From contig PKXU01000198.1 of the NCBI GenBank assembly GCA_003132445.1, positions 1 through 64,000 on the forward strand: a stretch of 64,000 nucleotides of DNA, in the 5' to 3' direction. Positions 1-64,000 of this stretch are shown here, piece by piece. Each line of letters opens with the position of its first letter. Position 1 is the stretch's first letter. The stretch is from Acidobacteriaceae bacterium. GTDB taxonomy: Bacteria > Acidobacteriota > Terriglobia > Terriglobales > Acidobacteriaceae. Below the pieces are notes generated by a model that was given only the letters and a program-made list of their open reading frames with translations, ran no database searches and was not told where the DNA came from. Position numbers and translations under genes: made by a program.

Positions 1-30
1 CTGACCATGCCACTCACCCTAGGAGTGTGT

Positions 31-1522
31 CCGAGTATTCAACCGTGAACCGCTGATTTAGATTGAAACTCACAGATTCGATATGCCAAGTTTCAGAGCA
101 TGGGAAAAACCTACCGCGCCTATCTGCCAGAGCAAGATTTTCTGTTACCGCCGAGGCTGGGCGACTGGCTGCCGGAAGATCACTTGGCGTATTTCGTCTC
201 CGACGTGGTGGAGCAACTGGATCTGAGTGCCATCGAGTCGGTATACGAGGAAGAAGAGCGCGGTCAACCACCGTACCATCCGCGGATGATGACCAAGATC
301 TTGATTTATGGGTACTGTGTGGGAGTGTTTTCCTCGCGGCGGATACAGAAGAAACTGAGCGAGGATATCGGGTTTCGGGTGTTGGCAGCGGGGAACCAAC
401 CGGATTTCCGAACGATCTCGGATTTTCGCAAGTTGCATTTGAAGGCGCTGCAAGGGTTATTTGACCAAGTGTTGCAGATCGCGTTGCAGGCGGGGACGAT
501 GAAGCTGGGACGGGTGGTGTTGGATGGGAGCAAAGTGAAAGCCAACGCGAGCAAACACAAGGCGATGAGTTACGGGCGGATGAAGGAAGAAGAAAAGCGA
601 TTAAAAGAAGAGGTGAAGCGGTTATTGGAGCAGGCCGAGGCCACGGATGCAGAAGAGGATACGCGCTACGGACGGGATAGAACAGGAGATGAACTGCCAG
701 CGGAGCTGGGGCGACGGGAGACGCGACTGAAGCGGATCCAGGAAGCCAAACGGGCCCTGGAAGAGCGAGCGAGAGAGGAAGCCAAGAGTAAGGACGAGGC
801 GGAGGAGAAGGCCAAGCCCAAAGCCAAGATGCAATATAACTTCACGGATCCGGAGTCGCGCATCATGCCCGGGGCAGACGGATTTGTGCAAGCCTACAAC
901 ACGCAGATTGCGGTGGAACCGGATTTCCAGTGGATTGTGGGGCAGAAAGTGACCCAGGCCACCAATGACAAGCAACAGCTGGTGCCCACCGTGAAAGCGG
1001 TCGAGGAGCAAGCGGGGCAGAAGCCGCAAGAAGTCATGACCGACAGTGGGTATTGCTCGGAGGCGAATCTGCAGTATCTGGAGAAGAAAAAGATCGAAGG
1101 CTTCATTGCCACCGACAAGGAGTCTTATCGTGACCGTCAGCAGCCGGGCCCGCGGGGACCGCTACCGCAGGGAGCGACGCGGGTGGACCGCATGCGACGG
1201 AAACTGCAGACCAAGGTGGGAGCGGCCATCTACTCCAAGCGTAAAACGGTGGTGGAGCCGGTGTTTGGACAGATCAAACAAGCGCGCGGCTTCCGGCAAT
1301 TTCTCTTGCGTGGTCTGCAGAAGGTGCAAGGCGAGTGGGCCATGATCTGTCTCACGCACAACATTCTGAAGTTACATCGGCTCTGCTATGGATCGAGCTA
1401 GAAACGACCAAGAAAGGCCACTCATAAAGGTGAGAGCTGCACTCGTGAAGCCCTTCTCCAAGCATTGCTCCGAGCTTCATGGGGTGAACTCTGACGGGCT
1501 GTGTTCACAATTCGGTTCTCGG
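31..1522. mobile_element. IS1182-family insertion sequence (probable extent)
   Basis: One intact transposase gene is flanked by an imperfect inverted repeat. The left copy at 31-52 (CCGAGTATTCAACCGTGAAC..) and the reverse complement of 1501-1522 (CCGAGAACCGAATTGTGAAC..) agree at 14 of 22 positions, in two blocks (CCGAG and GTGAAC). I see no target-site duplication outside these points, so the true ends may differ by some tens of bases. Bases 1402-1588 hold no other gene. Confidence 0.4.
100..1401 (+). CDS. IS1182-family DDE transposase
   Basis: This is a full-length transposase of 433 residues. The N-terminal third is an InsH/DUF772-type domain (RMMTKILIYGYCVGVFSSRRI..). The catalytic core follows, with the first Asp in VVLDGSKVKANAS, the second in VMTDSGYCSE and the Glu in VVEPVFGQIKQARGFRQF, the usual DDE arrangement of IS4/IS5-like and IS1182 enzymes. 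A charged coiled segment rich in Lys and Glu (about residues 165-240) separates the first Asp from the rest, typical of IS1182. No frameshift or internal stop is visible, so the element may still be active. The gene upstream is outside the window; downstream lies a HAD hydrolase in the same orientation that it does not interrupt. Confidence 0.93.
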   Translation: MGKTYRAYLPEQDFLLPPRLGDWLPEDHLAYFVSDVVEQLDLSAIESVYEEEERGQPPYHPRMMTKILIYGYCVGVFSSRRIQKKLSEDIGFRVLAAGNQPDFRTISDFRKLHLKALQGLFDQVLQIALQAGTMKLGRVVLDGSKVKANASKHKAMSYGRMKEEEKRLKEEVKRLLEQAEATDAEEDTRYGRDRTGDELPAELGRRETRLKRIQEAKRALEERAREEAKSKDEAEEKAKPKAKMQYNFTDPESRIMPGADGFVQAYNTQIAVEPDFQWIVGQKVTQATNDKQQLVPTVKAVEEQAGQKPQEVMTDSGYCSEANLQYLEKKKIEGFIATDKESYRDRQQPGPRGPLPQGATRVDRMRRKLQTKVGAAIYSKRKTVVEPVFGQIKQARGFRQFLLRGLQKVQGEWAMICLTHNILKLHRLCYGSS

Positions 1523-1588
1523 CTGCTGAAGCAGCTTTCAAAAGCAATTCTCGGACGGACTCCTAGGCCGATGGTAAAATTGTAGTCA

Positions 1589-2452
1589 GTGAAGATTTCC
1601 CGGCCTCCTATTCGATTGCTGGCGACCGACATCGACGGCACGCTGCTCAATCCACAATTTCATGTTTCCGAGGGTGATCTGCTGGCGTTGCGCCGGGCGC
1701 ACGCGGCGGGCATTGAAATTGTGCTCGTCACCGGGCGCAGGCACACGTTCGCTCTGCCCATCGCGCAGCAGCTTGGATTTGATTTATGGCTCATCAGTTC
1801 GAATGGTGCGGTCACGCGTTCGCTTGGGGGCGAAACTTTTCATCGCGACCTGATGCCTGCGGAAACTTGCCGCAAGCTTTGCCGCGCAATGCCAGAGTTT
1901 CGCGGCTCTACCGTTCTTACGTTCGACAAAGAAACCAAGGGCGCGATCGTGCTCGAACGCCTCGACGAACTCGGCTCCAGCATCCGCCGCTGGCTCGAGA
2001 AAAATCGGGAGTACATCGAGTTCGTAATTCCGATCGAAGACGCGCTGGTGAGCGATCCGGTGCAGACCATGTTTTGCGGGACTATGGCGCGCATGGCACA
2101 GGCGTTGCGCGCGCTCGAAAACACAGGCATGGACGGGGCGGTGACCGTATTGCGAACGGAATATCCGGAGCGCGATTTGTCGATGATCGATGTGCTCAAT
2201 GCGGGCTGCTCCAAAGGACATGCGCTGAAGCGCTGGGCCGCCCATCGGGGTTACCGGCGGGAAGAGGTCATGGCCATCGGTGACAATCATAATGACATCG
2301 AAATGCTTGAGTTTGCCGGCCATCCGTTTATCATGGGAAATGCGTGCGCTGAATTGCGTGGACGCGGCTGGACCGTGACCCGGGGCAACGACGCGTGCGG
2401 CATTGCCGCAGCGGTAGATTTGGCGCTGGGCGCGGAAACGCTGGTAGTGTGA
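1589..2452 (+). CDS. Cof-type HAD-superfamily sugar-phosphatase-like hydrolase
   Basis: A 287-residue cytoplasmic phosphatase of the Cof/HAD-IIB group, which usually hydrolyses sugar phosphates or similar small phosphomonoesters. Motif I is DIDGT (Asp14 nucleophile, Asp16 acid/base), motif II is in LISSNGAV, motif III Lys is in CSKGHALKRW and motif IV is AIGDNHNDIEML. The stretch between motifs II and III is the expected C2B cap. The GTG start is directly followed by KISRPPIRLLATDIDGT, leaving no room for a leader. The substrate cannot be read from the sequence. The 37-bp gap to the transglycosylase gene contains a low-complexity tract built on gtcgtt(a/g/c). Confidence 0.9.
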   Translation: MKISRPPIRLLATDIDGTLLNPQFHVSEGDLLALRRAHAAGIEIVLVTGRRHTFALPIAQQLGFDLWLISSNGAVTRSLGGETFHRDLMPAETCRKLCRAMPEFRGSTVLTFDKETKGAIVLERLDELGSSIRRWLEKNREYIEFVIPIEDALVSDPVQTMFCGTMARMAQALRALENTGMDGAVTVLRTEYPERDLSMIDVLNAGCSKGHALKRWAAHRGYRREEVMAIGDNHNDIEMLEFAGHPFIMGNACAELRGRGWTVTRGNDACGIAAAVDLALGAETLVV

Positions 2453-2489
2453 GAAAGTCGTTGGTCGTTCGTCGTTAGTCGTTAGCGAA

Positions 2490-3374
2490 ATGCAAGGCTT
2501 GATTTCAATTCGGTTGCGTCTTGGCGTTCTGGTGGCGCTGGCGTTGGCTGCGCTTCCCTGTTTCTCTGCGGAGGTTGCGGTGTTGCGCAACGGCTTTTCG
2601 ATCCGGCATGAACGGCGCGAAGTGGTTGGAGATGTCACGCGATTGTATGTCAGCGCGGATGGATCAAGTTTTGTAGATGTCCCCACTACAGAGATTGAAC
2701 ATTTTGAGGCTGTGCAGGATTTGCCGGCTTCGGGCTCTCGGCTTTCGGCTTCCGGAGTGGAGTCACAATCCCCACCCTTCGACAAGCTCAGGGCAGGCCT
2801 TCTCGCAAAGGACGCGATAAATGGGGCACACAGAGCATCGCTTGGCTTCGCCCCGAATGTGATCAATCTGAACGACGTGGTCAGTTCGGCGAGCGGTCGT
2901 TATCAATTAGATCCTGACCTTGTAAATAGCGTGATCAAAGCGGAGAGCGGATTCAAAGTACGCGCCTTATCCCCCAAAGGCGCGCAAGGGCTGATGCAGC
3001 TGATGCCTGGAACGGCATCGGAACTGGGCGTGCCCAATGCCTTCGATCCGCAGGCGAATGTAGAAGGCGGTACGAAATATTTGCGCGAACTTCTGGAGCG
3101 TTACAACTTTGATCTGGTGAAAGCGCTGGCCGCGTACAACGCCGGACCGCAGCGCGTGGAGCAATATAACGGCGTGCCTCCTTATTACGAGACTCGGGCG
3201 TATGTTGCCCGGGTCGTAAGAGATTTCAATAAGAAGAAGGCGGCGCAACAGAACGTGGCCGCAAATTCCGGTACGAAATCCGGCGCGCCCAAACGGACGG
3301 GCGTGAAGACTTCGACTGCTACGAGTAAAGCGCAAAGTTCCACGAAAGTAATCGCGGTACAAACCAGCCAATAG
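2490..3374 (+). CDS. Secreted lytic transglycosylase with SLT domain
   Basis: A 294-residue exported murein-cleaving enzyme. Residues 1-27 (..LVALALAALPCFSA) form a signal peptide. The C-terminal half is a Slt70-like lysozyme domain with catalytic Glu near residue 152 (VIKAESGFK), then ALSPKGAQGLMQLMPGTA and LAAYNAGPQRVEQYNGVPPYYETRAYV, all hallmarks of family 1 transglycosylases. The tail after about residue 248 is Lys/Thr/Ser rich and probably disordered. The linker before the catalytic domain (about residues 83-110, SRLSASGVESQSPPFDKLRAG) is not family sequence: its DNA contains cttcgacaagctcagggcagg, a common dispersed repeat, so a repeat seems to have entered the gene in frame. Confidence 0.9.
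   Translation: MQGLISIRLRLGVLVALALAALPCFSAEVAVLRNGFSIRHERREVVGDVTRLYVSADGSSFVDVPTTEIEHFEAVQDLPASGSRLSASGVESQSPPFDKLRAGLLAKDAINGAHRASLGFAPNVINLNDVVSSASGRYQLDPDLVNSVIKAESGFKVRALSPKGAQGLMQLMPGTASELGVPNAFDPQANVEGGTKYLRELLERYNFDLVKALAAYNAGPQRVEQYNGVPPYYETRAYVARVVRDFNKKKAAQQNVAANSGTKSGAPKRTGVKTSTATSKAQSSTKVIAVQTSQ
2777..2802. repeat. Dispersed 'ttcgacaagctcagggcagg' repeat inside a CDS
   Basis: The run cttcgacaagctcagggcagg encodes FDKLRAG in the linker of the lytic transglycosylase. A related form (gccctgagatgaagtcgaagg) occurs in inverse orientation inside the repeat element near 14770. The reading frame is kept through it. Confidence 0.55.
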
Positions 3375-3875
3375 CACCAGCCGCAATCCAGAAAGTGAAG
3401 GCCAGTCTCCATCGCGTCGATGGACTACCGGTGAGTTTATTGACGTCTAAAGATAGGGACGCGCTTTAGTAAAGAGATCAACGGCTCTTCTCGTTTGAGC
3501 AGATCCAAGTAAGGGCGAATGCCACAAGCACACAATCGCCGAACCCAAACGCGAGCAGGAAAACGAATCGGAACTGCTCGACAAGAGGTCGCGCGGCGAT
3601 GACTAGAGGTACTTGAAGGACGCTGAGCAGAATCACTGTCTGCCAAAATCGGTTCTGCTTCGCACCAGCCACCAAGTTTTGCGTTGCTTCGTTTCGAGCC
3701 GACTCACGTGCCTAGAATACCTCCGCCTTGGTAACAAGCGTAATGGCCTATCAAAGGTCCGCTTAGGGACTTTTCAATGCTCCCAAGGTTTGACCCCTTC
3801 AGCTTGGTCATTTACCTTTGAAACTGCCGTTTCCCGCTTCGCATTGCGAGCGTTGCGGCGCGTTTCCTCTACTTC
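3375..3875. other. Intergenic stretch, mostly empty
   Basis: Between the transglycosylase and the YbhN-like gene I see no convincing gene apart from the weak small ORF on the minus strand listed separately (3478-3675). The longer plus-strand ORF crossing 3613-3918 has no domain, no good ribosome site and runs into the start of the next gene. No strong terminator hairpin was found. Confidence 0.4.
3478..3675 (-). CDS. Possible small two-helix membrane protein or gene remnant
   Basis: This 65-codon frame (TTG start) encodes two hydrophobic stretches, TVILLSVLQVPLVIAA and FVFLLAFGFGDCVLVAFALTWIC, separated by a short charged loop. The frame stays open upstream of the TTG for about 13 more codons (..ARESARNEATQN) without an ATG or GTG, so it could be the 3' end of a decayed membrane-protein gene. 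It has no recognisable family and no clear ribosome-binding site. It is included because its composition is protein-like and it does not overlap another gene. Confidence 0.28.
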   Translation of the reverse strand: MVAGAKQNRFWQTVILLSVLQVPLVIAARPLVEQFRFVFLLAFGFGDCVLVAFALTWICSNEKSR

Positions 3876-4943
3876 ATGGACAAAAAGCGAATTCTGGCCA
3901 GCGCGGTCGTGTTCCTGATCCTTGCCATTCTGGTTTACCTGCAATACCGGCACTGGCGAAGCTTCGACTGGGGAACGTTTTGGAACCAGATTCACCGCAT
4001 AAAAAAGATTCACGTATTGCATGCCATCATTTTGGTTTATGCGGCATACGTTCTGCGCGCGTTGCGGTGGAAGATTTTTTTGCGGCCGGTGCGGCCGAAG
4101 GTAAAGACCCTCGAGCTCGTTCCTCCGATGATGATCGGGTTCACCGGGCTGGCCCTGCTGGGGCGAGCCGGCGAATTTATTCGTCCTTATCTGGTGGCGC
4201 GTCGCACTAATCTATCGTTTTCTTCGCAATTAGGAGTGTGGGCAGTAGAACGCGTCTTTGACGTGGGCGCATTCGCAGTGCTGATTGTACTGGCGATTTT
4301 CCTGCCGAGCGCGCTGCAATCGATTCCGCATCCGGAATACTATCGCCAGTTTCGCGATGCGGGATTTGTGCTGGTCGTGGGAGTGACGGTGGCGGCCGCG
4401 GCGGCGGTAATGATCAGCCGCAGCGGCGAAGCGATTGCGCAGTGGATCGAGAAGCGCTTCGCCCATTTATCTTCCGGGCTCGGACATCGCCTGGCACAGC
4501 GGGTACGCGAGTTTGGCAGCGGCTTGAAAACCATCCACAGTCCCGTGTCGCTGTTGTGGCTGACGTTGCTCTCGATGGTCGTCTGGTATGTGACGGCGCT
4601 GGCTTATAAGGAAGTCACGCACTCCTATGGCGTGGACGCGCTCGAAATTCCAGTCTCGCAGTTGCTGATTTTGATGGGCGCGAGCATGGCAGGGTCGATG
4701 CTGCAGTTGCCTGCGGTGGGCGGCGGATCGCAGATGGCAACCATTGCCACACTCTCGGCCGTATTCGATGTGCCGCCGGAGATGGCGGCCAGTTGCGGAA
4801 TTCTGCTTTGGCTGGTGACATTCGCGTCCGTCGTGCCCACGGGGCTGTTTCTGGCACACCGTGAAAGATTGTCGTTACGAAAATTGTCGGCGGAGAGTCA
4901 TCGCGCCGAGGAAGCGGAAACGCAACAACCGCTACAGCCGTGA
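3876..4943 (+). CDS. YbhN/UPF0104-like (lysylphosphatidylglycerol synthase TM-region) membrane protein
   Basis: A 355-residue polytopic inner-membrane protein of the UPF0104/LPG_synthase_TM family, whose members include the flippase half of MprF and stand-alone YbhN proteins. About eight hydrophobic segments are visible, starting with ILASAVVFLILAILVYLQY. The characteristic stretch LRALRWKIFLRP..VPPMMIGFTGLALLGRAGEFIRPYLVARR is intact, as is the late AVGGGSQMATIATLSAVFDVPPEMAASCGILLWL region. No synthase domain is attached, so transport or lipid flipping of unknown substrate is the best inference. The C-terminus is a short charged cytoplasmic tail. It converges on the efflux operon with only 36 bp between them. 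Confidence 0.8.
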   Translation: MDKKRILASAVVFLILAILVYLQYRHWRSFDWGTFWNQIHRIKKIHVLHAIILVYAAYVLRALRWKIFLRPVRPKVKTLELVPPMMIGFTGLALLGRAGEFIRPYLVARRTNLSFSSQLGVWAVERVFDVGAFAVLIVLAIFLPSALQSIPHPEYYRQFRDAGFVLVVGVTVAAAAAVMISRSGEAIAQWIEKRFAHLSSGLGHRLAQRVREFGSGLKTIHSPVSLLWLTLLSMVVWYVTALAYKEVTHSYGVDALEIPVSQLLILMGASMAGSMLQLPAVGGGSQMATIATLSAVFDVPPEMAASCGILLWLVTFASVVPTGLFLAHRERLSLRKLSAESHRAEEAETQQPLQP

Positions 4944-4979
4944 AGCTTGCTTGGGCTGGTTAACGTTAAGAGGCCTGTT

Positions 4980-6542
4980 TCACTGCTGAATCGCTGTATC
5001 CGTCGACGATGGTTTTTTCGAGACTTGCTGAGGACTTGGCAGTTGTGATTGATCCCAACCCCCGCCTAGAGCCTCCACCAGCGCCACGGCCGATGTCATT
5101 TCCTCCACCTGAAGGTTATTCAGAGTCTGCTGGTCCGAGATTAGCGTGGTCTGCGCAACCAGCACGTCGACGTAAGGATCGATGCCGGTCTGATAGCGAG
5201 CCTCTTCGAGGGTGAGATTGGTTTGCGCGAAGGCGACCGCCTGCTCCTCCTGCTGAATCTCCTGAGACAAGATGCGCACTTCGGCAAGAGCGTCTTCGAC
5301 TTGTTGAAACGCGGTGAGCACCGTCTGGCGATAGGCGGCCAGATCGGCATTATAAGTGGCAACATATTGCTGGACCGTAGCGCGGCGCAAGCCGGCATCG
5401 AAGATGGTCTCAGAGATGTCGGCCCCAACGGAAAAAAAACGGCTGGGCCATGCCAATAAGTTACCGAGAGCTGAACTTTCAAATCCGGCTTCCCCGCTCA
5501 ACGTGAGATTGGGATAGTAAGCGGCGTAAGCGATGCCGATGGTCGCGTTCGCTTCCGCCATGAGGCGTTCCGCGGCGGCAATGTCAGGACGCCGCTGAAG
5601 CAATTCTGACGGCACTCCGATTGGGATTGGAGGCGCGGCAGTCACCATTGGTTTCACCGGAATGGAGAATCCTGAGGCTGGCTTGCCAACCAGCATTGCG
5701 ATTGCGTGTTCATACTGGTCGCGCGCGATAGCTACATTGGTGGCGCCAGCCTCTGCGCTCTGCAAAGCGGTTTCGGCTTCGACTACGGAAATCTGAGTCG
5801 TGATACCGGTTTGATATTGAGCCTGAGTGAGTTCGAGCTCTTTCTGGTCGGCCACTACGGTATCGTTGTAGAGCTTTTGCAGTTCGTCTTGTCCGCGAAT
5901 CTCGAAAAAATACTGAGCGAGGGCGGCTTGCTCGGTGAGGCGTTCGTTCTCCAGATCGGCCGCGCTGACCTGCGCCGCGTAGCGGGCCTGGCGTACGGTG
6001 TTGCGAACCTTACCCCAAAGATCCGGCTCCCACGAGGCTTCGAGAGGCAGCGAATAAATGGTGCTCTGCGCACTAAACGCTGTGCCAGTGCCGTTGGCGC
6101 TCACGGTGGTGCTTCCGCTGAGGTTTTGCGAAAGTTTAGAGTGAGTGACCGATGGAGCCGCCGAGAGTGTGGGGAAATATTGCGCGCGGGCTTCGCGCAC
6201 AACCGCGCGAGCTTCCATAAAGTTTTCGAAATATTGTTTGATGTTCTGGTTGTTGATATTCAGTTGCTCTTCCAGCGCGTTCAGTTCGGAATCGCCGAAG
6301 ATTTCCCACCATTTGCCGCGCAACTTTGCATCGGAAGGCTGCGCGATGGTCCAGGCACGGTTTCCTGGATATTGGCTGGGAGACTCTTTGTAAGCGGGAG
6401 CGGGAGACTGCGTGACAGGGGGATGATATTTCGGCCCGACGACGCAGCCGCAAAGAATTAACGAGAGCGCAGCCGCCATCAGAGTCGGAATGGGAGTCAT
6501 CGCGCAGTGCCCGACTTTTCGCCCGAAATTATTTGTGTCCAT
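4980..6542 (-). CDS. NodT-type outer-membrane factor lipoprotein of an RND efflux system
   Basis: Outer-membrane channel (TolC/OprM type) that would complete the efflux system encoded upstream. After a short signal segment (TLMAAALSLILCGC) a lipobox Cys follows, then the family start VVGPKYHPPVTQSPAP and two OEP repeats of long coiled helices (for example DLENERLTEQAALAQYFFEIRGQDELQ and VPSELLQRRPDIAAAERLMAEANATIGIAYAAYYPNL). The ORF track extends to 6617, but the upstream part has no signal character. Starts at 6542 (ATG, MDTNN..) or 6500 (ATG, MTPIPTL..) are better, and neither has a strong Shine-Dalgarno. The gene follows mdtC within 80 bp, so it is very probably co-transcribed. Confidence 0.9.
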   Translation of the reverse strand: MDTNNFGRKVGHCAMTPIPTLMAAALSLILCGCVVGPKYHPPVTQSPAPAYKESPSQYPGNRAWTIAQPSDAKLRGKWWEIFGDSELNALEEQLNINNQNIKQYFENFMEARAVVREARAQYFPTLSAAPSVTHSKLSQNLSGSTTVSANGTGTAFSAQSTIYSLPLEASWEPDLWGKVRNTVRQARYAAQVSAADLENERLTEQAALAQYFFEIRGQDELQKLYNDTVVADQKELELTQAQYQTGITTQISVVEAETALQSAEAGATNVAIARDQYEHAIAMLVGKPASGFSIPVKPMVTAAPPIPIGVPSELLQRRPDIAAAERLMAEANATIGIAYAAYYPNLTLSGEAGFESSALGNLLAWPSRFFSVGADISETIFDAGLRRATVQQYVATYNADLAAYRQTVLTAFQQVEDALAEVRILSQEIQQEEQAVAFAQTNLTLEEARYQTGIDPYVDVLVAQTTLISDQQTLNNLQVEEMTSAVALVEALGGGWDQSQLPSPQQVSKKPSSTDTAIQQ

Positions 6543-6617
6543 AAATATTTTGCCTAACGTTCCTGCGAAATCGCAGTTTGCTTCGCTCCAGCCTCTGACC
6601 ATCCGCCCCACCACCAA

Positions 6618-9600
6618 TTACGTCGCTAGCGGGGCCGGAGCGGAACGCCGCTCTCTTCTTCGCTCCAGGCGCAGCCGCATACGATCAAACTCCAAATATA
6701 CGACCGGGGTGGTATAGAGCGTGAGCAGCTGGCTCAAGATCAGTCCCCCGACAATGGTAATACCCAGCGGACGGCGAAGCTCATACCCTGTGCCCGTGCC
6801 CATCGCCAACGGTAAAGCGCCCAACAGAGCAGCCATTGTGGTCATCAGAATGGGCCGGAAGCGCAACATGCTCGCTTCAAAAATCGAGTCGATCGGTTTC
6901 TTTCCTTCCTCTCGCTCAGCCTGCAGAGCAAAATCGATCATCATGATGGCATTTTTTTTCACGATTCCGATCAGTAGTACGATGCCGATGATCGAGATAA
7001 TGTTGAGATCCTGCTTGAAGAGAATCAGGGCAAACATGGCGCCCACGCTCGCCGATGGCAGCGTGGAGATGATGGTCAGAGGATGGACCAGACTTTCATA
7101 CAAAATGCCGAGGACGATGTAGACGGCCAGCAATGCCGTTACTACTAGAATCGGTTCGGTGCCGAGAGACTGTTGGTAAGCCAGAAGCGTGCCGGCAAAA
7201 AAGCCTTGCATGGTGGAGGGCATGCCGAGTTGCTTTTGCGCCTGGTCGATGGCCAAGGTGGCATCGCTGAGTGACACATTGGGGGCAAGGTTGAACGATA
7301 CCGTGACCGAAGGAAACAATCCGGTATGGTTGATCGCGAGTGGAGTGGTATTGGCTTGACCCTGGGTCACCGTGAGCAGCGGAATGTTGTGTCCGGCGGA
7401 AGTATTGAAATAAACATCCTTCAATCCTTCCGGAGTCTGCCAAAACTGCGGAGCGACCTCGAGGACCACATAATATTGATTGAACTGGGTATAGATGATG
7501 GACACTTCAGACTGCCCGAATGCGCCATACAACTCCGAGTCGAGAGCCTGCGCGGTGAGACCGAGTTTCGCCGCGGTGGGGCGGTCATAGGTCAGCATAT
7601 AGTCCAGGCCGCCGTTCTGCTGGTCTGAGCTTACATCCTGAAAACCAGGCAGATGCTGCATGCGATTTAAAAGGGTTGGCCCCCATTTGATCAGGTCTTC
7701 AACGGTATCGGATTGAATGGTGTATTGGTACATCGCATTGCTGGATCGGCCGCCAATGCGCAAGTCCTGCACGGATTGAAGGAACGCGGAAGCGACGGGC
7801 AGCCGACTCAGCTGCGGACGGAGGCGGTTAATAATTTGCGTGGCACTGACTTTGCGCTCGTTCAGCGGCTTGAGCGCGACATAAACGAAGCCGGTATTGG
7901 TGGCGCCGTTGCCGCCGGTAAAGGCAATCACATTGGCGACTCCAGGATCGTTCTTAATGACTGCGCCAATCTGCCGGATAGAAGTTTCCATCGCGGGGAA
8001 GGATGAATCCTGAGGGCCGCGAACTGACCCCACAATGGCTCCCGTGTCCTCCACCGGGAAGAAGCCTTTGGGGATCTTAATGATCAGTACGACATTTAAC
8101 GCAATCGTAATGAACAGTACAAGCAGAGTGAGGACAGGATGATCGAGCACCCAATGCAGGCTGCCGCGATATAGCGACAGCACCCAATCGAAAGCTCTCT
8201 CGCTCGCCATGTAAAGGCGGCCATGTTTTTCGTTGCGCTCGTCCTTTAAGAGATAGGCGCACATCATGGGTGTAGTCGTCAGCGAGATCAGCATCGAAAC
8301 AAAGACGGCAGTCGAAAGAGTGACAGCAAACTCGCGGAAGAGACGGCCTACGATTCCTCCCATCATCAAGAGAGGAATAAACACGGCGATGAGCGAGATG
8401 CTGATAGTAAAGACGGTGAAACCGATTTCCTCCGCGCCTTTCAATGCGGCGGCAAAGGGCGCCATGCCGCCTTCCAGATGGCGCGCAATATTCTCCATTA
8501 CCACGATGGCGTCATCGACCACGAAGCCGGTGGCAATGGTCATCGCCATCAGCGAAAGATTGTCGATGCTGTAGCCGAACAGATACATCACGGCAAAGGT
8601 GCCCACCAGCGAGACCGGGACGGCGACACTGGGAATGAGAGTGGCGCGGCCATTGCGCAGGAAAACAAACACCACCATGACCACCAAGAAGATGGAGATG
8701 ACGAGCGTCCTCTCTACATCGTCGACCGAAGCACGAATCGTGGTCGTGCGGTCGAGAACGATCGTCACGTCGATGCCGAGAGGAATCGATGCCTCAATCG
8801 ACGGCAGTTGAGCCCGGATGCGATCGACGGTATCGATGATGTTGGCTCCGGGCTGACGGTAGATAATGACCGTGACGGCACGCTTGCCATTCAAATAGCC
8901 CGCCGCACGGATGTTCTGGACGGAGTCTGTTACCTCGGCGACATCGGAGAGATGAATGGCTGCGCCGTTGTGATAGCCGACGACGAGCGGCTTATAATCC
9001 GCAGCCAGCGAGATCTGATCGTTGGCCACAATATCCATGGTCACGTTGCCATTCGTGATTTGGCCTTTGGCCAGGTCGGAGTTTTGCAGGCTCAACACCG
9101 ACTGCAGATTCGAAAGCGTAAGTCCATAGCTGCTGAGTTGCGTGGGATTCACGTCCACGCGAACGGAGGGCAATGCTCCGCCGCCGACCGTGACCTGGCC
9201 CACGCCCTGGATCTGCGACAACTTCTGCATCACCACCGTGGAAGCTTCGTCATACAGTTTGGCCGCGCCGAATTTGTCTGAGGTTAAACCCAGAATCATG
9301 ATCGGCGCGTCGGCGGGATTGACTTTGCGATAGAAGGGATTGCTCGGCAGGTTGGCGGGCAGATACGTGCGCGCCGCATTAATGGCAGCCTCGACGTCGC
9401 GCGCCGCGCCATCAATATTGCGGGAGAGGTCGAATTGAATCGTGATCCCAGTGCTGCCCAGAGTGCTGGCAGAGGTCATCTCGGTGACGCCAGCGATGTG
9501 ACCGAACTGCCGCTCCAGGGGAGTGGCGACGGAGGAGGCCATGATCGCGGCGCTGGCTCCGGGCAAGCTGGCGTTGACGGAAATGGTTGGAAAGTCCACC

Positions 9601-9716
9601 TCTGGCAGCGGGGCGACGGGCAGGACTTCAAATCCAATCGCCCCGGCAAGCGCAACGGCCAAGGTAAGCAGAGTGGTAGCCACCGGCCGGCGAATGAAAG
9701 GTGCGGAAATATTCAT
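6618..9716 (-). CDS. mdtC: RND multidrug efflux transporter, MdtC-like
   Basis: A 1032-residue inner-membrane proton/drug antiporter of the HAE1 class. It begins [44 protein letters not shown], the standard RND start, and carries TM4 proton-relay acids in [21 protein letters not shown]. The second half repeats the fold ([28 protein letters not shown]). Length is normal. The start ATG overlaps the mdtB stop (ATGA), so the two are translationally coupled. In the MdtABC system of Enterobacteria, MdtB and MdtC form a heterotrimer; the tandem here suggests the same, by inference. The last codons lie immediately before the outer-membrane factor gene. Confidence 0.95.
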
Positions 9717-12700
9717 GCCGGACCCGCCTGTTCTGCCGGACCGGCTTGTGCCGCTGGTGTTGGATTTGTGTTTTCTGCGTTTCTGGATTTGTGGGAAAAG
9801 CGATGCGCCAGATTGTCAAAGAAAATGTAGATCACCGGCGTGGTGTAAAGGGTGAGAGCCTGGCTGAGGAGCAGTCCGCCGACCATGGCAATTCCCAGCG
9901 GCCGGCGCAATTCGGAGCCGAAGCCGCTACCTAATGCGAGAGGCAATCCGGCAAGAAGCGCTGCCATGGTCGTCATCATGATGGGGCGAAAGCGCAGCAG
10001 GCAGGCCTCGTAAATCGCATCGGTCGCGCTTTTTCCGTGCTGGCGCTCCGCCTCCAAGGCGAAGTCGACCATCATGATGCCGTTCTTTTTCACAATACCA
10101 ATCAAGAGAACAATGCCGATGATCGCGACCACGCTCAGATCTTGATGAAAAAGAATCAGAGCCAGAAAGGCGCCGACGCCGGCAGATGGCAGCGTGGAAA
10201 GAATTGTGATGGGATGGATGAAACTCTCGTACAAAACTCCCAGCACGATATACACGGTGACCAGAGCGGCAAGAATCAGCAGCGGCTCATTGGACAACGA
10301 ATTTGTGAAGGACGCCGCAGTTCCCTGAAAGCCAGCCTGCAGGCTGGCGGGCATGTGCAGATCTTTCTCCACTTTATTGACCGCGGTGATGGCCTCGCCC
10401 AATGCCGCGTTGGGCGCAAGGTTGAACGATACGGTAATTGCGGGAAATTGACCCTGGTGGTTGATGGACAAAGCTTCGGTAGTTTTCTCGAAGTGCGAGA
10501 AAGCGCTGAGCGGCACGGCATTGCTCATGGCGGAACTGGTGGCGCCGGCGGAGTTTGCTCCGTTGTTGGTCGTCGGCGACGTCGTAGTGGTGGGGGCGAG
10601 CGCGTTCGTGGGCGGAGCTAGCGTATTTGCGGAAGGAGTGTAGAGCGCTGAGCCGGTTAGAGCATTCGAACCAGCGGAGGGTGAAGCAGAGGCGGCGAAC
10701 GAGGTAGCGGCTCCGGTTCCGGATGCGCCCGAAGATGCGTTGGACTGAATGTAGAGGTGATTGAGCTTGAACGGGTCCAGTTGAAATTGCGGCTGACTTT
10801 CGAGCACGACGTGATACTGATTCGTCTGCGTATACATCGTATTAATCTGGCGCTGGCCGAAGGCGTCATAGAGCGTGTTGTCAATGGTGGAGGGCGCGAT
10901 GCCGAGTCTTGAAGCAGTGACGCGATCGATTACAAGGGAAACGGCCAAGCCTCCCATTTGTTGATCGGTAGCGACATCTTCCAGTTCGGGCAGCTTTTGC
11001 AGACGGCTAACGAAACGGTTGGTCCAGTCGTCAAGCTCGTTGGCATCCGGATCTTCCAGCGTGTATTGGTATTGCGTGCGGCTGACTCGATCATCGACAG
11101 AAATATTCTGCACGGGCTGCATAAAAAGCTGGATGCCCTGCACCTGATCCAGTTTCGACTCCAGGCGGCGGATTACGTCGGAAGCGCTCATGTTGCGCTG
11201 ATCCAGCGGTTTGAGGTTGATGGACATTCTTCCGCTGTTGGTGGTGGTGTTGGTTCCATCCGCGCCAATAAACGAGGAGAGGCTTTGGACCGCGGGGTCG
11301 GCCAGAATCACCTTGGCTAGCTCTTGCTGTTTCTCCGCCATGGCCTTCGAGCCAATGGTCTGCGGCGCTTGCGAAATGCCCTGGATTACGCCGGTATCCT
11401 GCACCGGGAAGAAACCTTTAGGGATGATGATGTAGAGAAAAATTGTGAGCAGGAGCGTGGCCAGTGCTACCAATAAAGTGATCGTCTGGTATTCCAGAAC
11501 GAACTTCAGCGTCCGCCCGTAAAACGCAATCATGTTTTCGAAAACACGTTCCGAGGCGGCGTAGATGCGTCCCTGCTTCTCTTTGGGCTCATGGCGCAAG
11601 ATTCTCGCACTCATCATGGGGGTGAGCGTGAGCGAGACCACCGCCGAAACGATAATGGTCACCGCGAGCGTTACAGCAAATTCGCGAAACAGACGTCCAA
11701 CCACATCGCCCATGAATAACAACGGAATCAGCACGGCGATGAGTGAAACAGTAAGAGAGAGAATGGTGAAGCCGATTTGTTCCGCGCCTTTGAGCGCCGC
11801 CTCCATGGGCGGCTCGCCGGCTTCGATGTAGCGCGCGATGTTTTCGATCATCACGATGGCATCGTCCACCACGAATCCGGTGGAAATGGTCAATGCCATC
11901 AGCGATAAATTGTCCAGACTGTAGCCCAGCATATACATCGCCGCGAAAGTGCCTACCAGCGACAGCGGTACGGCTACGCTGGGGATGATGGTGGCGTAGA
12001 GACTTCGCAGAAACAAAAAGATGACCAGCACGACCAGACCGACCGTCAACAGCAATTCGAATTCAACGTCGGACACCGAAGCCTCGATCGCGGTGGTGAG
12101 GTCGGTGAGTGTTGTAACTTGAATGCCAATAGGCAGATTGGCCTGGAGCTGAGGCAAGAGCTGCTTGATGCTCTTGACCACGCTGATCGTGTTGGCCCCA
12201 GGCTGGCGCTGGACGTTGAGAATGACGGCAGGGGTCTGATTCATCCATGCAGCCTGGTTGTTGTTTTCCACGCCATTCACAATTTGCGCGACGTCGGTCA
12301 GCATCACAGGCGCGCCGTTGCGGTAGGCGACAACTACGCTGCGATAGTCGTCGCTGGTGATCAATTGATCGTTGGCGTCAATCTGGTAATCCTGGCGGGG
12401 CCCATCGAAGTTTCCTTTGGCGGCGTTCACACTGGCGGTGGTCAAAGCCGTGCGCAGATCTTCCATATTGATGCCGTAGGAAGACAGGGCCGTAGGATTG
12501 GCTTGAATGCGGACGGCAGGCTTTTGTCCGCCGCTGATGGTCACCAGACCAACTCCGCTCAACTGGGAAATTTTTGGCGCAAGCCGCGTGTCCACCAGAT
12601 CTTCGACCTGAGACAGAGGCATGGCATTGGAGGTGATGCCCAGAGTGAGCACAGGGGCGTCGGCGGGATTCGTCTTGCTGTAGATTGGCGGCGCCGGCAG

Positions 12701-13066
12701 AATCGAGGGCAGCAAACTCTGCGCCGCGTTAATGGCGGACTGCACCTCTTCCTCGGCTACATCAATATTCAGAGTGAGGTTAAACTGCAGTACGATGACG
12801 GAAGTGCCGCCGGAACTGCTGGAGGTCATCTGACTCAAACCCTGCAACTCGCCGAACTGGCGCTCCAGCGGCGCGGTCACGGTGGTCGCCATTACTGTGG
12901 GGCTGGCTCCCGGATAGAACGTGAGAACCTGAATGGTTGGGTAATCCACTTCCGGCAAGGCGGAGACCGGCAGCTGAGTAAAGCCAACAATTCCCACCAG
13001 CAGAATTGCGGCCATTAGCAGAGAAGTAGCAACAGGACGCAGGATAAACGGACGGGACGGACTCAC
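9713..13066 (-). CDS. mdtB: RND multidrug efflux transporter, MdtB-like, with low-complexity insertion
   Basis: A second RND pump, 1117 residues, with N-terminus [46 protein letters not shown] and TM4 motif [23 protein letters not shown]. It is about 75-80 residues longer than its partner. The excess is a Ser/Thr/Ala/Asn-rich run at about residues 773-846 ([35 protein letters not shown]) in the second periplasmic porter loop, between [14 protein letters not shown] and [22 protein letters not shown]. The C-terminus also ends in an Ala/Pro-rich tail ([14 protein letters not shown]). The GTG start overlaps the mdtA stop (GTGA). All other family features are intact, so it is probably functional. 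Confidence 0.94.
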
Positions 13067-14331
13067 GGGGCGCTGCTCCCGCTGGCGGTGCCGCCACTGT
13101 TTCCGCTGGCGTTTTTTCCACCTGTGTTTGCGCCTGGCTTCGAAACCGAGACCGCGACGTTATCCTGTAACCGATCAAAGGTGCTGTTCGCGACCACATC
13201 CCCCGGGTTGATGCCTTCAACCTGGGTGAGGCCGCCATCGGTTACGCCCGGCTTTACGCTGCGCATGAGGGCAACGTCGTTTTGAATTACGTAGACGAAT
13301 GACGCTGAACCATTCTGTTGAATCGTCGATGATGGAACCAGCGTGACTCCCTGAAGCGTGTTCACCAGCAAGCGAACGTTGACAAACTGATTGGGGAAGA
13401 GCGCGTTATTCTTGTTGTCGAAGATAGATCGCGCTTTTACGGTGCCGGTAGTGGTGTCGATCTGGTTATCGATCGTCAACAAAGATCCGCTTGCGATCTT
13501 GGTCTGAGCGGTGCGATCGAAGGCGTCAACCGTCAGCTTAACTTTTTTCTGCAAGCGCGCGGCCACTGGGCCGAGACTGTCTTCCGGTATGGTGAAGATC
13601 ACCGTTATGGGTTGCATCTGGGTAATGACTGCCAGAGTTAAGGTGCCGGCGGACTGCACCACATTCCCGGGATCCACCAGCCGTAGACCTACGCGTCCGG
13701 AAATTGGTGCGGTAATGTGGCAGAATGCGACCTGAACCTCGTCATACTGCACCGTGCCCTGATCGTTCTTCACTGTACCTTCGTCCTGCAGCACAATCTT
13801 TTCCTGATCCTCCAACAACTGCTTCTGAATGGCATTGCGCGCCCATGCGTCACGATATCGAGCCAGGTCCATCTGCGCCTCGGCAAGCAGATTCTGGTCG
13901 CGCTCCAAAGCCCCTTGCGCCTGCAGTAACATTGCGCGGTAAGGTCGGGAATCGATGTCAACCAGCGGATCGCCTTTTCGCACCAGTTGACCCTCTTTGA
14001 AATGTACGGCCACGACTAAGCCAGTGACTTCGCTGGTAATCGAATCGGTATATTCCGGGGTGACAGTACCGATTTCATCCAGATAAACGCCGATGTTGCC
14101 CTTTTGGGCCGTCGCCGTCGTGATGATGACTTTGGGTTTCGGCGGTGCGGGCTTTTTCTGGTCTTTGAAGTGGCGCCAAAACAGCAGAGCGATTAAGACA
14201 ATTGCCAGAAGCAACAGAATCCATAGCCAGTACCGGCGTTTTTTCGGACCGTGGGATTCCGAGGCGTGCTCCGGAAGCTGATGGGCCGGGTCGGTGATGG
14301 GTGGCTCAGTGGTGTCAATGTCAGCGGCCAA
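13063..14331 (-). CDS. mdtA: RND efflux periplasmic adaptor, MdtA-like
   Basis: A 422-residue membrane-fusion protein. A single N-terminal anchor ([19 protein letters not shown], about residues 34-52) precedes the barrel-sandwich/lipoyl halves ([40 protein letters not shown]..) and a helical hairpin ([23 protein letters not shown]). The matching half follows in [21 protein letters not shown], then the beta-barrel and membrane-proximal domains. The Ser/Gly-rich C-terminus is unstructured. The start is TTG with AGGAG seven bases upstream. It is first gene of the operon mdtA-mdtB-mdtC-OMF; adaptor and pump genes overlap by 4 bp. Substrates are not readable from sequence. Confidence 0.93.
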
Positions 14332-14366
14332 AAGGAAGCTCCTTTTCCGGCTGGGAGTTGGGGTGC

Positions 14367-14372
14367 ATTATA
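14367..14372 (-). promoter_or_regulatory. Candidate -10 box for the mdt operon
   Basis: A perfect TATAAT lies on the minus strand about 36 bp before the TTG start of the adaptor gene, followed by AGGAG at a normal distance from the start. No good -35 hexamer was found 16-18 bp further upstream, so the assignment is tentative. Confidence 0.4.
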
Positions 14373-14476
14373 GCCCACAGTGAAATGTATTTAGAGATGA
14401 GTACGGCGGGGTGCGGTTGCTAAAAAGACGTGTCTTTACAGAAATGGGAAGGATCTTGACAAAGAGAAGAGTCGAA

Positions 14477-14553
14477 TGGTGGCCCCGGGCAGAGTCGAAC
14501 TGCCGACCTTCGGTTTAGGAAACCGCTGCTCTATCCATCTGAGCTACGGGGCC
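14477..14553 (-). tRNA. tRNA-Arg (anticodon CCT)
   Basis: Read on the minus strand: acceptor GGCCCCG pairs with CGGGGCC, D-arm GCTCAGATGGATAGAGC, anticodon loop TTCCTAA giving anticodon CCT (codon AGG), T-arm GCAG-TTCGACT-CTGC, then discriminator A and an encoded CCA. The anticodon stem has one mismatch at its first pair. It lies between the efflux operon and the kdp operon. Confidence 0.93.
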
Positions 14554-14686
14554 GATGCGGCTACGTCAATATCTTACATGAGGGGAACTGGGTGAAAGAA
14601 TCGAGGAAGCTAGTCCCGCGAAGCTGGAGAAACCTGCTGGCACGAGTGGTTAGAACGGAGTTGCAGGTCGCTATGATCGTATTCTG

Positions 14687-14896
14687 ATCTGCGGGTCGGT
14701 TTGAATTTGTCGGCCGATAGTTCGGAGTCATCCTGAGTGCCGCCGTTTTTCAGGCGGAACGAAGAGCTTGCCCTGAGATGAAGTCGAAGGGATCTCCCAC
14801 TAGTCGTATTTATGGGAGATTCCTCACGCGGCTGAAGTACGCCGCGCTTCGGGATGACGTCCTCGTAGGAAGATAAATTGAAACTGAGCCACTGCC
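14687..14896 (-). repeat. Copy of the foldback (MITE-like) element, inverse orientation, diverged
   Basis: This copy shares the core of the element at 34297-34480 in opposite orientation, with the tracts TTTGAATTT.TCGGCCGATAG, GTCATCCTGAGTGC.GCCGTTTTTCAGGCGGAACGAAG, GGGAGAT.CCTCACGCGGCTGAAGTACGCCGCGCTTCGGGATGAC and CCTCGTAGGA. Its right end is AAACTGAGCCACTGCC (terminal repeat intact). The left end (GCGGGTCGGTTTGAATTT) has drifted. It carries an extra insertion, gcttgccctgagatgaagtcgaaggg. No flanking duplication is visible. It occupies most of the 407-bp gene-free space between tRNA-Arg and kdpC; I see nothing else there. Confidence 0.75.
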
Positions 14897-14960
14897 AAGC
14901 TGCGAGACGTCGATGGGGCGGAACTTTCCGTTGCTGATAACGCCGCCCAGCCCGAGCAAT

Positions 14961-15545
14961 TCAGTCGGTTTGACCATGCTTGCTCGTCAAGTCGTCCAGC
15001 GCCAGGTTCAGCTCGAGGACATTGACTCGTGGTTCACCGAGGAGACCCAGATCTCGTTGATCGGTGTGAGACTGGACCAGTTTGCGCAGGGTCGCTTCAG
15101 CTACGCCTCGCTCGCGAGCAATGCGCGGGATTTGAAACTCAGCGGCCGCAGGGGAAATTTCGGGGTCGAGTCCCGAAGCGGAGGTGGTGAGCAAATCGAC
15201 GGGGATGAGTTGCGATGGGTTTTCCTGATGCAGGGCGCTGGCATCGGAGCGAACGCGGTCGATCAATTTCTGGTTGGTGGGAGCAAGGTTCGTGCCTCCG
15301 GAATTGGCGGCGTCGTATCCATTGCCGGCCGCAGAGGGACGTGAGTGAAAATATTTCGCAGATGTAAAAGCCTGGCCAATGATGCGCGAACCGATGACTT
15401 CGCCGTTGCGATAACGAAGCTGGCCGTTGGCCTTGTCTTTGAAGAGAACTTGCGCCAGCACGGTAATCAGCAGCGGATAAATCACTCCCAGCAGAATCGT
15501 GGTGGCAATGGTCATCAAAAATGCGGTGATGAGATGCTTTTTCAT
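14961..15545 (-). CDS. kdpC: K(+)-transporting ATPase subunit KdpC
   Basis: The 194-residue small subunit of the KdpFABC high-affinity potassium pump. It has one N-terminal membrane helix (HLITAFLMTIATTILLGVIYPLLITVLAQ) and an exoplasmic domain with the family stretches GSRIIGQAFTSAKYFHSRPSAA and YDAANSGGTNLAPTNQ. The C-terminus, VNVLELNLALDDL, matches KdpC ends. It follows kdpB after 8 bp and is the last gene of the operon. Confidence 0.96.
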   Translation of the reverse strand: MKKHLITAFLMTIATTILLGVIYPLLITVLAQVLFKDKANGQLRYRNGEVIGSRIIGQAFTSAKYFHSRPSAAGNGYDAANSGGTNLAPTNQKLIDRVRSDASALHQENPSQLIPVDLLTTSASGLDPEISPAAAEFQIPRIARERGVAEATLRKLVQSHTDQRDLGLLGEPRVNVLELNLALDDLTSKHGQTD

Positions 15546-15553
15546 TGAAGTCC

Positions 15554-17581
15554 TCAGGCCAAGCGCACTGCCGTGATCAGCATATCGATGAGCTTGATGC
15601 CCACGAAGGGAGCAATCAATCCTCCCACTCCATAAATAAACAGATTGCGGCGCAGCAAGGCTTCGGCATTCATGGCGCGATATTTCACGCCGCGTAATGC
15701 CAGCGGGATGAGCGCGATGATGATTAGCGCGTTGAAAATAACCGCCGACAGCACTGCCGACTGCGGGGTTTTAAGCTGCATGATATTCAGCGCGTTGAGC
15801 ACAGGAAAAGTGCCGGCAAACATCGCAGGAATGATGGCGAAATATTTGGCCACATCGTTGGCGATGGAAAACGTGGTGAGCGCGCCGCGCGTCATCAACA
15901 ACTGTTTGCCGATTTCGACGACCTCAATCAGCTTCGTGGGATTGGAGTCGAGATCGACCATGTTTCCGGCTTCTTTGGCGGCTTGCGTGCCGGTATTCAT
16001 GGCGACGCCGACATCGGCCTGCGCCAGCGCGGGAGCATCGTTGGTGCCGTCACCGGTCATGGCAACGAGTTTGCCACCTGCCTGCTCGCTGCGGATGAGC
16101 TTGAGTTTATCTTCCGGGGTAGCCTGCGCAAGAAAGTCGTCGACGCCCGCTTCGCGGGCAATGGCCGCCGCGGTGAGAGGATTGTCGCCGGTGATCATCA
16201 CCGTGCGAATGCCCATGGCGCGCAACTGCGCGAAGCGGTCGCGAATCCCACCCTTGACTACATCTTTTAAGTGAATGACGCCCATGGCGCGCCGATTCTC
16301 GGAGACGACCAGAGGAGTGCCGCCGGAAGAAGCAATTCGCTCGACGGCAGCCCGCACTTCCTGAGGCATGGAGGAACTATTCTGTTCGAGGTAAGAGGCA
16401 ATGGAATCGGCAGCGCCTTTGCGAATCTGCCGGCCATCGAGATTCACTCCTGACATGCGCGTCTGGGCGGTGAAGGGAATAAATTCCGCCTCGTGATCGG
16501 CAAAATCGCGGCCACGGAGTTGATATTTTTCCTTGGCGAGAACAACAATCGAGCGCCCCTCGGGAGTTTCGTCGGCCAGCGAAGAGAGCTGCGCGGCATC
16601 GGCCATCTCGGCTTCACTGACATTGGGAGCAGGCAGAAACTCGGTGGCTTGCCGGTTGCCGAAAGTAATGGTGCCGGTTTTATCGAGCAAAAGCGTATTC
16701 ACATCTCCTGCCGCCTCCACCGCGCGACCCGACATGGCGAGCACGTTGTGCTGCACCAGGCGATCCATGCCGGCGATGCCGATCGCCGATAAAAGCCCGC
16801 CGATGGTCGTGGGAATCAGGCAGACCAGCAGTGAAACCAGAACAAATATCGTCTGCGGCGAACCGGAATAAATCGCGAACGGCTGCAACGTCACCACCGC
16901 CAACAGAAAGATGATGGTCAGCCCGGCCAGCAGAATATTCAGGGCGATTTCGTTGGGTGTTTTCTGGCGCGCCGCCCCTTCCACAAGGGCAATCATGCGG
17001 TCAAGAAAAGTTTCGCCGGGATTCGACGTGATTTTGACTTTGATGAAATCGCTGAGGACGCGCGTGCCGCCTGTGACTGCCGAACGATCGCCGCCGGCTT
17101 CGCGGATCACGGGGGCCGACTCGCCGGTAATTGCGGATTCGTCGACCGACGCTACGCCTTCGACGATCTCGCCGTCGCCGGGAATGAGTTCTCCGGCATC
17201 GACGGAAACCAGGTCACCCGCGCGGAGCTTCGCGCTGGCGACTTCTTCAACCTTGCCGTCAGGGGTGATGCGCTTCGCGATGGTTTCCGAGCGCGCTCGT
17301 CTCAGCGTTTCCGCTTGCGCCTTTCCTCGGCCTTCCGCCATCGCTTCGGCGAAGTTGGCGAATAGCACGGTGAACCACAGCCACAACGTGATCTGCAGGT
17401 TAAACGAAAAGGCTTCATGCGGATGGAGAATGAGCAGAACACTGGTGATCACGCTGCCGATTTCAACCACGAACATGACCGGATTCCCCATCATGTTGCG
17501 CGGGTTCAATTTCAGCAGCGAACTCCAGGCGGCGCCGCGCACCAGATTCACATCCCAGACCGACTTGTGATGGCTTGCCAT
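15554..17581 (-). CDS. kdpB: K(+)-transporting P-type ATPase subunit KdpB
   Basis: The 675-residue catalytic subunit (P-type ATPase, group IA) that hydrolyses ATP to drive K+ uptake. Visible motifs are ITGESAPV (actuator), [10 protein letters not shown] with the phosphorylated Asp, KGAADSI for nucleotide binding, [14 protein letters not shown], and [54 protein letters not shown], which is diagnostic of KdpB. Membrane segments are at both ends as usual. It sits between kdpA (5 bp) and kdpC (8 bp) and is complete. Confidence 0.97.
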
Positions 17582-17586
17582 AGGTT

Positions 17587-19389
17587 TTAAAAAGTCTTCC
17601 CAACCTGCATGAGCAGATGTTCAAGAATCGGCCCCAAACTCAAGGCCGGAAAGAAGGTTAGTGCGCCCAGGATCAGGATGACGCTGATCAGGAGCAGGGT
17701 GAACAAAGGCGTGGTGACCGGAAACGTGCCCAGTGACGGGGGAACATACTTTTTTTGCACCAGATTGCCGGCGATGGCCAGCATGGGAATGATCATGAAA
17801 AAACGGCCGACCAAGGTAGTGATTCCCGTGGCTGCGTCATACCAGAGTGTGTTGACAGTGAGTCCTCCGAAGGCGGAGCCGTTGTTTCCCGCGGAAGATG
17901 TGAAGGCGTAGAGAATCTGGCTCAAGCCGTGCGGACCGGGATTGGAGATGCCTGTTGTCCCGAAACCCTTGACTACTGAAATTCCCGTCAGTGTAAGAAT
18001 GATTAGCGGGAATACCAGCGAAACCAGCATCGCCATTTTGACGTCGTAGGCTTCGATCTTCTTGCCCAGATATTCCGGCGTGCGCCCCACCATCAGGCCT
18101 GCGATAAAAACGGCGAGCACGATATAAATCAGAATTCCATACATGCCCGAGCCGACCCCGCCGAAGATCACTTCGCTCAGCATGATATTGACCAGCGGCA
18201 CCATGCCGCCGAGAGGCGTAAAGGAATCATGCCAGCCGTTAATGGCTCCGCAACTTGCATCAGTGGTCACGGTGGCAAATAGAGCGGAGTTGGCAATGCC
18301 GAAGCGCGTCTCCTTGCCCTCCATATTGCCGCCCGGCTGCGAGTTCGAAGCGTGCTGCGCGATCGACGCGGGATAGAGCGGATTTCCTTTCGCTTCCGCC
18401 CAGTAAGCAGTGGTGACTCCGACTAGAAAAAGAATTGCCATTGCCGACCACACTGCCCATCCATGGGCCGGCGAGCCGGTCATACGCCCTAGCGTATAGG
18501 TGAGACCGGACCCGATGGCGAAAATGGAAAACATTTCGATCAAATTAGCCAGCGGCGTGGGATTTTCGAATGGATGCGCGCTGTTGGCGTTAAAGAATCC
18601 GCCGCCGTTCGTGCCCCACTCTTTAATGATTTCCTGCGACGCCACCGGACCCTGCGCGATCGTCTGTGTGGTGACGGTATCCATGACGGGCTTGCCTGCG
18701 GCATCCACAACCGGCTTGCCGTCAGCGCCCAGGCGCTGCACCTGCTGCGGCTCGACCAGCTTCACGGTGTCGTAGGGCCTCAAGTTCTGCACTACCCCCT
18801 GCGAAACCAGCAGCAAAGATCCCACCACGCAAAACGGCAAGAGCACCCACAGACAACAACGCACGAAGTCGACCCAGAAATTTCCCAGAGTGTTCATCTG
18901 CCGCCGAGCAATTCCGCGAATGAAGGCGATGGCCAGCACAATGCCGGTCGCGGCGGAGGCAAAGTTGTGGTAGGCGAGCCCAGCCATTTGCGTGAAGTAG
19001 GTCATGGTGGTCTCGCCGGAATAGGCCTGCCAATTGGTGTTGGTGGTAAAGGAAGCCGCTGTATTGAAGGCCAGGTGCTCGGGAGCCACGGCCCCAAAGT
19101 GTTGCGGATTAAAAGGCAGCACGCCTTGAATGCGCTGGATCAGGTAGAGCACAAGCATTGAAACCGCGCTGAAGATGAGCATGGTTGTTGCGTATTCGGT
19201 CCAGCGCATCTCGTGCGATTCGTCGACGCCGGTGAGGCGATAAAGCAGGCGCTCAATCGGCCGCAGCACCGGATCAAGAAATGTATGCTCGCGCGCGAAC
19301 ACGCGGGTCAAAAAGACGCCAAGAGGTTTGGCGACGGCGAAGATCAAGCCCAGAAACACGAAGATCTGCAGCCAGCCATTAATCGTCAT
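17587..19389 (-). CDS. kdpA: K(+)-transporting ATPase subunit KdpA
   Basis: The 600-residue channel-like subunit that selects and passes K+, a member of the potassium-transporter superfamily. Selectivity-loop signatures include [37 protein letters not shown] and [13 protein letters not shown]. The ORF track starts at 19440, but that extension is the kdpF coding region read out of frame. The ATG at 19389 ([15 protein letters not shown]) has GGAG ten bases upstream and follows the kdpF stop by one base. The protein is polytopic with about ten membrane helices. Confidence 0.96.
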
Positions 19390-19390
19390 T

Positions 19391-19480
19391 TCAGAATTTC
19401 TCCGGGCGCAACAGCGCGCAGAAGAGGTACACGATGACAATGGCGCTGATGATCAGCATGATGAGTGACTGCAAGTCCAT
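19391..19480 (-). CDS. kdpF: K(+)-transporting ATPase subunit KdpF
   Basis: A 29-residue single-helix peptide, MDLQSLIMLIISAIVIVYLF.., ending in LLRPEKF, the conserved KdpF tail. It stabilises the KdpABC complex in known systems. AGGAAGGGG lies just before the ATG. It is too short for the ORF track. The stop is separated from the kdpA start by one base (TGAAATG). Confidence 0.9.
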   Translation of the reverse strand: MDLQSLIMLIISAIVIVYLFCALLRPEKF

Positions 19481-19491
19481 AAGGCCCCTTC

Positions 19492-19578
19492 CTACTTCAT
19501 ACGATTGCAGAAACGCACGTACGCGACCGATGCGACAAAGAACACGATGGTGACAGCGATCCAAAGAACATCTTGCAT
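19492..19578 (-). CDS. Tiny membrane peptide upstream of kdpF
   Basis: A 28-codon ORF (MQDVLWIAVTIVFFVASVAY.., ending RFCNRMK) with a good ribosome site (AAAGGAAA, 7 bases before the ATG). It ends 11 bp before the kdpF start. It has one hydrophobic helix followed by a basic end, giving a predicted N-out topology like KdpF. It is not KdpF itself because KdpF follows intact. I infer that it is a second small subunit or regulator of the Kdp pump; I recall similar small ORFs preceding kdpF in other bacteria but cannot verify that here. Confidence 0.65.
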   Translation of the reverse strand: MQDVLWIAVTIVFFVASVAYVRFCNRMK

Positions 19579-19613
19579 AGTAAATTTCCTTTGTAGTGCG
19601 GGGACGTTGAGAA

Positions 19614-19850
19614 TCAGAGGGCGATCCGCTCGCCCGTTTGTATTGGAATGTCTTGCCTCTGGGCTCCGATGTTCATCTCTTCAATGTTCATTTCTAGGAG
19701 AACTCCGCGCCTTCTTCTGCCAGATGTGAATTTTGCAAGGTGCACCACGGCACTGACCGGCACCCTCGTTGCTTCTATCATGAGCGCCGCCAATACGTGC
19801 AGGAAAAATATCACTGCTGTGATAAGCACAACTGCGAGCGCAATCGTCAT
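19614..19850 (-). CDS. Small membrane protein of unknown function upstream of kdp
   Basis: A 78-residue frame with a strong N-terminal helix (IALAVVLITAVIFFLHVLAALMIEA) and a basic, then acidic tail containing a small internal repeat (EMNIEEMNIG). GAGAG precedes the ATG at a usable distance. It lies 35 bp upstream of the tiny kdp peptide in the same orientation and could be first in the operon. No family is recognised. The rest of the space up to 20064 shows only an AT-rich stretch that may hold the kdp promoter and a short GGGCGGTTCTGCCC hairpin. Confidence 0.4.
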   Translation of the reverse strand: MTIALAVVLITAVIFFLHVLAALMIEATRVPVSAVVHLAKFTSGRRRRGVLLEMNIEEMNIGAQRQDIPIQTGERIAL

Positions 19851-20064
19851 AATGCTCTCGTCACAACTGCCGCGGGAAAGTTTCTTAACTTCCCCTAAAC
19901 TCCATTCAACGACTCCGGGCGTAAGAACGGAATCAAGAACTAATAAAGAATTCGTAAGGGCGGTTCTGCCCGTTATTCAAGCTGGCACTGTAGAACTGGA
20001 TGCTGTCAGACCGTAAACCAATGTGCACCGGCGAGAGACGTCTGAAAGCGACTCCATATGGAAG

Positions 20065-20346
20065 TTAGCTGCCCCACTCGGCCTCGCCCGGCGTGGCATA
20101 GTACTTTCGGCGGGGCGCCTCGACGGGGGTACTGGACAGTTCGAGCAGCGCTAAACGGGCCGCAGCCACCATCAATTTGCGATCGCTCTGCGGCGTTCGA
20201 TCCCAGGAGCAGCATGCCGAGCCGTGGTTGGCTGAGCTCTGTTTCGCTGGGGCCTGGTTCGCTTCGCCATCGTGCGCCAGCGCGTCCCAATAATGATGGA
20301 AAACTTTTGCCAATTGCTCTGCGGAAACGTCCTGAATCGTCGACAT
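20065..20346 (-). CDS. Small conserved-looking hypothetical protein
   Basis: A 93-residue soluble protein, MSTIQDVSAEQLAKVFHHYWDALAHDGEA.., with a helical N-terminus, a middle rich in small residues and a second helix (SDRKLMVAAARLALLEL). The ratio of charged to hydrophobic residues and the ordered helices look like a real protein. It is encoded between kdpE and the kdpFABC cluster on the same strand. No function can be given. Confidence 0.5.
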   Translation of the reverse strand: MSTIQDVSAEQLAKVFHHYWDALAHDGEANQAPAKQSSANHGSACCSWDRTPQSDRKLMVAAARLALLELSSTPVEAPRRKYYATPGEAEWGS

Positions 20347-20498
20347 AAGATCTTAGCCTCTCGATATTTTCGGCGGAGAGTCTTAGCTACTCATTCCTCC
20401 CTGCCTTCAAAGATTTGATGACGAAAGGCGTAAAGATTGAATAAAAGGTACATAGAATGTTCGTAAGAACGGCGCTCGGCAGGAAAGGATGAGTTTGC

Positions 20499-20562
20499 GG
20501 CGGACGAGGTTGCAGCCACTCGCTTCGCCTCGCGGGCTGGACGAATGCGTCCGCCCCTACGA
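20499..20562. repeat. Intergenic inverted-repeat element next to kdpE
   Basis: GGCGGACG at 20499-20506 and CGTCCGCC at 20548-20555 form an 8-bp perfect inverted repeat. An inner GGACGAATGCGTCC hairpin sits at the right end. The outer edge reads gtaggggcggacg on the minus strand, the look of a dispersed intergenic repeat. It begins about 10 bp after the kdpE stop codon and could act as a transcript end for kdpD-kdpE, though no U-run follows. Confidence 0.5.
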
Positions 20563-20565
20563 AAT

Positions 20566-21261
20566 TCATAAGTCCCCGGGTTCGAAGCGATATCCAACCC
20601 AAGGCTCGGTGACGATGTAACGCGGCGAGGCCGCATCCGGTTCGAGTTTCTTACGTAACTGGCCCACGAAGACGCGGAGATATTCCACCTGCTCGGTACT
20701 TTGTCCGCCCCAGATTGCGCCTAACAAAGTGCGGTGATTGACGACTTTGCCGGCGCGGCGCGCCAGGAAGACCAGAAGATCGAATTCTTTTGGAGTGAGG
20801 CGCACCTCGTTACGGCGAACCGTAACTTTATGCGCGGCGGTGTCGATGCGGAAATCTCCGATCTCGATTACGGATTCGGCTTCGTTCTCCGCTGGGACCC
20901 GGCGCAGATTGGCGCGGACACGGGCCAGCAATTCGTTCATGCCGAACGGCTTGGTCACATAGTCGTCCGCCCCGGCGTCGAGCGCCTCCACTTTTTGTTG
21001 CTCCTTATCGCGAACCGAAAGAACGACGATGGGCACGCGAGAAATGGCGCGGACGGTTCGGCATAGCTGAATGCCGTCGACCGACGGCATGGAAAGATCG
21101 GTGATGATCAGGCTCGGCGACCAATCCTTCATAATTTCAAGCGCCATCTCGCCGCTATTGGCGATGCGGATGTCATAGCCCTGCGCCGAAAGACTGGTGC
21201 GCAACACGCGCGTGATCTGCGGTTCGTCATCTACGACCAGGATGTGGGGCCGGTCAGGCAT
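20566..21261 (-). CDS. kdpE: Response regulator KdpE
   Basis: A 231-residue OmpR/PhoB-type regulator. The receiver domain (residues 1-120) has the acidic pair in VVDDEPQ, the phospho-Asp in LIITDLSMPSVDG and the Lys in DDYVTKPFGMNE. The C-terminal winged helix (EVRLTPKEFDLLVFLARRAGKVVNHRTLLGAIWGGQSTEQVEYLRVFVGQLRKKLE) matches KdpE, which activates kdpFABC under K+ limitation. Its ATG overlaps the stop of the KdpD-like gene by one base (TGATG). Confidence 0.93.
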   Translation of the reverse strand: MPDRPHILVVDDEPQITRVLRTSLSAQGYDIRIANSGEMALEIMKDWSPSLIITDLSMPSVDGIQLCRTVRAISRVPIVVLSVRDKEQQKVEALDAGADDYVTKPFGMNELLARVRANLRRVPAENEAESVIEIGDFRIDTAAHKVTVRRNEVRLTPKEFDLLVFLARRAGKVVNHRTLLGAIWGGQSTEQVEYLRVFVGQLRKKLEPDAASPRYIVTEPWVGYRFEPGDL

Positions 21262-22382
21262 CAGCGAGCCTCCTGCGTAACAATGTGAACATCAACCGAA
21301 GGAGAGTCGCGCAGAAAGCGCTGAATCGCCGACAGATAAAGATAGCGTTGCCAGCCGGTGCGAGCGGAGCGGCCGAAAATGACTTGCGTAATGTGATTTT
21401 CCCGCACTAACTGCGCCACTCCGTCTGCAATGTTACCGCCGGAAGTGCGCACCACATGCGCGCCCAGGTTCTCCGCGAAGCGGATGTTTTCCGCCAAAGT
21501 TTTCTGATCTTCAGGGCGGGTATCGCGGCCCACGTCAACGTAGAAAACGTAGAAATCGCCGCCCATGGCCTGCGCCATGCGCGAGCCCCGGGCAATTAAA
21601 TATTGAGCCGCGGGATTCGAACTAACACAAACGCCGATACGCTCACGCACGGTGTGGGCGGGTTGTGTACCATCTTTTTCCAGAAAAGCGTCGAGACCGC
21701 GATCGACTACCCCTGTAACCTGACGCAGGGCCAGCTCGCGCAATGCGATCAGATTGCCGGGTCGGAAAAAATGCGAAAGAGCTCGCTGGGCACGGTCAAC
21801 AGGATAAATGTCGCCGCGCTGCATGCGTTTTTGCAGAGCCTGGGGAGTAAGATCGGCGAGCACGATTTCGTCCACGCGCTGCATCACCCAATCGGGAACT
21901 GTCTCCCGCACTTGCACGCCAGTAATCTGCTGCACGGTCGGACCCAGACTCTCCACGTGTTGCACGTTCATGGTGGAGAGCACATCAATCTTGGCGTCGA
22001 GTATTTCAATCACGTCCTCGTAACGCTTAGCGTGCTTGCTGCCTTCTATATTGGTATGGGCCAGTTCGTCAATCACGACCACGGCTGGTTTTCTGGCGAG
22101 AATGGCATCCACATCCATCTCTTCGAAAGTTGTGCCCTTGTACTCTAATTTGCGAGGAGGAATGCGGTCGAGTTTCGCCGCTAATTCCGCGGTGGCCTTG
22201 CGGCCATGGCTTTCCACGACGCCGACCAATACGTCTTCTCCGCGGCTGGCCCGGCGAATCGCCTCGCTCAACATGTTGTAAGTCTTGCCGACTCCGGGCG
22301 CGTAGCCGAGAAAAAGTTTGAAGATTCCGCGCGGCTTTTCGGTTGATACTTCATTCAACCATTCTTCGGGCGTCTTGGTCAT
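21261..22382 (-). CDS. KdpD N-terminal sensor module (KdpD + Usp domains, no kinase)
   Basis: A 373-residue protein that covers only the cytoplasmic N-terminal part of KdpD. Residues about 18-228 are the KdpD domain with Walker A GYAPGVGKT and the stretches GVVESHGRKATAELAAKLDRIP, VVVIDELAHTN and VLSTMNVQHVESL. Residues about 247-370 are a universal-stress (UspA-like) domain (IGVCVSSNPAAQYLIARGSRMAQ..IFGRSARTGW). The protein ends there, without membrane helices, HisKA or ATPase. The missing parts are encoded by the divergent gene at 22439, so the sensor appears split. It is coupled to kdpE downstream. Confidence 0.9.
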   Translation of the reverse strand: MTKTPEEWLNEVSTEKPRGIFKLFLGYAPGVGKTYNMLSEAIRRASRGEDVLVGVVESHGRKATAELAAKLDRIPPRKLEYKGTTFEEMDVDAILARKPAVVVIDELAHTNIEGSKHAKRYEDVIEILDAKIDVLSTMNVQHVESLGPTVQQITGVQVRETVPDWVMQRVDEIVLADLTPQALQKRMQRGDIYPVDRAQRALSHFFRPGNLIALRELALRQVTGVVDRGLDAFLEKDGTQPAHTVRERIGVCVSSNPAAQYLIARGSRMAQAMGGDFYVFYVDVGRDTRPEDQKTLAENIRFAENLGAHVVRTSGGNIADGVAQLVRENHITQVIFGRSARTGWQRYLYLSAIQRFLRDSPSVDVHIVTQEAR

Positions 22383-22438
22383 CGCAGCTATTCTCTTTCA
22401 CCGCGTCGGAATTGTAATGTCCATCGTACAATGCGGAG

Positions 22439-23893
22439 GTGAAAACTGGAGTGAAGAAGGATGCCCGGACGCAAACCCTGCGCTACGCGCTGGTAATTGC
22501 TGCCATCGGGGTGATCACGGCAGTCGATTACAAGCTGCACGTCAATCACACAACGGTTGCATTGATGTTTCTGGTCACGGTGCTCCTGACCTCAGCCTAT
22601 TGGGGATTGCGCTACGCGGTGGTGCTGGCAGTGGGAGCCACGGCGGCCTTTAATTTTTTCTTCCTGCCTCCGATCGGCACGTTTACCATCGCCGACCCGC
22701 AAAACTGGGTGGCATTGTTCGCGTTTCTAGTAACGGCGCTGGTGGCCAGCAATCTGGCGGAACGGGCCCGTCGCGAGGCCGAAGGCGCAAAACAGCGGCG
22801 TCGCGAAGTAGAACGGCTTTTTGGACTCAGTCAACGCCTGTTGGCCTCAGAGAACGTTCTCGAGTTGCTGAACGCCTTGCCGACCTATGTGCAGGAAACT
22901 TTTTCGGTCGGCAGCGTCGCGGTCATGGCAGCGGATCATCCGACTGTGTACCGTTCGTCGCTGGACGCCAAATTCGAAGAAACCGTACTGCGCTCTACAC
23001 TTTTGCGCGGAGAACCTATTACGCAGGGTGGGGTTTCGTATGTACCTCTGCGGCTTGGAATGCGGACGGTAGGAGCCCTGGGTGTGAGCGGAGATGAACT
23101 GTCGCGAGAAACTCTGGATGCTCTGGGAAGCCTTGCTGGACTTGCCATTGAGCGCGCGCGTGCGCTCGAGGCGCTGAGCAAGAATCGAGCGGAGCAGGAA
23201 CATGAGCGCCTGCGAACCGCCTTGCTCGATTCGGTAACGCACGAGTTTCGTACACCTTTGACATCGATCAAGGCGAGCGTCACCACTCTGTTATCCGGCG
23301 CCGGACTCGACGACCAGAGCAGGCGTGAATTGATGACCGTCATCGACGAAGAGACGGACCGACTGAACCGGCTGGTCGGCGAAGCGGCGGAGATGGCGCA
23401 GCTGGATTCAGGAATGTTTAAGCTCGATCTGCAGCCGCATGCCATTACGGAACCGCTGAACCTCGCTCTGCAGGATGCCAAGAATTCACTGGAAAATCAT
23501 CCCGTAGAAATAGTTGCCCCGGCAGACTTGCCGAAAGTACCAATGGATCTGCAGCGCATTCGCGAAGTGCTGATGCACCTGCTGGAAAATGCCGGCAAAT
23601 ATTCCGACCCAGGCGTTCCCATCAAAGTGACCGGCGAAGTGAAGGGGGACCGTCTGGTGACCAGCGTTGCGGATCGCGGGCCGGGAATCGATTCGTTCGA
23701 ACAATCTTTGATCTTCGAAAAGTTCTATCGCGGCCAGCACCAGCGTTACACTGCCCCTGGAACGGGAATGGGGCTGGCGATTGCGAAAGTAATTATAGAA
23801 ACCCACGGCGGAACGATCGGCGTGGTGAGTCAATTGGGCAGCGGTTCAGTATTTTCATTCAGCCTGCCACTGGAAAAGATTTCCCGGACGTAG
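22439..23893 (+). CDS. Membrane histidine kinase corresponding to the C-terminal half of KdpD
   Basis: A 484-residue kinase. Residues about 15-100 hold the DUF4118 four-helix region of KdpD (VIAAIGVITAVDYKLHV..FFFLPPIGTFTIADPQNW). A GAF-like region spans about 125-240. The H-box is SVTHEFRTPLTSIKASV, the N-box HLLENAGKYSDPG, and the G-boxes DRGPGID and GTGMGLAIAKVIIETHGG. It lacks the KdpD/Usp input domains, which lie in the divergent gene 56 bp away. The annotated GTG abuts GGAGG; the next in-frame GTG at 22451 gives better spacing and may be the true start. It probably phosphorylates KdpE, by inference from the neighbourhood. Confidence 0.88.
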   Translation: MKTGVKKDARTQTLRYALVIAAIGVITAVDYKLHVNHTTVALMFLVTVLLTSAYWGLRYAVVLAVGATAAFNFFFLPPIGTFTIADPQNWVALFAFLVTALVASNLAERARREAEGAKQRRREVERLFGLSQRLLASENVLELLNALPTYVQETFSVGSVAVMAADHPTVYRSSLDAKFEETVLRSTLLRGEPITQGGVSYVPLRLGMRTVGALGVSGDELSRETLDALGSLAGLAIERARALEALSKNRAEQEHERLRTALLDSVTHEFRTPLTSIKASVTTLLSGAGLDDQSRRELMTVIDEETDRLNRLVGEAAEMAQLDSGMFKLDLQPHAITEPLNLALQDAKNSLENHPVEIVAPADLPKVPMDLQRIREVLMHLLENAGKYSDPGVPIKVTGEVKGDRLVTSVADRGPGIDSFEQSLIFEKFYRGQHQRYTAPGTGMGLAIAKVIIETHGGTIGVVSQLGSGSVFSFSLPLEKISRT

Positions 23894-23921
23894 GTGCGGC
23901 TGCGGCAAAGCTCAGTTGCGG

Positions 23922-26783
23922 TTACTTCTTGATGTAATAGGCGTCTTCTTCCGGCCGCCTGACTCGCGGAATCCACAATGGCCGCCGCAGGCCGCCTGGG
24001 CCCGGCGCAGGCCGCGCTAGCGCTTTCCACCTCTGGTAGACGGCAAAGGAAAGATTGGTATCCACAAAAATATCTCCGTAGCGATCATCGGCCGCAGCTC
24101 TTTCGACCCGCACCATCTGGTGCCAGCAGTGCATACCGCTCACGGGGTCCGGATGCACGGGAAAGGTGATGTCCTGATGCACACCGGCATCGCTCCACCA
24201 AACACGTTTGGTTTCAGGATCGGCGCTCTCGTAGGGTGAGACGCTTTCGATCTGCCGCATCTTCCACTGTCCCTTGCCGACCTCCTTCAGATCGACCCAC
24301 GCGCTCGACATCCGCTCCACCTGATCTTCTTTGTTGATTCGCCAACGCCCCAGGTGATGGGAACAGGCGACCACACCGGGCGTCAGCCCCTCGGTGACCC
24401 AGGCATGAAGAACGAAGTACCCGATCTCGGTGTGGACTTTCATTAGGTCGCCGGTGCGGATGCCGCCGAGTTTTTTCGCGTCCACAGGATTCACCCATAG
24501 CGGATTCTTGTGCGAAATTTCGTACAAGAACTTGGCATTGCCGGAGCGTGTGTGAATTAAATTCGGCAAACGGAAGATCGGCAGCAGCGTGTAAACTTCG
24601 CCTCGCGCATCTTTCGGCCACTCGACTAAAGGCGTGTACTTTGGATCGAAATCGGGATCGAAATCTTCCCCCGGCTGCTTCATCGATGCGGATTGGGCTG
24701 AGCGATGAATGTGGCTGCGGTAGTATTCGGGCAACGTGAACTCGGGCCACTTCCAGTCGGCCATGGTTTTCGAAAACAGTTCCAGCTTGCGCGAAGGAGT
24801 GTTGTAGCCGACCACCGGCTTGTCTTCGACCATTACCCCAACTGGCTTCCCTGCTTTCGTAACAACGCCATTCGCTTCGATTTTCGAGTTCGCCAGATCG
24901 GCGGCCGCTACAGGCTTCTCATTTTGCTTGTAAACATCCCGCGTCACTTCGAAAGCGCCGTATTTGCGCATGTATTGCAACGGCGTCAGTCCTTCTTTGC
25001 TCGCGGTTGCGGGCAGGCCGGGAACGGAGTTGTCGAAAATCCAGCCGTAGTATTCGTCCACAGTCAGCTTCTGTCCCGGCTTGTAAGGCGATTCGAAATA
25101 TTGCCGGATACCCATGGAACCGTCAGGATCGATAGCCCAGGAAAGATTGATCCAGAACTCATCCTCTTCCCACACTTCGCCGGGATTCGACTGATACGTG
25201 TATTCGAATTTCTCGCCGCCGCGTTCGCGCAGCACACGATTCACCGGTTGTCGAAAGCCGATCCACTTGCCGGCGTAAGATTCCTGACTCATCAGGTCGT
25301 GACGTTCCGAACTGAATCCCATGGGCAGCACATAATCGGCAAACCATGCAGTCTCGCTCCAGGTGGGAGAGAGCGCGGCGTGCAGGCCCACTTTTTCTTC
25401 GTCGCGCAACATTTCAATCCACGAAAAGCCGTCAGGAAACGTCCACACGGGATTGAAGACGCGGGTGAAGTAGGCTTCGATGCGACCTCGGCCCTCTTTC
25501 AAAAAATGCGGCAATAAGAACGACATTTCATGCGTGCACAACGGCCACTCCTGCGGATATAGCAATTCATTCCAGCGCTTTTGCGGCGGTGGGACGGAGA
25601 AGGGCTTAGGCACAAATTTATTCCACGAGTTCAAATTGTGTCCGCCCTCGGTTCCGACGGAGCCGGTCAGTACATGCAGGAGCATTAACGCCCGCGCCGG
25701 CTGCCATCCTCCCAAATTTCCCGAGGAACTGCCGCGCCACAAGTGCGATGCAAAACGGCTGCCGGCGCTGGCAATTTCACGCGCAGTCTTGACGATGACA
25801 TCCGCTTTGACTCCGCTTTCTTTTTCGGCAAATTGCGGCGTGAATTGAGCGTAGTGTTGTTTCAGGAATTCAATCAGCGCATCAAAGCTCTGGCCTTTGG
25901 CCTTGAAGCCGTCAACTTCCAGTTCTTCCCAGTTGGTCCAGTTCTGTACGAATTTCGCGTCGAAACGATTTTCGTCGAGAATAACTTTCGCCATCGCCAG
26001 CAGAACCGCCGCTTCCGTTCCGGGATAAGTCGGCATCCAGTAGTCGGCCATGCTGGCCGTGTTTGAAAGCCGCGGATCCATCACGGCGAGTTTCGCGCCA
26101 GCCATCTTTCCGTCGATGATGCGTTGCGCGTGCGGATTGAAATAGTGGCCCGATTCCAGATGCGCCGAAAGCAGAAGAATGAAGCGCGCGTTGGCGTGAT
26201 CGGGCGAGGGACGGTCGGCATAATGCCAGAGCAAATATCCCAAGCGCGCCGAGGATGAACAAACATTGGTGTGCGAATTGTGCCCGTCGATGCCCCACGC
26301 CTGCAGCGTCCGCTCCATGATTAAGTCGTGCCCGGGACGGCCAACGTGATACATAACTTCTTCGCCGCGATTCTCCTGAATCGCTTTGCGAATGCGGGTT
26401 CCGAATGTTTCCAGCACTTCGTCCCATGAAGTGCGCGTCCACTTCCCCGCTCCGCGCGCCCCGCTGCGCTTCATGGGATAGAGCACGCGATCGGGATCGT
26501 GAATCTGATTGATGGTCGCCGGGCCCTTGGCACAGAGTCGTCCGCGACTCGCCGGGTGCATGGGATTGCCCTCGAACTTCGCGACCGCTCCAGTAGCCTT
26601 GTCGACATAGGCCAGCAGCCCGCACGCAGATTCGCAGTTGAAGCAAACCGTCGGAACGAGCGAATAGTGCTTCTCGACGCGTCGCGGCCAAGCCTCGGCA
26701 TCGAGCTCAACCCAGTCATCCCACTTTTCTACCGGGGGACAGTAAGCAAGATGGCTGCCATCGCGTTTGAAATCGTTACTCAT
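23922..26783 (-). CDS. Molybdopterin oxidoreductase catalytic subunit (CISM family)
   Basis: A 953-residue molybdenum enzyme of the DMSO reductase superfamily. An N-terminal [4Fe-4S] site is formed by Cys47, Cys50, Cys54 (CFNCESAC) and Cys84 (RLCAKG). Cys175 in HTNVCSSSAR is at the place of the Mo ligand, as in formate dehydrogenase, Nap and thiosulfate/polysulfide reductases. The C-terminal molydop-binding barrel is present (GDLMKVHTEIGYFVLHAWVTEGLTPGVVACSHHLGRW). No twin-arginine leader is seen: it starts MSNDFKRDGSHLAYC, so it appears cytoplasmic. It follows the Fe-S/NrfD fusion gene after 102 bp containing a hairpin repeat. The substrate is not determinable here. Confidence 0.88.
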   Translation of the reverse strand: MSNDFKRDGSHLAYCPPVEKWDDWVELDAEAWPRRVEKHYSLVPTVCFNCESACGLLAYVDKATGAVAKFEGNPMHPASRGRLCAKGPATINQIHDPDRVLYPMKRSGARGAGKWTRTSWDEVLETFGTRIRKAIQENRGEEVMYHVGRPGHDLIMERTLQAWGIDGHNSHTNVCSSSARLGYLLWHYADRPSPDHANARFILLLSAHLESGHYFNPHAQRIIDGKMAGAKLAVMDPRLSNTASMADYWMPTYPGTEAAVLLAMAKVILDENRFDAKFVQNWTNWEELEVDGFKAKGQSFDALIEFLKQHYAQFTPQFAEKESGVKADVIVKTAREIASAGSRFASHLWRGSSSGNLGGWQPARALMLLHVLTGSVGTEGGHNLNSWNKFVPKPFSVPPPQKRWNELLYPQEWPLCTHEMSFLLPHFLKEGRGRIEAYFTRVFNPVWTFPDGFSWIEMLRDEEKVGLHAALSPTWSETAWFADYVLPMGFSSERHDLMSQESYAGKWIGFRQPVNRVLRERGGEKFEYTYQSNPGEVWEEDEFWINLSWAIDPDGSMGIRQYFESPYKPGQKLTVDEYYGWIFDNSVPGLPATASKEGLTPLQYMRKYGAFEVTRDVYKQNEKPVAAADLANSKIEANGVVTKAGKPVGVMVEDKPVVGYNTPSRKLELFSKTMADWKWPEFTLPEYYRSHIHRSAQSASMKQPGEDFDPDFDPKYTPLVEWPKDARGEVYTLLPIFRLPNLIHTRSGNAKFLYEISHKNPLWVNPVDAKKLGGIRTGDLMKVHTEIGYFVLHAWVTEGLTPGVVACSHHLGRWRINKEDQVERMSSAWVDLKEVGKGQWKMRQIESVSPYESADPETKRVWWSDAGVHQDITFPVHPDPVSGMHCWHQMVRVERAAADDRYGDIFVDTNLSFAVYQRWKALARPAPGPGGLRRPLWIPRVRRPEEDAYYIKK

Positions 26784-26815
26784 TTAAATTTCCACTCATT
26801 CAATCTCCAAAACAA

Positions 26816-26860
26816 ATGTGGGGACAGCCGCCCTCGGCTGTCCGCCGAGCGAAGCTCGGC
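26816..26860. repeat. Double-hairpin intergenic repeat (family R2)
   Basis: ATGTGGGGACAGCCGCCCTCGGCTGTCC contains GGACAGCCG/CGGCTGTCC (9-bp perfect stem, loop CCCT). A second stem GCCGAGC/GCTCGGC follows directly with loop GAA. A related copy in reverse orientation lies at 38210-38252. It sits between the two genes of the molybdoenzyme operon. Confidence 0.75.
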
Positions 26861-26885
26861 TTCTTGCTTTCGCTAAACTCAAAGC

Positions 26886-28412
26886 TTAACTGTTGGGCAC
26901 ACTCTGACCCGCCATTACGAAGCACCACTCAAAAATCAGCAATCCCGCCAGAGCCAGCACTCCTGCAATCTTGCCGCTATAAAAATCAGCCGGAACCAGC
27001 CACAAGAGCAACAATGGCAGGATGCCGCCGGCCACCACCGCGCCAGCCCAAAACCAGGTCTTGAAAGGCCCGTGCGTAATCAATCGCGCCGCGTAAGCGG
27101 AATTGTCGGTGGAATGCGGCATCATGAACTCTGCTGCAACAATCAGCAAATGAAAAACTAGAGTGAAGCCCAAAGCTTCCCTGGCGACTGCCCAGACCTG
27201 TGGCGATCCGCCAAACGCGGAAGGCAACAAAACCAGCACGGCAGCCCCGCACAGCAACGCCTGCACGACTAAGTGCACCGGCAGCAGCGGAGTCTGCCAC
27301 AGGTCGCGGCCTTCACACTGTCCGAAAAGAAATGCGGTGTACATGGCAGCGAAGAAGCCAACGATCACCGTTGGCCACAATAGAATTACCGTGATACTGC
27401 CAAGTCCGAACACGGAAGCCAGCCAGAATAATCCGCCCAAACCGCTGTATGCGATCAGAATAAAAGCTCCGCGCGCCAGCCACGATTTGCTTTGTGGCGT
27501 AAACACCACTCGCAGAAATCGCGCCTTGTGCTCGAGATCCCAAACCAGAAGCAGCGTCGTCAGCGCAGTAAACAATAATGCGATGCTCGACAGGACTAGA
27601 TCACGCCAACGATCCGCCGCCAAACGCCCAAGCAGCATGGCAATTGCGGGGATTGCGAGCGCGCCAGAGCCGATCGATTTCGTCCAGCAATAGGCCGGAA
27701 CCTGCCAGCCCCAGGGCCTCGCATGAGAAACGTCATAGGCCGTCAAAGCATTTTTCTGCAGCAGCGGGCTATCCGGCGGATAAATCGCTCCGCCGCCGTG
27801 CACGCTTTGATTGCGCTCGGCCCACATGTAGATCGACTCGTGCCGCGCCGCCGTGGGCACGATGGCGCTCTCGTCTCCGTCAATGTAATAGAGCTTGGGC
27901 CGAGTGCCCTGCTCCGGTTTGCGCACGCGCACCGGCTCCCGCGCCAGCAATTGCGCGATCTCTCCGTCACAGGCGTCAAGATCGCCAGCGATGATTGCGT
28001 GTTCAGGGCATACCACCACGCACGAAGGTTCTAAACCAACTTCCGTACGATGCGCGCAGTAATGACATTTTGCGGCCGTGCCTTCATCCGGATCGATATA
28101 AATGGAGTCGTACGGGCAGGCCTGCATGCAGGCTTTGCATCCGATGCAACGGTCGGAACTGAAATCGACGATGCCGTCTTTGCGCTGATACATCGCGGTG
28201 ACCGGACAGATAGTGACGCAGGGCGGGTTCTCGCAGTGGTTACAGCGGGTGACCTGAAAGACACGGCGAGTATTTGGAAAAGTACCCTTCTCGACATACT
28301 TTACCCAGGTGCGATTCACCGTGAGAGGAACGTGATTCTCCGTTTTGCAGGCGACGGTGCACGCATGACAGCCGATACATTTGCGGTTGTCGATGATAAA
28401 GCCGTATCGCAT
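26886..28412 (-). CDS. Fused [4Fe-4S] ferredoxin / NrfD-like membrane subunit of a CISM complex
   Basis: A 508-residue fusion of the electron-transfer and quinone-interacting subunits that are usually separate proteins. Residues 1-190 carry four Cys clusters of the NrfC/PsrB type (CIGCHACTVACKTEN, CNHCENPPCVTICP, CIGCKACMQACP, CHYCAHRTEVGLEPSCVVVCP). From about residue 235 an NrfD/PsrC-like domain of eight to nine membrane helices follows, with LVWDLEHKARFLRVVFTPQSKSWLARGAFILIAYS. There is no leader peptide, so the Fe-S part should face the cytoplasm. With the catalytic subunit downstream it forms a quinone-linked reductase or dehydrogenase. Confidence 0.88.
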   Translation of the reverse strand: MRYGFIIDNRKCIGCHACTVACKTENHVPLTVNRTWVKYVEKGTFPNTRRVFQVTRCNHCENPPCVTICPVTAMYQRKDGIVDFSSDRCIGCKACMQACPYDSIYIDPDEGTAAKCHYCAHRTEVGLEPSCVVVCPEHAIIAGDLDACDGEIAQLLAREPVRVRKPEQGTRPKLYYIDGDESAIVPTAARHESIYMWAERNQSVHGGGAIYPPDSPLLQKNALTAYDVSHARPWGWQVPAYCWTKSIGSGALAIPAIAMLLGRLAADRWRDLVLSSIALLFTALTTLLLVWDLEHKARFLRVVFTPQSKSWLARGAFILIAYSGLGGLFWLASVFGLGSITVILLWPTVIVGFFAAMYTAFLFGQCEGRDLWQTPLLPVHLVVQALLCGAAVLVLLPSAFGGSPQVWAVAREALGFTLVFHLLIVAAEFMMPHSTDNSAYAARLITHGPFKTWFWAGAVVAGGILPLLLLWLVPADFYSGKIAGVLALAGLLIFEWCFVMAGQSVPNS

Positions 28413-28570
28413 TCCCAGGTTTTTCAGGCGGGCGACGAAAAATCCGCGCGGCTTGGGTATTGTAGCTGAGACTCAGCTTGCGCTTATTGATCAACTGGGG
28501 GCTGATGGCAATGAGAACTGACCGACGCATGCGAAAAAGTATCGCGCGAATTTCGAGACCGCATTTCGCG

Positions 28571-28678
28571 GGGTCATCCTGACGGAGCCGTTTTTCAGGC
28601 GGAGGAAGGATCTCATCGAGGCACGAACTTCGCACGGGAGATCCTCACCCGGCTTACTGCGCCGAGTGCGGAATGACC
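28571..28678. repeat. Core-only copy of the foldback element
   Basis: GGGTCATCCTGA..GAGCCGTTTTTCAGGCGGA.GAAGGATCTC and GGGAGATCCTCACCCGGCTTACTGCGCCGAGTGCGGAATGACC match the inner part of the 34297-34480 element. The outer terminal repeats (GTGGCTCA..) are absent. It fills the middle of the 345-bp gap between the NrfD fusion gene and the MFS gene; nothing else is evident there apart from a weak TACAAT near 28747. Confidence 0.65.
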
Positions 28679-28757
28679 TTTTTGGACGAAAAACGTTTCC
28701 AATCAATCACCGGCAGCAAAATTGCGAGCCTGATCTTCCCGCTAGGCTACAATTCAG

Positions 28758-30632
28758 GTGCATTTCCAGATCGACCCGCAATCAAAGATCGGAATCCAGG
28801 AGCACAAACTCGTTACCAAACAACTTATGCCTGCTGACATCGGAACTGGCTATCGTTCGGAACTCGACGACAAGAGAATTTTTTATAACCGCTTTCTGCT
28901 GATCGTGGCCGGTCTCGGTGGTCTGCTTTATGGCGTGGACGTCGGCATCATTGCCGGCGCTCTACCGTACCTAGAAGCGACCTCGGGCCTCAATGCCGGC
29001 CAGCTCTCCATCGTCGTTGCCGCCGTGCTGCTAGGCAGCGTCATTTCGACCTTGTTCGCTGGATTGCTGGCGGATTGGATGGGACGCAAATCGCTGATGG
29101 CGCTGAGCGGCGTCATGTTTGTGATCAGCATTCCAATGATCGCGTTATCGCACGGCTACGGACCGCTGGTTTTCGGCCGGTTGTTGCAAGGCGTCAGTGC
29201 GGGATTAATCGGGGTAGTCGTTCCGCTCTATCTGGCCGAGTGTTTGACGGCCTCGAGTCGTGGCAAAGGTACCGGCATTTTTCAATGGCTGCTGACCCTG
29301 GGACTGGTCATCGCGGCCGCGCTCGGACTTTACTTCAGCTTTCGGGTCGATCAGGTGGCGAAACTCGGCGATGCGGCACGGCTGCTTGATTTCAAGAATC
29401 AAGCCTGGCGCGGAATTTTCTGGGTTTCGCTGCCGCCGGGGATTCTATTTGTGATCGGCAGCCTGATGGTGGCAGAGTCGCCGCGGTGGCTGCTGCGCCG
29501 CAGAAAAAAAGATGCCGCCTATGCCGCGTTGTTGCGCTCGCGCACGACCGAGCAGGCCGATCTGGAACTGCGCGAGATGGAAGATGGGATTGCCGCCGAG
29601 AAAACGAAAGCTGGTTCCGGCACGCTAAAGAGAGAATCGCTGCTGCGGCGCAAGTATGTGATCCCATTCATTCTCGCCTGCATCATTCTCGCCTGCAATC
29701 AGGCGACCGGAATTAACTCGATCATCGGCTACAACGCCGACATCCTGCTGCAGAGCGGCCTCTCGGATTTCGCGGCGCATTGGGGTTATTTCATTTTTCA
29801 GTGCATCAATTTCTCGGTCACTTTGGCAGGGGTCATGCTGGTCGATCGCAAGGGTCGCAAATTTCTCTTGGCGATGGGCACTGGCGGCATCATCCTGTCG
29901 CTCGCCTGCACCGGCTTTCTCTTCCTGGGGAATGAAAAACGTCGGGTGGATGTGTCCTCAGCCGTGCAATCCAGAGTGAGCACCGATCAGAAACTCGCTT
30001 TGACGTATACGCCCGGGCTGGCCGACCAGTTTTTGGAGGAGGCCGGAAATGCGCCGGCGAATCGTTCGACTTCCTTGGTCGTGATTTATTCTTACGGTGA
30101 TTTTCGTGCGACCAGCCAGGTCGTGCGTTCGAACGACGAGGCCACTAAGCCGATCGACATCAAGCGTGAAGAGAGCATCCCTGCGAATAAAGTCGTGGCA
30201 TTCTTCTCCAACCCATTCGGGAACCTCGACGCCGCGCGGACAGCGCCGCTTCGCATCGAAAATGCCTTGATCAACCCGGTACCCGGGTCGCGCAACGGCT
30301 GGATGGTCGCCCTGACCCTGTTTATTTTCATGGCGTTTTATGCTGTGGGGCCGGGCGTTTGCGTCTGGCTGGCGCTTTCGGAACTGATGCCCACGCGCAT
30401 CCGCTCCAACGGCATGAGCATTGCACTGTTGTTGAATCAGGGCGTGGCCACGACCATTGCTGCCGTCTTTCTGCCCACCGTCGGCAAGTATGGATATTCC
30501 ACCATGTTCTTCGGCTTTGCCGCGTGTACTGTGATTTATTTCATTACGGCAACGTGGTTCCTGCCTGAAACCAAGGGCAAGACGCTGGAAGAAATTGAGG
30601 CTCATTTCGAAGGTGCGACCGTCGGAAAGTAG
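28758..30632 (+). CDS. MFS sugar-porter family transporter with a large extra loop
   Basis: A 624-residue transporter of the sugar porter (SP) family. It shows FLLIVAGLGGLLYGVDVGIIAGALPYL in TM1, DWMGRKSLM in the first A-loop, VPLYLAECLTASSRGKGTGIFQWLLTLG, NQATGINSIIGYNADILLQ for TM7, VDRKGRKFLL and the end PETKGKTLEEIE. Between TM9 (GIILSLACTGFLFLG) and TM10 (NGWMVALTLFIFMAFYAVGPG) lies a hydrophilic segment of about 115 residues, which is not usual. GTG at 28758 is the longest start; ATG at 28827 (MPADIGTGYRSELDDKRIFYN) is an alternative. Neither has a clear Shine-Dalgarno. Confidence 0.88.
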   Translation: MHFQIDPQSKIGIQEHKLVTKQLMPADIGTGYRSELDDKRIFYNRFLLIVAGLGGLLYGVDVGIIAGALPYLEATSGLNAGQLSIVVAAVLLGSVISTLFAGLLADWMGRKSLMALSGVMFVISIPMIALSHGYGPLVFGRLLQGVSAGLIGVVVPLYLAECLTASSRGKGTGIFQWLLTLGLVIAAALGLYFSFRVDQVAKLGDAARLLDFKNQAWRGIFWVSLPPGILFVIGSLMVAESPRWLLRRRKKDAAYAALLRSRTTEQADLELREMEDGIAAEKTKAGSGTLKRESLLRRKYVIPFILACIILACNQATGINSIIGYNADILLQSGLSDFAAHWGYFIFQCINFSVTLAGVMLVDRKGRKFLLAMGTGGIILSLACTGFLFLGNEKRRVDVSSAVQSRVSTDQKLALTYTPGLADQFLEEAGNAPANRSTSLVVIYSYGDFRATSQVVRSNDEATKPIDIKREESIPANKVVAFFSNPFGNLDAARTAPLRIENALINPVPGSRNGWMVALTLFIFMAFYAVGPGVCVWLALSELMPTRIRSNGMSIALLLNQGVATTIAAVFLPTVGKYGYSTMFFGFAACTVIYFITATWFLPETKGKTLEEIEAHFEGATVGK

Positions 30633-30678
30633 CGCCGGTTTGCCCGTTGCACGGAAAATGATTTAGTCTCAGCCCCAG

Positions 30679-31827
30679 ATGACTCCTACTGACCAGAAAA
30701 ATAGAGCTGCCGACAAGAAACACTCTCCTGCCATGCTGCGGGAAATCTATGAACAGCCCGCAGCCATCGCCAAGACCGTCGAGAAGCACCTGAGGAATGA
30801 CATCATTTTTCCCGGCGAACTGCACGCCATTGAAAGCGCGCTGCTCACTTTCGAAAAGCTGATTATCGCCGCCAGTGGATCGAGCCGGCACGCGGGATTG
30901 GCGGGCGAGATTATGATCGAGGACTTTTCTGGAGTGGCCGTCGATGTGGAGTATGCCAGCGAATATTGCTATCGCTCAACCCACGCCTCCGTCGAGCCGA
31001 TCGTGATGGTCATTACGCAATCAGGAGAGACCGCGGACACGATTGCGGCGCAACGCGAAGCATTGACTCGCGGCGTAAAGACCGTTGCCATCTCCAACGT
31101 TCCCGACACCACTATTGTGCGCGAAGCCAGCGCCGCCCTGATCTCTGGCGCGGGCCCGGAACTCTCCATTCCGGCAACGAAGAGTTTTACTACGCAGCTG
31201 ACCATTCTCTACCTGATGGCGTTGTTCCTGGCGCGCAAACGCGGGCGCATGACATCAGAAGTGACGCGCTCTTATCTGCAGCGGTTGATGCGGCTTCCTG
31301 AAGCGATTGAACAGCAACTCGCCACCTGGGACGCTCTTGCCGAAGAATTTGGGAGGGTGCATTTCAAGGCGGAAAAGTTTCTGTATCTCGGCCGTGGCGT
31401 GCATTACGCAATCGCTCGCGAAGGCGCGCTCAAGCTTAAAGAAATTTCTTACGCGCATGCGGAAGGATATCCGGCGGGCGAACTGAAGCATGGCCCTAAC
31501 GCGCTGGTGGACGAAAAACTTCCCGTGGTGGTGCTCGCGACCTGCGATCATCGCGATCCCGATTCAGTCTTGCGTTACCGTCGCACGCTCGACGTTATGA
31601 AGGAAGTAAGATCGCGGCGCGGACCGCTGGTTGCGGTTGCCACCGAGGGCGACGACGAGGTTGGAACCATTGCCGACCACGTCTTCCACGTTCCCGCAGC
31701 CCCGGAATTGCTGTTGCCCATCGTCGAAGTAATTCCGCTGCAACTTTTTGCTTATCACGTCGCCGTGAACAAGGGATATGACGTGGACCATCCGCGAAAT
31801 CTGGTGAAGGCGGTGGTGACCGAGTAG
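30679..31827 (+). CDS. Stand-alone SIS protein resembling the GlmS isomerase domain
   Basis: A 382-residue sugar isomerase-type protein with two SIS domains. It matches the C-terminal part of glucosamine-6-phosphate synthase: AASGSSRHAGLAGEIM, TQSGETADTIAAQREA, ATKSFTTQLT, GRGVHYAIAREGALKLKEISYAHAEGYPAGELKHGPNALVDE, and the terminal HPRNLVKAVVTE. The N-terminal glutaminase of GlmS is absent, so it cannot take ammonia from glutamine. It might deaminate or isomerise amino sugars with free ammonia, as inferred for similar truncated GlmS/AgaS proteins. It starts 46 bp after the sugar transporter and probably shares its transcript. Confidence 0.85.
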   Translation: MTPTDQKNRAADKKHSPAMLREIYEQPAAIAKTVEKHLRNDIIFPGELHAIESALLTFEKLIIAASGSSRHAGLAGEIMIEDFSGVAVDVEYASEYCYRSTHASVEPIVMVITQSGETADTIAAQREALTRGVKTVAISNVPDTTIVREASAALISGAGPELSIPATKSFTTQLTILYLMALFLARKRGRMTSEVTRSYLQRLMRLPEAIEQQLATWDALAEEFGRVHFKAEKFLYLGRGVHYAIAREGALKLKEISYAHAEGYPAGELKHGPNALVDEKLPVVVLATCDHRDPDSVLRYRRTLDVMKEVRSRRGPLVAVATEGDDEVGTIADHVFHVPAAPELLLPIVEVIPLQLFAYHVAVNKGYDVDHPRNLVKAVVTE

Positions 31828-31886
31828 GCACTGGAAATCGCCGCAAAGGACTATAGATATTGCGGAAGACGGTTCGATACCGTCTG

Positions 31887-32573
31887 TTACGGCTGCGAGG
31901 GGCTAATCGGCTGAACGCCACCCCGACACAAGGCGAAGCATATCAACACTCCGATGCCCACTGCGCCCGCACCAACCGCCCAAGGAGAATTCAAGCTCGG
32001 GCCGTCCGCTGGAGACGCGGGCAAAGTTTTCTCCGCTCCGCATTTGTCGTCGCGCGACTTCTGTTCGCCTTCGAGCACGGTGAGCCGGATTGAAGGCGAG
32101 TGCTTGACCAGTTCCAGCTTACTCCCGCCAGAGTTGATGTCCACATTGCTCTTGATCGCCGACACGGTCACCTTGCCGTCAACGTCGGCGACCTCGTAGT
32201 GAGTCCAGTCCGCCGTGTTCTGGGGCACCACCACAAGGCAGCCTACTCGTACTCTTAACCCCCGAGTTGTATTCACCGATAGCCCACCGTGTTCGAGAAC
32301 CAATTCGTCGCCTTCAAACTGAACCAGGGTTTGTGAATTGATGTTGACGGCAGAGCCGCTGGCTTCAATCCGGGCGACCGCAGTTTGCTGAGTTTCAATT
32401 AGATCGCCGGAGAACAAGACTGTAGAAGTAGGGGGAGGAGTTCGATTCACCAGCACGCCGCTACCGTCGCTGCGCAGCACGGCACCGGCGTTGTCCGCCA
32501 GCATAAACGCGGACAAAAGCGCAATCACGGGAAGAAGAATAAATTGACGCCATTTGAACAAATTTCGCACCAA
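31887..32573 (-). CDS. FecR-like periplasmic protein with C-terminal anchor
   Basis: A 228-residue exported protein. The N-terminus has a hydrophobic signal segment (FILLPVIALLSAFMLADNAGA). The middle is a beta-rich FecR-like domain (LFSGDLIETQQTAVARIEASGSAVNINSQTLVQFEGDELVLEHGGLSVNTTRGLRVRVGCLVVVP). A second hydrophobic stretch near the end (WAVGAGAVGIGVLICFALC) suggests a C-terminal membrane anchor. The start is TTG or GTG directly after an in-frame stop. A 183-bp gap upstream holds short repeats of the form tgcgcgaacag and nothing else. The role is unknown. Confidence 0.65.
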   Translation of the reverse strand: MVRNLFKWRQFILLPVIALLSAFMLADNAGAVLRSDGSGVLVNRTPPPTSTVLFSGDLIETQQTAVARIEASGSAVNINSQTLVQFEGDELVLEHGGLSVNTTRGLRVRVGCLVVVPQNTADWTHYEVADVDGKVTVSAIKSNVDINSGGSKLELVKHSPSIRLTVLEGEQKSRDDKCGAEKTLPASPADGPSLNSPWAVGAGAVGIGVLICFALCRGGVQPISPSQP

Positions 32574-32756
32574 AATTTATATGAACATTGTTTGCGCGAA
32601 CAGGCCTGCGCGAACAGATTTGAGCGCATCAAGCCTGCACGAACAGTCCGCACGAATATGACGACTAAAGATTAGCCTGCGGTGTGTGGGTGGGCTAGTG
32701 GCTGATTTGGTCCCCGAGGAAGTGCGCGCGAATGCAACTGACGAACTTTTTGATTC

Positions 32757-34223
32757 TTAAGCGCGCGCGAAGTCAATGTATCCCTTTTGCACGTCGGTAC
32801 GAATTAATTTGACGCGCAATTTATCGCCAACGTCGAGTCCTTGCGCGCCTTGCGCCAGCAATCCTTCCAGGCGTGGCTGGGAGACGCGGACGAAAGTTCC
32901 ATGCTCGGTCGCTCCGGTCACGATCGCGTCGAATACTTCGCCGATGCGGTGCTGCATGGCAATCGCCGCCAGGCGCTTGGCCATGTCCCGCTCAACTTTT
33001 TTGGCTGCATCTTCTTTTTGCGTGCAGTTGGCCGCAATGGCCGTCAGTTCTGCATCGGAGTAAGGATTCTTCTGGGCTGCGAGCGTGGCCTTAATCAGGC
33101 GTTGAGTAACCATGTCGACAAAACGACGGTTCGGCGCTGTCGAGTGCGTGTAATCCTGGACCGCCAGACCGAAGTGTCCGGGGGCAACTTCGCCGGGACG
33201 TTCGAGAACATACTCGCCGGGTCCGATGAGTTTAATCACTGCGAGAGAAAGATCCGCGAAATGATCGGGATCCGCGGCTTGGCGGCGCAGCAGAAAATCG
33301 TTGAGAGCCTTGGAGTCGGGCTGGGCGGGGAGCTTATCGCCTTTGGTCGCGGCCAACTGCACAATGCGGTCCCAGCGCTTGGGGGTGCGCACGATGCGAC
33401 GCATGGATGAAACGTCCTCAAGCATACGGGCTACAACGCCGTTGGCGGCAACCATGAAGTCTTCGATCAATTCCGTGGCGAGGTTCTTCTGCTGTTTCAC
33501 CACGTCGACAACCTGACCGTTCAACATTAAAGGCTGGAGTTCGTCGCTCTCCAGGGTGAGCGCCCCGTGCTGGAAGCGCTGGTTTCTCAACTTCTGTGCG
33601 ACTTCTTCCTGCAATTTCAATTGCGCCTGCAGATCGCTGGACGACGCGATCTTCGGCGGCGCGGCCGATTTCCCTTCCAGCCATACGCCCGACGAGTTGT
33701 ATTGCAGTTGAGCTTTGTTGCGGACAACGGCGCGATACACGCTGGGCGATTTCAGGCTGCCACTGGGATCGACCACGAATTCAATCACGACGCTTAGACA
33801 GTCCTGATTTTCAAGAAGAGAAGTCAGTCCCGTGGATAGTTCTTCTGGCAGCATGGGGAAGTTGCGAACTCCGGCATAAACAGTTGTAGTTTCGCGCGCT
33901 GCGTGTTGATCGATGGCAGTGTTCTTGGGGACGAAGGCGTCGACGTCGGCAATGCCGATCATGATCTTTACATCGCCATTGGGCAGGCTTTCGGCGACTT
34001 CGATCTGATCGAGATCGCGCGAAGTGTCGTTGTCTATGGACGACCAGAGCAGATTGCGCAGATCCCGAATATCGCTGGTGGGGCCGACTTTCGGCGGATG
34101 ATTTTTAAGTTCTGCAACCTGCTGCAATGCTTGCGAAGGAAACTCAGGCTGAAAACCACGCTGCTGCATGACTTCTTTTGCTGTGGCTTGCAGATCAGGA
34201 TGCGAAGGATTGGCGTCGTGCAT
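32757..34223 (-). CDS. RNB-domain (RNase II/R-like) ribonuclease, short form
   Basis: A 488-residue 3'-5' exoribonuclease. The RNB active site is present: SIDNDTSRDLDQIEVAE contains the metal-binding Asp cluster, followed by IMIGIADVDAFVPKNTAIDQHA, PMLPEELSTGLTSL and the late HFGLAVQDYTHSTAPNRRFVDMVTQRL. An S1-like beta barrel ends the protein (IGEVFDAIVTGATEHGTFVRVSQPRLEGLL). It lacks the N-terminal cold-shock domains of RNase II and R, which explains the smaller size. The ATG follows a GGGGG run closely. The start is preceded by the MITE-like element at 34297. Confidence 0.9.
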   Translation of the reverse strand: MHDANPSHPDLQATAKEVMQQRGFQPEFPSQALQQVAELKNHPPKVGPTSDIRDLRNLLWSSIDNDTSRDLDQIEVAESLPNGDVKIMIGIADVDAFVPKNTAIDQHAARETTTVYAGVRNFPMLPEELSTGLTSLLENQDCLSVVIEFVVDPSGSLKSPSVYRAVVRNKAQLQYNSSGVWLEGKSAAPPKIASSSDLQAQLKLQEEVAQKLRNQRFQHGALTLESDELQPLMLNGQVVDVVKQQKNLATELIEDFMVAANGVVARMLEDVSSMRRIVRTPKRWDRIVQLAATKGDKLPAQPDSKALNDFLLRRQAADPDHFADLSLAVIKLIGPGEYVLERPGEVAPGHFGLAVQDYTHSTAPNRRFVDMVTQRLIKATLAAQKNPYSDAELTAIAANCTQKEDAAKKVERDMAKRLAAIAMQHRIGEVFDAIVTGATEHGTFVRVSQPRLEGLLAQGAQGLDVGDKLRVKLIRTDVQKGYIDFARA

Positions 34224-34296
34224 GAACCCCCGTTGCGATAGTGAGATAGGTCAGGCTACCACGCGAACCATAAGGCGAGCGGGGATGTGGTACGAG

Positions 34297-34480
34297 GGTA
34301 GTGGCTCAGTTTTAATTTATTCTCCTACGAGGCGGTCATCCCGAAGCGCGGCGTACTTCAGCCGCGTGAGGGATCTCCCATAGATATAACCGATGGGAGA
34401 TCCTTCGTTCCGCCTGAAAAACGGCTGCACTCAGGATGACCCCGAGCTATCGGCCGAAAAATTCAAATTGAGCCACCACC
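34297..34480. mobile_element. MITE-like foldback element with terminal inverted repeats and 8-bp target duplication
   Basis: The left end GGTAGTGGCTCAGTTTTAATTT and the reverse complement of the right end GGTGGTGGCTCAATTTGAATTT differ at 3 of 22 positions. Directly outside, GGTACGAG occurs at 34289-34296 and again at 34481-34488, an exact 8-bp direct repeat as left by transposition. Inside are nested inverted repeats: GGTCATCC/GGATGACC (34334-34341 and 34434-34441) and GGATCTCCCAT/ATGGGAGATCC (34371-34381 and 34393-34403). No coding capacity is seen in 184 bp. Confidence 0.8.
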
Positions 34481-34514
34481 GGTACGAGAGTTGTGAAAAG
34501 AGGCCTGCACAGGT

Positions 34515-35018
34515 CTAGCTGCCGTGGAGACGCTCGATGTCGGCATTCGTATAGACGCGCGTGGCGTGGGGCGCGTGCGATTTCCAGAACGACGCAGTTT
34601 GACCGAGAGTGACTCCATAGCCGCGTTCGCGCAGCGACTGCACATTGGTCATTCCCCCAACGCCTGTGTCGACGATGCTCGGAGGCAGCTCTTTGGGCTC
34701 GGTAGAGACGAGTTCGATCACGCTGGGCATCGGATAACCGTAATAGATCGGGAGCAGATCGGGCTGGTTCTGAGGTTCCGGACTTGGGACGTAGGGCTGA
34801 TCGTCAACAACCGGTCCGATTTGGGGAAGGCTTGGAATGGGGGATAGTGGAGCGTCGAGCGAAAGGGTGGGCGGGACAATGGGCCGGGCCAGCACAGGCG
34901 AACCGGTCAATAAGTATTGCGGGCCGACGGGAAAGTTCGTGTCCTGGGCGGCGCTGATCCCGGTGCTAGCAGTGAGAACAAAAATTAACATTAACAACGA
35001 CAGACTGGCGAGACGCAT
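34515..35018 (-). CDS. Secreted proline-rich protein of unknown function
   Basis: A 167-residue protein with a clear signal peptide (LASLSLLMLIFVLTASTGISAAQ) and a Pro-rich mature part (VARPIVPPTLSLDAPLSPIPSLPQIGPVVDD..PSPEPQNQPDLLPIYYGYPMPSVIEL). A more folded C-terminus follows (GVGGMTNVQSLRERGYGVTLGQTASFWKSHAPHATRVYTNADIERLHG). GAGGAGG stands seven bases before the ATG. I do not recognise the family; it would be periplasmic or attached outside. Confidence 0.7.
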   Translation of the reverse strand: MRLASLSLLMLIFVLTASTGISAAQDTNFPVGPQYLLTGSPVLARPIVPPTLSLDAPLSPIPSLPQIGPVVDDQPYVPSPEPQNQPDLLPIYYGYPMPSVIELVSTEPKELPPSIVDTGVGGMTNVQSLRERGYGVTLGQTASFWKSHAPHATRVYTNADIERLHGS

Positions 35019-35266
35019 ACGATCCTCCTCAGGGCAAGACGCGACCTATTTCCTCGTCCTATTTCTTCGTCCTCTTTCTTCGCCCTCAGTGAATTATGAA
35101 CCTTTCACAATCGAATTGCCAAGGGCTTTAACCCGCCAAGGCAAGGTTGGGCGTGGGTTTTTACGGTATTGTGAAAGTTTAGGTTTAGGTGTTGCGAACT
35201 GAGGTCTTAGAACTGAATTTGATTCGCTTTCGAAGGCTTGGGCAGTCAGTTGCCGGCAGCGAAGTG

Positions 35267-35782
35267 TTAGTCGCACGTAGTTCCAGCAGAGGCGAGTCGT
35301 CGCGCGCGGCGGTTTGTACGAATCACGTAGAGCATGAAGAGAACTACCGCCAGGTTTCCGATGAACACGGCAGAACGCAATAGGGTCACACCGCGCATGA
35401 GTTCGCGTACTTCAAGAGGCAGTAACAGCGCACCGGAGATCAGCGCCACCCACTCGGCCCAGGTGCGACATCTCCACAGGCCATAGGCCTCGGTAAATCG
35501 CAGAGCCGCATACGCGAAGGCGAGGCGGGCCGCCGCCCACAGCCGCGCGTCGGTTACATTGTCGGCAAAGTCGAGAAAGAGCTGGGCAGAACGGCGATCG
35601 GTGCTGACGTGAAACAAAGCAAGAAGACTTTCGGCGTAGAGCCAGGCATCTTTATGAACCAGGGCAATCGCGCAGAATCCCATCACGATGACAAAACAGC
35701 CCTTGGAGAATTCCAGCAGGGCTACGGCTTGAAGCACTCGCCGCTGGCGACTGGGATGAGGCTTGGTGGCGGGCTGCGTCAT
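35267..35782 (-). CDS. DUF2127-family membrane protein
   Basis: A 171-residue inner-membrane protein with four helices. Signature stretches of DUF2127 are visible: LQAVALLEFSKGCFVIVMGFCAIALVHKD, AYAALRFTEAYGLWRCRTWAEWVALISGALLLPLEV, and LRSAVFIGNLAVVLFMLYVI. The function of the family is unknown. The 248 bp upstream of the previous gene contain a run of repeated ttcctcgtccta units and a 10-bp inverted repeat. Confidence 0.8.
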   Translation of the reverse strand: MTQPATKPHPSRQRRVLQAVALLEFSKGCFVIVMGFCAIALVHKDAWLYAESLLALFHVSTDRRSAQLFLDFADNVTDARLWAAARLAFAYAALRFTEAYGLWRCRTWAEWVALISGALLLPLEVRELMRGVTLLRSAVFIGNLAVVLFMLYVIRTNRRARRLASAGTTCD

Positions 35783-35933
35783 GAAGCTGGCAACGACTTA
35801 AGGCAGAGTATCACGCGCACGAACGATCGCACATGACGATCCGCTCGCGGCAATAACTCAGGACCGACGATTCACACCTTGGTAACTGGTGGGGAGCCGG
35901 CAAAAAATGTCACGATCAGGTCCGGAGATCGAT

Positions 35934-36968
35934 ATGCGAAGAATCATCGTAGCCGTGTGTGCGTTACTCGTCGTTGTGGCGGGTGCTTGGGTCGCGGGTG
36001 CGTGGGCTCAACAAACTGTTCATCGGATCGCCCAAACAACAACGGCGCAGGAAACAGCGGACATTTCCCAAACGCCGCGCCAAGCCTTAATCGAGATGTT
36101 TTTCAGCAAGACGCCGGGAGATTTCGTAAAGCATCTGCCCATGGCAACGCGTACAGCACTGGAAAAGTCGGGGAACCTCGCCGCGCTTCAGGGATATTCA
36201 TTGCTGGTGAGCCAACTTCAAACACAGACAAATTCATTGCAGACATTCGAGACTGGCCCGGTACTGTTCGTGACGGAAAATCAAAAAACGGGGCAGAAAG
36301 TTGAAGTCACGGTCGCGAGTGAGGCGATGCGCGGCGATCGGGATGACATTGAGCTGTCCGTCCGCGTTACCAAGAATAGTGGCGAAGCGCAACAGACGCC
36401 GTTCATGCCGCAGATGACTTTCTCGATGAAGCAGGAATCGCAGTTGTGGACGTTGAATGAGATTTCCGTAACCGTGCACGTGCCTTTGGCGGACCCAGAC
36501 TTCCTCAAAGCGATCACGGAAAAAATGAAACCCACGACAACCAGCGGATCTTTTGCGAGGCCCAGCGGGACGCCGGGACAGGCGCCGGGTCAGACTGCCG
36601 GCAGCGACACATTGGTGCTGGGCGCCATGCGAACAATTCTTACCGCTGAGGTCACTTACTTCAGCACTTATCCCACTGTTGGATTCACCTGCACGCTTTC
36701 CAATCTGGATGGATTTGGCGGCGGGCAGCCGAATGAGCATCAGGCGATGCTGATCAACAGCGGGCTGGCCAGCGGGAAGCGGTACGGATTCGTGTTCACG
36801 CTTTCAGGATGCGGTGGACCGCCCGCTACCAGTTTTCATCTTACAGCCGTGCCGAACGAAACTACGATTGGCAGAAAAGTGTTTTGTGCGGATCAGTCGG
36901 CGGTGATTCGGTCTTCCGACGACGGCAAAGCGGCCACGTGCATGGCCAGCGGGACGCCCGTGCAATAA
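35934..36968 (+). CDS. Exported protein with C-terminal pilin-like domain
   Basis: A 344-residue protein. The ATG at 35934 has GGAG eight bases upstream and begins a signal sequence (RRIIVAVCALLVVVAGAWVAGAWA), so it is preferred over the ORF-track start at 35889. The middle (about residues 40-190) is a mixed alpha/beta region of unknown fold. The last 115 residues resemble the globular half of Acidobacteria-type pilins: GAMRTILTAEVTYFSTYPTVGFTCTLSNLDG..GLASGKRYGFVFTLSGC..RKVFCADQSAVIRSSDDG. The same domain ends the zinc-ribbon protein at 39541. A Gly/Pro/Thr linker (ARPSGTPGQAPGQTAG) joins the parts. No prepilin leader is present. Confidence 0.65.
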   Translation: MRRIIVAVCALLVVVAGAWVAGAWAQQTVHRIAQTTTAQETADISQTPRQALIEMFFSKTPGDFVKHLPMATRTALEKSGNLAALQGYSLLVSQLQTQTNSLQTFETGPVLFVTENQKTGQKVEVTVASEAMRGDRDDIELSVRVTKNSGEAQQTPFMPQMTFSMKQESQLWTLNEISVTVHVPLADPDFLKAITEKMKPTTTSGSFARPSGTPGQAPGQTAGSDTLVLGAMRTILTAEVTYFSTYPTVGFTCTLSNLDGFGGGQPNEHQAMLINSGLASGKRYGFVFTLSGCGGPPATSFHLTAVPNETTIGRKVFCADQSAVIRSSDDGKAATCMASGTPVQ

Positions 36969-37018
36969 CAGATGTGCGAACTCGCCTCGTGAGGATGTGC
37001 TTCACCGCGTAGCGACGT

Positions 37019-38056
37019 TTACTTCTGCTCGGTTTTCTTTTTGCGGATGGCGGCTCGAAGTTCGTCGACGATTTCCTGCGAAGCCTTGATAGCTGCGGCG
37101 TGCTGATTCACATTGAAAGAGATTGCGCCCACGCGGGCATGGCCGCCGCCGCCGTAGCGCTCGCAGATGCGCGCCAGGTTCACTTCGGGCTCTTGCGGAG
37201 CCCAGGGATTTGATCCTACTGAAACCTTTACTCGAAAACTGCTTTTGCTGAGACCCACGCTGTAAACCGACTCCGGATGCAGGTAGTAGGGAACAAATTT
37301 GTTGTAACCCTCGAGATTGTGGTCGCTGACGTCGAAAAAAATTGTGCCGTCCTTGCATTCTGTGCGCTGCTCGAGAATTCCCATGGAAAGTTCGTGGCGT
37401 TTGAGCAGCGGCGGAAGCAATGGGGCAACGAACGGCTCTTCAAGAATCTCGCCTAACGATTTTGTGGCCAGCAGCGGAATGAGATGGGGAACGAAGTCGT
37501 GGTCGGGCGCTGATTCGATGACCATTGTGAGTTTCATGGCTGGCGCTTTCATTTCAACGGCAGTCTTGGCATCGGGATAGAGAGCGCCGTCAATGATGTC
37601 GGTCCAGTGGACGAGATCGGCCACGGGCGAAGGGTCGAAGCCGAAGCGCTGTTGCGCGATCATGGCAATAAAACTGGTGCAGGATTTGAAATCGGGATCG
37701 TAGAATTTCCGATTACTCGAATCCTGCTCGAAGTGTTCGGCGTCGGAGGGTGACAGAAAAGCGCTCTCGTGATGATCGAACCACCAGGTAATTTTTGGCG
37801 AGCTCGAGTATTTGAAATCGACGATGACGTTCTCTTCGCCGTCAAATTGATTTTCGTCGAACAGCGCCCCGGCGCGGTGGACCAAGCCGGTAAAGACAAA
37901 ATCGGCGTCGCCGCGAATGCGCTCGCGATAGAAGCGGGAAAACAACGCGGCGGAGGAAGCTCCGTCAAAGCATTTGTCGTGATAGAACACCCGTACTCGC
38001 AAAGAATGCCCCAATCGCTTGAAGATTCCCGCTGGCAAAAACCACACTTCACGCAT
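37019..38056 (-). CDS. DHH-superfamily phosphoesterase
   Basis: A 345-residue protein with the DHH phosphoesterase layout: a metal-binding N-terminal lobe (FYHDKCFDGASSAALFSRFY, then VIVDFKY and WWFDHHESAF, the DHH motif), and a C-terminal DHHA1 lobe ending in CERYGGGGHARVGAISF. Related proteins hydrolyse short oligonucleotides, pAp or cyclic dinucleotides; here the exact substrate is unknown. The first about 20 residues (MREVWFLPAGIFKRLGHSL) are not family sequence and the true start could lie closer to RVRVFYHDK. Confidence 0.82.
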   Translation of the reverse strand: MREVWFLPAGIFKRLGHSLRVRVFYHDKCFDGASSAALFSRFYRERIRGDADFVFTGLVHRAGALFDENQFDGEENVIVDFKYSSSPKITWWFDHHESAFLSPSDAEHFEQDSSNRKFYDPDFKSCTSFIAMIAQQRFGFDPSPVADLVHWTDIIDGALYPDAKTAVEMKAPAMKLTMVIESAPDHDFVPHLIPLLATKSLGEILEEPFVAPLLPPLLKRHELSMGILEQRTECKDGTIFFDVSDHNLEGYNKFVPYYLHPESVYSVGLSKSSFRVKVSVGSNPWAPQEPEVNLARICERYGGGGHARVGAISFNVNQHAAAIKASQEIVDELRAAIRKKKTEQK

Positions 38057-38130
38057 GGGATTGCGCCGCGGGTAAAAGCTAATAGGATTGACAGCTTACA
38101 GGAAGAAAGTCAAGCGCGGGAGTTTGCGCA

Positions 38131-38252
38131 GTGGCTGAATTTGAATGTTCGGCCGATAGTTCGGTGTCGTCCAGAGCGCAGCCATTTTTCAGGCGGAACG
38201 AAGTGCTGTCGAGCTGCGCTCGACGGACAGCCGAGGGCGGCTCTCCCCACAT
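38131..38252. repeat. Chimeric repeat: half of the foldback element joined to an R2 hairpin repeat
   Basis: 38131-38203 (GTGGCTGAATTTGAATGTTCGGCCGATAG..GCCATTTTTCAGGCGGAACGAAG) matches the right half of the 34297-34480 element read on the other strand. At about 38204 the match stops and 38210-38252 (GAGCTGCGCTCGACGGACAGCCGAGGGCGGCTCTCCCCACAT) is the R2 family in reverse orientation. It lies between the DHH gene and the first zinc-ribbon gene. Confidence 0.7.
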
Positions 38253-38289
38253 GGTACCGTCACGAACTGCGCCAGCATGGCCGATTGAG

Positions 38290-38736
38290 CTATATTGCGT
38301 TGGCTTGCTTTTCCGCGAGATCGCCAATCACGGGAAGCTTATACATCTGTCCCTGATTGGCCTTGATGAGCACAATGATCCACAGGATCAAGCCTCCAAG
38401 GCTTACCAAGAGATGTAGAGGCAGAGTGATTAAAGCCAGGAAAGGCACGAGGGTAAAGATCGAAAGCGCCATGTGCAGAACAAAGAGAGTTCCGGCGAAA
38501 AACAGGCATTGCCACGAGTGGAATCGGATAAAACGATTCCGATTGTAAGGTTCCATCACCAGGAAAATGATCGCCGGGATGATGGTGATGTAAGCCAGCA
38601 TGCCAGCGACGTTGTCGGTCATTCCGCCGACGCTGGCTGTGGTGGGAGCAGGGACGGTTGCAACTCTACCTGCACATACGGAACAAGTAGTGGTGCCGTC
38701 CGCGATTTGTGCGCCGCACATATTGCAAAAAGCCAT
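38290..38736 (-). CDS. Zinc-ribbon plus DUF4870-like membrane protein (paralogue 1)
   Basis: A 148-residue protein. The start at 38736 (MAFCNMCGAQIADGTTTCSVCAG) is chosen over the longer ORF because GGAGG lies at the right distance and the zinc ribbon (CxxC..CxxC) begins at once. After a short linker come three to four membrane helices with the Tic20/DUF4870-like pattern: GMLAYITIIPAIIFLVMEPYNRNRFIRFHSWQCLFFAGTLFV..LILWIIVLIKANQGQMYKLPVIGDLAEKQA. It has a close paralogue next door and belongs to a group of five zinc-ribbon or membrane genes. Function unknown. Confidence 0.78.
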   Translation of the reverse strand: MAFCNMCGAQIADGTTTCSVCAGRVATVPAPTTASVGGMTDNVAGMLAYITIIPAIIFLVMEPYNRNRFIRFHSWQCLFFAGTLFVLHMALSIFTLVPFLALITLPLHLLVSLGGLILWIIVLIKANQGQMYKLPVIGDLAEKQANAI

Positions 38737-38873
38737 AGCGGTGTCCTCCCGATGTCGTCTTGAAATTGAAGGAATGCGGCCATGCAGCCTGCACGCGACC
38801 GCCGACAAATGACGCTGCGGCAAGGTATCAAAAAGTCTACGGCAAAGCAATCAACAATTTCGCAGCGAAAGAA

Positions 38874-39353
38874 TCAGGGCTGGCCTGCGGTGCGGGCGGC
38901 AAACTCGCCAATCAGCGGGGCTTTAAAAAATTCACCCTGCAGAGCCTTGACCACCAGCACCAGCCATATCACAACTGCGCCAAGCGCGATTACTGTAGAA
39001 ACCAACACCTCGAGAAGAGGTCCCAGTACCGGAATGATGAAGAGGACAATCGCGGCGAGTTTCAGCGCGATCGCGATTAAAATTCCCGCGGCCCAAAGTA
39101 AGAGGCACTGAAAAGAGTGGAAACGCACAAAACGATTGCCCTTATATGGGTCGAGAACGAGGAAGACAGTTGCGGGCAGGAATGTGAAGTAAGCGAGCGC
39201 TCCTGCGATGGGTTCGGAAAGAAATCCGACCTTGCCCTGCGCGCGTGTTTCGGTTTGCATGGGGTGGCCGCAACCGGGACAGAACGTAGCCGTGTCCGGC
39301 ATTTGGGCCCCGCAGCGCGGGCACGCGGTCAGACTCACATTCTCTTCATCCAT
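38874..39353 (-). CDS. Zinc-ribbon plus DUF4870-like membrane protein (paralogue 2)
   Basis: A 159-residue protein with the same plan as its neighbour: a zinc ribbon (CPRCGAQMPDTATFCPGCG), linker, then helices AGALAYFTFLPATVFLVLDPYKGNRFVRFHSFQCLLLWAAGILIAIALKLAA and a last helix followed by VVKALQGEFFKAPLIGEFAA. The shared EPYNRNRFIRFHSWQCL / DPYKGNRFVRFHSFQCL line proves the two are paralogues. The start is uncertain: ATG at 39353 (MDEENVSL) or 39365, neither with a clear Shine-Dalgarno. It is divergent from the pilin-like fusion gene, with 187 bp between them. Confidence 0.78.
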   Translation of the reverse strand: MDEENVSLTACPRCGAQMPDTATFCPGCGHPMQTETRAQGKVGFLSEPIAGALAYFTFLPATVFLVLDPYKGNRFVRFHSFQCLLLWAAGILIAIALKLAAIVLFIIPVLGPLLEVLVSTVIALGAVVIWLVLVVKALQGEFFKAPLIGEFAARTAGQP

Positions 39354-39540
39354 TGTCGCGACCATATCAAAATGGCAGAGTAGCGGGCAAATCGGCCTTT
39401 CATTCCCAGGCAAATCAGTCCCAGCCAAACTCAAGCCTATCCGGAATCAAGCTAGCGCATTGACGGCGCGGCGCGCGGATAGTATGTTTCGTGCAATTTC
39501 GGTGCGAAGCTGGCCGGCATTTCGCGCGCTCGGAGGATGC

Positions 39541-40266
39541 ATGGCATCGTTCTGTGCAGGTTGTGGGAACAGCATGACCCCGGAGGATCAATTCTGCCGG
39601 GTCTGCGGACGCCAGCCCTCCGCAAGTTCCGTAGTAACAGCTCCACTCAGTGCACCTACGGCCGGAAGCGAGACTAGCGGAAAGGCCATTGTCAGCCTGA
39701 TTTGCGGGCTGTTGTTCTTCGTCCCGCTGCTTTTTATCGCAGCCATCGTATTTGGCCACCTTGCTTTGTCGGAGATTCATAAGAGTGCGGGACGTCTGAA
39801 AGGCAAGGGGATTGCGCTCACAGGGCTGGTGCTGGGTTATTTGTGGATCGGCATTCCAGGTTTTCTGATCATTGCCGCGATCGTGATTCCGAACGTGCTG
39901 CGGGCCCGGATGGCGGCCAATGAGTCGTCCGCTGTAGGGTCGGTGCGGCTGTTGAATGTCGCAGAAATTAATTATGCAGCAAGCCACGCCAGTCAGGGTT
40001 ACACATGCTCCCTTTCAGACCTTGCGCAGGCTAATTTAATCGCTAATGCGCTGGCGACGGGTCAAAAGGCCGGATATGTATTTCAACTCACGGATTGCTC
40101 AGCCGGAGCCGAGGGCGGACCGAATGTGAAATATCAAGTGGTGGCGTATCCGCTGCGGGTCAACCAAACGGGCTTGCGGGCGTTTTGTTCCGACGAATCT
40201 GGCGTGATCAAGGCACATTCCGGATCGGCGCGGCGGTGTGTGGAACGCGGCGTCGCCCTGCAGTGA
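39541..40266 (+). CDS. Zinc-ribbon / DUF4190-like / pilin-like fusion protein
   Basis: A 241-residue protein. GGAGG four bases before the ATG fixes the start, well inside the longer ORF of the track. Residues 1-22 are a zinc ribbon (CAGCGNSMTPEDQFCRVCG). Residues about 45-120 form two DUF4190-like helices (KAIVSLICGLLFFVPLLFIAAIVFGHLALSEIHKSAGRLKGKGIALTGLVLGYLWIGIPGFLIIAAIVIPNVLRARMAANESSAVGSVR). The second helix runs directly into what looks like a type IV pilin spine and then a pilin head (AEINYAASHASQGYTCSLSDLAQ..GYVFQLTDC..GLRAFCSDESGVIKAHSG). There is no prepilin cleavage site. Function unknown. Confidence 0.72.
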   Translation: MASFCAGCGNSMTPEDQFCRVCGRQPSASSVVTAPLSAPTAGSETSGKAIVSLICGLLFFVPLLFIAAIVFGHLALSEIHKSAGRLKGKGIALTGLVLGYLWIGIPGFLIIAAIVIPNVLRARMAANESSAVGSVRLLNVAEINYAASHASQGYTCSLSDLAQANLIANALATGQKAGYVFQLTDCSAGAEGGPNVKYQVVAYPLRVNQTGLRAFCSDESGVIKAHSGSARRCVERGVALQ

Positions 40267-40296
40267 GCTTTCCCGATCGCTTTCAGGAGGACACGA

Positions 40297-40680
40297 ATGT
40301 TTTGTACTCATTGTGGCGCGAATAATGCGGACACTGCGGCGATGTGTGTGCAGTGCGGCAGGAACTTGCAATCGGGAGCTCCGGCTATTCCATTGCCAGC
40401 GAGCGGAGTGGTTCTGCCGCCCGGCGCGACGGTACAGAACTATCTGGTGTTCGCCATTCTGGCTACCGTTTTCTGCTGTCTTCCGGCTGGGATTCCAGCG
40501 ATCATCTATGCCGCACAGGTGAACGGGAAGTTGCAGGCAGGCGATTTAGCGGGGGCGCAAATCGCGTCCAACAACGCGAAGATGTGGTGCTTGATCTCGC
40601 TGGGACTGGGACTCGGCATCATGGCGTTGTATGCACTCATGATCATGCTGGGAGTTCTGAGCAGCTTTCATCCGCACTAA
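40297..40680 (+). CDS. Zinc-ribbon CD225/dispanin-family membrane protein
   Basis: A 127-residue protein. An N-terminal zinc ribbon (MFCTHCGANNADTAAMCVQCGRNL) precedes a CD225/dispanin domain: NYLVFAILATVFCCLPAGIPAIIYAAQVNGKLQAGDLAGAQIASNNAKMWCLISLGLGLGI, with the expected intramembrane CCLPxG turn, NxKxxxGDxxGA loop and second helix. CAGGAGGACACGA gives a good ribosome site. It follows the pilin-like fusion by 30 bp and precedes the DUF2752 gene by 25 bp, so the three form an operon. Confidence 0.85.
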   Translation: MFCTHCGANNADTAAMCVQCGRNLQSGAPAIPLPASGVVLPPGATVQNYLVFAILATVFCCLPAGIPAIIYAAQVNGKLQAGDLAGAQIASNNAKMWCLISLGLGLGIMALYALMIMLGVLSSFHPH

Positions 40681-40705
40681 ATCGGAAGAATGCAGGAGGG
40701 TCGAT

Positions 40706-41119
40706 GTGAGCAGGAATCGGTTGCTGATTGCGATGCTCGCGGCTTTTGCACTGGCGGTAGTGATGCTGCGGGTTTTCGATCCGGCGACATCCGGCATTTT
40801 TCCGCCCTGTCCGGTGCACTATTTCACAGGATGGTATTGTCCGGGATGCGGCTCGTTACGGGCGATCCACCAGTTGCTGCATGGGAACTTTGAAGCGGCA
40901 TGGAGTTTCAATCCGCTGACTGTTATTTTGTTGCCATTTCTAACCTACGGCCTGGCCTCGTCTGCTCTTTTCGAGATTAGCGGACGCGGGCTGCCGCAAC
41001 CATTTCTGCGGGCGAGCTGGATACGAGCTCTCTGCGCTGCCATCATTCTGTTCGGGATCGCGCGGAATCTTCCGTTGCATCCGTTTGATCTGCTGGCGCC
41101 GGGCGGGATGCACTTGTAA
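40706..41119 (+). CDS. DUF2752-family membrane protein
   Basis: A 137-residue protein with the DUF2752 hallmark CPVHYFTGWYCPGCGSLRAIHQLLHGNFEAAWSFNPLTVILLPFLTYG between hydrophobic segments. GGAGGG stands five bases before the GTG start (an overlapping ATG is followed at once by a stop). It is the last gene of the plus-strand arm of the zinc-ribbon cluster. The CxGC pair could bind metal or form a disulfide. Function unknown. Confidence 0.85.
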   Translation: MSRNRLLIAMLAAFALAVVMLRVFDPATSGIFPPCPVHYFTGWYCPGCGSLRAIHQLLHGNFEAAWSFNPLTVILLPFLTYGLASSALFEISGRGLPQPFLRASWIRALCAAIILFGIARNLPLHPFDLLAPGGMHL

Positions 41120-41222
41120 GCTGCCTCACTGCGTGTGAAATCCTTCAGCCGGCCTGAAGAGCGGGTTCGTTCAAGATCAGGATCACCCCCTCGCTCGTTT
41201 CATCGCTGTGGAATGACGCGCT

Positions 41223-41726
41223 CTATCCCACGGGGCGAGGGGTGTGGTTTTTCTTGCGGCAGTCTTCGCAGACTCCATAGATCTGAAAACTGTGCCGGGT
41301 TGCGAGGTAGTGGTATTTGTGGCCGATTTCCTGTTCGAGTTGGCTGACTTCCGGAGAAAAAAATTCGACCGAACTGCCGCACTCCGTGCACACCATATGA
41401 TGGTGGCTGCGACGATTGTATTGATGTTCGTAGCGGGCGAAGCCGTCGTGAAACGCGACTTCGCTGGCCAGACCGCACTCGGCAAGCAACTTTAGCGTGC
41501 GGTAGACGGTGGTGTAACCGATGCGCGCATCTTTTTTTTGCACCAGGCGATGAAGTTCGTCGGTGGAGAGATGATCACGGGTTTCGAGGAAAGTATGCAG
41601 AATGGCGTCCCGCTGCGCCGTCTGCTTCAGACCTACCGTCTTCAGATGGCGGTGAAGGATATCCTGAGCTTCGCGGACCATCTGGCGTGAGATGGTAGGC
41701 TGATCATCGATGCGCTTCTGCAGCAT
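41223..41726 (-). CDS. fur: Fur-family metal-responsive repressor
   Basis: A 167-residue DNA-binding regulator. The winged helix is in LKTVGLKQTAQRDAILHTFLETRDHLSTDELHRLVQKKDARIGYTTVYRTLKLLAECGLA, the metal/dimer domain has HHHMVCTECG and the second Cys pair GVCEDCRKKNHTP for structural zinc. Sequence alone does not separate Fur from PerR with certainty. A perfect 21-bp palindrome of Fur-box type lies 38 bp upstream of the ATG, so the gene is probably autoregulated, and the divergent amidase gene may be controlled by the same site. Confidence 0.9.
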   Translation of the reverse strand: MLQKRIDDQPTISRQMVREAQDILHRHLKTVGLKQTAQRDAILHTFLETRDHLSTDELHRLVQKKDARIGYTTVYRTLKLLAECGLASEVAFHDGFARYEHQYNRRSHHHMVCTECGSSVEFFSPEVSQLEQEIGHKYHYLATRHSFQIYGVCEDCRKKNHTPRPVG

Positions 41727-41763
41727 GAGGGGTGAGACAGGGTCAGGATACCATTGGGAATCT

Positions 41764-41784
41764 TGAAAATGAAATTCATTTTCA
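41764..41784. promoter_or_regulatory. Fur-type operator (21-bp perfect palindrome)
   Basis: TGAAAATGAA-A-TTCATTTTCA has 10-bp perfectly complementary arms around one central base. It resembles the Fur box (GATAATGATAATCATTATC) in layout and lies between divergent fur and the acylase gene, 38 bp from the fur start and 52 bp from the acylase ATG. Confidence 0.75.
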
Positions 41785-41836
41785 GCGTGACGACGAGGCC
41801 GGGCCGTACGGAAGTGGACTACAATCAGAGTTTCCC

Positions 41837-44293
41837 ATGAGCACTATGGCAGAGGTTGGCGCATTTAAATCCCGCCGTACCTCCGCGGCGCGCATTCTGT
41901 TCTGGGTGTTGCTGACGCTCCTGGTGTTGGTGTGCGTAGTCGTCGGCTATGCCTACTATGTGGCGCACTCTGCTCTTCCCCAACTCGACGGACATTTGCA
42001 GATCAGCGGGCTGGCGGCGCCGGTCACGGTAGCGCGCGACAGTCATGGCGTGCCCACCATCGAAGCCGCTAATCTTGAGGATCTTTTTTTTGCGCAGGGT
42101 TATGTCACCGCGCAGGATCGACTGTGGCAGATGGACGTGATGCGGCGTTTCGGCGGAGGAGAACTTGCGGAGATTCTGGGCGAACCCCTGCTGAAACTGG
42201 ACCGCGAACAGAGAATTCTGGGCTTGCGGGATACGGCCAGAAAGGCGCTGCAAACGGCCAGCCCGCGCGACCACATTTTCTTCGAGGCCTACGCGCGCGG
42301 CGTAAATGCTTACGTTGCCTCGCACGCTCATAAACTGCCGATCGAGTTTCGCATTCTTGGCTACAAGCCGACACCGTGGCTGCCCGAAGATTCGCTGGTC
42401 ATTGCCAACGAGATGGTGAAGGATTTGAACTTTCATTATTTCTTTGACGCGCTGTCCCGGGAAAAAATCCTGATCAAGCTGGGGCCGGAGTTGACTGCGG
42501 ATTTATATGTGAATCGCTCCTGGCACGACCGCCCGCCCACGGTGATGCGGGAAGATTTGAAGCAGCCCGACAACAAGGCTGGGGACTCCGATGAGGACGA
42601 TGATGACGATTCCCCTGACAACTCGGTGACACGACATCAACTTCCGCCATTCGTTTCAGACGAACTGCCGGTGAATGGTTCGAACGACTGGGTCGTTTCC
42701 GGCGCGCACACCGTCACGGGCAAGCCGCTACTCGCGAATGACATGCACCTTGGCCATCAAATGCCGAACCTGTGGTATGAGGCACATTTGAAAGCAGGTC
42801 CGCTGGATGTTGCGGGCGTAACGCTGCCTGGCATGCCCTTTGTAATTGTCGGCCACAATCAGCGAATCGCATGGGGATTTACTAATGTCGGCCCTACCGT
42901 GACTGACGTTTACATTGAAAACTTCAATGGCCAGGGCGCGTACCAAACTCCGAATGGATGGCTGCAGCCGGAACGTCGCCTCGAGGTTATTCACGTCAAA
43001 GGCAAGCACGATGTCAGCGTGGATGTGAAGATTACGCGACATGGGCCCATCATTACAGAACTGGTTCCCGGCGAAAGTCGGCCGCTGGCGTTGCGCTGGA
43101 CGCTCTATGACTCGCTGCACATTCCGTTATTTGACGTGAACACTGCGCAGAACTGGCAAGACTTTCGGCACGCATTTTCGCAGTTCGACGCGCCGGGACA
43201 AAACGTGGTTTATGCCGACGTGGATGGAAATATTGGATATCAGGCCACCGGCAAGATTCCCATCCGCGCCGCAGGCGATGGCAGCCTTCCCGTGAGCGGC
43301 GCCGACAATGCGCACGAGTGGATTTCCTACATTCCGTTTGACAAGCTGCCCAACATCTACAACCCGCCATCGGGAATCATCGCCACCGCGAACGGAAGAA
43401 TCACACCGGACAACTATCCGTATTCCATCAGCATGGAATGGGAAGCTCCGTGGCGCACGGCACGCATTTATCACGTGCTGGAATCAGGACGGCAATTTTC
43501 CGCGGCGGACATGCTCGCGCTGCAAACCGATATTCACTCGGAAGCCGATCTGTTCGCGGCAGAACGGTTTGTATATGCGGTCGACCATGCGACGAAGCCC
43601 TCGGCGCGCGCGAAACAAGCCGCGGACTTGATGCGAAGTTGGGATGGCCGCATGCAGGCTTCGGAGGCGGCTCCGATCATCGCGGAAAATTCCATGCATG
43701 AATTGCGCCGACTTCTACTCGAGCCGAAACTCGGAAGCGCGCCTGCCGATCCCACCCAAGACGAGGGAGCTTTGAGTTGGACGACCTATTCGTGGGAGAT
43801 GCGCTCGGTGTGGATGGAGAACATTCTGGTGCATCGTCCCAAGCGCTGGCTGCCGGAAGCATTTCCGAACTATGACGAACTGCTTACGGCAGCAGTGGAA
43901 GCAGCGGTGAATGCTCCGACCGCGCCGAGTAACCTGGCGTCGTGGCAATGGGGTGCGTTTAACGCAGTCGAGATACAGCATCCCGTCCTGGGAAAAATTC
44001 CGATTGTCAGGCATTGGTCGGGCCCTGGGCTGCAAGAGCAGTCGGGCAGCGGATATTCAGTGAAGGCGGTCACGCCGCACCACGGGCCGTCGGAGCGTTT
44101 CACAGCGAACCTTGCGGACTTGGATCAGTCCACGCTAAACGTTGTGACCGGTCAGGGCGGAAATTTCTTGAGCCCTTATTATTTGGATCAATGGAAGGCC
44201 TGGTATGAGGGGACGACGTTCGCGTTGCCATTTAGCGAGACGGCTGTAAAAGAGGCGACGGTGCATCAACTGGTATTAGAACCAATCAGGTAG
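41837..44293 (+). CDS. Penicillin acylase-type Ntn hydrolase
   Basis: An 818-residue amidase of peptidase family S45. The start at 41837 is preferred over 41732, since the longer frame would cover the Fur operator. A signal anchor (ILFWVLLTLLVLVCVVVGYAYYV) is followed by the alpha chain (SGLAAPVTVARDSHGVPTIEAANLEDLFFAQGYVTAQDRLWQMDVMRR). Autocleavage should occur at Gly281/Ser282 (PVNGSNDWVV), Ser282 being the nucleophile; DMHLGHQMPNLWYEAHL and VGHNQRIAWGFTNVGPTVTDVY follow. Before the cleavage site lies a very acidic linker (DSDEDDDDDSPD). Related enzymes cleave penicillins or acyl-homoserine lactones; the substrate here is unknown. Confidence 0.9.
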   Translation: MSTMAEVGAFKSRRTSAARILFWVLLTLLVLVCVVVGYAYYVAHSALPQLDGHLQISGLAAPVTVARDSHGVPTIEAANLEDLFFAQGYVTAQDRLWQMDVMRRFGGGELAEILGEPLLKLDREQRILGLRDTARKALQTASPRDHIFFEAYARGVNAYVASHAHKLPIEFRILGYKPTPWLPEDSLVIANEMVKDLNFHYFFDALSREKILIKLGPELTADLYVNRSWHDRPPTVMREDLKQPDNKAGDSDEDDDDDSPDNSVTRHQLPPFVSDELPVNGSNDWVVSGAHTVTGKPLLANDMHLGHQMPNLWYEAHLKAGPLDVAGVTLPGMPFVIVGHNQRIAWGFTNVGPTVTDVYIENFNGQGAYQTPNGWLQPERRLEVIHVKGKHDVSVDVKITRHGPIITELVPGESRPLALRWTLYDSLHIPLFDVNTAQNWQDFRHAFSQFDAPGQNVVYADVDGNIGYQATGKIPIRAAGDGSLPVSGADNAHEWISYIPFDKLPNIYNPPSGIIATANGRITPDNYPYSISMEWEAPWRTARIYHVLESGRQFSAADMLALQTDIHSEADLFAAERFVYAVDHATKPSARAKQAADLMRSWDGRMQASEAAPIIAENSMHELRRLLLEPKLGSAPADPTQDEGALSWTTYSWEMRSVWMENILVHRPKRWLPEAFPNYDELLTAAVEAAVNAPTAPSNLASWQWGAFNAVEIQHPVLGKIPIVRHWSGPGLQEQSGSGYSVKAVTPHHGPSERFTANLADLDQSTLNVVTGQGGNFLSPYYLDQWKAWYEGTTFALPFSETAVKEATVHQLVLEPIR

Positions 44294-44621
44294 AAGTCAC
44301 GCCGGATTTGCTGGTTGCCAGGTCCCTAGACGCTACGGTGTCGTAAATTCATAACGCCAAGGCCGTGGTCATGTCAGGTCGGCTGAGGGCCGCCAGCTCG
44401 AATTCCGACAAAAATGGTCGCCTCTTCCAAACTCTTCAGCCCACATTACTTACCTTTCAAGGCAGTATTTCGACTGATCCCTGCCGAGTCTTTCCGGCAG
44501 TCCATAGCAGTGAGTTAGATTGAATTGCGACAAAAAAGGTCGGAGATTGATCTGAGCCATTCGCACACAGAAACGCAGTTTAGTTGCCCGCAGACCTTTC
44601 AGAACGGAGAGTCTTAGCCGC
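44294..44621. other. Intergenic stretch before the TonB-dependent receptor
   Basis: No gene is evident. Two near-identical short runs, cgacaaaaatggtcg (44406-44420) and cgacaaaaaaggtcg (44528-44542), each able to form a small CGAC/GTCG hairpin, lie about 120 bp apart on the plus strand. They may be regulatory. No clear promoter hexamers could be assigned. Confidence 0.35.
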
Positions 44622-47600
44622 TTGAGACGCCATGCTCTATGTCTTTTTTTTGCTGCGATGCTCCTTGCCGTCCGAGCGTGGGCCGGGACTGGCGGGAGTA
44701 TTTCCGGCACAGTGAGAGACGCTAGCCACGCCTTAGTCTCCGGCGCAACCGTAAACGCAACCGATCTCGATACTGCCATTACCGTTCGGGTCACGACGAA
44801 TGATCGCGGTTTTTATTCCTTCCCCGAATTGGCGGTGGGACGTTACAACATTGCGATTGAGAAGACGGGATTCAGACTCTACCGGCGAACCACTCTCACC
44901 CTCGACACCAACAGTGCCTTGACGGTTGATGCCGTGCTGGAGGTAGGCGAATCGTTCGATACCGTTACGGTCGTCGACACTGCCGTACATGCGGAAACAT
45001 CCCAGACGCAGATGGGCGAGGTGATTGGCGGGAAAACAATTGCCGCCGTCCCTTTGAACGGACGCAGCTATACGGACCTTCTGGCACTCCAGCCCGGCGT
45101 CGTTCCGGCGACGTCGCTCACCTCAAATACGCAACAAGATGTTGGCGTCAGTGCGCTTTCGCCGTCGGGTGGACTGAACCCCGGAACGATTTCGATCAAT
45201 GGGCAGAGAGAATTCTCGAATGCCTTTACTGTGAACGGCAGCGATGCCGAAGAAGACGTGAACTCGGGAACGGCGATCATTCCCAACCTCGATTCCATTG
45301 CCGAATTTCGTATTCTGACCAATAACTTCGACGCGGAATACGGGGGACACAGCGGAGGACAGATCAACGTCGTCACAAAATCGGGCACCAATGGATTTCA
45401 TGGAGATGCGTTCGAGTTCGCGAGAAATACGAGTCTGGATGCCCGCAACTATTTTTCTCCGACGCGTGGTGCGTTCAACCAGAACCAGTTTGGCGGAACA
45501 TTTGGCGGCCCCATTCGGAGGAACGAGACGTTTTTCTTCGCCGATTATCAGGGAACTCGATTGACTCAGGGCATCGACACCGGCCAGATTCCGATTCCTT
45601 CTCCGGCGGACCGAGACGGTGACCTAGCGGATATGGCAAGTTCGCTGAGCGGAACGGTCACAGGCCAGTATTGGGCGACCCTGCTCTCGCAAGAACTCGG
45701 CTATTCCATTTCTCCCAATGAACCCTATTACACGCCGGGATGCTCGGCCAGCGGTTCGAATCCGTGTGTTTTTCCGGGAGCGGTGATTCCTCGAAGCGCA
45801 TGGGCAGCACTGTCTGCCAATCTTTTGCAATACATTCCATTGCCCAACACTGCGAATGACACGTTCGCAACGTCGAATTACAACGAAACTTTGCGGGATG
45901 ATAAAGGCGCCTATCGATTGGACCACAACAGTCGTTGGGGTTCATTTTCTGCGTATTACTTTCTGGATAATTACACGCTTAACAATCCTTATCCGGCGGC
46001 GCAGAGTGGCGCCAGTGTGCCTGGATTTAGTGCTCTCTATTTGGGACGGGCTCAGTTGCTGAGTTTAGCCAACACAACCACGCTGGCAACCACGGCCCTC
46101 AATGAGTTTCACTTTACCTATATGCGCGATAACAGCGATCTTGGAAAACCGATCGGCGGAGTGGGCGTCAGTTTAGCCTCGCAGGGATTTGTGACTGGCG
46201 CGGGAGCTGCCGGAATTGTGCCGCTGAATCCAGCAGGCGAGGGCGTGGAGAATATTGTATTCAATGCTTTTTCGATTGGAACCAATGCGAACGAACTTAA
46301 GCAAGTGAACAACACTTTTCAATGGACGGATAACTTTGCCAAAGTGCTTGGCCGGCACACGGTTAAAATCGGCGCGGAATTCCACTACGACCAGATCAAT
46401 ACTCGAGCCATTGCGCAATTCAACGGTAACTTTTTATTCACCGGGAGCGAAACTGGGTCTGACTTTGCCGATTTTCTGTTGGGGCTTCCCAGCCAATACA
46501 ACCAGAGCCAGTTGCTGCCGTTTTACGGCCGGAACAAGTATTTGGGCCTTTACGCCGAGGATGGTTGGCATGTTCGTCCGAACCTGACACTGAACTACGG
46601 CTTGCGCTGGGATCGCATTGAGCCGTGGTATGAAAAGAATAATGGGATTTCAACCTTCGAACCAGGTAAGCAGTCGTTAGTATTTCCCGGCGCGCCGGCC
46701 GGAATTCTTTTTCCTACTGACCCGGGTGTCCCGCGAACCCTGGCGCCTGCGGGAAATTTGGACCTCGCTCCTCGTATTGGGTTGGCATATTCGCCACAAG
46801 GAACGGATGAAACGTTTCTCGGCAAGATTCTGGGTGGGCCGGGAAAAACAAGCATCAGAGCGGGCTTCGGAATGTATTACACCGCGATCGAAGCGCTCAC
46901 GCTGGGCATCCTGGCCGGGAATGCTCCATTTGGGATCACGTATTCGAGTCCCGCGCCGCCGTTATTCGCCACGCCGTTTATCACCGCATCCACAGGACAG
47001 AATCAAGGCCAGCCATTTCCGGTAGCCCTGATTACGCAGGAAGCCTCACGGACGCATCCAGACGCAAGCGTCGACTGGTCCCAATATGAGCCGATCAGCG
47101 GCCTCCCGGGATATGCCGCCTCGAACCGCATCCCGTACGTCGAACAATATATGTTGTCGCTGGAGCGGCAACTCGGGGGGAACACAATATTCAGCGTCAG
47201 CTATGTAGGGACGCAATCGCACAGGCTTCTGGTTATGGAGGAAGCAAATACCGGCAATCCGGCGCTTTGCCTAAGCCTGAGCCAACCAAACGACGTGGCT
47301 GCCGGATCCCCGACGTGTGGTCCTTTTGGTGAGAGCAATGTATTCAAAACGCCCTCGGGCCAAGTAATCTATGGAACTCGCGGACCACTGGGCTTTAATT
47401 TTGGGAGCGACACGAATCAGACAACCATCGGGAAATCGAATTACAACTCTCTTCAGTTCAGTCTTCGCCACAGCAGCGGACGGTTGGAGTTGGCGGCCGG
47501 TTACACCTATGGCAAATCGCTGGATGAATCTTCTAATCTAGGCGAAGAAGTCAATCCGATCAATCCCGCTCTAAGCTATGCGCTGTCGTCGTTTGACATC

Positions 47601-48152
47601 CGGCAAAACTTTGTACTCAGTTACAACTACAGGTTGCCTATCGAGAAGTTATTCCGAATCTCAAACCGCTGGACGCAAGGATGGGAGGTTTCCGGGATCA
47701 CACATTTCAGTTCCGGTCTGCCGGTCACTCTCGTCAACTATGGCGACAATTCTCTGCTGGGAGCGGAACCTAACGGAATCAATAACTATGGAATTGATGA
47801 ACCTGATTATTCAGGAGGCGGTCTCGACATCAATCCGAACCCGCGCAATGGACGGCCGTATTTCAATACTGCCCAATTCAGTGAGAACGTTTTAGGCACG
47901 CCCGGAAACGCTAAGCGGCGGTTTTTCTATGGGCCTGGGATGGACAACTATGATATGGCGCTTCTCAAGAATGTAGAGTTCACCGAATCGAAGTCGCTCC
48001 AGCTTCGAGTTGAGGGGTTCAACGTCTTCAACCACGCACAATTCTTTGGCCCGCAATCCGTCGATGGCAATATCGGCAGCTCCACTTTTGGGCAGGTCGT
48101 GAATGCCAATCCGCCGCGCCTCTTGCAGGTGGGAGCTAAATTTCTTTTCTGA
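44622..48152 (+). CDS. TonB-dependent receptor, Oar-like, with carboxypeptidase-regulatory-like domain
   Basis: A 1176-residue outer-membrane receptor. A TTG start and signal peptide (HALCLFFAAMLLAVRAWA) are followed by a carboxypeptidase regulatory-like beta domain (GGSISGTVRDASHALVSGATVNATDLDTAITVRVTTNDRGFYSFPELAVGRYNIAIEKTGF). The plug region is VIGGKTIAAVPLNGRSYTDLLALQPGVVP..EFRILTNNFDAEYGGHSGGQINVVTKSGTNGFHGDAFEF. A large beta barrel closes with the aromatic end VGAKFLF. This is the large Oar-like class abundant in Acidobacteria, mostly linked to uptake of oligosaccharides or other large substrates. It shows no visible Fur box of its own. Confidence 0.92.
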   Translation: MRRHALCLFFAAMLLAVRAWAGTGGSISGTVRDASHALVSGATVNATDLDTAITVRVTTNDRGFYSFPELAVGRYNIAIEKTGFRLYRRTTLTLDTNSALTVDAVLEVGESFDTVTVVDTAVHAETSQTQMGEVIGGKTIAAVPLNGRSYTDLLALQPGVVPATSLTSNTQQDVGVSALSPSGGLNPGTISINGQREFSNAFTVNGSDAEEDVNSGTAIIPNLDSIAEFRILTNNFDAEYGGHSGGQINVVTKSGTNGFHGDAFEFARNTSLDARNYFSPTRGAFNQNQFGGTFGGPIRRNETFFFADYQGTRLTQGIDTGQIPIPSPADRDGDLADMASSLSGTVTGQYWATLLSQELGYSISPNEPYYTPGCSASGSNPCVFPGAVIPRSAWAALSANLLQYIPLPNTANDTFATSNYNETLRDDKGAYRLDHNSRWGSFSAYYFLDNYTLNNPYPAAQSGASVPGFSALYLGRAQLLSLANTTTLATTALNEFHFTYMRDNSDLGKPIGGVGVSLASQGFVTGAGAAGIVPLNPAGEGVENIVFNAFSIGTNANELKQVNNTFQWTDNFAKVLGRHTVKIGAEFHYDQINTRAIAQFNGNFLFTGSETGSDFADFLLGLPSQYNQSQLLPFYGRNKYLGLYAEDGWHVRPNLTLNYGLRWDRIEPWYEKNNGISTFEPGKQSLVFPGAPAGILFPTDPGVPRTLAPAGNLDLAPRIGLAYSPQGTDETFLGKILGGPGKTSIRAGFGMYYTAIEALTLGILAGNAPFGITYSSPAPPLFATPFITASTGQNQGQPFPVALITQEASRTHPDASVDWSQYEPISGLPGYAASNRIPYVEQYMLSLERQLGGNTIFSVSYVGTQSHRLLVMEEANTGNPALCLSLSQPNDVAAGSPTCGPFGESNVFKTPSGQVIYGTRGPLGFNFGSDTNQTTIGKSNYNSLQFSLRHSSGRLELAAGYTYGKSLDESSNLGEEVNPINPALSYALSSFDIRQNFVLSYNYRLPIEKLFRISNRWTQGWEVSGITHFSSGLPVTLVNYGDNSLLGAEPNGINNYGIDEPDYSGGGLDINPNPRNGRPYFNTAQFSENVLGTPGNAKRRFFYGPGMDNYDMALLKNVEFTESKSLQLRVEGFNVFNHAQFFGPQSVDGNIGSSTFGQVVNANPPRLLQVGAKFLF

Positions 48153-48195
48153 CCCAAGCCGGTTGGGAATCCAGAACCCGAAACATTTTCAACCT

Positions 48196-49497
48196 CTAGA
48201 AGAAGTCGATCGCCTTGATGTCACCCACGTAGCCGACGATATTGATGTTCCCCGTCGGTAGGAAATCGTTGATCAACAAAATATCCTGAGGAAGCTCGTA
48301 GACACGCAAGTTGCCGCCCTCGGCCACGTACTCGACTGGGCGCGTGGTGAAACCCTGGAAGCCATTCACGTTACCATTGTCGGGGGGAATGAACACTGAA
48401 TTGTCATAGGTCTTATAGATCGACAAACAACCGCGCACTTCGCCGCTGGGATTGTTCACGTTGCCGACATTGATGCAGTCGTAGGATCCAATGAAGAGCT
48501 GACCACCGGCAGTCATATCCATGCGCCAGTGGTAGCCATCGGTGATTACAGCGGTGCCAGTGACGGTTGCCGAACCGGTATCGATGATATCGAGGCGTCC
48601 GCAGGTAGTAGCGGCCGTCGTCTGGCCCGTGCAGGCATTGTTGGTGGGCGAGGTGCCAGCGACATATAGGGTCGTTCCGCTGAACAGGGCCCAGGTAGCG
48701 GCATCGACGGGAATTGTTTTGGTGATGGTAAGAGTCGGCAGGTCGAGCACCATGACGCTGGCTTGAACTCCGCCGCACTGCGGTCCGCAATTCAAAATGT
48801 AGGCCGTGGTTCCGTTGATGACGCCGTATACGGGACGGTCAAAGCCAGGGACGATGGTGCAAACCGCGTTGGGAGGATTGGTAAGGCAACTGGTGTCGAC
48901 GGGTGATACGGCAGCGCCGGGCGTCAGCACGGTAACCGCGTTGGAGTCGTTGCTGAAAACCAGCAGTTGAGTGCCGTTTGAGTTCGAGACCACCGTTTGA
49001 GCGTTGGTGACAGCAATCGAGACAGCGACCCCTCCGCCGGAGAAATTCATCTCCTCTACGGCTCCGATGAAAGAAAATCCCTGGAAGGTGGCCGTTGGAA
49101 CAGCAGCGTACCCTATCGCCGAGGAAGTTGGAACCACCATGCTTAACGTAGGTCCCGCGAGGTGCACATTACCGATATCGGACTCCGTCGTTGTATCTAC
49201 ACCGTAAACAGTGTTACTGCTGGCATCAAACGCCGCCACCACGTCTCGGCTGGGAGAAATCGCCATGAGCCCCGGCGAATTGCCAGCCGGGATATCGGCG
49301 AGCCTCGGAATGACGTCGTAGAAAGCGTTGAGTATCACTAGGCCGCCGGAAACGGACGTCGAGCTTATACTTTGCGACGCCAAAACGCGATCGGGAATCC
49401 CGCTGGGCGGGGTTTTCTTTCCACTGCTCCCCCCACAGGAGATGAAGCTCAAGCTGGCGCACAATCCGATTAAGAAAACGAGGCAGGTTCTTTTCAA
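48196..49497 (-). CDS. Lipoprotein with beta-propeller-like repeats
   Basis: The protein is about 433 residues long from the TTG at 49497, which has AGGAG eight bases upstream; the ORF-track ATG at 49518 has no ribosome site. LKRTCLVFLIGLCASLSFISC is a lipoprotein signal ending in a Cys. The mature part is beta-rich with recurring units such as NSPGLMAISPSRDVVAAFDASSNTVYGVDT, NGTQLLVFSNDSNAVTVLTPG and TLTITKTIPVDAATWALFSGTTLYVAG, reminiscent of YVTN/NHL-type propellers. Its function is unknown. It converges on the receptor gene with only 43 bp between stops. Confidence 0.7.
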   Translation of the reverse strand: MKRTCLVFLIGLCASLSFISCGGSSGKKTPPSGIPDRVLASQSISSTSVSGGLVILNAFYDVIPRLADIPAGNSPGLMAISPSRDVVAAFDASSNTVYGVDTTTESDIGNVHLAGPTLSMVVPTSSAIGYAAVPTATFQGFSFIGAVEEMNFSGGGVAVSIAVTNAQTVVSNSNGTQLLVFSNDSNAVTVLTPGAAVSPVDTSCLTNPPNAVCTIVPGFDRPVYGVINGTTAYILNCGPQCGGVQASVMVLDLPTLTITKTIPVDAATWALFSGTTLYVAGTSPTNNACTGQTTAATTCGRLDIIDTGSATVTGTAVITDGYHWRMDMTAGGQLFIGSYDCINVGNVNNPSGEVRGCLSIYKTYDNSVFIPPDNGNVNGFQGFTTRPVEYVAEGGNLRVYELPQDILLINDFLPTGNINIVGYVGDIKAIDFF

Positions 49498-49682
49498 ACT
49501 GCGTGCTCCTAACGACATGAAAAAGGAAGATTTATTTGTGAAATCGTGGATTATAACAGACCCCGAACCGGTGTTCCCGTGACTCGCGGACTGTGGCGAA
49601 ATGGATGCGACTGTCTTGGCGGTTCATGTTCGAATGTTGAAGATGCACGAGCCTGCCTCATTCCTGTATTCTGAGTGACTAT

Positions 49683-51551
49683 ATGGCGACTGACTTTCTT
49701 GCCCGTCTCAAGCAGTCCCCTGTATTGTGCGATGGCGCTATGGGGACGCTGCTATACGCTAAGGGCATCTTCATTAACCGATCGTACGACGAGCTAAATC
49801 TCTCTCAACCTGACCTGATTCGAGGAATTCATCACGAGTATTTGCAAGCCGGAGCCGAGATTATTGAAACCAATACTTTCGGCGCCAATTCGTTTCGTCT
49901 GGGACGGCATAGTCTAGCGGACAAAGTTAGCGACATCAACCGGGCTGGCGTTCGCATCGCCGGTGAGGCCGCCAAGAGCTTCGATGTGTGGGTCGCGGCA
50001 TCGGTTGGCCCGCTGGGAACTAGAATTGAACCTCTCGGAAAAACTTCGTTCCAGGAGGCTCGGGATGCTTTTCGCCAGCAGATTGAAGTGCTGGTCGAGG
50101 GTGGCATTGACCTCTTGATGTTTGAGACCTTCGGCTACCTGGAAGAGATTCATCAGGCGATGTTGGCCGCAAGAGATGTGAGCAGTTCGGTGCCGATCGT
50201 GGCGCAGGTCACCATCGACGAGGATGGCAATTGCCTGGATGGGTCAGCCCCGGAGACATTCGTTTCAAAGCTTGCGGAATGGGGCGCGGACGTCATCGGT
50301 TGCAATTGTAGCGTTGGACCGGTCGCCATGCTGGATGCGATGGAGCGTGTGCGCGCGGCCACGTCCTTGCCGCTGGCGGCGCAGCCCAACGCAGGAATTC
50401 CGCGATCGGTGGACGGCCGAAATATTTATTTATGTTCGCCGGAATATATGGCCAGCTACGCCCGCAAATTTGTAACGGCGGGAGTTCGCCTGGTCGGCGG
50501 CTGCTGCGGAACAACTCCGGAACACATCCGCGTGATGAAGTCAGCGTTGCGCGTGGGCGAAGCGCGAGGAAAAGCTGCACTCAAGCCAACTGCAGATGGG
50601 CACGCGACTCCCAAGCCTGCCCCGGCCGTGCCGCTGCAGGAACGGTCGTTGCTAGGCGCCAAGCTCGCTCGGGGCGAGTTTGTCACCATGGTCGAGATCG
50701 TTCCCCCGAAAGGCATCGACATTAGAAAAGAAGTGGAAGGAGCACGGTTCCTGAAATCGGTGGGCGTGGATGCGGTCAACATTCCCGACAGCCCGCGAGC
50801 GTCGGCGCGCATGAGCAATCAGGCGCTCTCGCTGCTCATTCAGCGGGAAATCGGGATTGACGCGATTCTTCACTACACCTGCCGCGATCGCAACGTGCTG
50901 TGCATTCAGAGTGATTTGCTGGGAGCGGCTGCGGTCGGCATCAAGAATCTCATCTGCATCACCGGCGACCCTCCGAAGATGGGCAACTATCCGGACGCGA
51001 CTGCGGTGTTCGACGTAGATGCAATCGGACTGGTCAACATTGTTCACAATCTGAACCGCGGGCTCGATCTGGGTGGAAACCCAATTGGCGCAGGGACGGG
51101 GTTCGTGATTGGTGTGGGCGCGAATCCCGGCTTAACCGATCTGGATGAGGAGATTCGCCGCTTCGAGTACAAGGTTCAGGCGGGAGCGGAATACGCGGTG
51201 ACCCAGCCCGTATTCGACCTGCGGCTGCTGGAAAACTTCCTGCGGCGGATCGAGCATTGCCGCATCCCGGTTGTGGCCGGGATTTGGCCGCTGGTCAGCG
51301 TGCGCAACGCGGAATTTATGAAGAATGAACTGCGGGTCTCCGTGCCCGACGCCATTCTGGAACGCATGGCGCGAGCGCAAACTCCGGAGGCTGCGCGGGC
51401 AGAAGGCGTCGCCGTGGCGCGGGAAATGCTGATTGCCGCTCGTCAGATGGTTCAAGGCGCGCAAATCAGCGCACCCTCGGGACGTTACAGCTCGGCAGTG
51501 GACGTGCTGGAAGCGCTGGGGGGAGACAACGGCTCCGTAGCGACCGCTTAG
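49683..51551 (+). CDS. Bifunctional homocysteine S-methyltransferase / methylenetetrahydrofolate reductase
   Basis: A 622-residue fusion in one-carbon and methionine metabolism. Residues 1-290 are a homocysteine methyltransferase barrel (PVLCDGAMGTLLYAKG, GADVIGCNCSVGP and RLVGGCCGTTPEHIR providing the zinc cysteines). Residues about 315-605 are an MTHFR-type flavin barrel (FVTMVEIVPPKGID, LHYTCRDRNVLCIQSDLLGAAAVGIKNLICITGDPP, GAEYAVTQPVFD). The same two-domain order is known from B. subtilis YitJ. It is complete and starts with ATG; the upstream gap to the lipoprotein gene holds no other feature. Confidence 0.93.
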   Translation: MATDFLARLKQSPVLCDGAMGTLLYAKGIFINRSYDELNLSQPDLIRGIHHEYLQAGAEIIETNTFGANSFRLGRHSLADKVSDINRAGVRIAGEAAKSFDVWVAASVGPLGTRIEPLGKTSFQEARDAFRQQIEVLVEGGIDLLMFETFGYLEEIHQAMLAARDVSSSVPIVAQVTIDEDGNCLDGSAPETFVSKLAEWGADVIGCNCSVGPVAMLDAMERVRAATSLPLAAQPNAGIPRSVDGRNIYLCSPEYMASYARKFVTAGVRLVGGCCGTTPEHIRVMKSALRVGEARGKAALKPTADGHATPKPAPAVPLQERSLLGAKLARGEFVTMVEIVPPKGIDIRKEVEGARFLKSVGVDAVNIPDSPRASARMSNQALSLLIQREIGIDAILHYTCRDRNVLCIQSDLLGAAAVGIKNLICITGDPPKMGNYPDATAVFDVDAIGLVNIVHNLNRGLDLGGNPIGAGTGFVIGVGANPGLTDLDEEIRRFEYKVQAGAEYAVTQPVFDLRLLENFLRRIEHCRIPVVAGIWPLVSVRNAEFMKNELRVSVPDAILERMARAQTPEAARAEGVAVAREMLIAARQMVQGAQISAPSGRYSSAVDVLEALGGDNGSVATA

Positions 51552-51724
51552 CGACCGTCGGATGGGCCCCAGCGTCGTTGCTTGAGGTTCGGAGAGCGGT
51601 CTGGTTCTGGGGCGTTTCCCAGTCTGGAACCACCATTTGCACATTTTTAGGTACTTCCCATTCAAAAGACTGGACACCGGTTGCAAAAAGTTGCATTACA
51701 ATAAGAGACGGAGCGAGAACCCCG

Positions 51725-51964
51725 TTGCCCAAATTTGAAGAGTGTCTCCAGCGGCTGGAGAAAATTGTTCAGGAACTGGAAAAGGGAGAGGTCCCACTGG
51801 AAACATCCCTGACGCTGTTTGAAGAGGGGATGCAGCTCTCTTCAGCCTGTCGCAAGGAATTGGAACAGGCGGAAGGAAAAGTCGAGATCCTGTTGAAAAA
51901 GAATGGGAAGCTTCAAGCCGAACCGTTCGAACCGCTGACGGAAAAGTTGACCGCACGCCGATAG
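51725..51964 (+). CDS. xseB: Exodeoxyribonuclease VII small subunit XseB
   Basis: A 79-residue helical protein that pairs with XseA in the mismatch-repair nuclease ExoVII. The family core PKFEECLQRLEKIVQELEKGEVPLETSLTLFEEGMQLSSACRKELEQAEGKVEIL is complete. The ORF track starts 147 bp earlier, but that part is not family sequence; the TTG at 51725, with GGAG upstream, gives the normal length. xseA is not in the window. Confidence 0.88.
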   Translation: MPKFEECLQRLEKIVQELEKGEVPLETSLTLFEEGMQLSSACRKELEQAEGKVEILLKKNGKLQAEPFEPLTEKLTARR

Positions 51965-52088
51965 CGCGCGGGATCCTGTTCGCGATTCTTATACTTTAAG
52001 ATGTCTGTGCGTTGTGGTAACCCAGGCCACCCGCAGCCCGAGTCGAATGTTGACGTCCGCCGTTGACGAAGGTTGAAAAGGGGAAAGA

Positions 52089-52457
52089 ATGGCTCAAAAT
52101 GATGTGATTGTACTTGAGCACGATCCTGGAGTTGCGCGGTCCCTGGCTGGTGGACTTCGCCCTCATTTTTCAGTGCACCTAACCCAGTCGCGCGAAGAAT
52201 TGCGCGCCAACTTAGCCCGCAATCGTCCGGAAGCTGTAGTGCTCAACATTGAGTACTGGCGGCTGACGGATGTTGAGAGTTTGCATCGCGACTTTCCATC
52301 CTTACCCATCGTCTGCACCCACCGCGTTCCTGACGAAGAAATGTGGATGGCCGCGCTTGAAGCTGGCGCTAGCGATGTGTGTCCCAATGATGACGTGGCC
52401 AATGTGCTCACGTCGGTGCTGCGAAGCACGGCGCTTTCGCGCGGCGCGGCTGCATAG
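52089..52457 (+). CDS. Degenerate receiver-domain protein
   Basis: A 122-residue stand-alone protein with the length and secondary structure order of a response-regulator receiver. The usual phospho-acceptor Asp is replaced by Asn in AVVLNIEYWRLTD, and the conserved Lys-Pro near the end is replaced (SDVCPNDDVANVL). The acidic pair is EHD near the start. It therefore probably cannot be phosphorylated in the usual way and may act as a fixed-state partner protein. AAGGGGA stands in front of the ATG. It lies between xseB and ispA, an unusual place; a terminator follows. Confidence 0.72.
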   Translation: MAQNDVIVLEHDPGVARSLAGGLRPHFSVHLTQSREELRANLARNRPEAVVLNIEYWRLTDVESLHRDFPSLPIVCTHRVPDEEMWMAALEAGASDVCPNDDVANVLTSVLRSTALSRGAAA

Positions 52458-52477
52458 ATTCACCTTTTCTTTTGAGA

Positions 52478-52500
52478 GGGCGCCTCCGGGCGTCCTTTTT
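52478..52500 (+). terminator. Rho-independent terminator
   Basis: GGGCGCC-TCCG-GGCGTCC forms a 7-bp stem (one G-U pair) with a four-base loop, followed by TTTTT. It lies 21 bp after the receiver gene stop and 60 bp before ispA. Confidence 0.85.
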
Positions 52501-52560
52501 AGTCAGGACACGTCTGGTTGGACGAACCCCCTAATTACGGCTTGTTATACTCACTGCTTC

Positions 52561-53442
52561 ATGCTTACCGAGACTCTCGAACAAGGGCGGCTGCTCACCG
52601 ATGCCGCGCTGGATCGGCTCATTCCGCTGGAAACCGCGCATCCGGTTTCAATCCACAAGGCGATGCGCCATAGCGTATTCGCCGGCGGGAAACGGCTGCG
52701 GCCGGTCCTGTGCATGGAGGCAGGGCGGATGGTGGCTGGATCGTTACCTGCACAGATTGAAGAATTGGGCGCAGCGCTCGAAATGCTGCATACCTACTCG
52801 CTGATTCACGACGATCTTCCCGCACTCGACAATGACGACCTGCGCCGCGGCCGTCCGACGTGCCATAAGGTATTCGGCGAGGCTCTCGCTATTCTGGCCG
52901 GCGATGCGCTGCAGACTCAGGCCTACGAAGTTCTGGCGCGATTGAAATGTCCTGCCGAATCGCGCGTCCGCATCATTGAGGAAATCGCCCGCGGAACCGG
53001 CACGATTGACGGAATGATCGGAGGCCAGGTGGTCGATCTGGAAGCGGAACATACGCAGCCGACCAAGGAGATGCTGGAGTACATCCATCGCTCGAAGACC
53101 GCTGCGCTGATTACTGCCAGCCTGGTAAGCGGCGGATTATACGCAGGAGCCAAAGATAGCCAGGTGGCGAAGCTGCGCGCTTTTGGATCGGCGATTGGCT
53201 TGGCGTTTCAAATTGTGGACGACGTGCTTGACGTGACCCAGAGCTCCGAACAATTGGGGAAGACTGCCGGTAAAGACACTGCCTCTGAAAAAGTCACGTA
53301 CCCGGCCCTGTTTGGCGTGGAAGCGTCGGAGCGCAAAGCGGACGCGCTGGTAAACGATGCAATGGCACAACTGGACAGCTTTGGCGAGCGCGCGGAAACG
53401 CTTAAGGAGTTGGCGCGGTATTTAGTGGAACGGAAGAAGTGA
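52561..53442 (+). CDS. ispA: Polyprenyl (farnesyl/geranylgeranyl) diphosphate synthase
   Basis: A 293-residue trans-prenyltransferase condensing IPP with allylic diphosphates. The first aspartate-rich motif is in LEMLHTYSLIHDDLPALDNDDLRRGRPTCHK, with the two-residue insertion typical of bacterial FPP/GGPP synthases; the second is FQIVDDVLDVT. GGKRLRPVL and KTAALITASLVSGG are also in place. The start is the ATG at 52561, not the ORF-track start, which lies inside the previous gene. xseB and ispA are often neighbours in bacteria; here a receiver gene and a terminator separate them. Confidence 0.9.
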   Translation: MLTETLEQGRLLTDAALDRLIPLETAHPVSIHKAMRHSVFAGGKRLRPVLCMEAGRMVAGSLPAQIEELGAALEMLHTYSLIHDDLPALDNDDLRRGRPTCHKVFGEALAILAGDALQTQAYEVLARLKCPAESRVRIIEEIARGTGTIDGMIGGQVVDLEAEHTQPTKEMLEYIHRSKTAALITASLVSGGLYAGAKDSQVAKLRAFGSAIGLAFQIVDDVLDVTQSSEQLGKTAGKDTASEKVTYPALFGVEASERKADALVNDAMAQLDSFGERAETLKELARYLVERKK

Positions 53443-53521
53443 AAAGAACGGACTTCGGACCTCGACCTTCGCATCTGGGATCAGATCTGTCATCCTCGGT
53501 GACCTCTGTGATAAAAATTAA

Positions 53522-53582
53522 GGAGGGCGATGGAGTTCGCCACAACCGCCTGTACTGGATTACAGGCTGATAACTCCTACAG
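53522..53582 (+). promoter_or_regulatory. Fluoride riboswitch (crcB motif)
   Basis: The run GGCGATGGAGTTCGCC, ACAACCGCC, then a short stem (CCTGTACTGGATTACAGG) and CTGATAACTCCTAC is the crcB/fluoride aptamer consensus. CTCCTAC at 53574-53580 is fully complementary to GTAGGAG at 53604-53610, which contains the crcB Shine-Dalgarno. This suggests control of translation: without fluoride the site is covered, with fluoride the aptamer holds the CTCC strand. Confidence 0.93.
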
Positions 53583-53615
53583 AATTGAACCTTTTTTTGT
53601 TTTGTAGGAGAATTC

Positions 53616-53990
53616 TTGAAGAACTTTCTTGTCATCTCTGTCGCCGCCATTGTGGGCGCGAATCTTCGATTCTTTCTGAGCCGCCTCGCTGCCAAAGAAT
53701 TTGGGCCGGTGTTCCCCACAGGAACTCTTATCATCAACATCCTGGGCAGCTTCATTGTTGGTTTCTTCGTTATCTGGACCAGCGAGCGAGTATTGGTCGA
53801 TCCGCGATGGCGGGTGCTGGTGGTAGTCGGCTTCTGCGGCTCGTTCACTACTTTTTCAAGCTACGCTTTTGAAACGATGTCATTTTTCGAGCAGGGGCAA
53901 TGGGGATTAATGGTGACCAACATTCTCACCAACAACCTGCTGTCTCTGTGCGCAGCGCTTGGGGGAATGGCGCTGGCGCGAGTACTTTGA
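53616..53990 (+). CDS. crcB: Fluoride channel CrcB/Fluc
   Basis: A 124-residue dual-topology fluoride channel with four helices. It shows NLRFFLSRLAAKEFGPVFPTGTLIINILGSFIVGFF (GT.xxNxxG motif) and VGFCGSFTTFSSYAFETM (the GFCGSxTTFSTF signature of the pore). TTG start with GTAGGAG upstream, which is part of the riboswitch-controlled region. It is first gene of the operon with the GNAT, DUF190 and deacetylase genes. Confidence 0.95.
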   Translation: MKNFLVISVAAIVGANLRFFLSRLAAKEFGPVFPTGTLIINILGSFIVGFFVIWTSERVLVDPRWRVLVVVGFCGSFTTFSSYAFETMSFFEQGQWGLMVTNILTNNLLSLCAALGGMALARVL

Positions 53991-53992
53991 GC

Positions 53993-54532
53993 ATGCACGC
54001 CCTGCCGACACTGGAAACTGCGCGGCTCCAGTTGCGTGCATATAGCGAGGCCGAAATCCCCGAACTGGTTCCTCTGATTGGCGCGCGCGAGATTGCCGCG
54101 AACACTTTGCGGATTCCGCATCCTTACACGGAGCAGCATGCGCGAGATTTTCTCGCCCAGATTCGCACCGACGTCGAATTTCGCTTTGCCGTAATCTTGC
54201 GCGAAAGCGGGCGATTGTGCGGAGGCGTGGGGCTGCGACCGGCGGCGCAGCATCAGCATGCCGAACTTGGCTACTGGATTGGAGTCCCTTACTGGGGCAA
54301 TGGCTATGCGACCGAGGCTACGCGAGAGTTGCTGCGTTACGGATTTGAGAATCTTGGATTCCATCGCATCTTCGCATCGCATTTCAAGAACAATGTTGCG
54401 TCGGGGCGAATCCTGAAAAAGCTAGGCATGCGGTACGAAGGCTGCCAGCGAGAACACCTGTGCAAGTGGGATCAATTCATCGACCTGGAGTTGTACGGAC
54501 TGCTGCGGCAAGAATGGGAGCATAGCGAGTAG
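53993..54532 (+). CDS. GNAT N-acetyltransferase, RimJ/RimL type
   Basis: A 179-residue acetyl-CoA-dependent transferase. The start at 53993 (MHALPTLETARLQLRAYSEAEIPELVPLI) is two bases after the crcB stop; the longer ORF overlaps crcB. Acetyl-CoA binding sits in ELGYWIGVPYWGNGYATEATRELLRYGFENLGFHRIFASHFKNNVASGRILKKLGMRYEG, the classic RimJ-type core. The substrate is unknown. It is placed inside the fluoride operon, between crcB and the DUF190 gene. Confidence 0.85.
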   Translation: MHALPTLETARLQLRAYSEAEIPELVPLIGAREIAANTLRIPHPYTEQHARDFLAQIRTDVEFRFAVILRESGRLCGGVGLRPAAQHQHAELGYWIGVPYWGNGYATEATRELLRYGFENLGFHRIFASHFKNNVASGRILKKLGMRYEGCQREHLCKWDQFIDLELYGLLRQEWEHSE

Positions 54533-54533
54533 A

Positions 54534-54863
54534 ATGCCTGAAGTTATGGCGGTGCAAGTCACAATTTATTTGAATGAAGCGGACCAGTGGCGGCACCGGC
54601 CGCTGCATATGGAACTACTCAACTATTTACGCTCGGAAAATGTCTATGCCGCCACCGCCATTCATGCCGTTGCCGGATTTCTGGGAAGGCAGCGCGTGAA
54701 AACCGCGCATCTGGCGGACGCTGGAGGCAAAATGCCTGTGATCATTATTTTCGTCGACACCGATGAGCACGTCAGCCGCGTGCTTCCTATGTTGAAGGAG
54801 ATGGCGGCGCACCGGCTGATCGTGCGCGAAAATGTCGTGCTGGAACAGGGGAATCTCGACTGA
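54534..54863 (+). CDS. DUF190-family (PII-like) protein
   Basis: A 109-residue protein of DUF190, a PII-like ferredoxin fold often encoded beside crcB. Recognisable parts are VTIYLNEADQWRHRPLHMELLNYLRSENVYAATAIHAVAGFLG and MPVIIIFVDTDEHVSRVLPMLKEM. The ATG is one base after the GNAT stop (TAGAATG); a second ATG four codons later is possible. The next gene begins right after its stop, so the unit is tightly coupled. A regulatory or accessory role in fluoride tolerance is inferred from context. Confidence 0.88.
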   Translation: MPEVMAVQVTIYLNEADQWRHRPLHMELLNYLRSENVYAATAIHAVAGFLGRQRVKTAHLADAGGKMPVIIIFVDTDEHVSRVLPMLKEMAAHRLIVRENVVLEQGNLD

Positions 54864-55664
54864 ATGTCTTCCCTTCCCTCGAGCACACCTGTGGACATCC
54901 TGGCAATCGCTGCACACCGCGATGACGTGGAGCAAACCTGCGGCGGCACGCTGTTGAAGGCGGCAAAGCGCGGTCAGCGTACCGGCATCCTCGATCTCAC
55001 GCAGGGCGAAATGGGAACGCGGGGTACAGCGGAGGATCGTGCTCGTGAGGCCGACGACGCGGCGAAAATTCTAGGGGTAAGCTGGCGGCGGGCTCTCGAT
55101 CTTCCCGACGGGCGCGTCGAGAACACTTGGGAGAACCGGCTAAAAGTGGCGAGCGTGATCCGGGAGACGCGGCCGCAGGTGATCATTCTGCCTTACTGGA
55201 AAGGCAGGCATCCTGATCATTACACCGCTTCGGTACTGGGATACGAAGCTTGCTTTCTCTCTGGATTAGGAAAGCTTGATCCCAAGAAAGCTCTCAGCTC
55301 TCAACCGGTCGACGTCGACGAACAGAAATCCGATTTCGCGTCTCGAACTTCAGAGCTCGCTCCTCATCGTCCATTTAAGATTATTTACGCCACACTGTAT
55401 TACGACGTTCGGCCTCCCTTTGTGGTTGATATCAGCGAGCAGTTTGAAGAAAAGTTTGCTTCCATCATGGCGTACAAGTCGCAGTTCAGCGATCAGGAAG
55501 CGGGCAAGGACCTGTTCCCTGCCCACGACGAAATTCACACGCGTGTCGAAGCCATGGCGCGCTTCTACGGCATGCTCGGCGGCGTCACCTACGCGGAACC
55601 CTTTCTGCAAAAAGAAGTCGGGCTCGTCGACGACTTATTGGCTATTCCGGTCAAATCGATTTAG
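54864..55664 (+). CDS. LmbE/PIG-L-type deacetylase, BshB1-like
   Basis: A 266-residue zinc-dependent N-deacetylase. The first motif is AAHRDDVEQTCGGTL (family AHPDDxE), the later zinc His lies in PYWKGRHPDHYTASVLGYEA. Length and the stretch LTQGEMGTRGTAEDRAREADDAAKILGVSWRRALDLPDG suggest BshB1, which deacetylates GlcNAc-malate in bacillithiol synthesis. No bshA or bshC is in the window, so the pathway is inferred. Its ATG follows the DUF190 stop directly. Confidence 0.88.
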   Translation: MSSLPSSTPVDILAIAAHRDDVEQTCGGTLLKAAKRGQRTGILDLTQGEMGTRGTAEDRAREADDAAKILGVSWRRALDLPDGRVENTWENRLKVASVIRETRPQVIILPYWKGRHPDHYTASVLGYEACFLSGLGKLDPKKALSSQPVDVDEQKSDFASRTSELAPHRPFKIIYATLYYDVRPPFVVDISEQFEEKFASIMAYKSQFSDQEAGKDLFPAHDEIHTRVEAMARFYGMLGGVTYAEPFLQKEVGLVDDLLAIPVKSI

Positions 55665-55697
55665 CATTTCTGAACTCAAATCACAGAGGTCGCAAAT

Positions 55698-56279
55698 ATG
55701 CTTCGTAGCATTTTTATTCTCATTACATCGTTGGCGATAGCAGCCTCCGCTGCGGCGCAAGCAGGGACTTGGCAGATCGATCCCAACCACACTGCTGCGC
55801 AGTTTGCTGTGCGGCACCTTGGCCTTTCTACGGTGCGGGGCGCATTCACCAAGGTGACCGGCTCGGCGCAGTATGATCCCGCAGACCCGTCCAAGACTGC
55901 TCTCGAGGCCACGATCGACACGAACTCCGTGGACACGCGGGTACAGATGCGCGACAACGATTTACGCAGTCCGCGGTTCTTCGACGTGCAAAAGTATCCG
56001 ACCATCACTTTTCATTCCAAGCAAACAAAAGTGGTGGGGCCGGGAAAACTGCAGATCACAGGCGATCTGACAATCCACGGCGTGACGAAAGAAGTTGTGC
56101 TCGACGTGGATGGACCGTCCGCTCCAATCAAAGATCCGATGGGCAAAGGGCTGCGTATGGGGGCTTCGGCAACCACCAAAATCAATCGCCAGGATTTTGG
56201 TGTGAGTGCCCTGCCCGGCCCGGTGGGAGATGAGATTACGATCACGATTGATACGGAACTGATCCAGCCGCCGAAATAG
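55698..56279 (+). CDS. YceI-family periplasmic protein
   Basis: A 193-residue exported lipocalin-like protein. The signal peptide is SIFILITSLAIAASAAAQA; the mature part begins GTWQIDPNHTAAQFAVRHLGLSTVRGAFTKVTG and holds the YceI lines DTNSVDTRVQMRDNDLRSPRFFDVQKYPTITFHS, GDLTIHGVTKEVVLDVD and INRQDFGVSALPG. Such proteins bind polyisoprenoids or similar amphiphiles. GAGG stands before the ATG. It may be transcribed on from the deacetylase gene 33 bp away. Confidence 0.92.
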   Translation: MLRSIFILITSLAIAASAAAQAGTWQIDPNHTAAQFAVRHLGLSTVRGAFTKVTGSAQYDPADPSKTALEATIDTNSVDTRVQMRDNDLRSPRFFDVQKYPTITFHSKQTKVVGPGKLQITGDLTIHGVTKEVVLDVDGPSAPIKDPMGKGLRMGASATTKINRQDFGVSALPGPVGDEITITIDTELIQPPK

Positions 56280-56327
56280 AAAAGTCTCGTGGCTGGAACA
56301 GTCCAACGTTGAATGAAGGTGTAGAAC

Positions 56328-57922
56328 TTAGAACATCCTGCTGAACAGCCAGAACAGCGATCCCGACAACAGCATCGCCACCGGCAGAGTGAGCACCCAG
56401 GCCAATGCCAGATTGCGGACCGTGCTCAACTGAATGCCCGAGTGGTTCGCAGCCATAGTGCCGGCCACGCCAGAGGAGAGCACCTGCGTAGTGCTGACAG
56501 GTAAACCAAATCCGTCAGCTGCGCCGATTGTTGCCATCGCTGTAATTTCTGCAACGGCACCTTGCGCGTAAGTGAGGTGCTCTTTCCCAATTTTTTCACC
56601 CACAGTCACCACGATCCGCTTCCAGCCGACCATAGTCCCCAGGCCTAGAGCCATCGCCACGGCGACCTTCACCCAGGTGGGAATAAAGCGCGTGGAATAA
56701 TCGATATGTTTTTTGTAATTGGCAAGTACTGCCGCGTCAGCGGGGGAAAACTTGGGTTGGCCGCTCTTTGCCGTGAGCCGCAGAGCCTCACTCATCAGAT
56801 AAAGATCGTTGCGGAAGTTGCGCACGCGGTCGTTGGGGACGTTTTTGAGCTCCTTGTATAGGCTGGTTTCGTTGCCGATGTCGTTAACCAGAGTGCGCAT
56901 CGCCAACATGGTGTTGGCGTTGAATTGTTTGGTGCGAATGTAATCGGTGACGTCGTCGCGCGCGTCTCCGATTACAGCTCCCGGTTCCACATAGTGGTCG
57001 AGCACGGATGCGGCTTGCTGAGAACTGGCGATAAAATCTTGCGACTGCTGAAAGGTCACTGCATGGTTCAAGGCATAAGCGGTGGGCACGGTTCCGATCA
57101 GGATAAGCATGATCAGTCCCATACCTTTTTGGCCGTCATTGGAGCCATGAAAAAAGCTGACTCCCGTGCACGTTAGAATGAGCAGGCAGCGAATATAGAA
57201 CGGCGGCGGTTCCGAACCTTCCGGGGCGCGATATAGCTTCGGGTCCTTAATGAGCGCCTTCGCCAGCAATAACAAGAGAGCGGCCACGCCGAATCCAACG
57301 ATCGGCGAGAGCAGCAGCGACTTGCCGATGTTGGCCGCTTGTCCCCAGTCGACGCCGGAAGTGCCACTCTTGCCCGACATCATTTGATTGGCGATGCCAA
57401 CGCCGATCACCGAGCCAATCAGAGTGTGTGAACTGGATGCCGGCAGCCCGAAATACCACGTCCCAGATTCCAAATGATCGCGGCGACGAGCAAAGCGAAC
57501 ACCATGGCAAATCCCGCCTTGCTGCCGACCTGCAGAATCAATTCGACCGGCAACAGCGAGATTATGGTGAACGCGACCAGGCCAGATGAAACCATTACTC
57601 CAAGAAAGTTCCAGAAGCCCGACCATACTACGGCGACGTGAGGCTCCAGCGAATGCGTGTAGATGACCGTGGCCACGGCGTTGGCGGTGTCGTGAAAGCC
57701 GTTCACAAATTCAAATCCCAACGCCACAAATAGGGCGATTCCCAGCAGAATGTAAGGGAGCGCGGATGTGGCGTGCATGGTGGAAAGATCGCGCAGAAGA
57801 TGCGTGCCCGCGTAGGCGAAGCCAATCGCAAGAACGACCCCAAAAATGACCATGCCGATCTTGCCGGGTGACGAACGACTGAGTTTCGCATCGAGAACTG
57901 TAGTAGCGGTGGCCATGTTCAT
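56328..57922 (-). pseudogene. PiT-family inorganic phosphate transporter, frameshifted
   Basis: Two overlapping frames give one transporter. 57922-57464 encodes the N-terminal repeat (GFEFVNGFHDTANAVATVIYTHSLEPHVAVVWSGFWNFLGVM.., ending FALLVAAIIWNLG). The protein continues as TWYFGLPASSSHTLIGSVIG in the other frame from about 57461 to 56328, ending with AEITAMATIGAADGFGLPVSTTQVLSSGVAG. The shift falls at CTGGGACG (minus strand), where one G of a short run seems missing. Everything else is intact: two PiT repeats, a central soluble loop and about ten helices. It is either a recent mutation or a sequencing error. Confidence 0.88.
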
Positions 57923-58085
57923 CCTCTGGGACGGTTAGATATTGGGACTTTGAATCCGACTTGAATTGCGGACTATAGTGAAGCAATGTTACGGGTGTGT
58001 TAAAAGTGCCGCCGGGTAATGAGGATTACGAAAAGCTAGAGCCGTTGGGTCGCGGACTGGGAGATAACAAGATCCCCCGTTAACG

Positions 58086-58778
58086 TTACTTTTTCAGTGC
58101 GACGGCAAGGCCGTCACGGATGGGGAGAATCGTCGTGTAGAAATCATTGGAGTCGTAGAGCTTGCGGTTGAATTCCAAGATCGCCTTGGTCGTCGCATCC
58201 TTCGGACTCTTTTCGGCAACCCGTCCGCTCCAGAGCACATTGTCGGTAATAAACAATCCACCCTTGCGCAACTTGGGAGCGACCAGCCGAAGGACACGCG
58301 GATAGTCTTCCTTGTCAACATCGTTAAAGATGATGTCGAACTCCTGCTTCTGTTCTGAGAGAAATTCCAGAGCGTCGCCAACGTGCAGCGTGATGCGGTT
58401 GGTTACACCAGCGCGGGTGAAGTAGCCGCGGGCCCGTTCCGCATTCTTCGAATCGCCATCGGTATAAATCACGCGCCCTGAGTCACCCACAGCCTGCGCC
58501 CACCAGATCGTCGAATATCCGATGGCAGATCCCAGTTCGAACACTGCGCGAGCCTTGATTGTCAGAGCCAATTGCTGCAAAACTCGCGCCACAGCGGGGC
58601 CTACGATAGGCACTTTGTGCTGGCTGGCATAGTCTTCCATCTCAGCCAGCACTGGATCACGCTTGGGCAGCATGGAATACAGGTAGTCATCGACGGGACC
58701 TGCGGTGGTGAAATCGTAGTGCCGCCAGCTGGCTCGGTTATTGCTCTTCGTGTTCTGGGTCTTCTTATTTTGCGGCAC
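58086..58778 (-). CDS. O-methyltransferase, class I SAM-dependent (family 3)
   Basis: A 230-residue enzyme of the COMT/CCoAOMT-like group. SAM motif I is AVFELGSAIGYSTIWWAQAV, then RVIYTDGDSKNAERARGYF, DALEFLSEQKQEFDIIFNDVDKEDYPRVL and GGLFITDNVLWSGRVAE. Asp residues for a divalent metal are conserved. The substrate is unknown. It forms a minus-strand pair with the MBL hydrolase, 35 bp apart. Confidence 0.88.
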   Translation of the reverse strand: MPQNKKTQNTKSNNRASWRHYDFTTAGPVDDYLYSMLPKRDPVLAEMEDYASQHKVPIVGPAVARVLQQLALTIKARAVFELGSAIGYSTIWWAQAVGDSGRVIYTDGDSKNAERARGYFTRAGVTNRITLHVGDALEFLSEQKQEFDIIFNDVDKEDYPRVLRLVAPKLRKGGLFITDNVLWSGRVAEKSPKDATTKAILEFNRKLYDSNDFYTTILPIRDGLAVALKK

Positions 58779-58813
58779 GTCTTTACCCTTTCACTTTCTG
58801 CTCAATCTTTTTC

Positions 58814-59518
58814 TCAGCCGCCAATGGTTTGGCCCGGCTTCATCTCGACAACCTCGATGCCGAAAACGAGTTTCTTGAACTCGCCGGGTGTTCCCGTGAG
58901 CAGCGGAAAGGTTCCGAAGTGCATGGGGATGACAGCCTTCGGCTTCAGCAGATTGCAGGCGTAGGCCGCTTCGCGCGGCGACATCACAAAACGATCGCCA
59001 ATGGGCAGCATGGCAATGTCAGGCGCGTACAGCTCGCGAATGATCGCCATATCGCCGAATACAGCCGTGTCGCCGGCGTGATAAATTTTCAGGCCGCCGG
59101 GAAACTCAATCACGTAACCGCAGGCTTCGCCGCCATAAACGATTTGGTCGCCATCGGAAATTCCGCAGGAGTGGTCGGCGTGAACCATGGTGACTTTGAT
59201 GCCGCCCACAGTCTGCGTTCCGCCTTTATTCATAGGCGCAGTCTGCTTCGCGCCTTTCTTTTCCAGCCACCCGCAGAGTTCGAAAATTCCCACCACGATC
59301 GGATTGTGTTGTTTCACAACTTCCACGGCATCGCCGATATGGTCGAAATGTCCGTGGGTGCAGAGCAGAACATCGGCCTTCTTCACTTTCTTCTCGGCCT
59401 CAGGACACATGGGATTGCCCATAATCCAGGGATCGATGATTACGGTTTTACCGGCCGCGGTTTCAATACGGAAAGTTGAATGTCCCAACCAAGTGAGTTT
59501 GATGTCTTTCAGATTCAT
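58814..59518 (-). CDS. UPF0173 metal-dependent hydrolase (metallo-beta-lactamase fold)
   Basis: A 234-residue MBL-fold protein. It begins KLTWLGHSTFRIETAAGKTVIIDPWIMGNP and has CTHGHFDHIGDAVEV (HxHxDH metal motif), MVHADHSCG, YHAGDTAVFGDMAIIRELYAPDIAMLPIGDRFVMSP and PMHFGTFP, all typical of UPF0173/YtkL. No signal peptide, so it is cytoplasmic. The reaction is not established for the family. Confidence 0.92.
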   Translation of the reverse strand: MNLKDIKLTWLGHSTFRIETAAGKTVIIDPWIMGNPMCPEAEKKVKKADVLLCTHGHFDHIGDAVEVVKQHNPIVVGIFELCGWLEKKGAKQTAPMNKGGTQTVGGIKVTMVHADHSCGISDGDQIVYGGEACGYVIEFPGGLKIYHAGDTAVFGDMAIIRELYAPDIAMLPIGDRFVMSPREAAYACNLLKPKAVIPMHFGTFPLLTGTPGEFKKLVFGIEVVEMKPGQTIGG

Positions 59519-59586
59519 GCTGCGTCCGGCTCCTGACTTCCAGCTTTTCTACTATTCAACAATTCTCTAGTTTAATATGAAACGCC

Positions 59587-60138
59587 ATGGCAGAACTCAA
59601 GGTGCTGATCTCGCGGCAGGATATTGCGAAGCGCGTAAGCGAACTGGGCGCGCAGATCACCAAGGACTTTTCCGGCGAATCCATCATTCTGGTCGGCGTG
59701 CTTAAAGGGGCAGCCATTTTTCTCTCAGATCTGGCGCGGAACGTCGACCTCGACTCCACTTTCGATTTTATCGCCGTCTCCAGCTATGGAAATCGTCCGA
59801 GCCCGACGCAGGAATTGAAGAGCGGATGGGACTCGACTGGCGAGGTAAAATTAACCAAGGACGTAGACCAGTCGATGAAAAATAAGAACGTGATTCTGGT
59901 GGAAGACATTCTTGACACCGGCCTGACGATGACCTATCTGAAGAAAATGCTGTTCGCCAGACAGCCTCGGAGCTTGAAAGTTGCCGCGCTGCTCGATAAG
60001 CCTTCGCGGCGCAAACTGCCGCTCGAAGGCGACTATGTTGGTTTCAAGATTCCTGATGAATTTGTCGTCGGCTACGGACTGGACTATGCGGAGAAGTATC
60101 GCAATCTCGCCGATATTTGCATTGTGCCCCGAGAATAA
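59587..60138 (+). CDS. hpt: Hypoxanthine phosphoribosyltransferase
   Basis: A 183-residue purine salvage enzyme making IMP or GMP from the base and PRPP. The PRPP loop is VILVEDILDTGLTMTYLKKML; the N-terminal SQxx region reads LVGVLKGAAIFLSDLARNVDLDSTFDFIAVSSYG, and the C-terminal base-binding part KIPDEFVVGYGLDYAEKYRNLADICIV. The start at 59587 is the only reasonable ATG. It is a single gene, divergent from the MBL hydrolase. Confidence 0.95.
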   Translation: MAELKVLISRQDIAKRVSELGAQITKDFSGESIILVGVLKGAAIFLSDLARNVDLDSTFDFIAVSSYGNRPSPTQELKSGWDSTGEVKLTKDVDQSMKNKNVILVEDILDTGLTMTYLKKMLFARQPRSLKVAALLDKPSRRKLPLEGDYVGFKIPDEFVVGYGLDYAEKYRNLADICIVPRE

Positions 60139-60237
60139 TCCGTCTCTAATCCATCACAGAAGATCACGACTGCCCTTTCGAACTGCCAATCCTGCGAGCT
60201 GAAGTAAACCGGGAATGCGGCTGCTATCATACCAGCG

Positions 60238-62016
60238 ATGAGTTCGGTCGTTTCCAAACCAGATCGCTTGCCGGTCGAGTCGTTGCTGCTCGATGTTGCC
60301 GACGTGTTGGCCACGTCGCTTGACCTGGACACGACTGTGAGGCGGGTCGCCGAAGTGGTCCGCAAGGTCATCGATTACGAAATTTTTGCCATCTTACTGC
60401 TCAACGAAAAAACGCAGGAGCTGCGCTTCCGCTTTCAGGTGGGCTATCCGCCCGAATTTGCCGAGCGCAGCCGGATTAAGCTTGGGGAGGGCGTGACCGG
60501 ACAGGCGGCCCAGCTGCGGCAGGCGGTTCTGATCGACGATGTCACTCAGGACTCGCGTTATATCGAAGCGGTTCCCAATGTGCGTTCTGAACTTGCCATC
60601 CCATTGATCAGCAAGAATCGCGTCATCGGAGTGATCGATATCGAGGCACGCGAGCCGCGGTACTTCAACGAAGAGCATGTGCGCGTGCTTACGCTGGTCG
60701 CTTCGCGCATGGCTGCGGGCATCGAGAATGCTCAACTCTATACCAAGACGACGAAGCAAGCGCGCATTCTGCTACTGCTCAACGAAATTGCGCGTGAACT
60801 AACCTCAATTCTGAATCTGGACGAGTTGCTGGGCCGGATTGCGGAACTGGTGCGGCGATTGATCGACTATCAGATGTTCAGCATCCTGCTGGTAGATGCT
60901 TCTGGCGAGAAATTGCAGCACCGGTTCTCTCTTCGCTTCAACGAAAATATTCATTTGAAGCACGACCTTCCGCTGGGACGGGGCTTGGTAGGTTCCGCCG
61001 CGGAAAGCAGGCAAGCGGTGCTGGTGCCCGACGTAAGCAAAGATCCACGCTACGTCGAAGCAAATCCCGAAACCCGATCGGAACTGGCGGTACCACTCAT
61101 CTATAAAGACAAGGTGATCGGAGTGCTCGACCTGGAGCACACGCGGCGCGGCTTCTTCACTGAAGAGCACCGGCTCACCATGACGACTTTGGCCGCGCAA
61201 ATTGCGATTGCCGTAGAGAACGCGCGGCTCTACGAAGAAATCGAACGGCAAGAACGGCGACTGGAGCGCGATTTGGCGCTGGCTCGAGAATTACAGGGAC
61301 GTTTGCTGCCGCAAACGAATCCCAAGCTTACACACCTCGATGTCGCTGCGAAGTTTGTACCAGCCCGAGCCATCGGAGGCGATTTATACGACTTCATTCC
61401 TTACTCGATGTCGCGCCTCGGGATTGTTATCGGCGACGTTAGCGGAAAGGGCGCGCCTGCCGCGATCTATGCTGCGCTAGTCAGTGGAATTATTCGTTCG
61501 CACGCTCCCATTGAACCTGGGCCAGCGGAAATGCTTTCCGCCGTGAATTTATCGCTGGCCGAACGACGCATCGAGGCGCAGTTTGTTTCCATCATTTTTG
61601 CGTTATGGGACGACGAGCAGCGCCTCCTCACGGTTGCGAACTCGGGACTTCCCCGGCCGATCTATGTACACGCGAAAGATGAAGTGATCGAAGCTGTCGA
61701 AGCGACGGGCCTGCCTCTTGGCCTGTTTGACGAAGCCGAATACGATGAATTCGAATTCCGCATGAAGCCGGGAGACATGTTCGTGTTTTTTAGCGATGGC
61801 ATTCTCGACGCTCGCAACCGCAGGGGCGAGCTATTCGGACGCGGCCGGGTCGAGCAGATCATTGGTGAATGCCAGGGGAAATCGGCCAATTGCGTTGTGG
61901 ATTCGCTCTTCAAGGCAGCGGCTGAACATTCCGCAGGTGTTGAGACTTTCGACGATCAGACAGTGGTCGCCATCCGAGTGCGAGGCGGCGCGCACAGCTC
62001 CACAAAGAAAAAATGA
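60238..62016 (+). CDS. GAF-GAF-SpoIIE serine phosphatase (RsbU-like)
   Basis: A 592-residue signalling protein. Two GAF domains (about residues 15-165 and 180-330) are similar to each other; both hold ..QAVLI/VPDV(T/S)(Q/K)D(S/P)RY(I/V)EA.P..RSELAVPLI. A coiled segment (ERQERRLERDLALARELQGRLLPQ) leads to a PP2C-like SpoIIE phosphatase (LDVAAKFVPARAIGGDLYDFIPY, VIGDVSGKGAPAAIYAALVSGIIRS, FVFFSDGILDARN). Such proteins act on phosphorylated anti-anti-sigma factors; no partner is encoded nearby. Its stop overlaps the lysA start by four bases. Confidence 0.92.
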   Translation: MSSVVSKPDRLPVESLLLDVADVLATSLDLDTTVRRVAEVVRKVIDYEIFAILLLNEKTQELRFRFQVGYPPEFAERSRIKLGEGVTGQAAQLRQAVLIDDVTQDSRYIEAVPNVRSELAIPLISKNRVIGVIDIEAREPRYFNEEHVRVLTLVASRMAAGIENAQLYTKTTKQARILLLLNEIARELTSILNLDELLGRIAELVRRLIDYQMFSILLVDASGEKLQHRFSLRFNENIHLKHDLPLGRGLVGSAAESRQAVLVPDVSKDPRYVEANPETRSELAVPLIYKDKVIGVLDLEHTRRGFFTEEHRLTMTTLAAQIAIAVENARLYEEIERQERRLERDLALARELQGRLLPQTNPKLTHLDVAAKFVPARAIGGDLYDFIPYSMSRLGIVIGDVSGKGAPAAIYAALVSGIIRSHAPIEPGPAEMLSAVNLSLAERRIEAQFVSIIFALWDDEQRLLTVANSGLPRPIYVHAKDEVIEAVEATGLPLGLFDEAEYDEFEFRMKPGDMFVFFSDGILDARNRRGELFGRGRVEQIIGECQGKSANCVVDSLFKAAAEHSAGVETFDDQTVVAIRVRGGAHSSTKKK

Positions 62017-63341
62017 CCTCGCGTAGTCCGAACTTAATCGCGCGTGCCCCTGGCTTTGTGTATCACAAGACGAAGCGGGGCATTTTTCGTCGCGGCGAAC
62101 AATTTGTCCTGCACTGTGAAGATGTCGCTCTTCCGAAAGTGGCGGAGCGGTACGGAACACCTCTTTACGTATACTCGGCAACCATGATTCGCGATCGCTA
62201 CGACACCTTTGACGCGGCATTTCGCGATCTGCCGCATACTCTGTGCTATTCCGTCAAAGCGAATTCGAACCTGGCTATTCTGCGAATGTTAGCCAAGAAG
62301 GGATGCGGATTTGACGTGGTTTCTGGGGGAGAACTGGAACGCGTGCTCGTCGCCGACCGCAAAGCCGCGAGGAATGTGGTGTTTTCCGGTGTGGGAAAGA
62401 CCCGCGAAGAACTCACGGCGGCGTTGAAGGCTGGAATCATGCTATTCAACGTCGAAAGCGAATCGGAGTTATGGGCGCTGGCGGAGTGCGCAGTCCGTCT
62501 GCGCAAAATTGCGCCAATTGCTTTGCGTGTGAATCCTGATGTTGCCGCCGAAACTCATCCATATATCTCCACCGGACTGCGCAAACACAAATTCGGAGTT
62601 CCAATTCGCGAAGCGCGGGCGCTTTATGCCCAAGCGTCGGGAGCGCGCAATCTGAAGGTTTGTGGGGTCAGCGTTCACATCGGCTCCCAAATCACCGATG
62701 TCGCACCTTTCGGTGAAGCCATGGCGCGCGTAGCCGACCTTGTACGCGAATTGCGTCGTGACGGACACCGCATCGATTACATCGATGGAGGAGGCGGACT
62801 CGGCATCGACTACGACACGCAAAACGGAGAAAACCTTTCACTTGATGTAACCGCCTATGCGAAGGCCGTGACCGCGCCGCTTCGCGGGCTGAACATCCGA
62901 CTGCTCCTTGAACCTGGGCGCGCGATCATTGGCCCTGCTGGAATCCTGTTGACTTCGGTGGTTTACCGCAAGACGAATGACGGCAAGCGATTTCTGGTAG
63001 TTGACGCCGCCATGAATGACTTAATCCGCCCCGCGCTCTACGGCGCTTTCCACGAAATCATTCCGGTGGTCCAAAACCCGGAGTCCCCCGCGAGATTGGA
63101 AGTCACCGATATCGTCGGCCCGGTATGCGAGACCGGAGATTTCTTCGCCCGCGACCGCGAATTGCCGCCGGTCGAGGAAGGAGAGTTGCTTGCAATTCTG
63201 GATGCCGGCGCTTACGGGATGGTTCTCGCGTCGAACTACAATACTCGCCCGCGCGCAGCCGAAGTGCTGGTCTCCGGCAAGTCTGTGAAAGTGATCCGGC
63301 GGCGGGAAAAAGTATCCGACTTGTTGCGGAATGAACTCTGA
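62013..63341 (+). CDS. lysA: Diaminopimelate decarboxylase
   Basis: A 442-residue PLP enzyme for the last step of lysine synthesis. The PLP Lys is in CYSVKANSNLAILRMLAKKGCGFDVVSGGELERVL. Further family parts are NPDVAAETHPYISTGLRKHKFGV, SVHIGSQITDV, YIDGGGGLGIDYD, LEPGRAIIGPAGILLT and VGPVCETGDFFARDRELP with the catalytic Cys. Its ATG overlaps the phosphatase stop (ATGA). It is complete; the length is normal. Confidence 0.95.
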   Translation: MTSRSPNLIARAPGFVYHKTKRGIFRRGEQFVLHCEDVALPKVAERYGTPLYVYSATMIRDRYDTFDAAFRDLPHTLCYSVKANSNLAILRMLAKKGCGFDVVSGGELERVLVADRKAARNVVFSGVGKTREELTAALKAGIMLFNVESESELWALAECAVRLRKIAPIALRVNPDVAAETHPYISTGLRKHKFGVPIREARALYAQASGARNLKVCGVSVHIGSQITDVAPFGEAMARVADLVRELRRDGHRIDYIDGGGGLGIDYDTQNGENLSLDVTAYAKAVTAPLRGLNIRLLLEPGRAIIGPAGILLTSVVYRKTNDGKRFLVVDAAMNDLIRPALYGAFHEIIPVVQNPESPARLEVTDIVGPVCETGDFFARDRELPPVEEGELLAILDAGAYGMVLASNYNTRPRAAEVLVSGKSVKVIRRREKVSDLLRNEL

Positions 63342-63358
63342 CTGCTTCTTGCCACACG

Positions 63359-64000
63359 TTAGGCTTGCCGGTCGCCCCACTTCATCTTGGTGCGAAGCAC
63401 GTGGAAAAAATCGGTGCCCGTGCGGAAAAGATTTACCTGATGCTCGGAGCGGCGGCAGCGTACACGATCGCCGTCGCATAAGTCGACGCCTGGCTGTCCA
63501 TCCAGACTCAGATAAGCGACTTCTTCCTCGCTGCGCAGCAGGATCTCGATCTCCACCGAATCGGGCACGACCAGAGGACGGTGCGTTAAAGAATGCGGCG
63601 CAACCGGCGTGATCACAAAGCCGCTAACGCTGGGCATGAGTACCGGACCGCCTGCCGATAGAGAGTATGCCGTCGAACCCGTGGGCGTAGCCACGATCAT
63701 GCCATCCGCACGGTAACTGGAAACGAATGCCTTGTCGATGAAGAGATCGTAAGTGTTGAGTCGGGCTAGAGCAGTCTTATTCACAACTGCGTCGTTGAAT
63801 ACCTGGTAATTTCCCAAAACTTCGTCTCCGCGCAATAATTCGACCTGCATCAGCGACCGATGTTCGACCGTGGCACGCTTCTGCGCGATGGCCTCGAGCA
63901 TGGGATAGAGCGATTGCAACGGCACTTCCGTCAGGAATCCGAGGGATCCCAGGTTAACTCCCAACAGAGGAACATCGACTGTCGCGGTAACGCGCGCCGC
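63359..64000 (-). CDS. nadK: NAD kinase, 5' end beyond the window
   Basis: The C-terminal three quarters of NAD kinase (ATP-dependent NAD+ phosphorylation). In-frame sequence reaches the right edge (..TATVDVPLLGVNLGSLGFLTEVPLQ), so the ORF-track start at 63964 is not real. It holds NDAVVNKTALARLNTYDLFIDKAFVSSYRADGMIVATPTGSTAYSLSAGGPVLMPSVSGFVITPVAPHSLTHRPLVVPDSVEIEI, the core of the family; the GGDGT motif lies outside the window. It converges on lysA with 17 bp between stops. Confidence 0.93.
   Translation of the reverse strand, partial: AARVTATVDVPLLGVNLGSLGFLTEVPLQSLYPMLEAIAQKRATVEHRSLMQVELLRGDEVLGNYQVFNDAVVNKTALARLNTYDLFIDKAFVSSYRADGMIVATPTGSTAYSLSAGGPVLMPSVSGFVITPVAPHSLTHRPLVVPDSVEIEILLRSEEEVAYLSLDGQPGVDLCDGDRVRCRRSEHQVNLFRTGTDFFHVLRTKMKWGDRQA

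Follow-up and report, generated by a model that had tools for sequence, protein, structure and literature searches.

Insertion sequences of the IS1 family have ends with a GGnnnTG tip and duplicate 8-10 bp of their target. ISAba3-like ends consist of a 24-bp terminal inverted repeat (TIR), GGTGGTGTTTCAAAAAGTATGCTG, accompanied by an 8-bp target-site duplication (TSD; PMC6382973). Short, non-coding elements that carry the TIRs of a full insertion sequence and are mobilised in trans, here called MITEs, are described in other families, as with MITEAba12, whose duplications are of 9 bp (PMC6382973), and SM3A/SMN1 of Sulfolobus (PMC3718332). REP sequences are another class of repeats, usually handled separately from MITEs. 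Published CGTC-tagged REPs have stems of 8-9 bp and loops of 4-5 nt; they are mostly dimeric, apparently have no dedicated transposase, and are listed for five phyla, without Acidobacteria (PMC3733652).

In the 64,000-nucleotide stretch of DNA analysed here (the window), MITE and REP are nested within one mobile unit. This unit, of 184 bp, is a MITE, and it represents a new IS1-type family with a REP dimer as its core. With MITEAba12 (PMC6382973) and SM3A/SMN1 (PMC3718332), it shares its small size, the absence of coding sequence, the TIRs of a full insertion sequence and, as we infer here, mobilisation in trans; unlike it, these elements belong to other families, and no genome-wide REP dimer is reported as their core. 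In the literature searched, which does not cover most subscription journals, no IS1-type MITE built around a REP came up. The unit would be a hitch-hiking mobile element of soil acidobacteria, the genus being presumably Sulfotelmatobacter, for which the open literature searched contains nothing on insertion sequences or MITEs.

The 184-bp unit and its copies

The unit is non-coding, occupies positions 34297-34480 and is abutted on either side by GGTACGAG, exactly as the initial annotation had placed it. Its TIRs are 22 nt long, with 19/22 positions paired (86% complementary). The nested perfect inverted repeats and the foldback noted at the same time were also located: one repeat is of 11 bp (GGATCTCCCAT, 34371-34381, with ATGGGAGATCC, 34393-34403), the other of 8 bp (GGTCATCC, 34334-34341, with GGATGACC, 34434-34441), and the predicted fold of the whole unit reaches -86.6 kcal/mol (z = -7.9 against shuffles). 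No Rfam family matched the 184 bp. The unit is intergenic. On one side it lies 66 bp upstream of the start of a gene (34223..32757, minus strand) which we take to be ribonuclease-II-like, a name that is a reading of the sequence with no family search behind it; on the other, it lies downstream of the gene at 35018..34515 (minus strand). The parts of the unit are listed in Table 1, together with further copies in the window and the main full-length elements discussed below.

Table 1. Parts of the unit, related copies in the window (window coordinates) and full-length elements of other contigs
Feature	Position	Strand	Observation
Left target-site duplication GGTACGAG	34289..34296	.	exact 8 bp
Left terminal inverted repeat GGTAGTGGCTCAGTTTTAATTT, IS1-type tip GGTAGTG	34297..34318	+	matches IS1-family element ends
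Left subterminal spacer	34319..34333	.	common to the family in the alignment
REP-like unit B (GGTCATCCCGAAGCGCGGCGTACTTCAGCCGCGTGAGGGATCTCCC)	34334..34379	+	solo TIR-less copies in own genome, e.g. L027, L029
Short loop separating the REP units	34380..34392	.
REP-like unit A, inverted (GTCATCCTGAGTGCAGCCGTTTTTCAGGCGGAACGAAGGATCTCCCAT)	34393..34441	-	solo TIR-less copies in own genome, e.g. L024-L026, L028, L030
Right subterminal spacer	34442..34458	.	common to the family in the alignment
Right terminal inverted repeat GGTGGTGGCTCAATTTGAATTT	34459..34480	-
Right target-site duplication GGTACGAG	34481..34488	.	exact 8 bp
Second copy, degraded, one end damaged (L009, L047)	14694..14896	-	flanks gatctgcg/aagctgcg, 6/8
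Third copy, truncated (L021)	38127..38203	-	one TIR and part of REP unit A
Solo REP-A-like unit	28569..28614	-
L125, full IS1-family element, 2038 bp			TSD ttccggcg, exact
L131, full IS1-family element, 1261 bp			TSD aaagaagc, exact
L138, IS1-family element, matching ends			TSD cagaggaa, exact
L275, IS1-type transposase element, 3533 bp			TSD gggccccc, exact
L278, 2698 bp, both ends GGTAGTGGCTCAGTTTGAATTTTG, 22/22 identical			TSD ctaatatt, exact

The genome to which the window belongs (5.12 Mb in 203 contigs, 87% complete) was searched with a 200-bp stretch as query. About 20 full or nearly full, diverged copies were found, together with about 20 short matches to the interior. Since the copies are only 72-92% identical, the family is old. 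None of seven copies checked is spanned by an open frame.

It had been proposed initially that the unit moved as a whole, and that other copies should likewise stand between 8-bp repeats. Both proposals are borne out. Exact duplications flank L001 (ggtacgag) and L014 (agaatttt), that of L015 (cctattct) becomes exact once the element end is shifted by one base, and 7/8 positions agree in L002, L006, L007, L008 and L018. In order to avoid choosing ends by their duplications, the ends of 10 own-genome copies were set from the TIR score alone. Mean agreement between their flanks is 0.675 at a length of 8 bp and 0.20-0.39 at lengths of 4-7 and 9-12; at 8 bp, 54 of 80 bases agree against 23.7 expected, a value that none of 20,000 shuffles reached. 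It is this sharp peak of the flanking duplications that identifies the unit as a MITE. In other genomes, an exact 8-mer flanks 21 of 41 elements with like ends (0.5 expected).

Orthologous sites were considered as well. The neighbouring ribonuclease gene is present in 35/45 same-genus genomes. Where the gene upstream of it is also kept, the spacer without the element measures 85 bp (L194), 93 bp (L198) or 146 bp (L190); that of the window is of 296 bp, of which the element plus one duplication make up 192 bp. In two further genomes (L186, L187), a lone REP-A unit is found in the upstream spacer of the ribonuclease, where the window has the MITE. A relative lacking the element and still carrying two copies of GGTACGAG would speak against an insertion; the pair is absent from all the element-lacking orthologous spacers examined, which have diverged too far for an empty site to be recovered to the exact base. 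These element-free spacers agree with an insertion in the lineage of the window.

IS1-type ends and transposases

The GGTRGTG tip resembles that of IS1, and this family was searched for. Using the DDE_Tnp_IS1 profile, divergent IS1-like genes were found in 12/45 same-genus genomes, and a protein search with the product of one IS1-like gene gave relatives in 32/45. The transposases score above the cut-off of Pfam DDE_Tnp_IS1 (PF03400) and match NCBIfam transpos_IS1 (NF033558) with E values of 1e-14 to 1e-30. The IS1-like genes of L125, L131, L133, L138, L141 and L144 lie between inverted ends of the type GGTAGTGGGTCAGTTTGAAT, flanked by duplications of exactly matching 8 bp. The window family and the full elements have in common the GGTRGTG tip and the 8-bp duplication that characterise IS1 ends.

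More closely, a supported clade of IS1-family DDE transposases, represented both in the genus and beyond it, lies within the same TIR as the unit, GGTAGTGGCTCARTTTGAATTT, and between exact 8-bp duplications; the TIR of the MITE is that of the full transposons L125, L275 and L278. One clade (support 98/97) groups the transposases with xTCA(R)TTT-type ends and, along with them, two with GTGCMGTTTG-type ends. Those with TCCTAA-type ends fall apart from it. As compared with the described IS1 family (ISAba3-like; PMC6382973), the tip, the 8-bp duplication and the IS1-type DDE transposase of the full relatives are alike, whereas the 184-bp unit has no transposase and the full relatives here, 1.3-3.5 kb long with a single frame of about 280-320 aa, can hold passengers. 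For instance, a DNA methyltransferase gene lies beside the IS1-type transposase gene in L278 (2119-3591).

A 241-bp same-genus element (L152) has a TIR of 20/22 and an exact TSD, cggttttc. Between its ends only transposase residues 202-276, that is the last 75, are left, and they are 77% identical to the L125 enzyme. These ends, the exact duplication and the residual C-terminus mark it as a deletion derivative of an IS1-type element. Beyond the TIR, no sequence common to the MITE and the full elements was seen.

In the own genome, 87% complete, the search turned up no full element bounded by these ends. Insertion sequences often drop out of metagenome assemblies, so that this absence is weak evidence. 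The single IS1-like gene of that genome, C50, which sits at a contig edge, was considered as partner and rejected: its intact side carries no such end and it falls outside the clade.

It is very probable that the unit is a non-autonomous IS1-family transposon (MITE) with REP-like cargo, moved in trans by the transposase of a full relative. The clade described above is, judging from the shared TIR, the likely source of the ends. In the mechanism that may be envisaged, a full-length relative would encode an IS1-family DDE transposase able to recognise the 22-bp ends of the unit, GGTRGTGGCTCARTTTNAATTT (also written GGTRGTGGCTCARTTT). This transposase would mobilise the unit and join it to staggered target cuts, the repair of which would leave the 8-bp direct duplication. 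A transposase of the clade would have moved the window MITE in this way, and the movement would date from the time when a full copy was present in the lineage. The REP-like dimer, a genomic repeat also living outside the element, would have become cargo. An orphan acidobacterial repeat is now tied to a named transposase family.

The REP-like interior and alternative readings

The ends enclose two units of about 46 bp, inverted relative to one another and separated by a few bases. Each also occurs alone in the own genome with no TIR nearby; around the solo units L023-L030, the best TIR score is 11-15/22 vs 20-22 in intact copies. The commonest start of a unit is GG-CGTC-ATCC. In 37/63 units C precedes GTC and ATCC follows, so that the CGTC tag and the AT beginning of the stem are both found. 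The interior hairpins are longer and imperfect, without the stem of 8-9 bp and loop of 4-5 nt. Because stem and loop sizes differ from those of the published CGTC REP survey, the units are named here REP-like. The resemblance to CGTC REPs and their dimers (PMC3733652) and to REPINs (PMC3116915) resides in the usual CGTC-AT start, the occurrence as singles and inverted dimers, and the lack of a flanking Y1 gene; the units here differ in being longer, more imperfect and set between transposon ends. The initial annotation had held the unit to be unlike usual REP-type repeats. This stands for the carrier, which is not a REP, and does not stand for the interior, made of two REP-like units that occur solo.

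Given such an interior, the unit might be taken for a REP dimer (REPIN- or BIME-like) moved by a Y1/RAYT transposase, with incidental ends; Y1 transposases are common in the genus, and the two inverted units are indeed also found alone. However, the 8-bp TSDs lie exactly at the outer TIRs, and single-strand Y1 transposition does not generate TSDs. Moreover, the 141 kb surrounding 50 Y1-transposase genes from the genus yielded a single REP match, which leaves the RAYT link unsupported and this reading very unlikely. A transposase of another family was also considered: IS1595 members duplicate 8 bp too, and IS1595 transposases exceed the cut-off in 25/31 same-genus genomes. Yet the own genome has none, and IS1595 ends, where locatable, are of the GGSAA-TATATACTTGAC type, not GGTRGTGGCTCA, so that mobilisation by this family is considered highly improbable. 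One may finally imagine a static family of regulatory or RNA hairpins maintained by selection, with no transposon at all. The strong predicted fold argues in its favour, as does the alignment, where most of the invariant columns fall in the REP interior and not in the TIRs. Against it stand the TSDs and the scattered insertion sites; besides, compensatory change is seen in 2/32 pairs only and the covariation term is unfavourable. We regard this as the least credible of the readings.

The reading as an IS1-type MITE with REP-like cargo raises the matter of how far such cargo extends. The same REP cargo is found within other TIR variants of the genus (L112, L055, L238, L146); in L112, the MITE is of 211 bp, with ends GGTAGTGGTGCAGTTTG and the TSD tgaattcg. 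In a Halioglobus genome, where three full 184-bp MITEs are present, the interior of these recurs without the ends at about 15 further places, whereas a gammaproteobacterium with about 40 full MITE copies gave no clear solo interiors. Pairs of IS1-type ends might thus be a general vehicle for REP-like palindromes, the host's own REP dimer becoming the core of a MITE in several phyla. With solo interiors in Halioglobus and no clear ones in the gammaproteobacterium, this idea is held here as rather doubtful. If it were true, IS1-type ends would be a dispersal route for CGTC-type REPs. The survey (PMC3733652) poses the question of how these REPs spread; with a transposable carrier of their dimers, one answer can be put directly to the test.

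Distribution and other elements with these ends

Matches to the unit, mostly to its interior, are found in 23/24 same-genus genomes searched. No match came from other genera of the order, and two came from a single genome belonging to a different family of the class. Querying GTDB genomes with the exact TIR returned 50 loci in several phyla. Among the named records that contain it is Candidatus Sulfotelmatobacter, Acidobacteriota; two such records, L237 and L239, are identical in contig to the same-genus loci L152 and L055, and from this the window is taken to come from that genus.

Several elements between such ends have other contents. In gammaproteobacterial MAGs, elements of about 1306 bp (L240:2194-3498, L272:3237-4542, L280:2333-3638) are bounded by these IS1-type ends and by duplications of 8 bp, and their sole gene encodes TnpB (OrfB_IS605, Cas12f1-like TNB and HTH_OrfB domains). 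In L272, the stop codon lies 9 bp from the right end. To our knowledge, TnpB within DDE-type ends is unusual. Other ORFs, without an evident transposase, are found inside these ends in L276:3780-5443 and L273:3913-6317. In the window itself, a 433-aa ORF near the start (100-1401) reads like an IS1182-type transposase.

At the other extreme, elements of 33, 37 and 39 bp (L135:569-601, L003:1694-1730 and L283:5395-5433) consist of nothing but two abutting ends. Exact 8-bp duplications flank those of 33 and 37 bp (gcggtttt and ccggtcgc), and a duplication of 6/8 flanks that of 39 bp; these elements are possibly among the smallest transposed units. Finally, in L112:593-2951, the 211-bp MITE adjoins an IS1-type element of 2124 bp in the order TSD-MITE-TSD-IS-TSD, the middle target copy, TGAATTCG, being common to both. 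The element of L111 is inserted at CGAATTCA, the reverse complement of this target, and such reuse of one target suggests a target preference.
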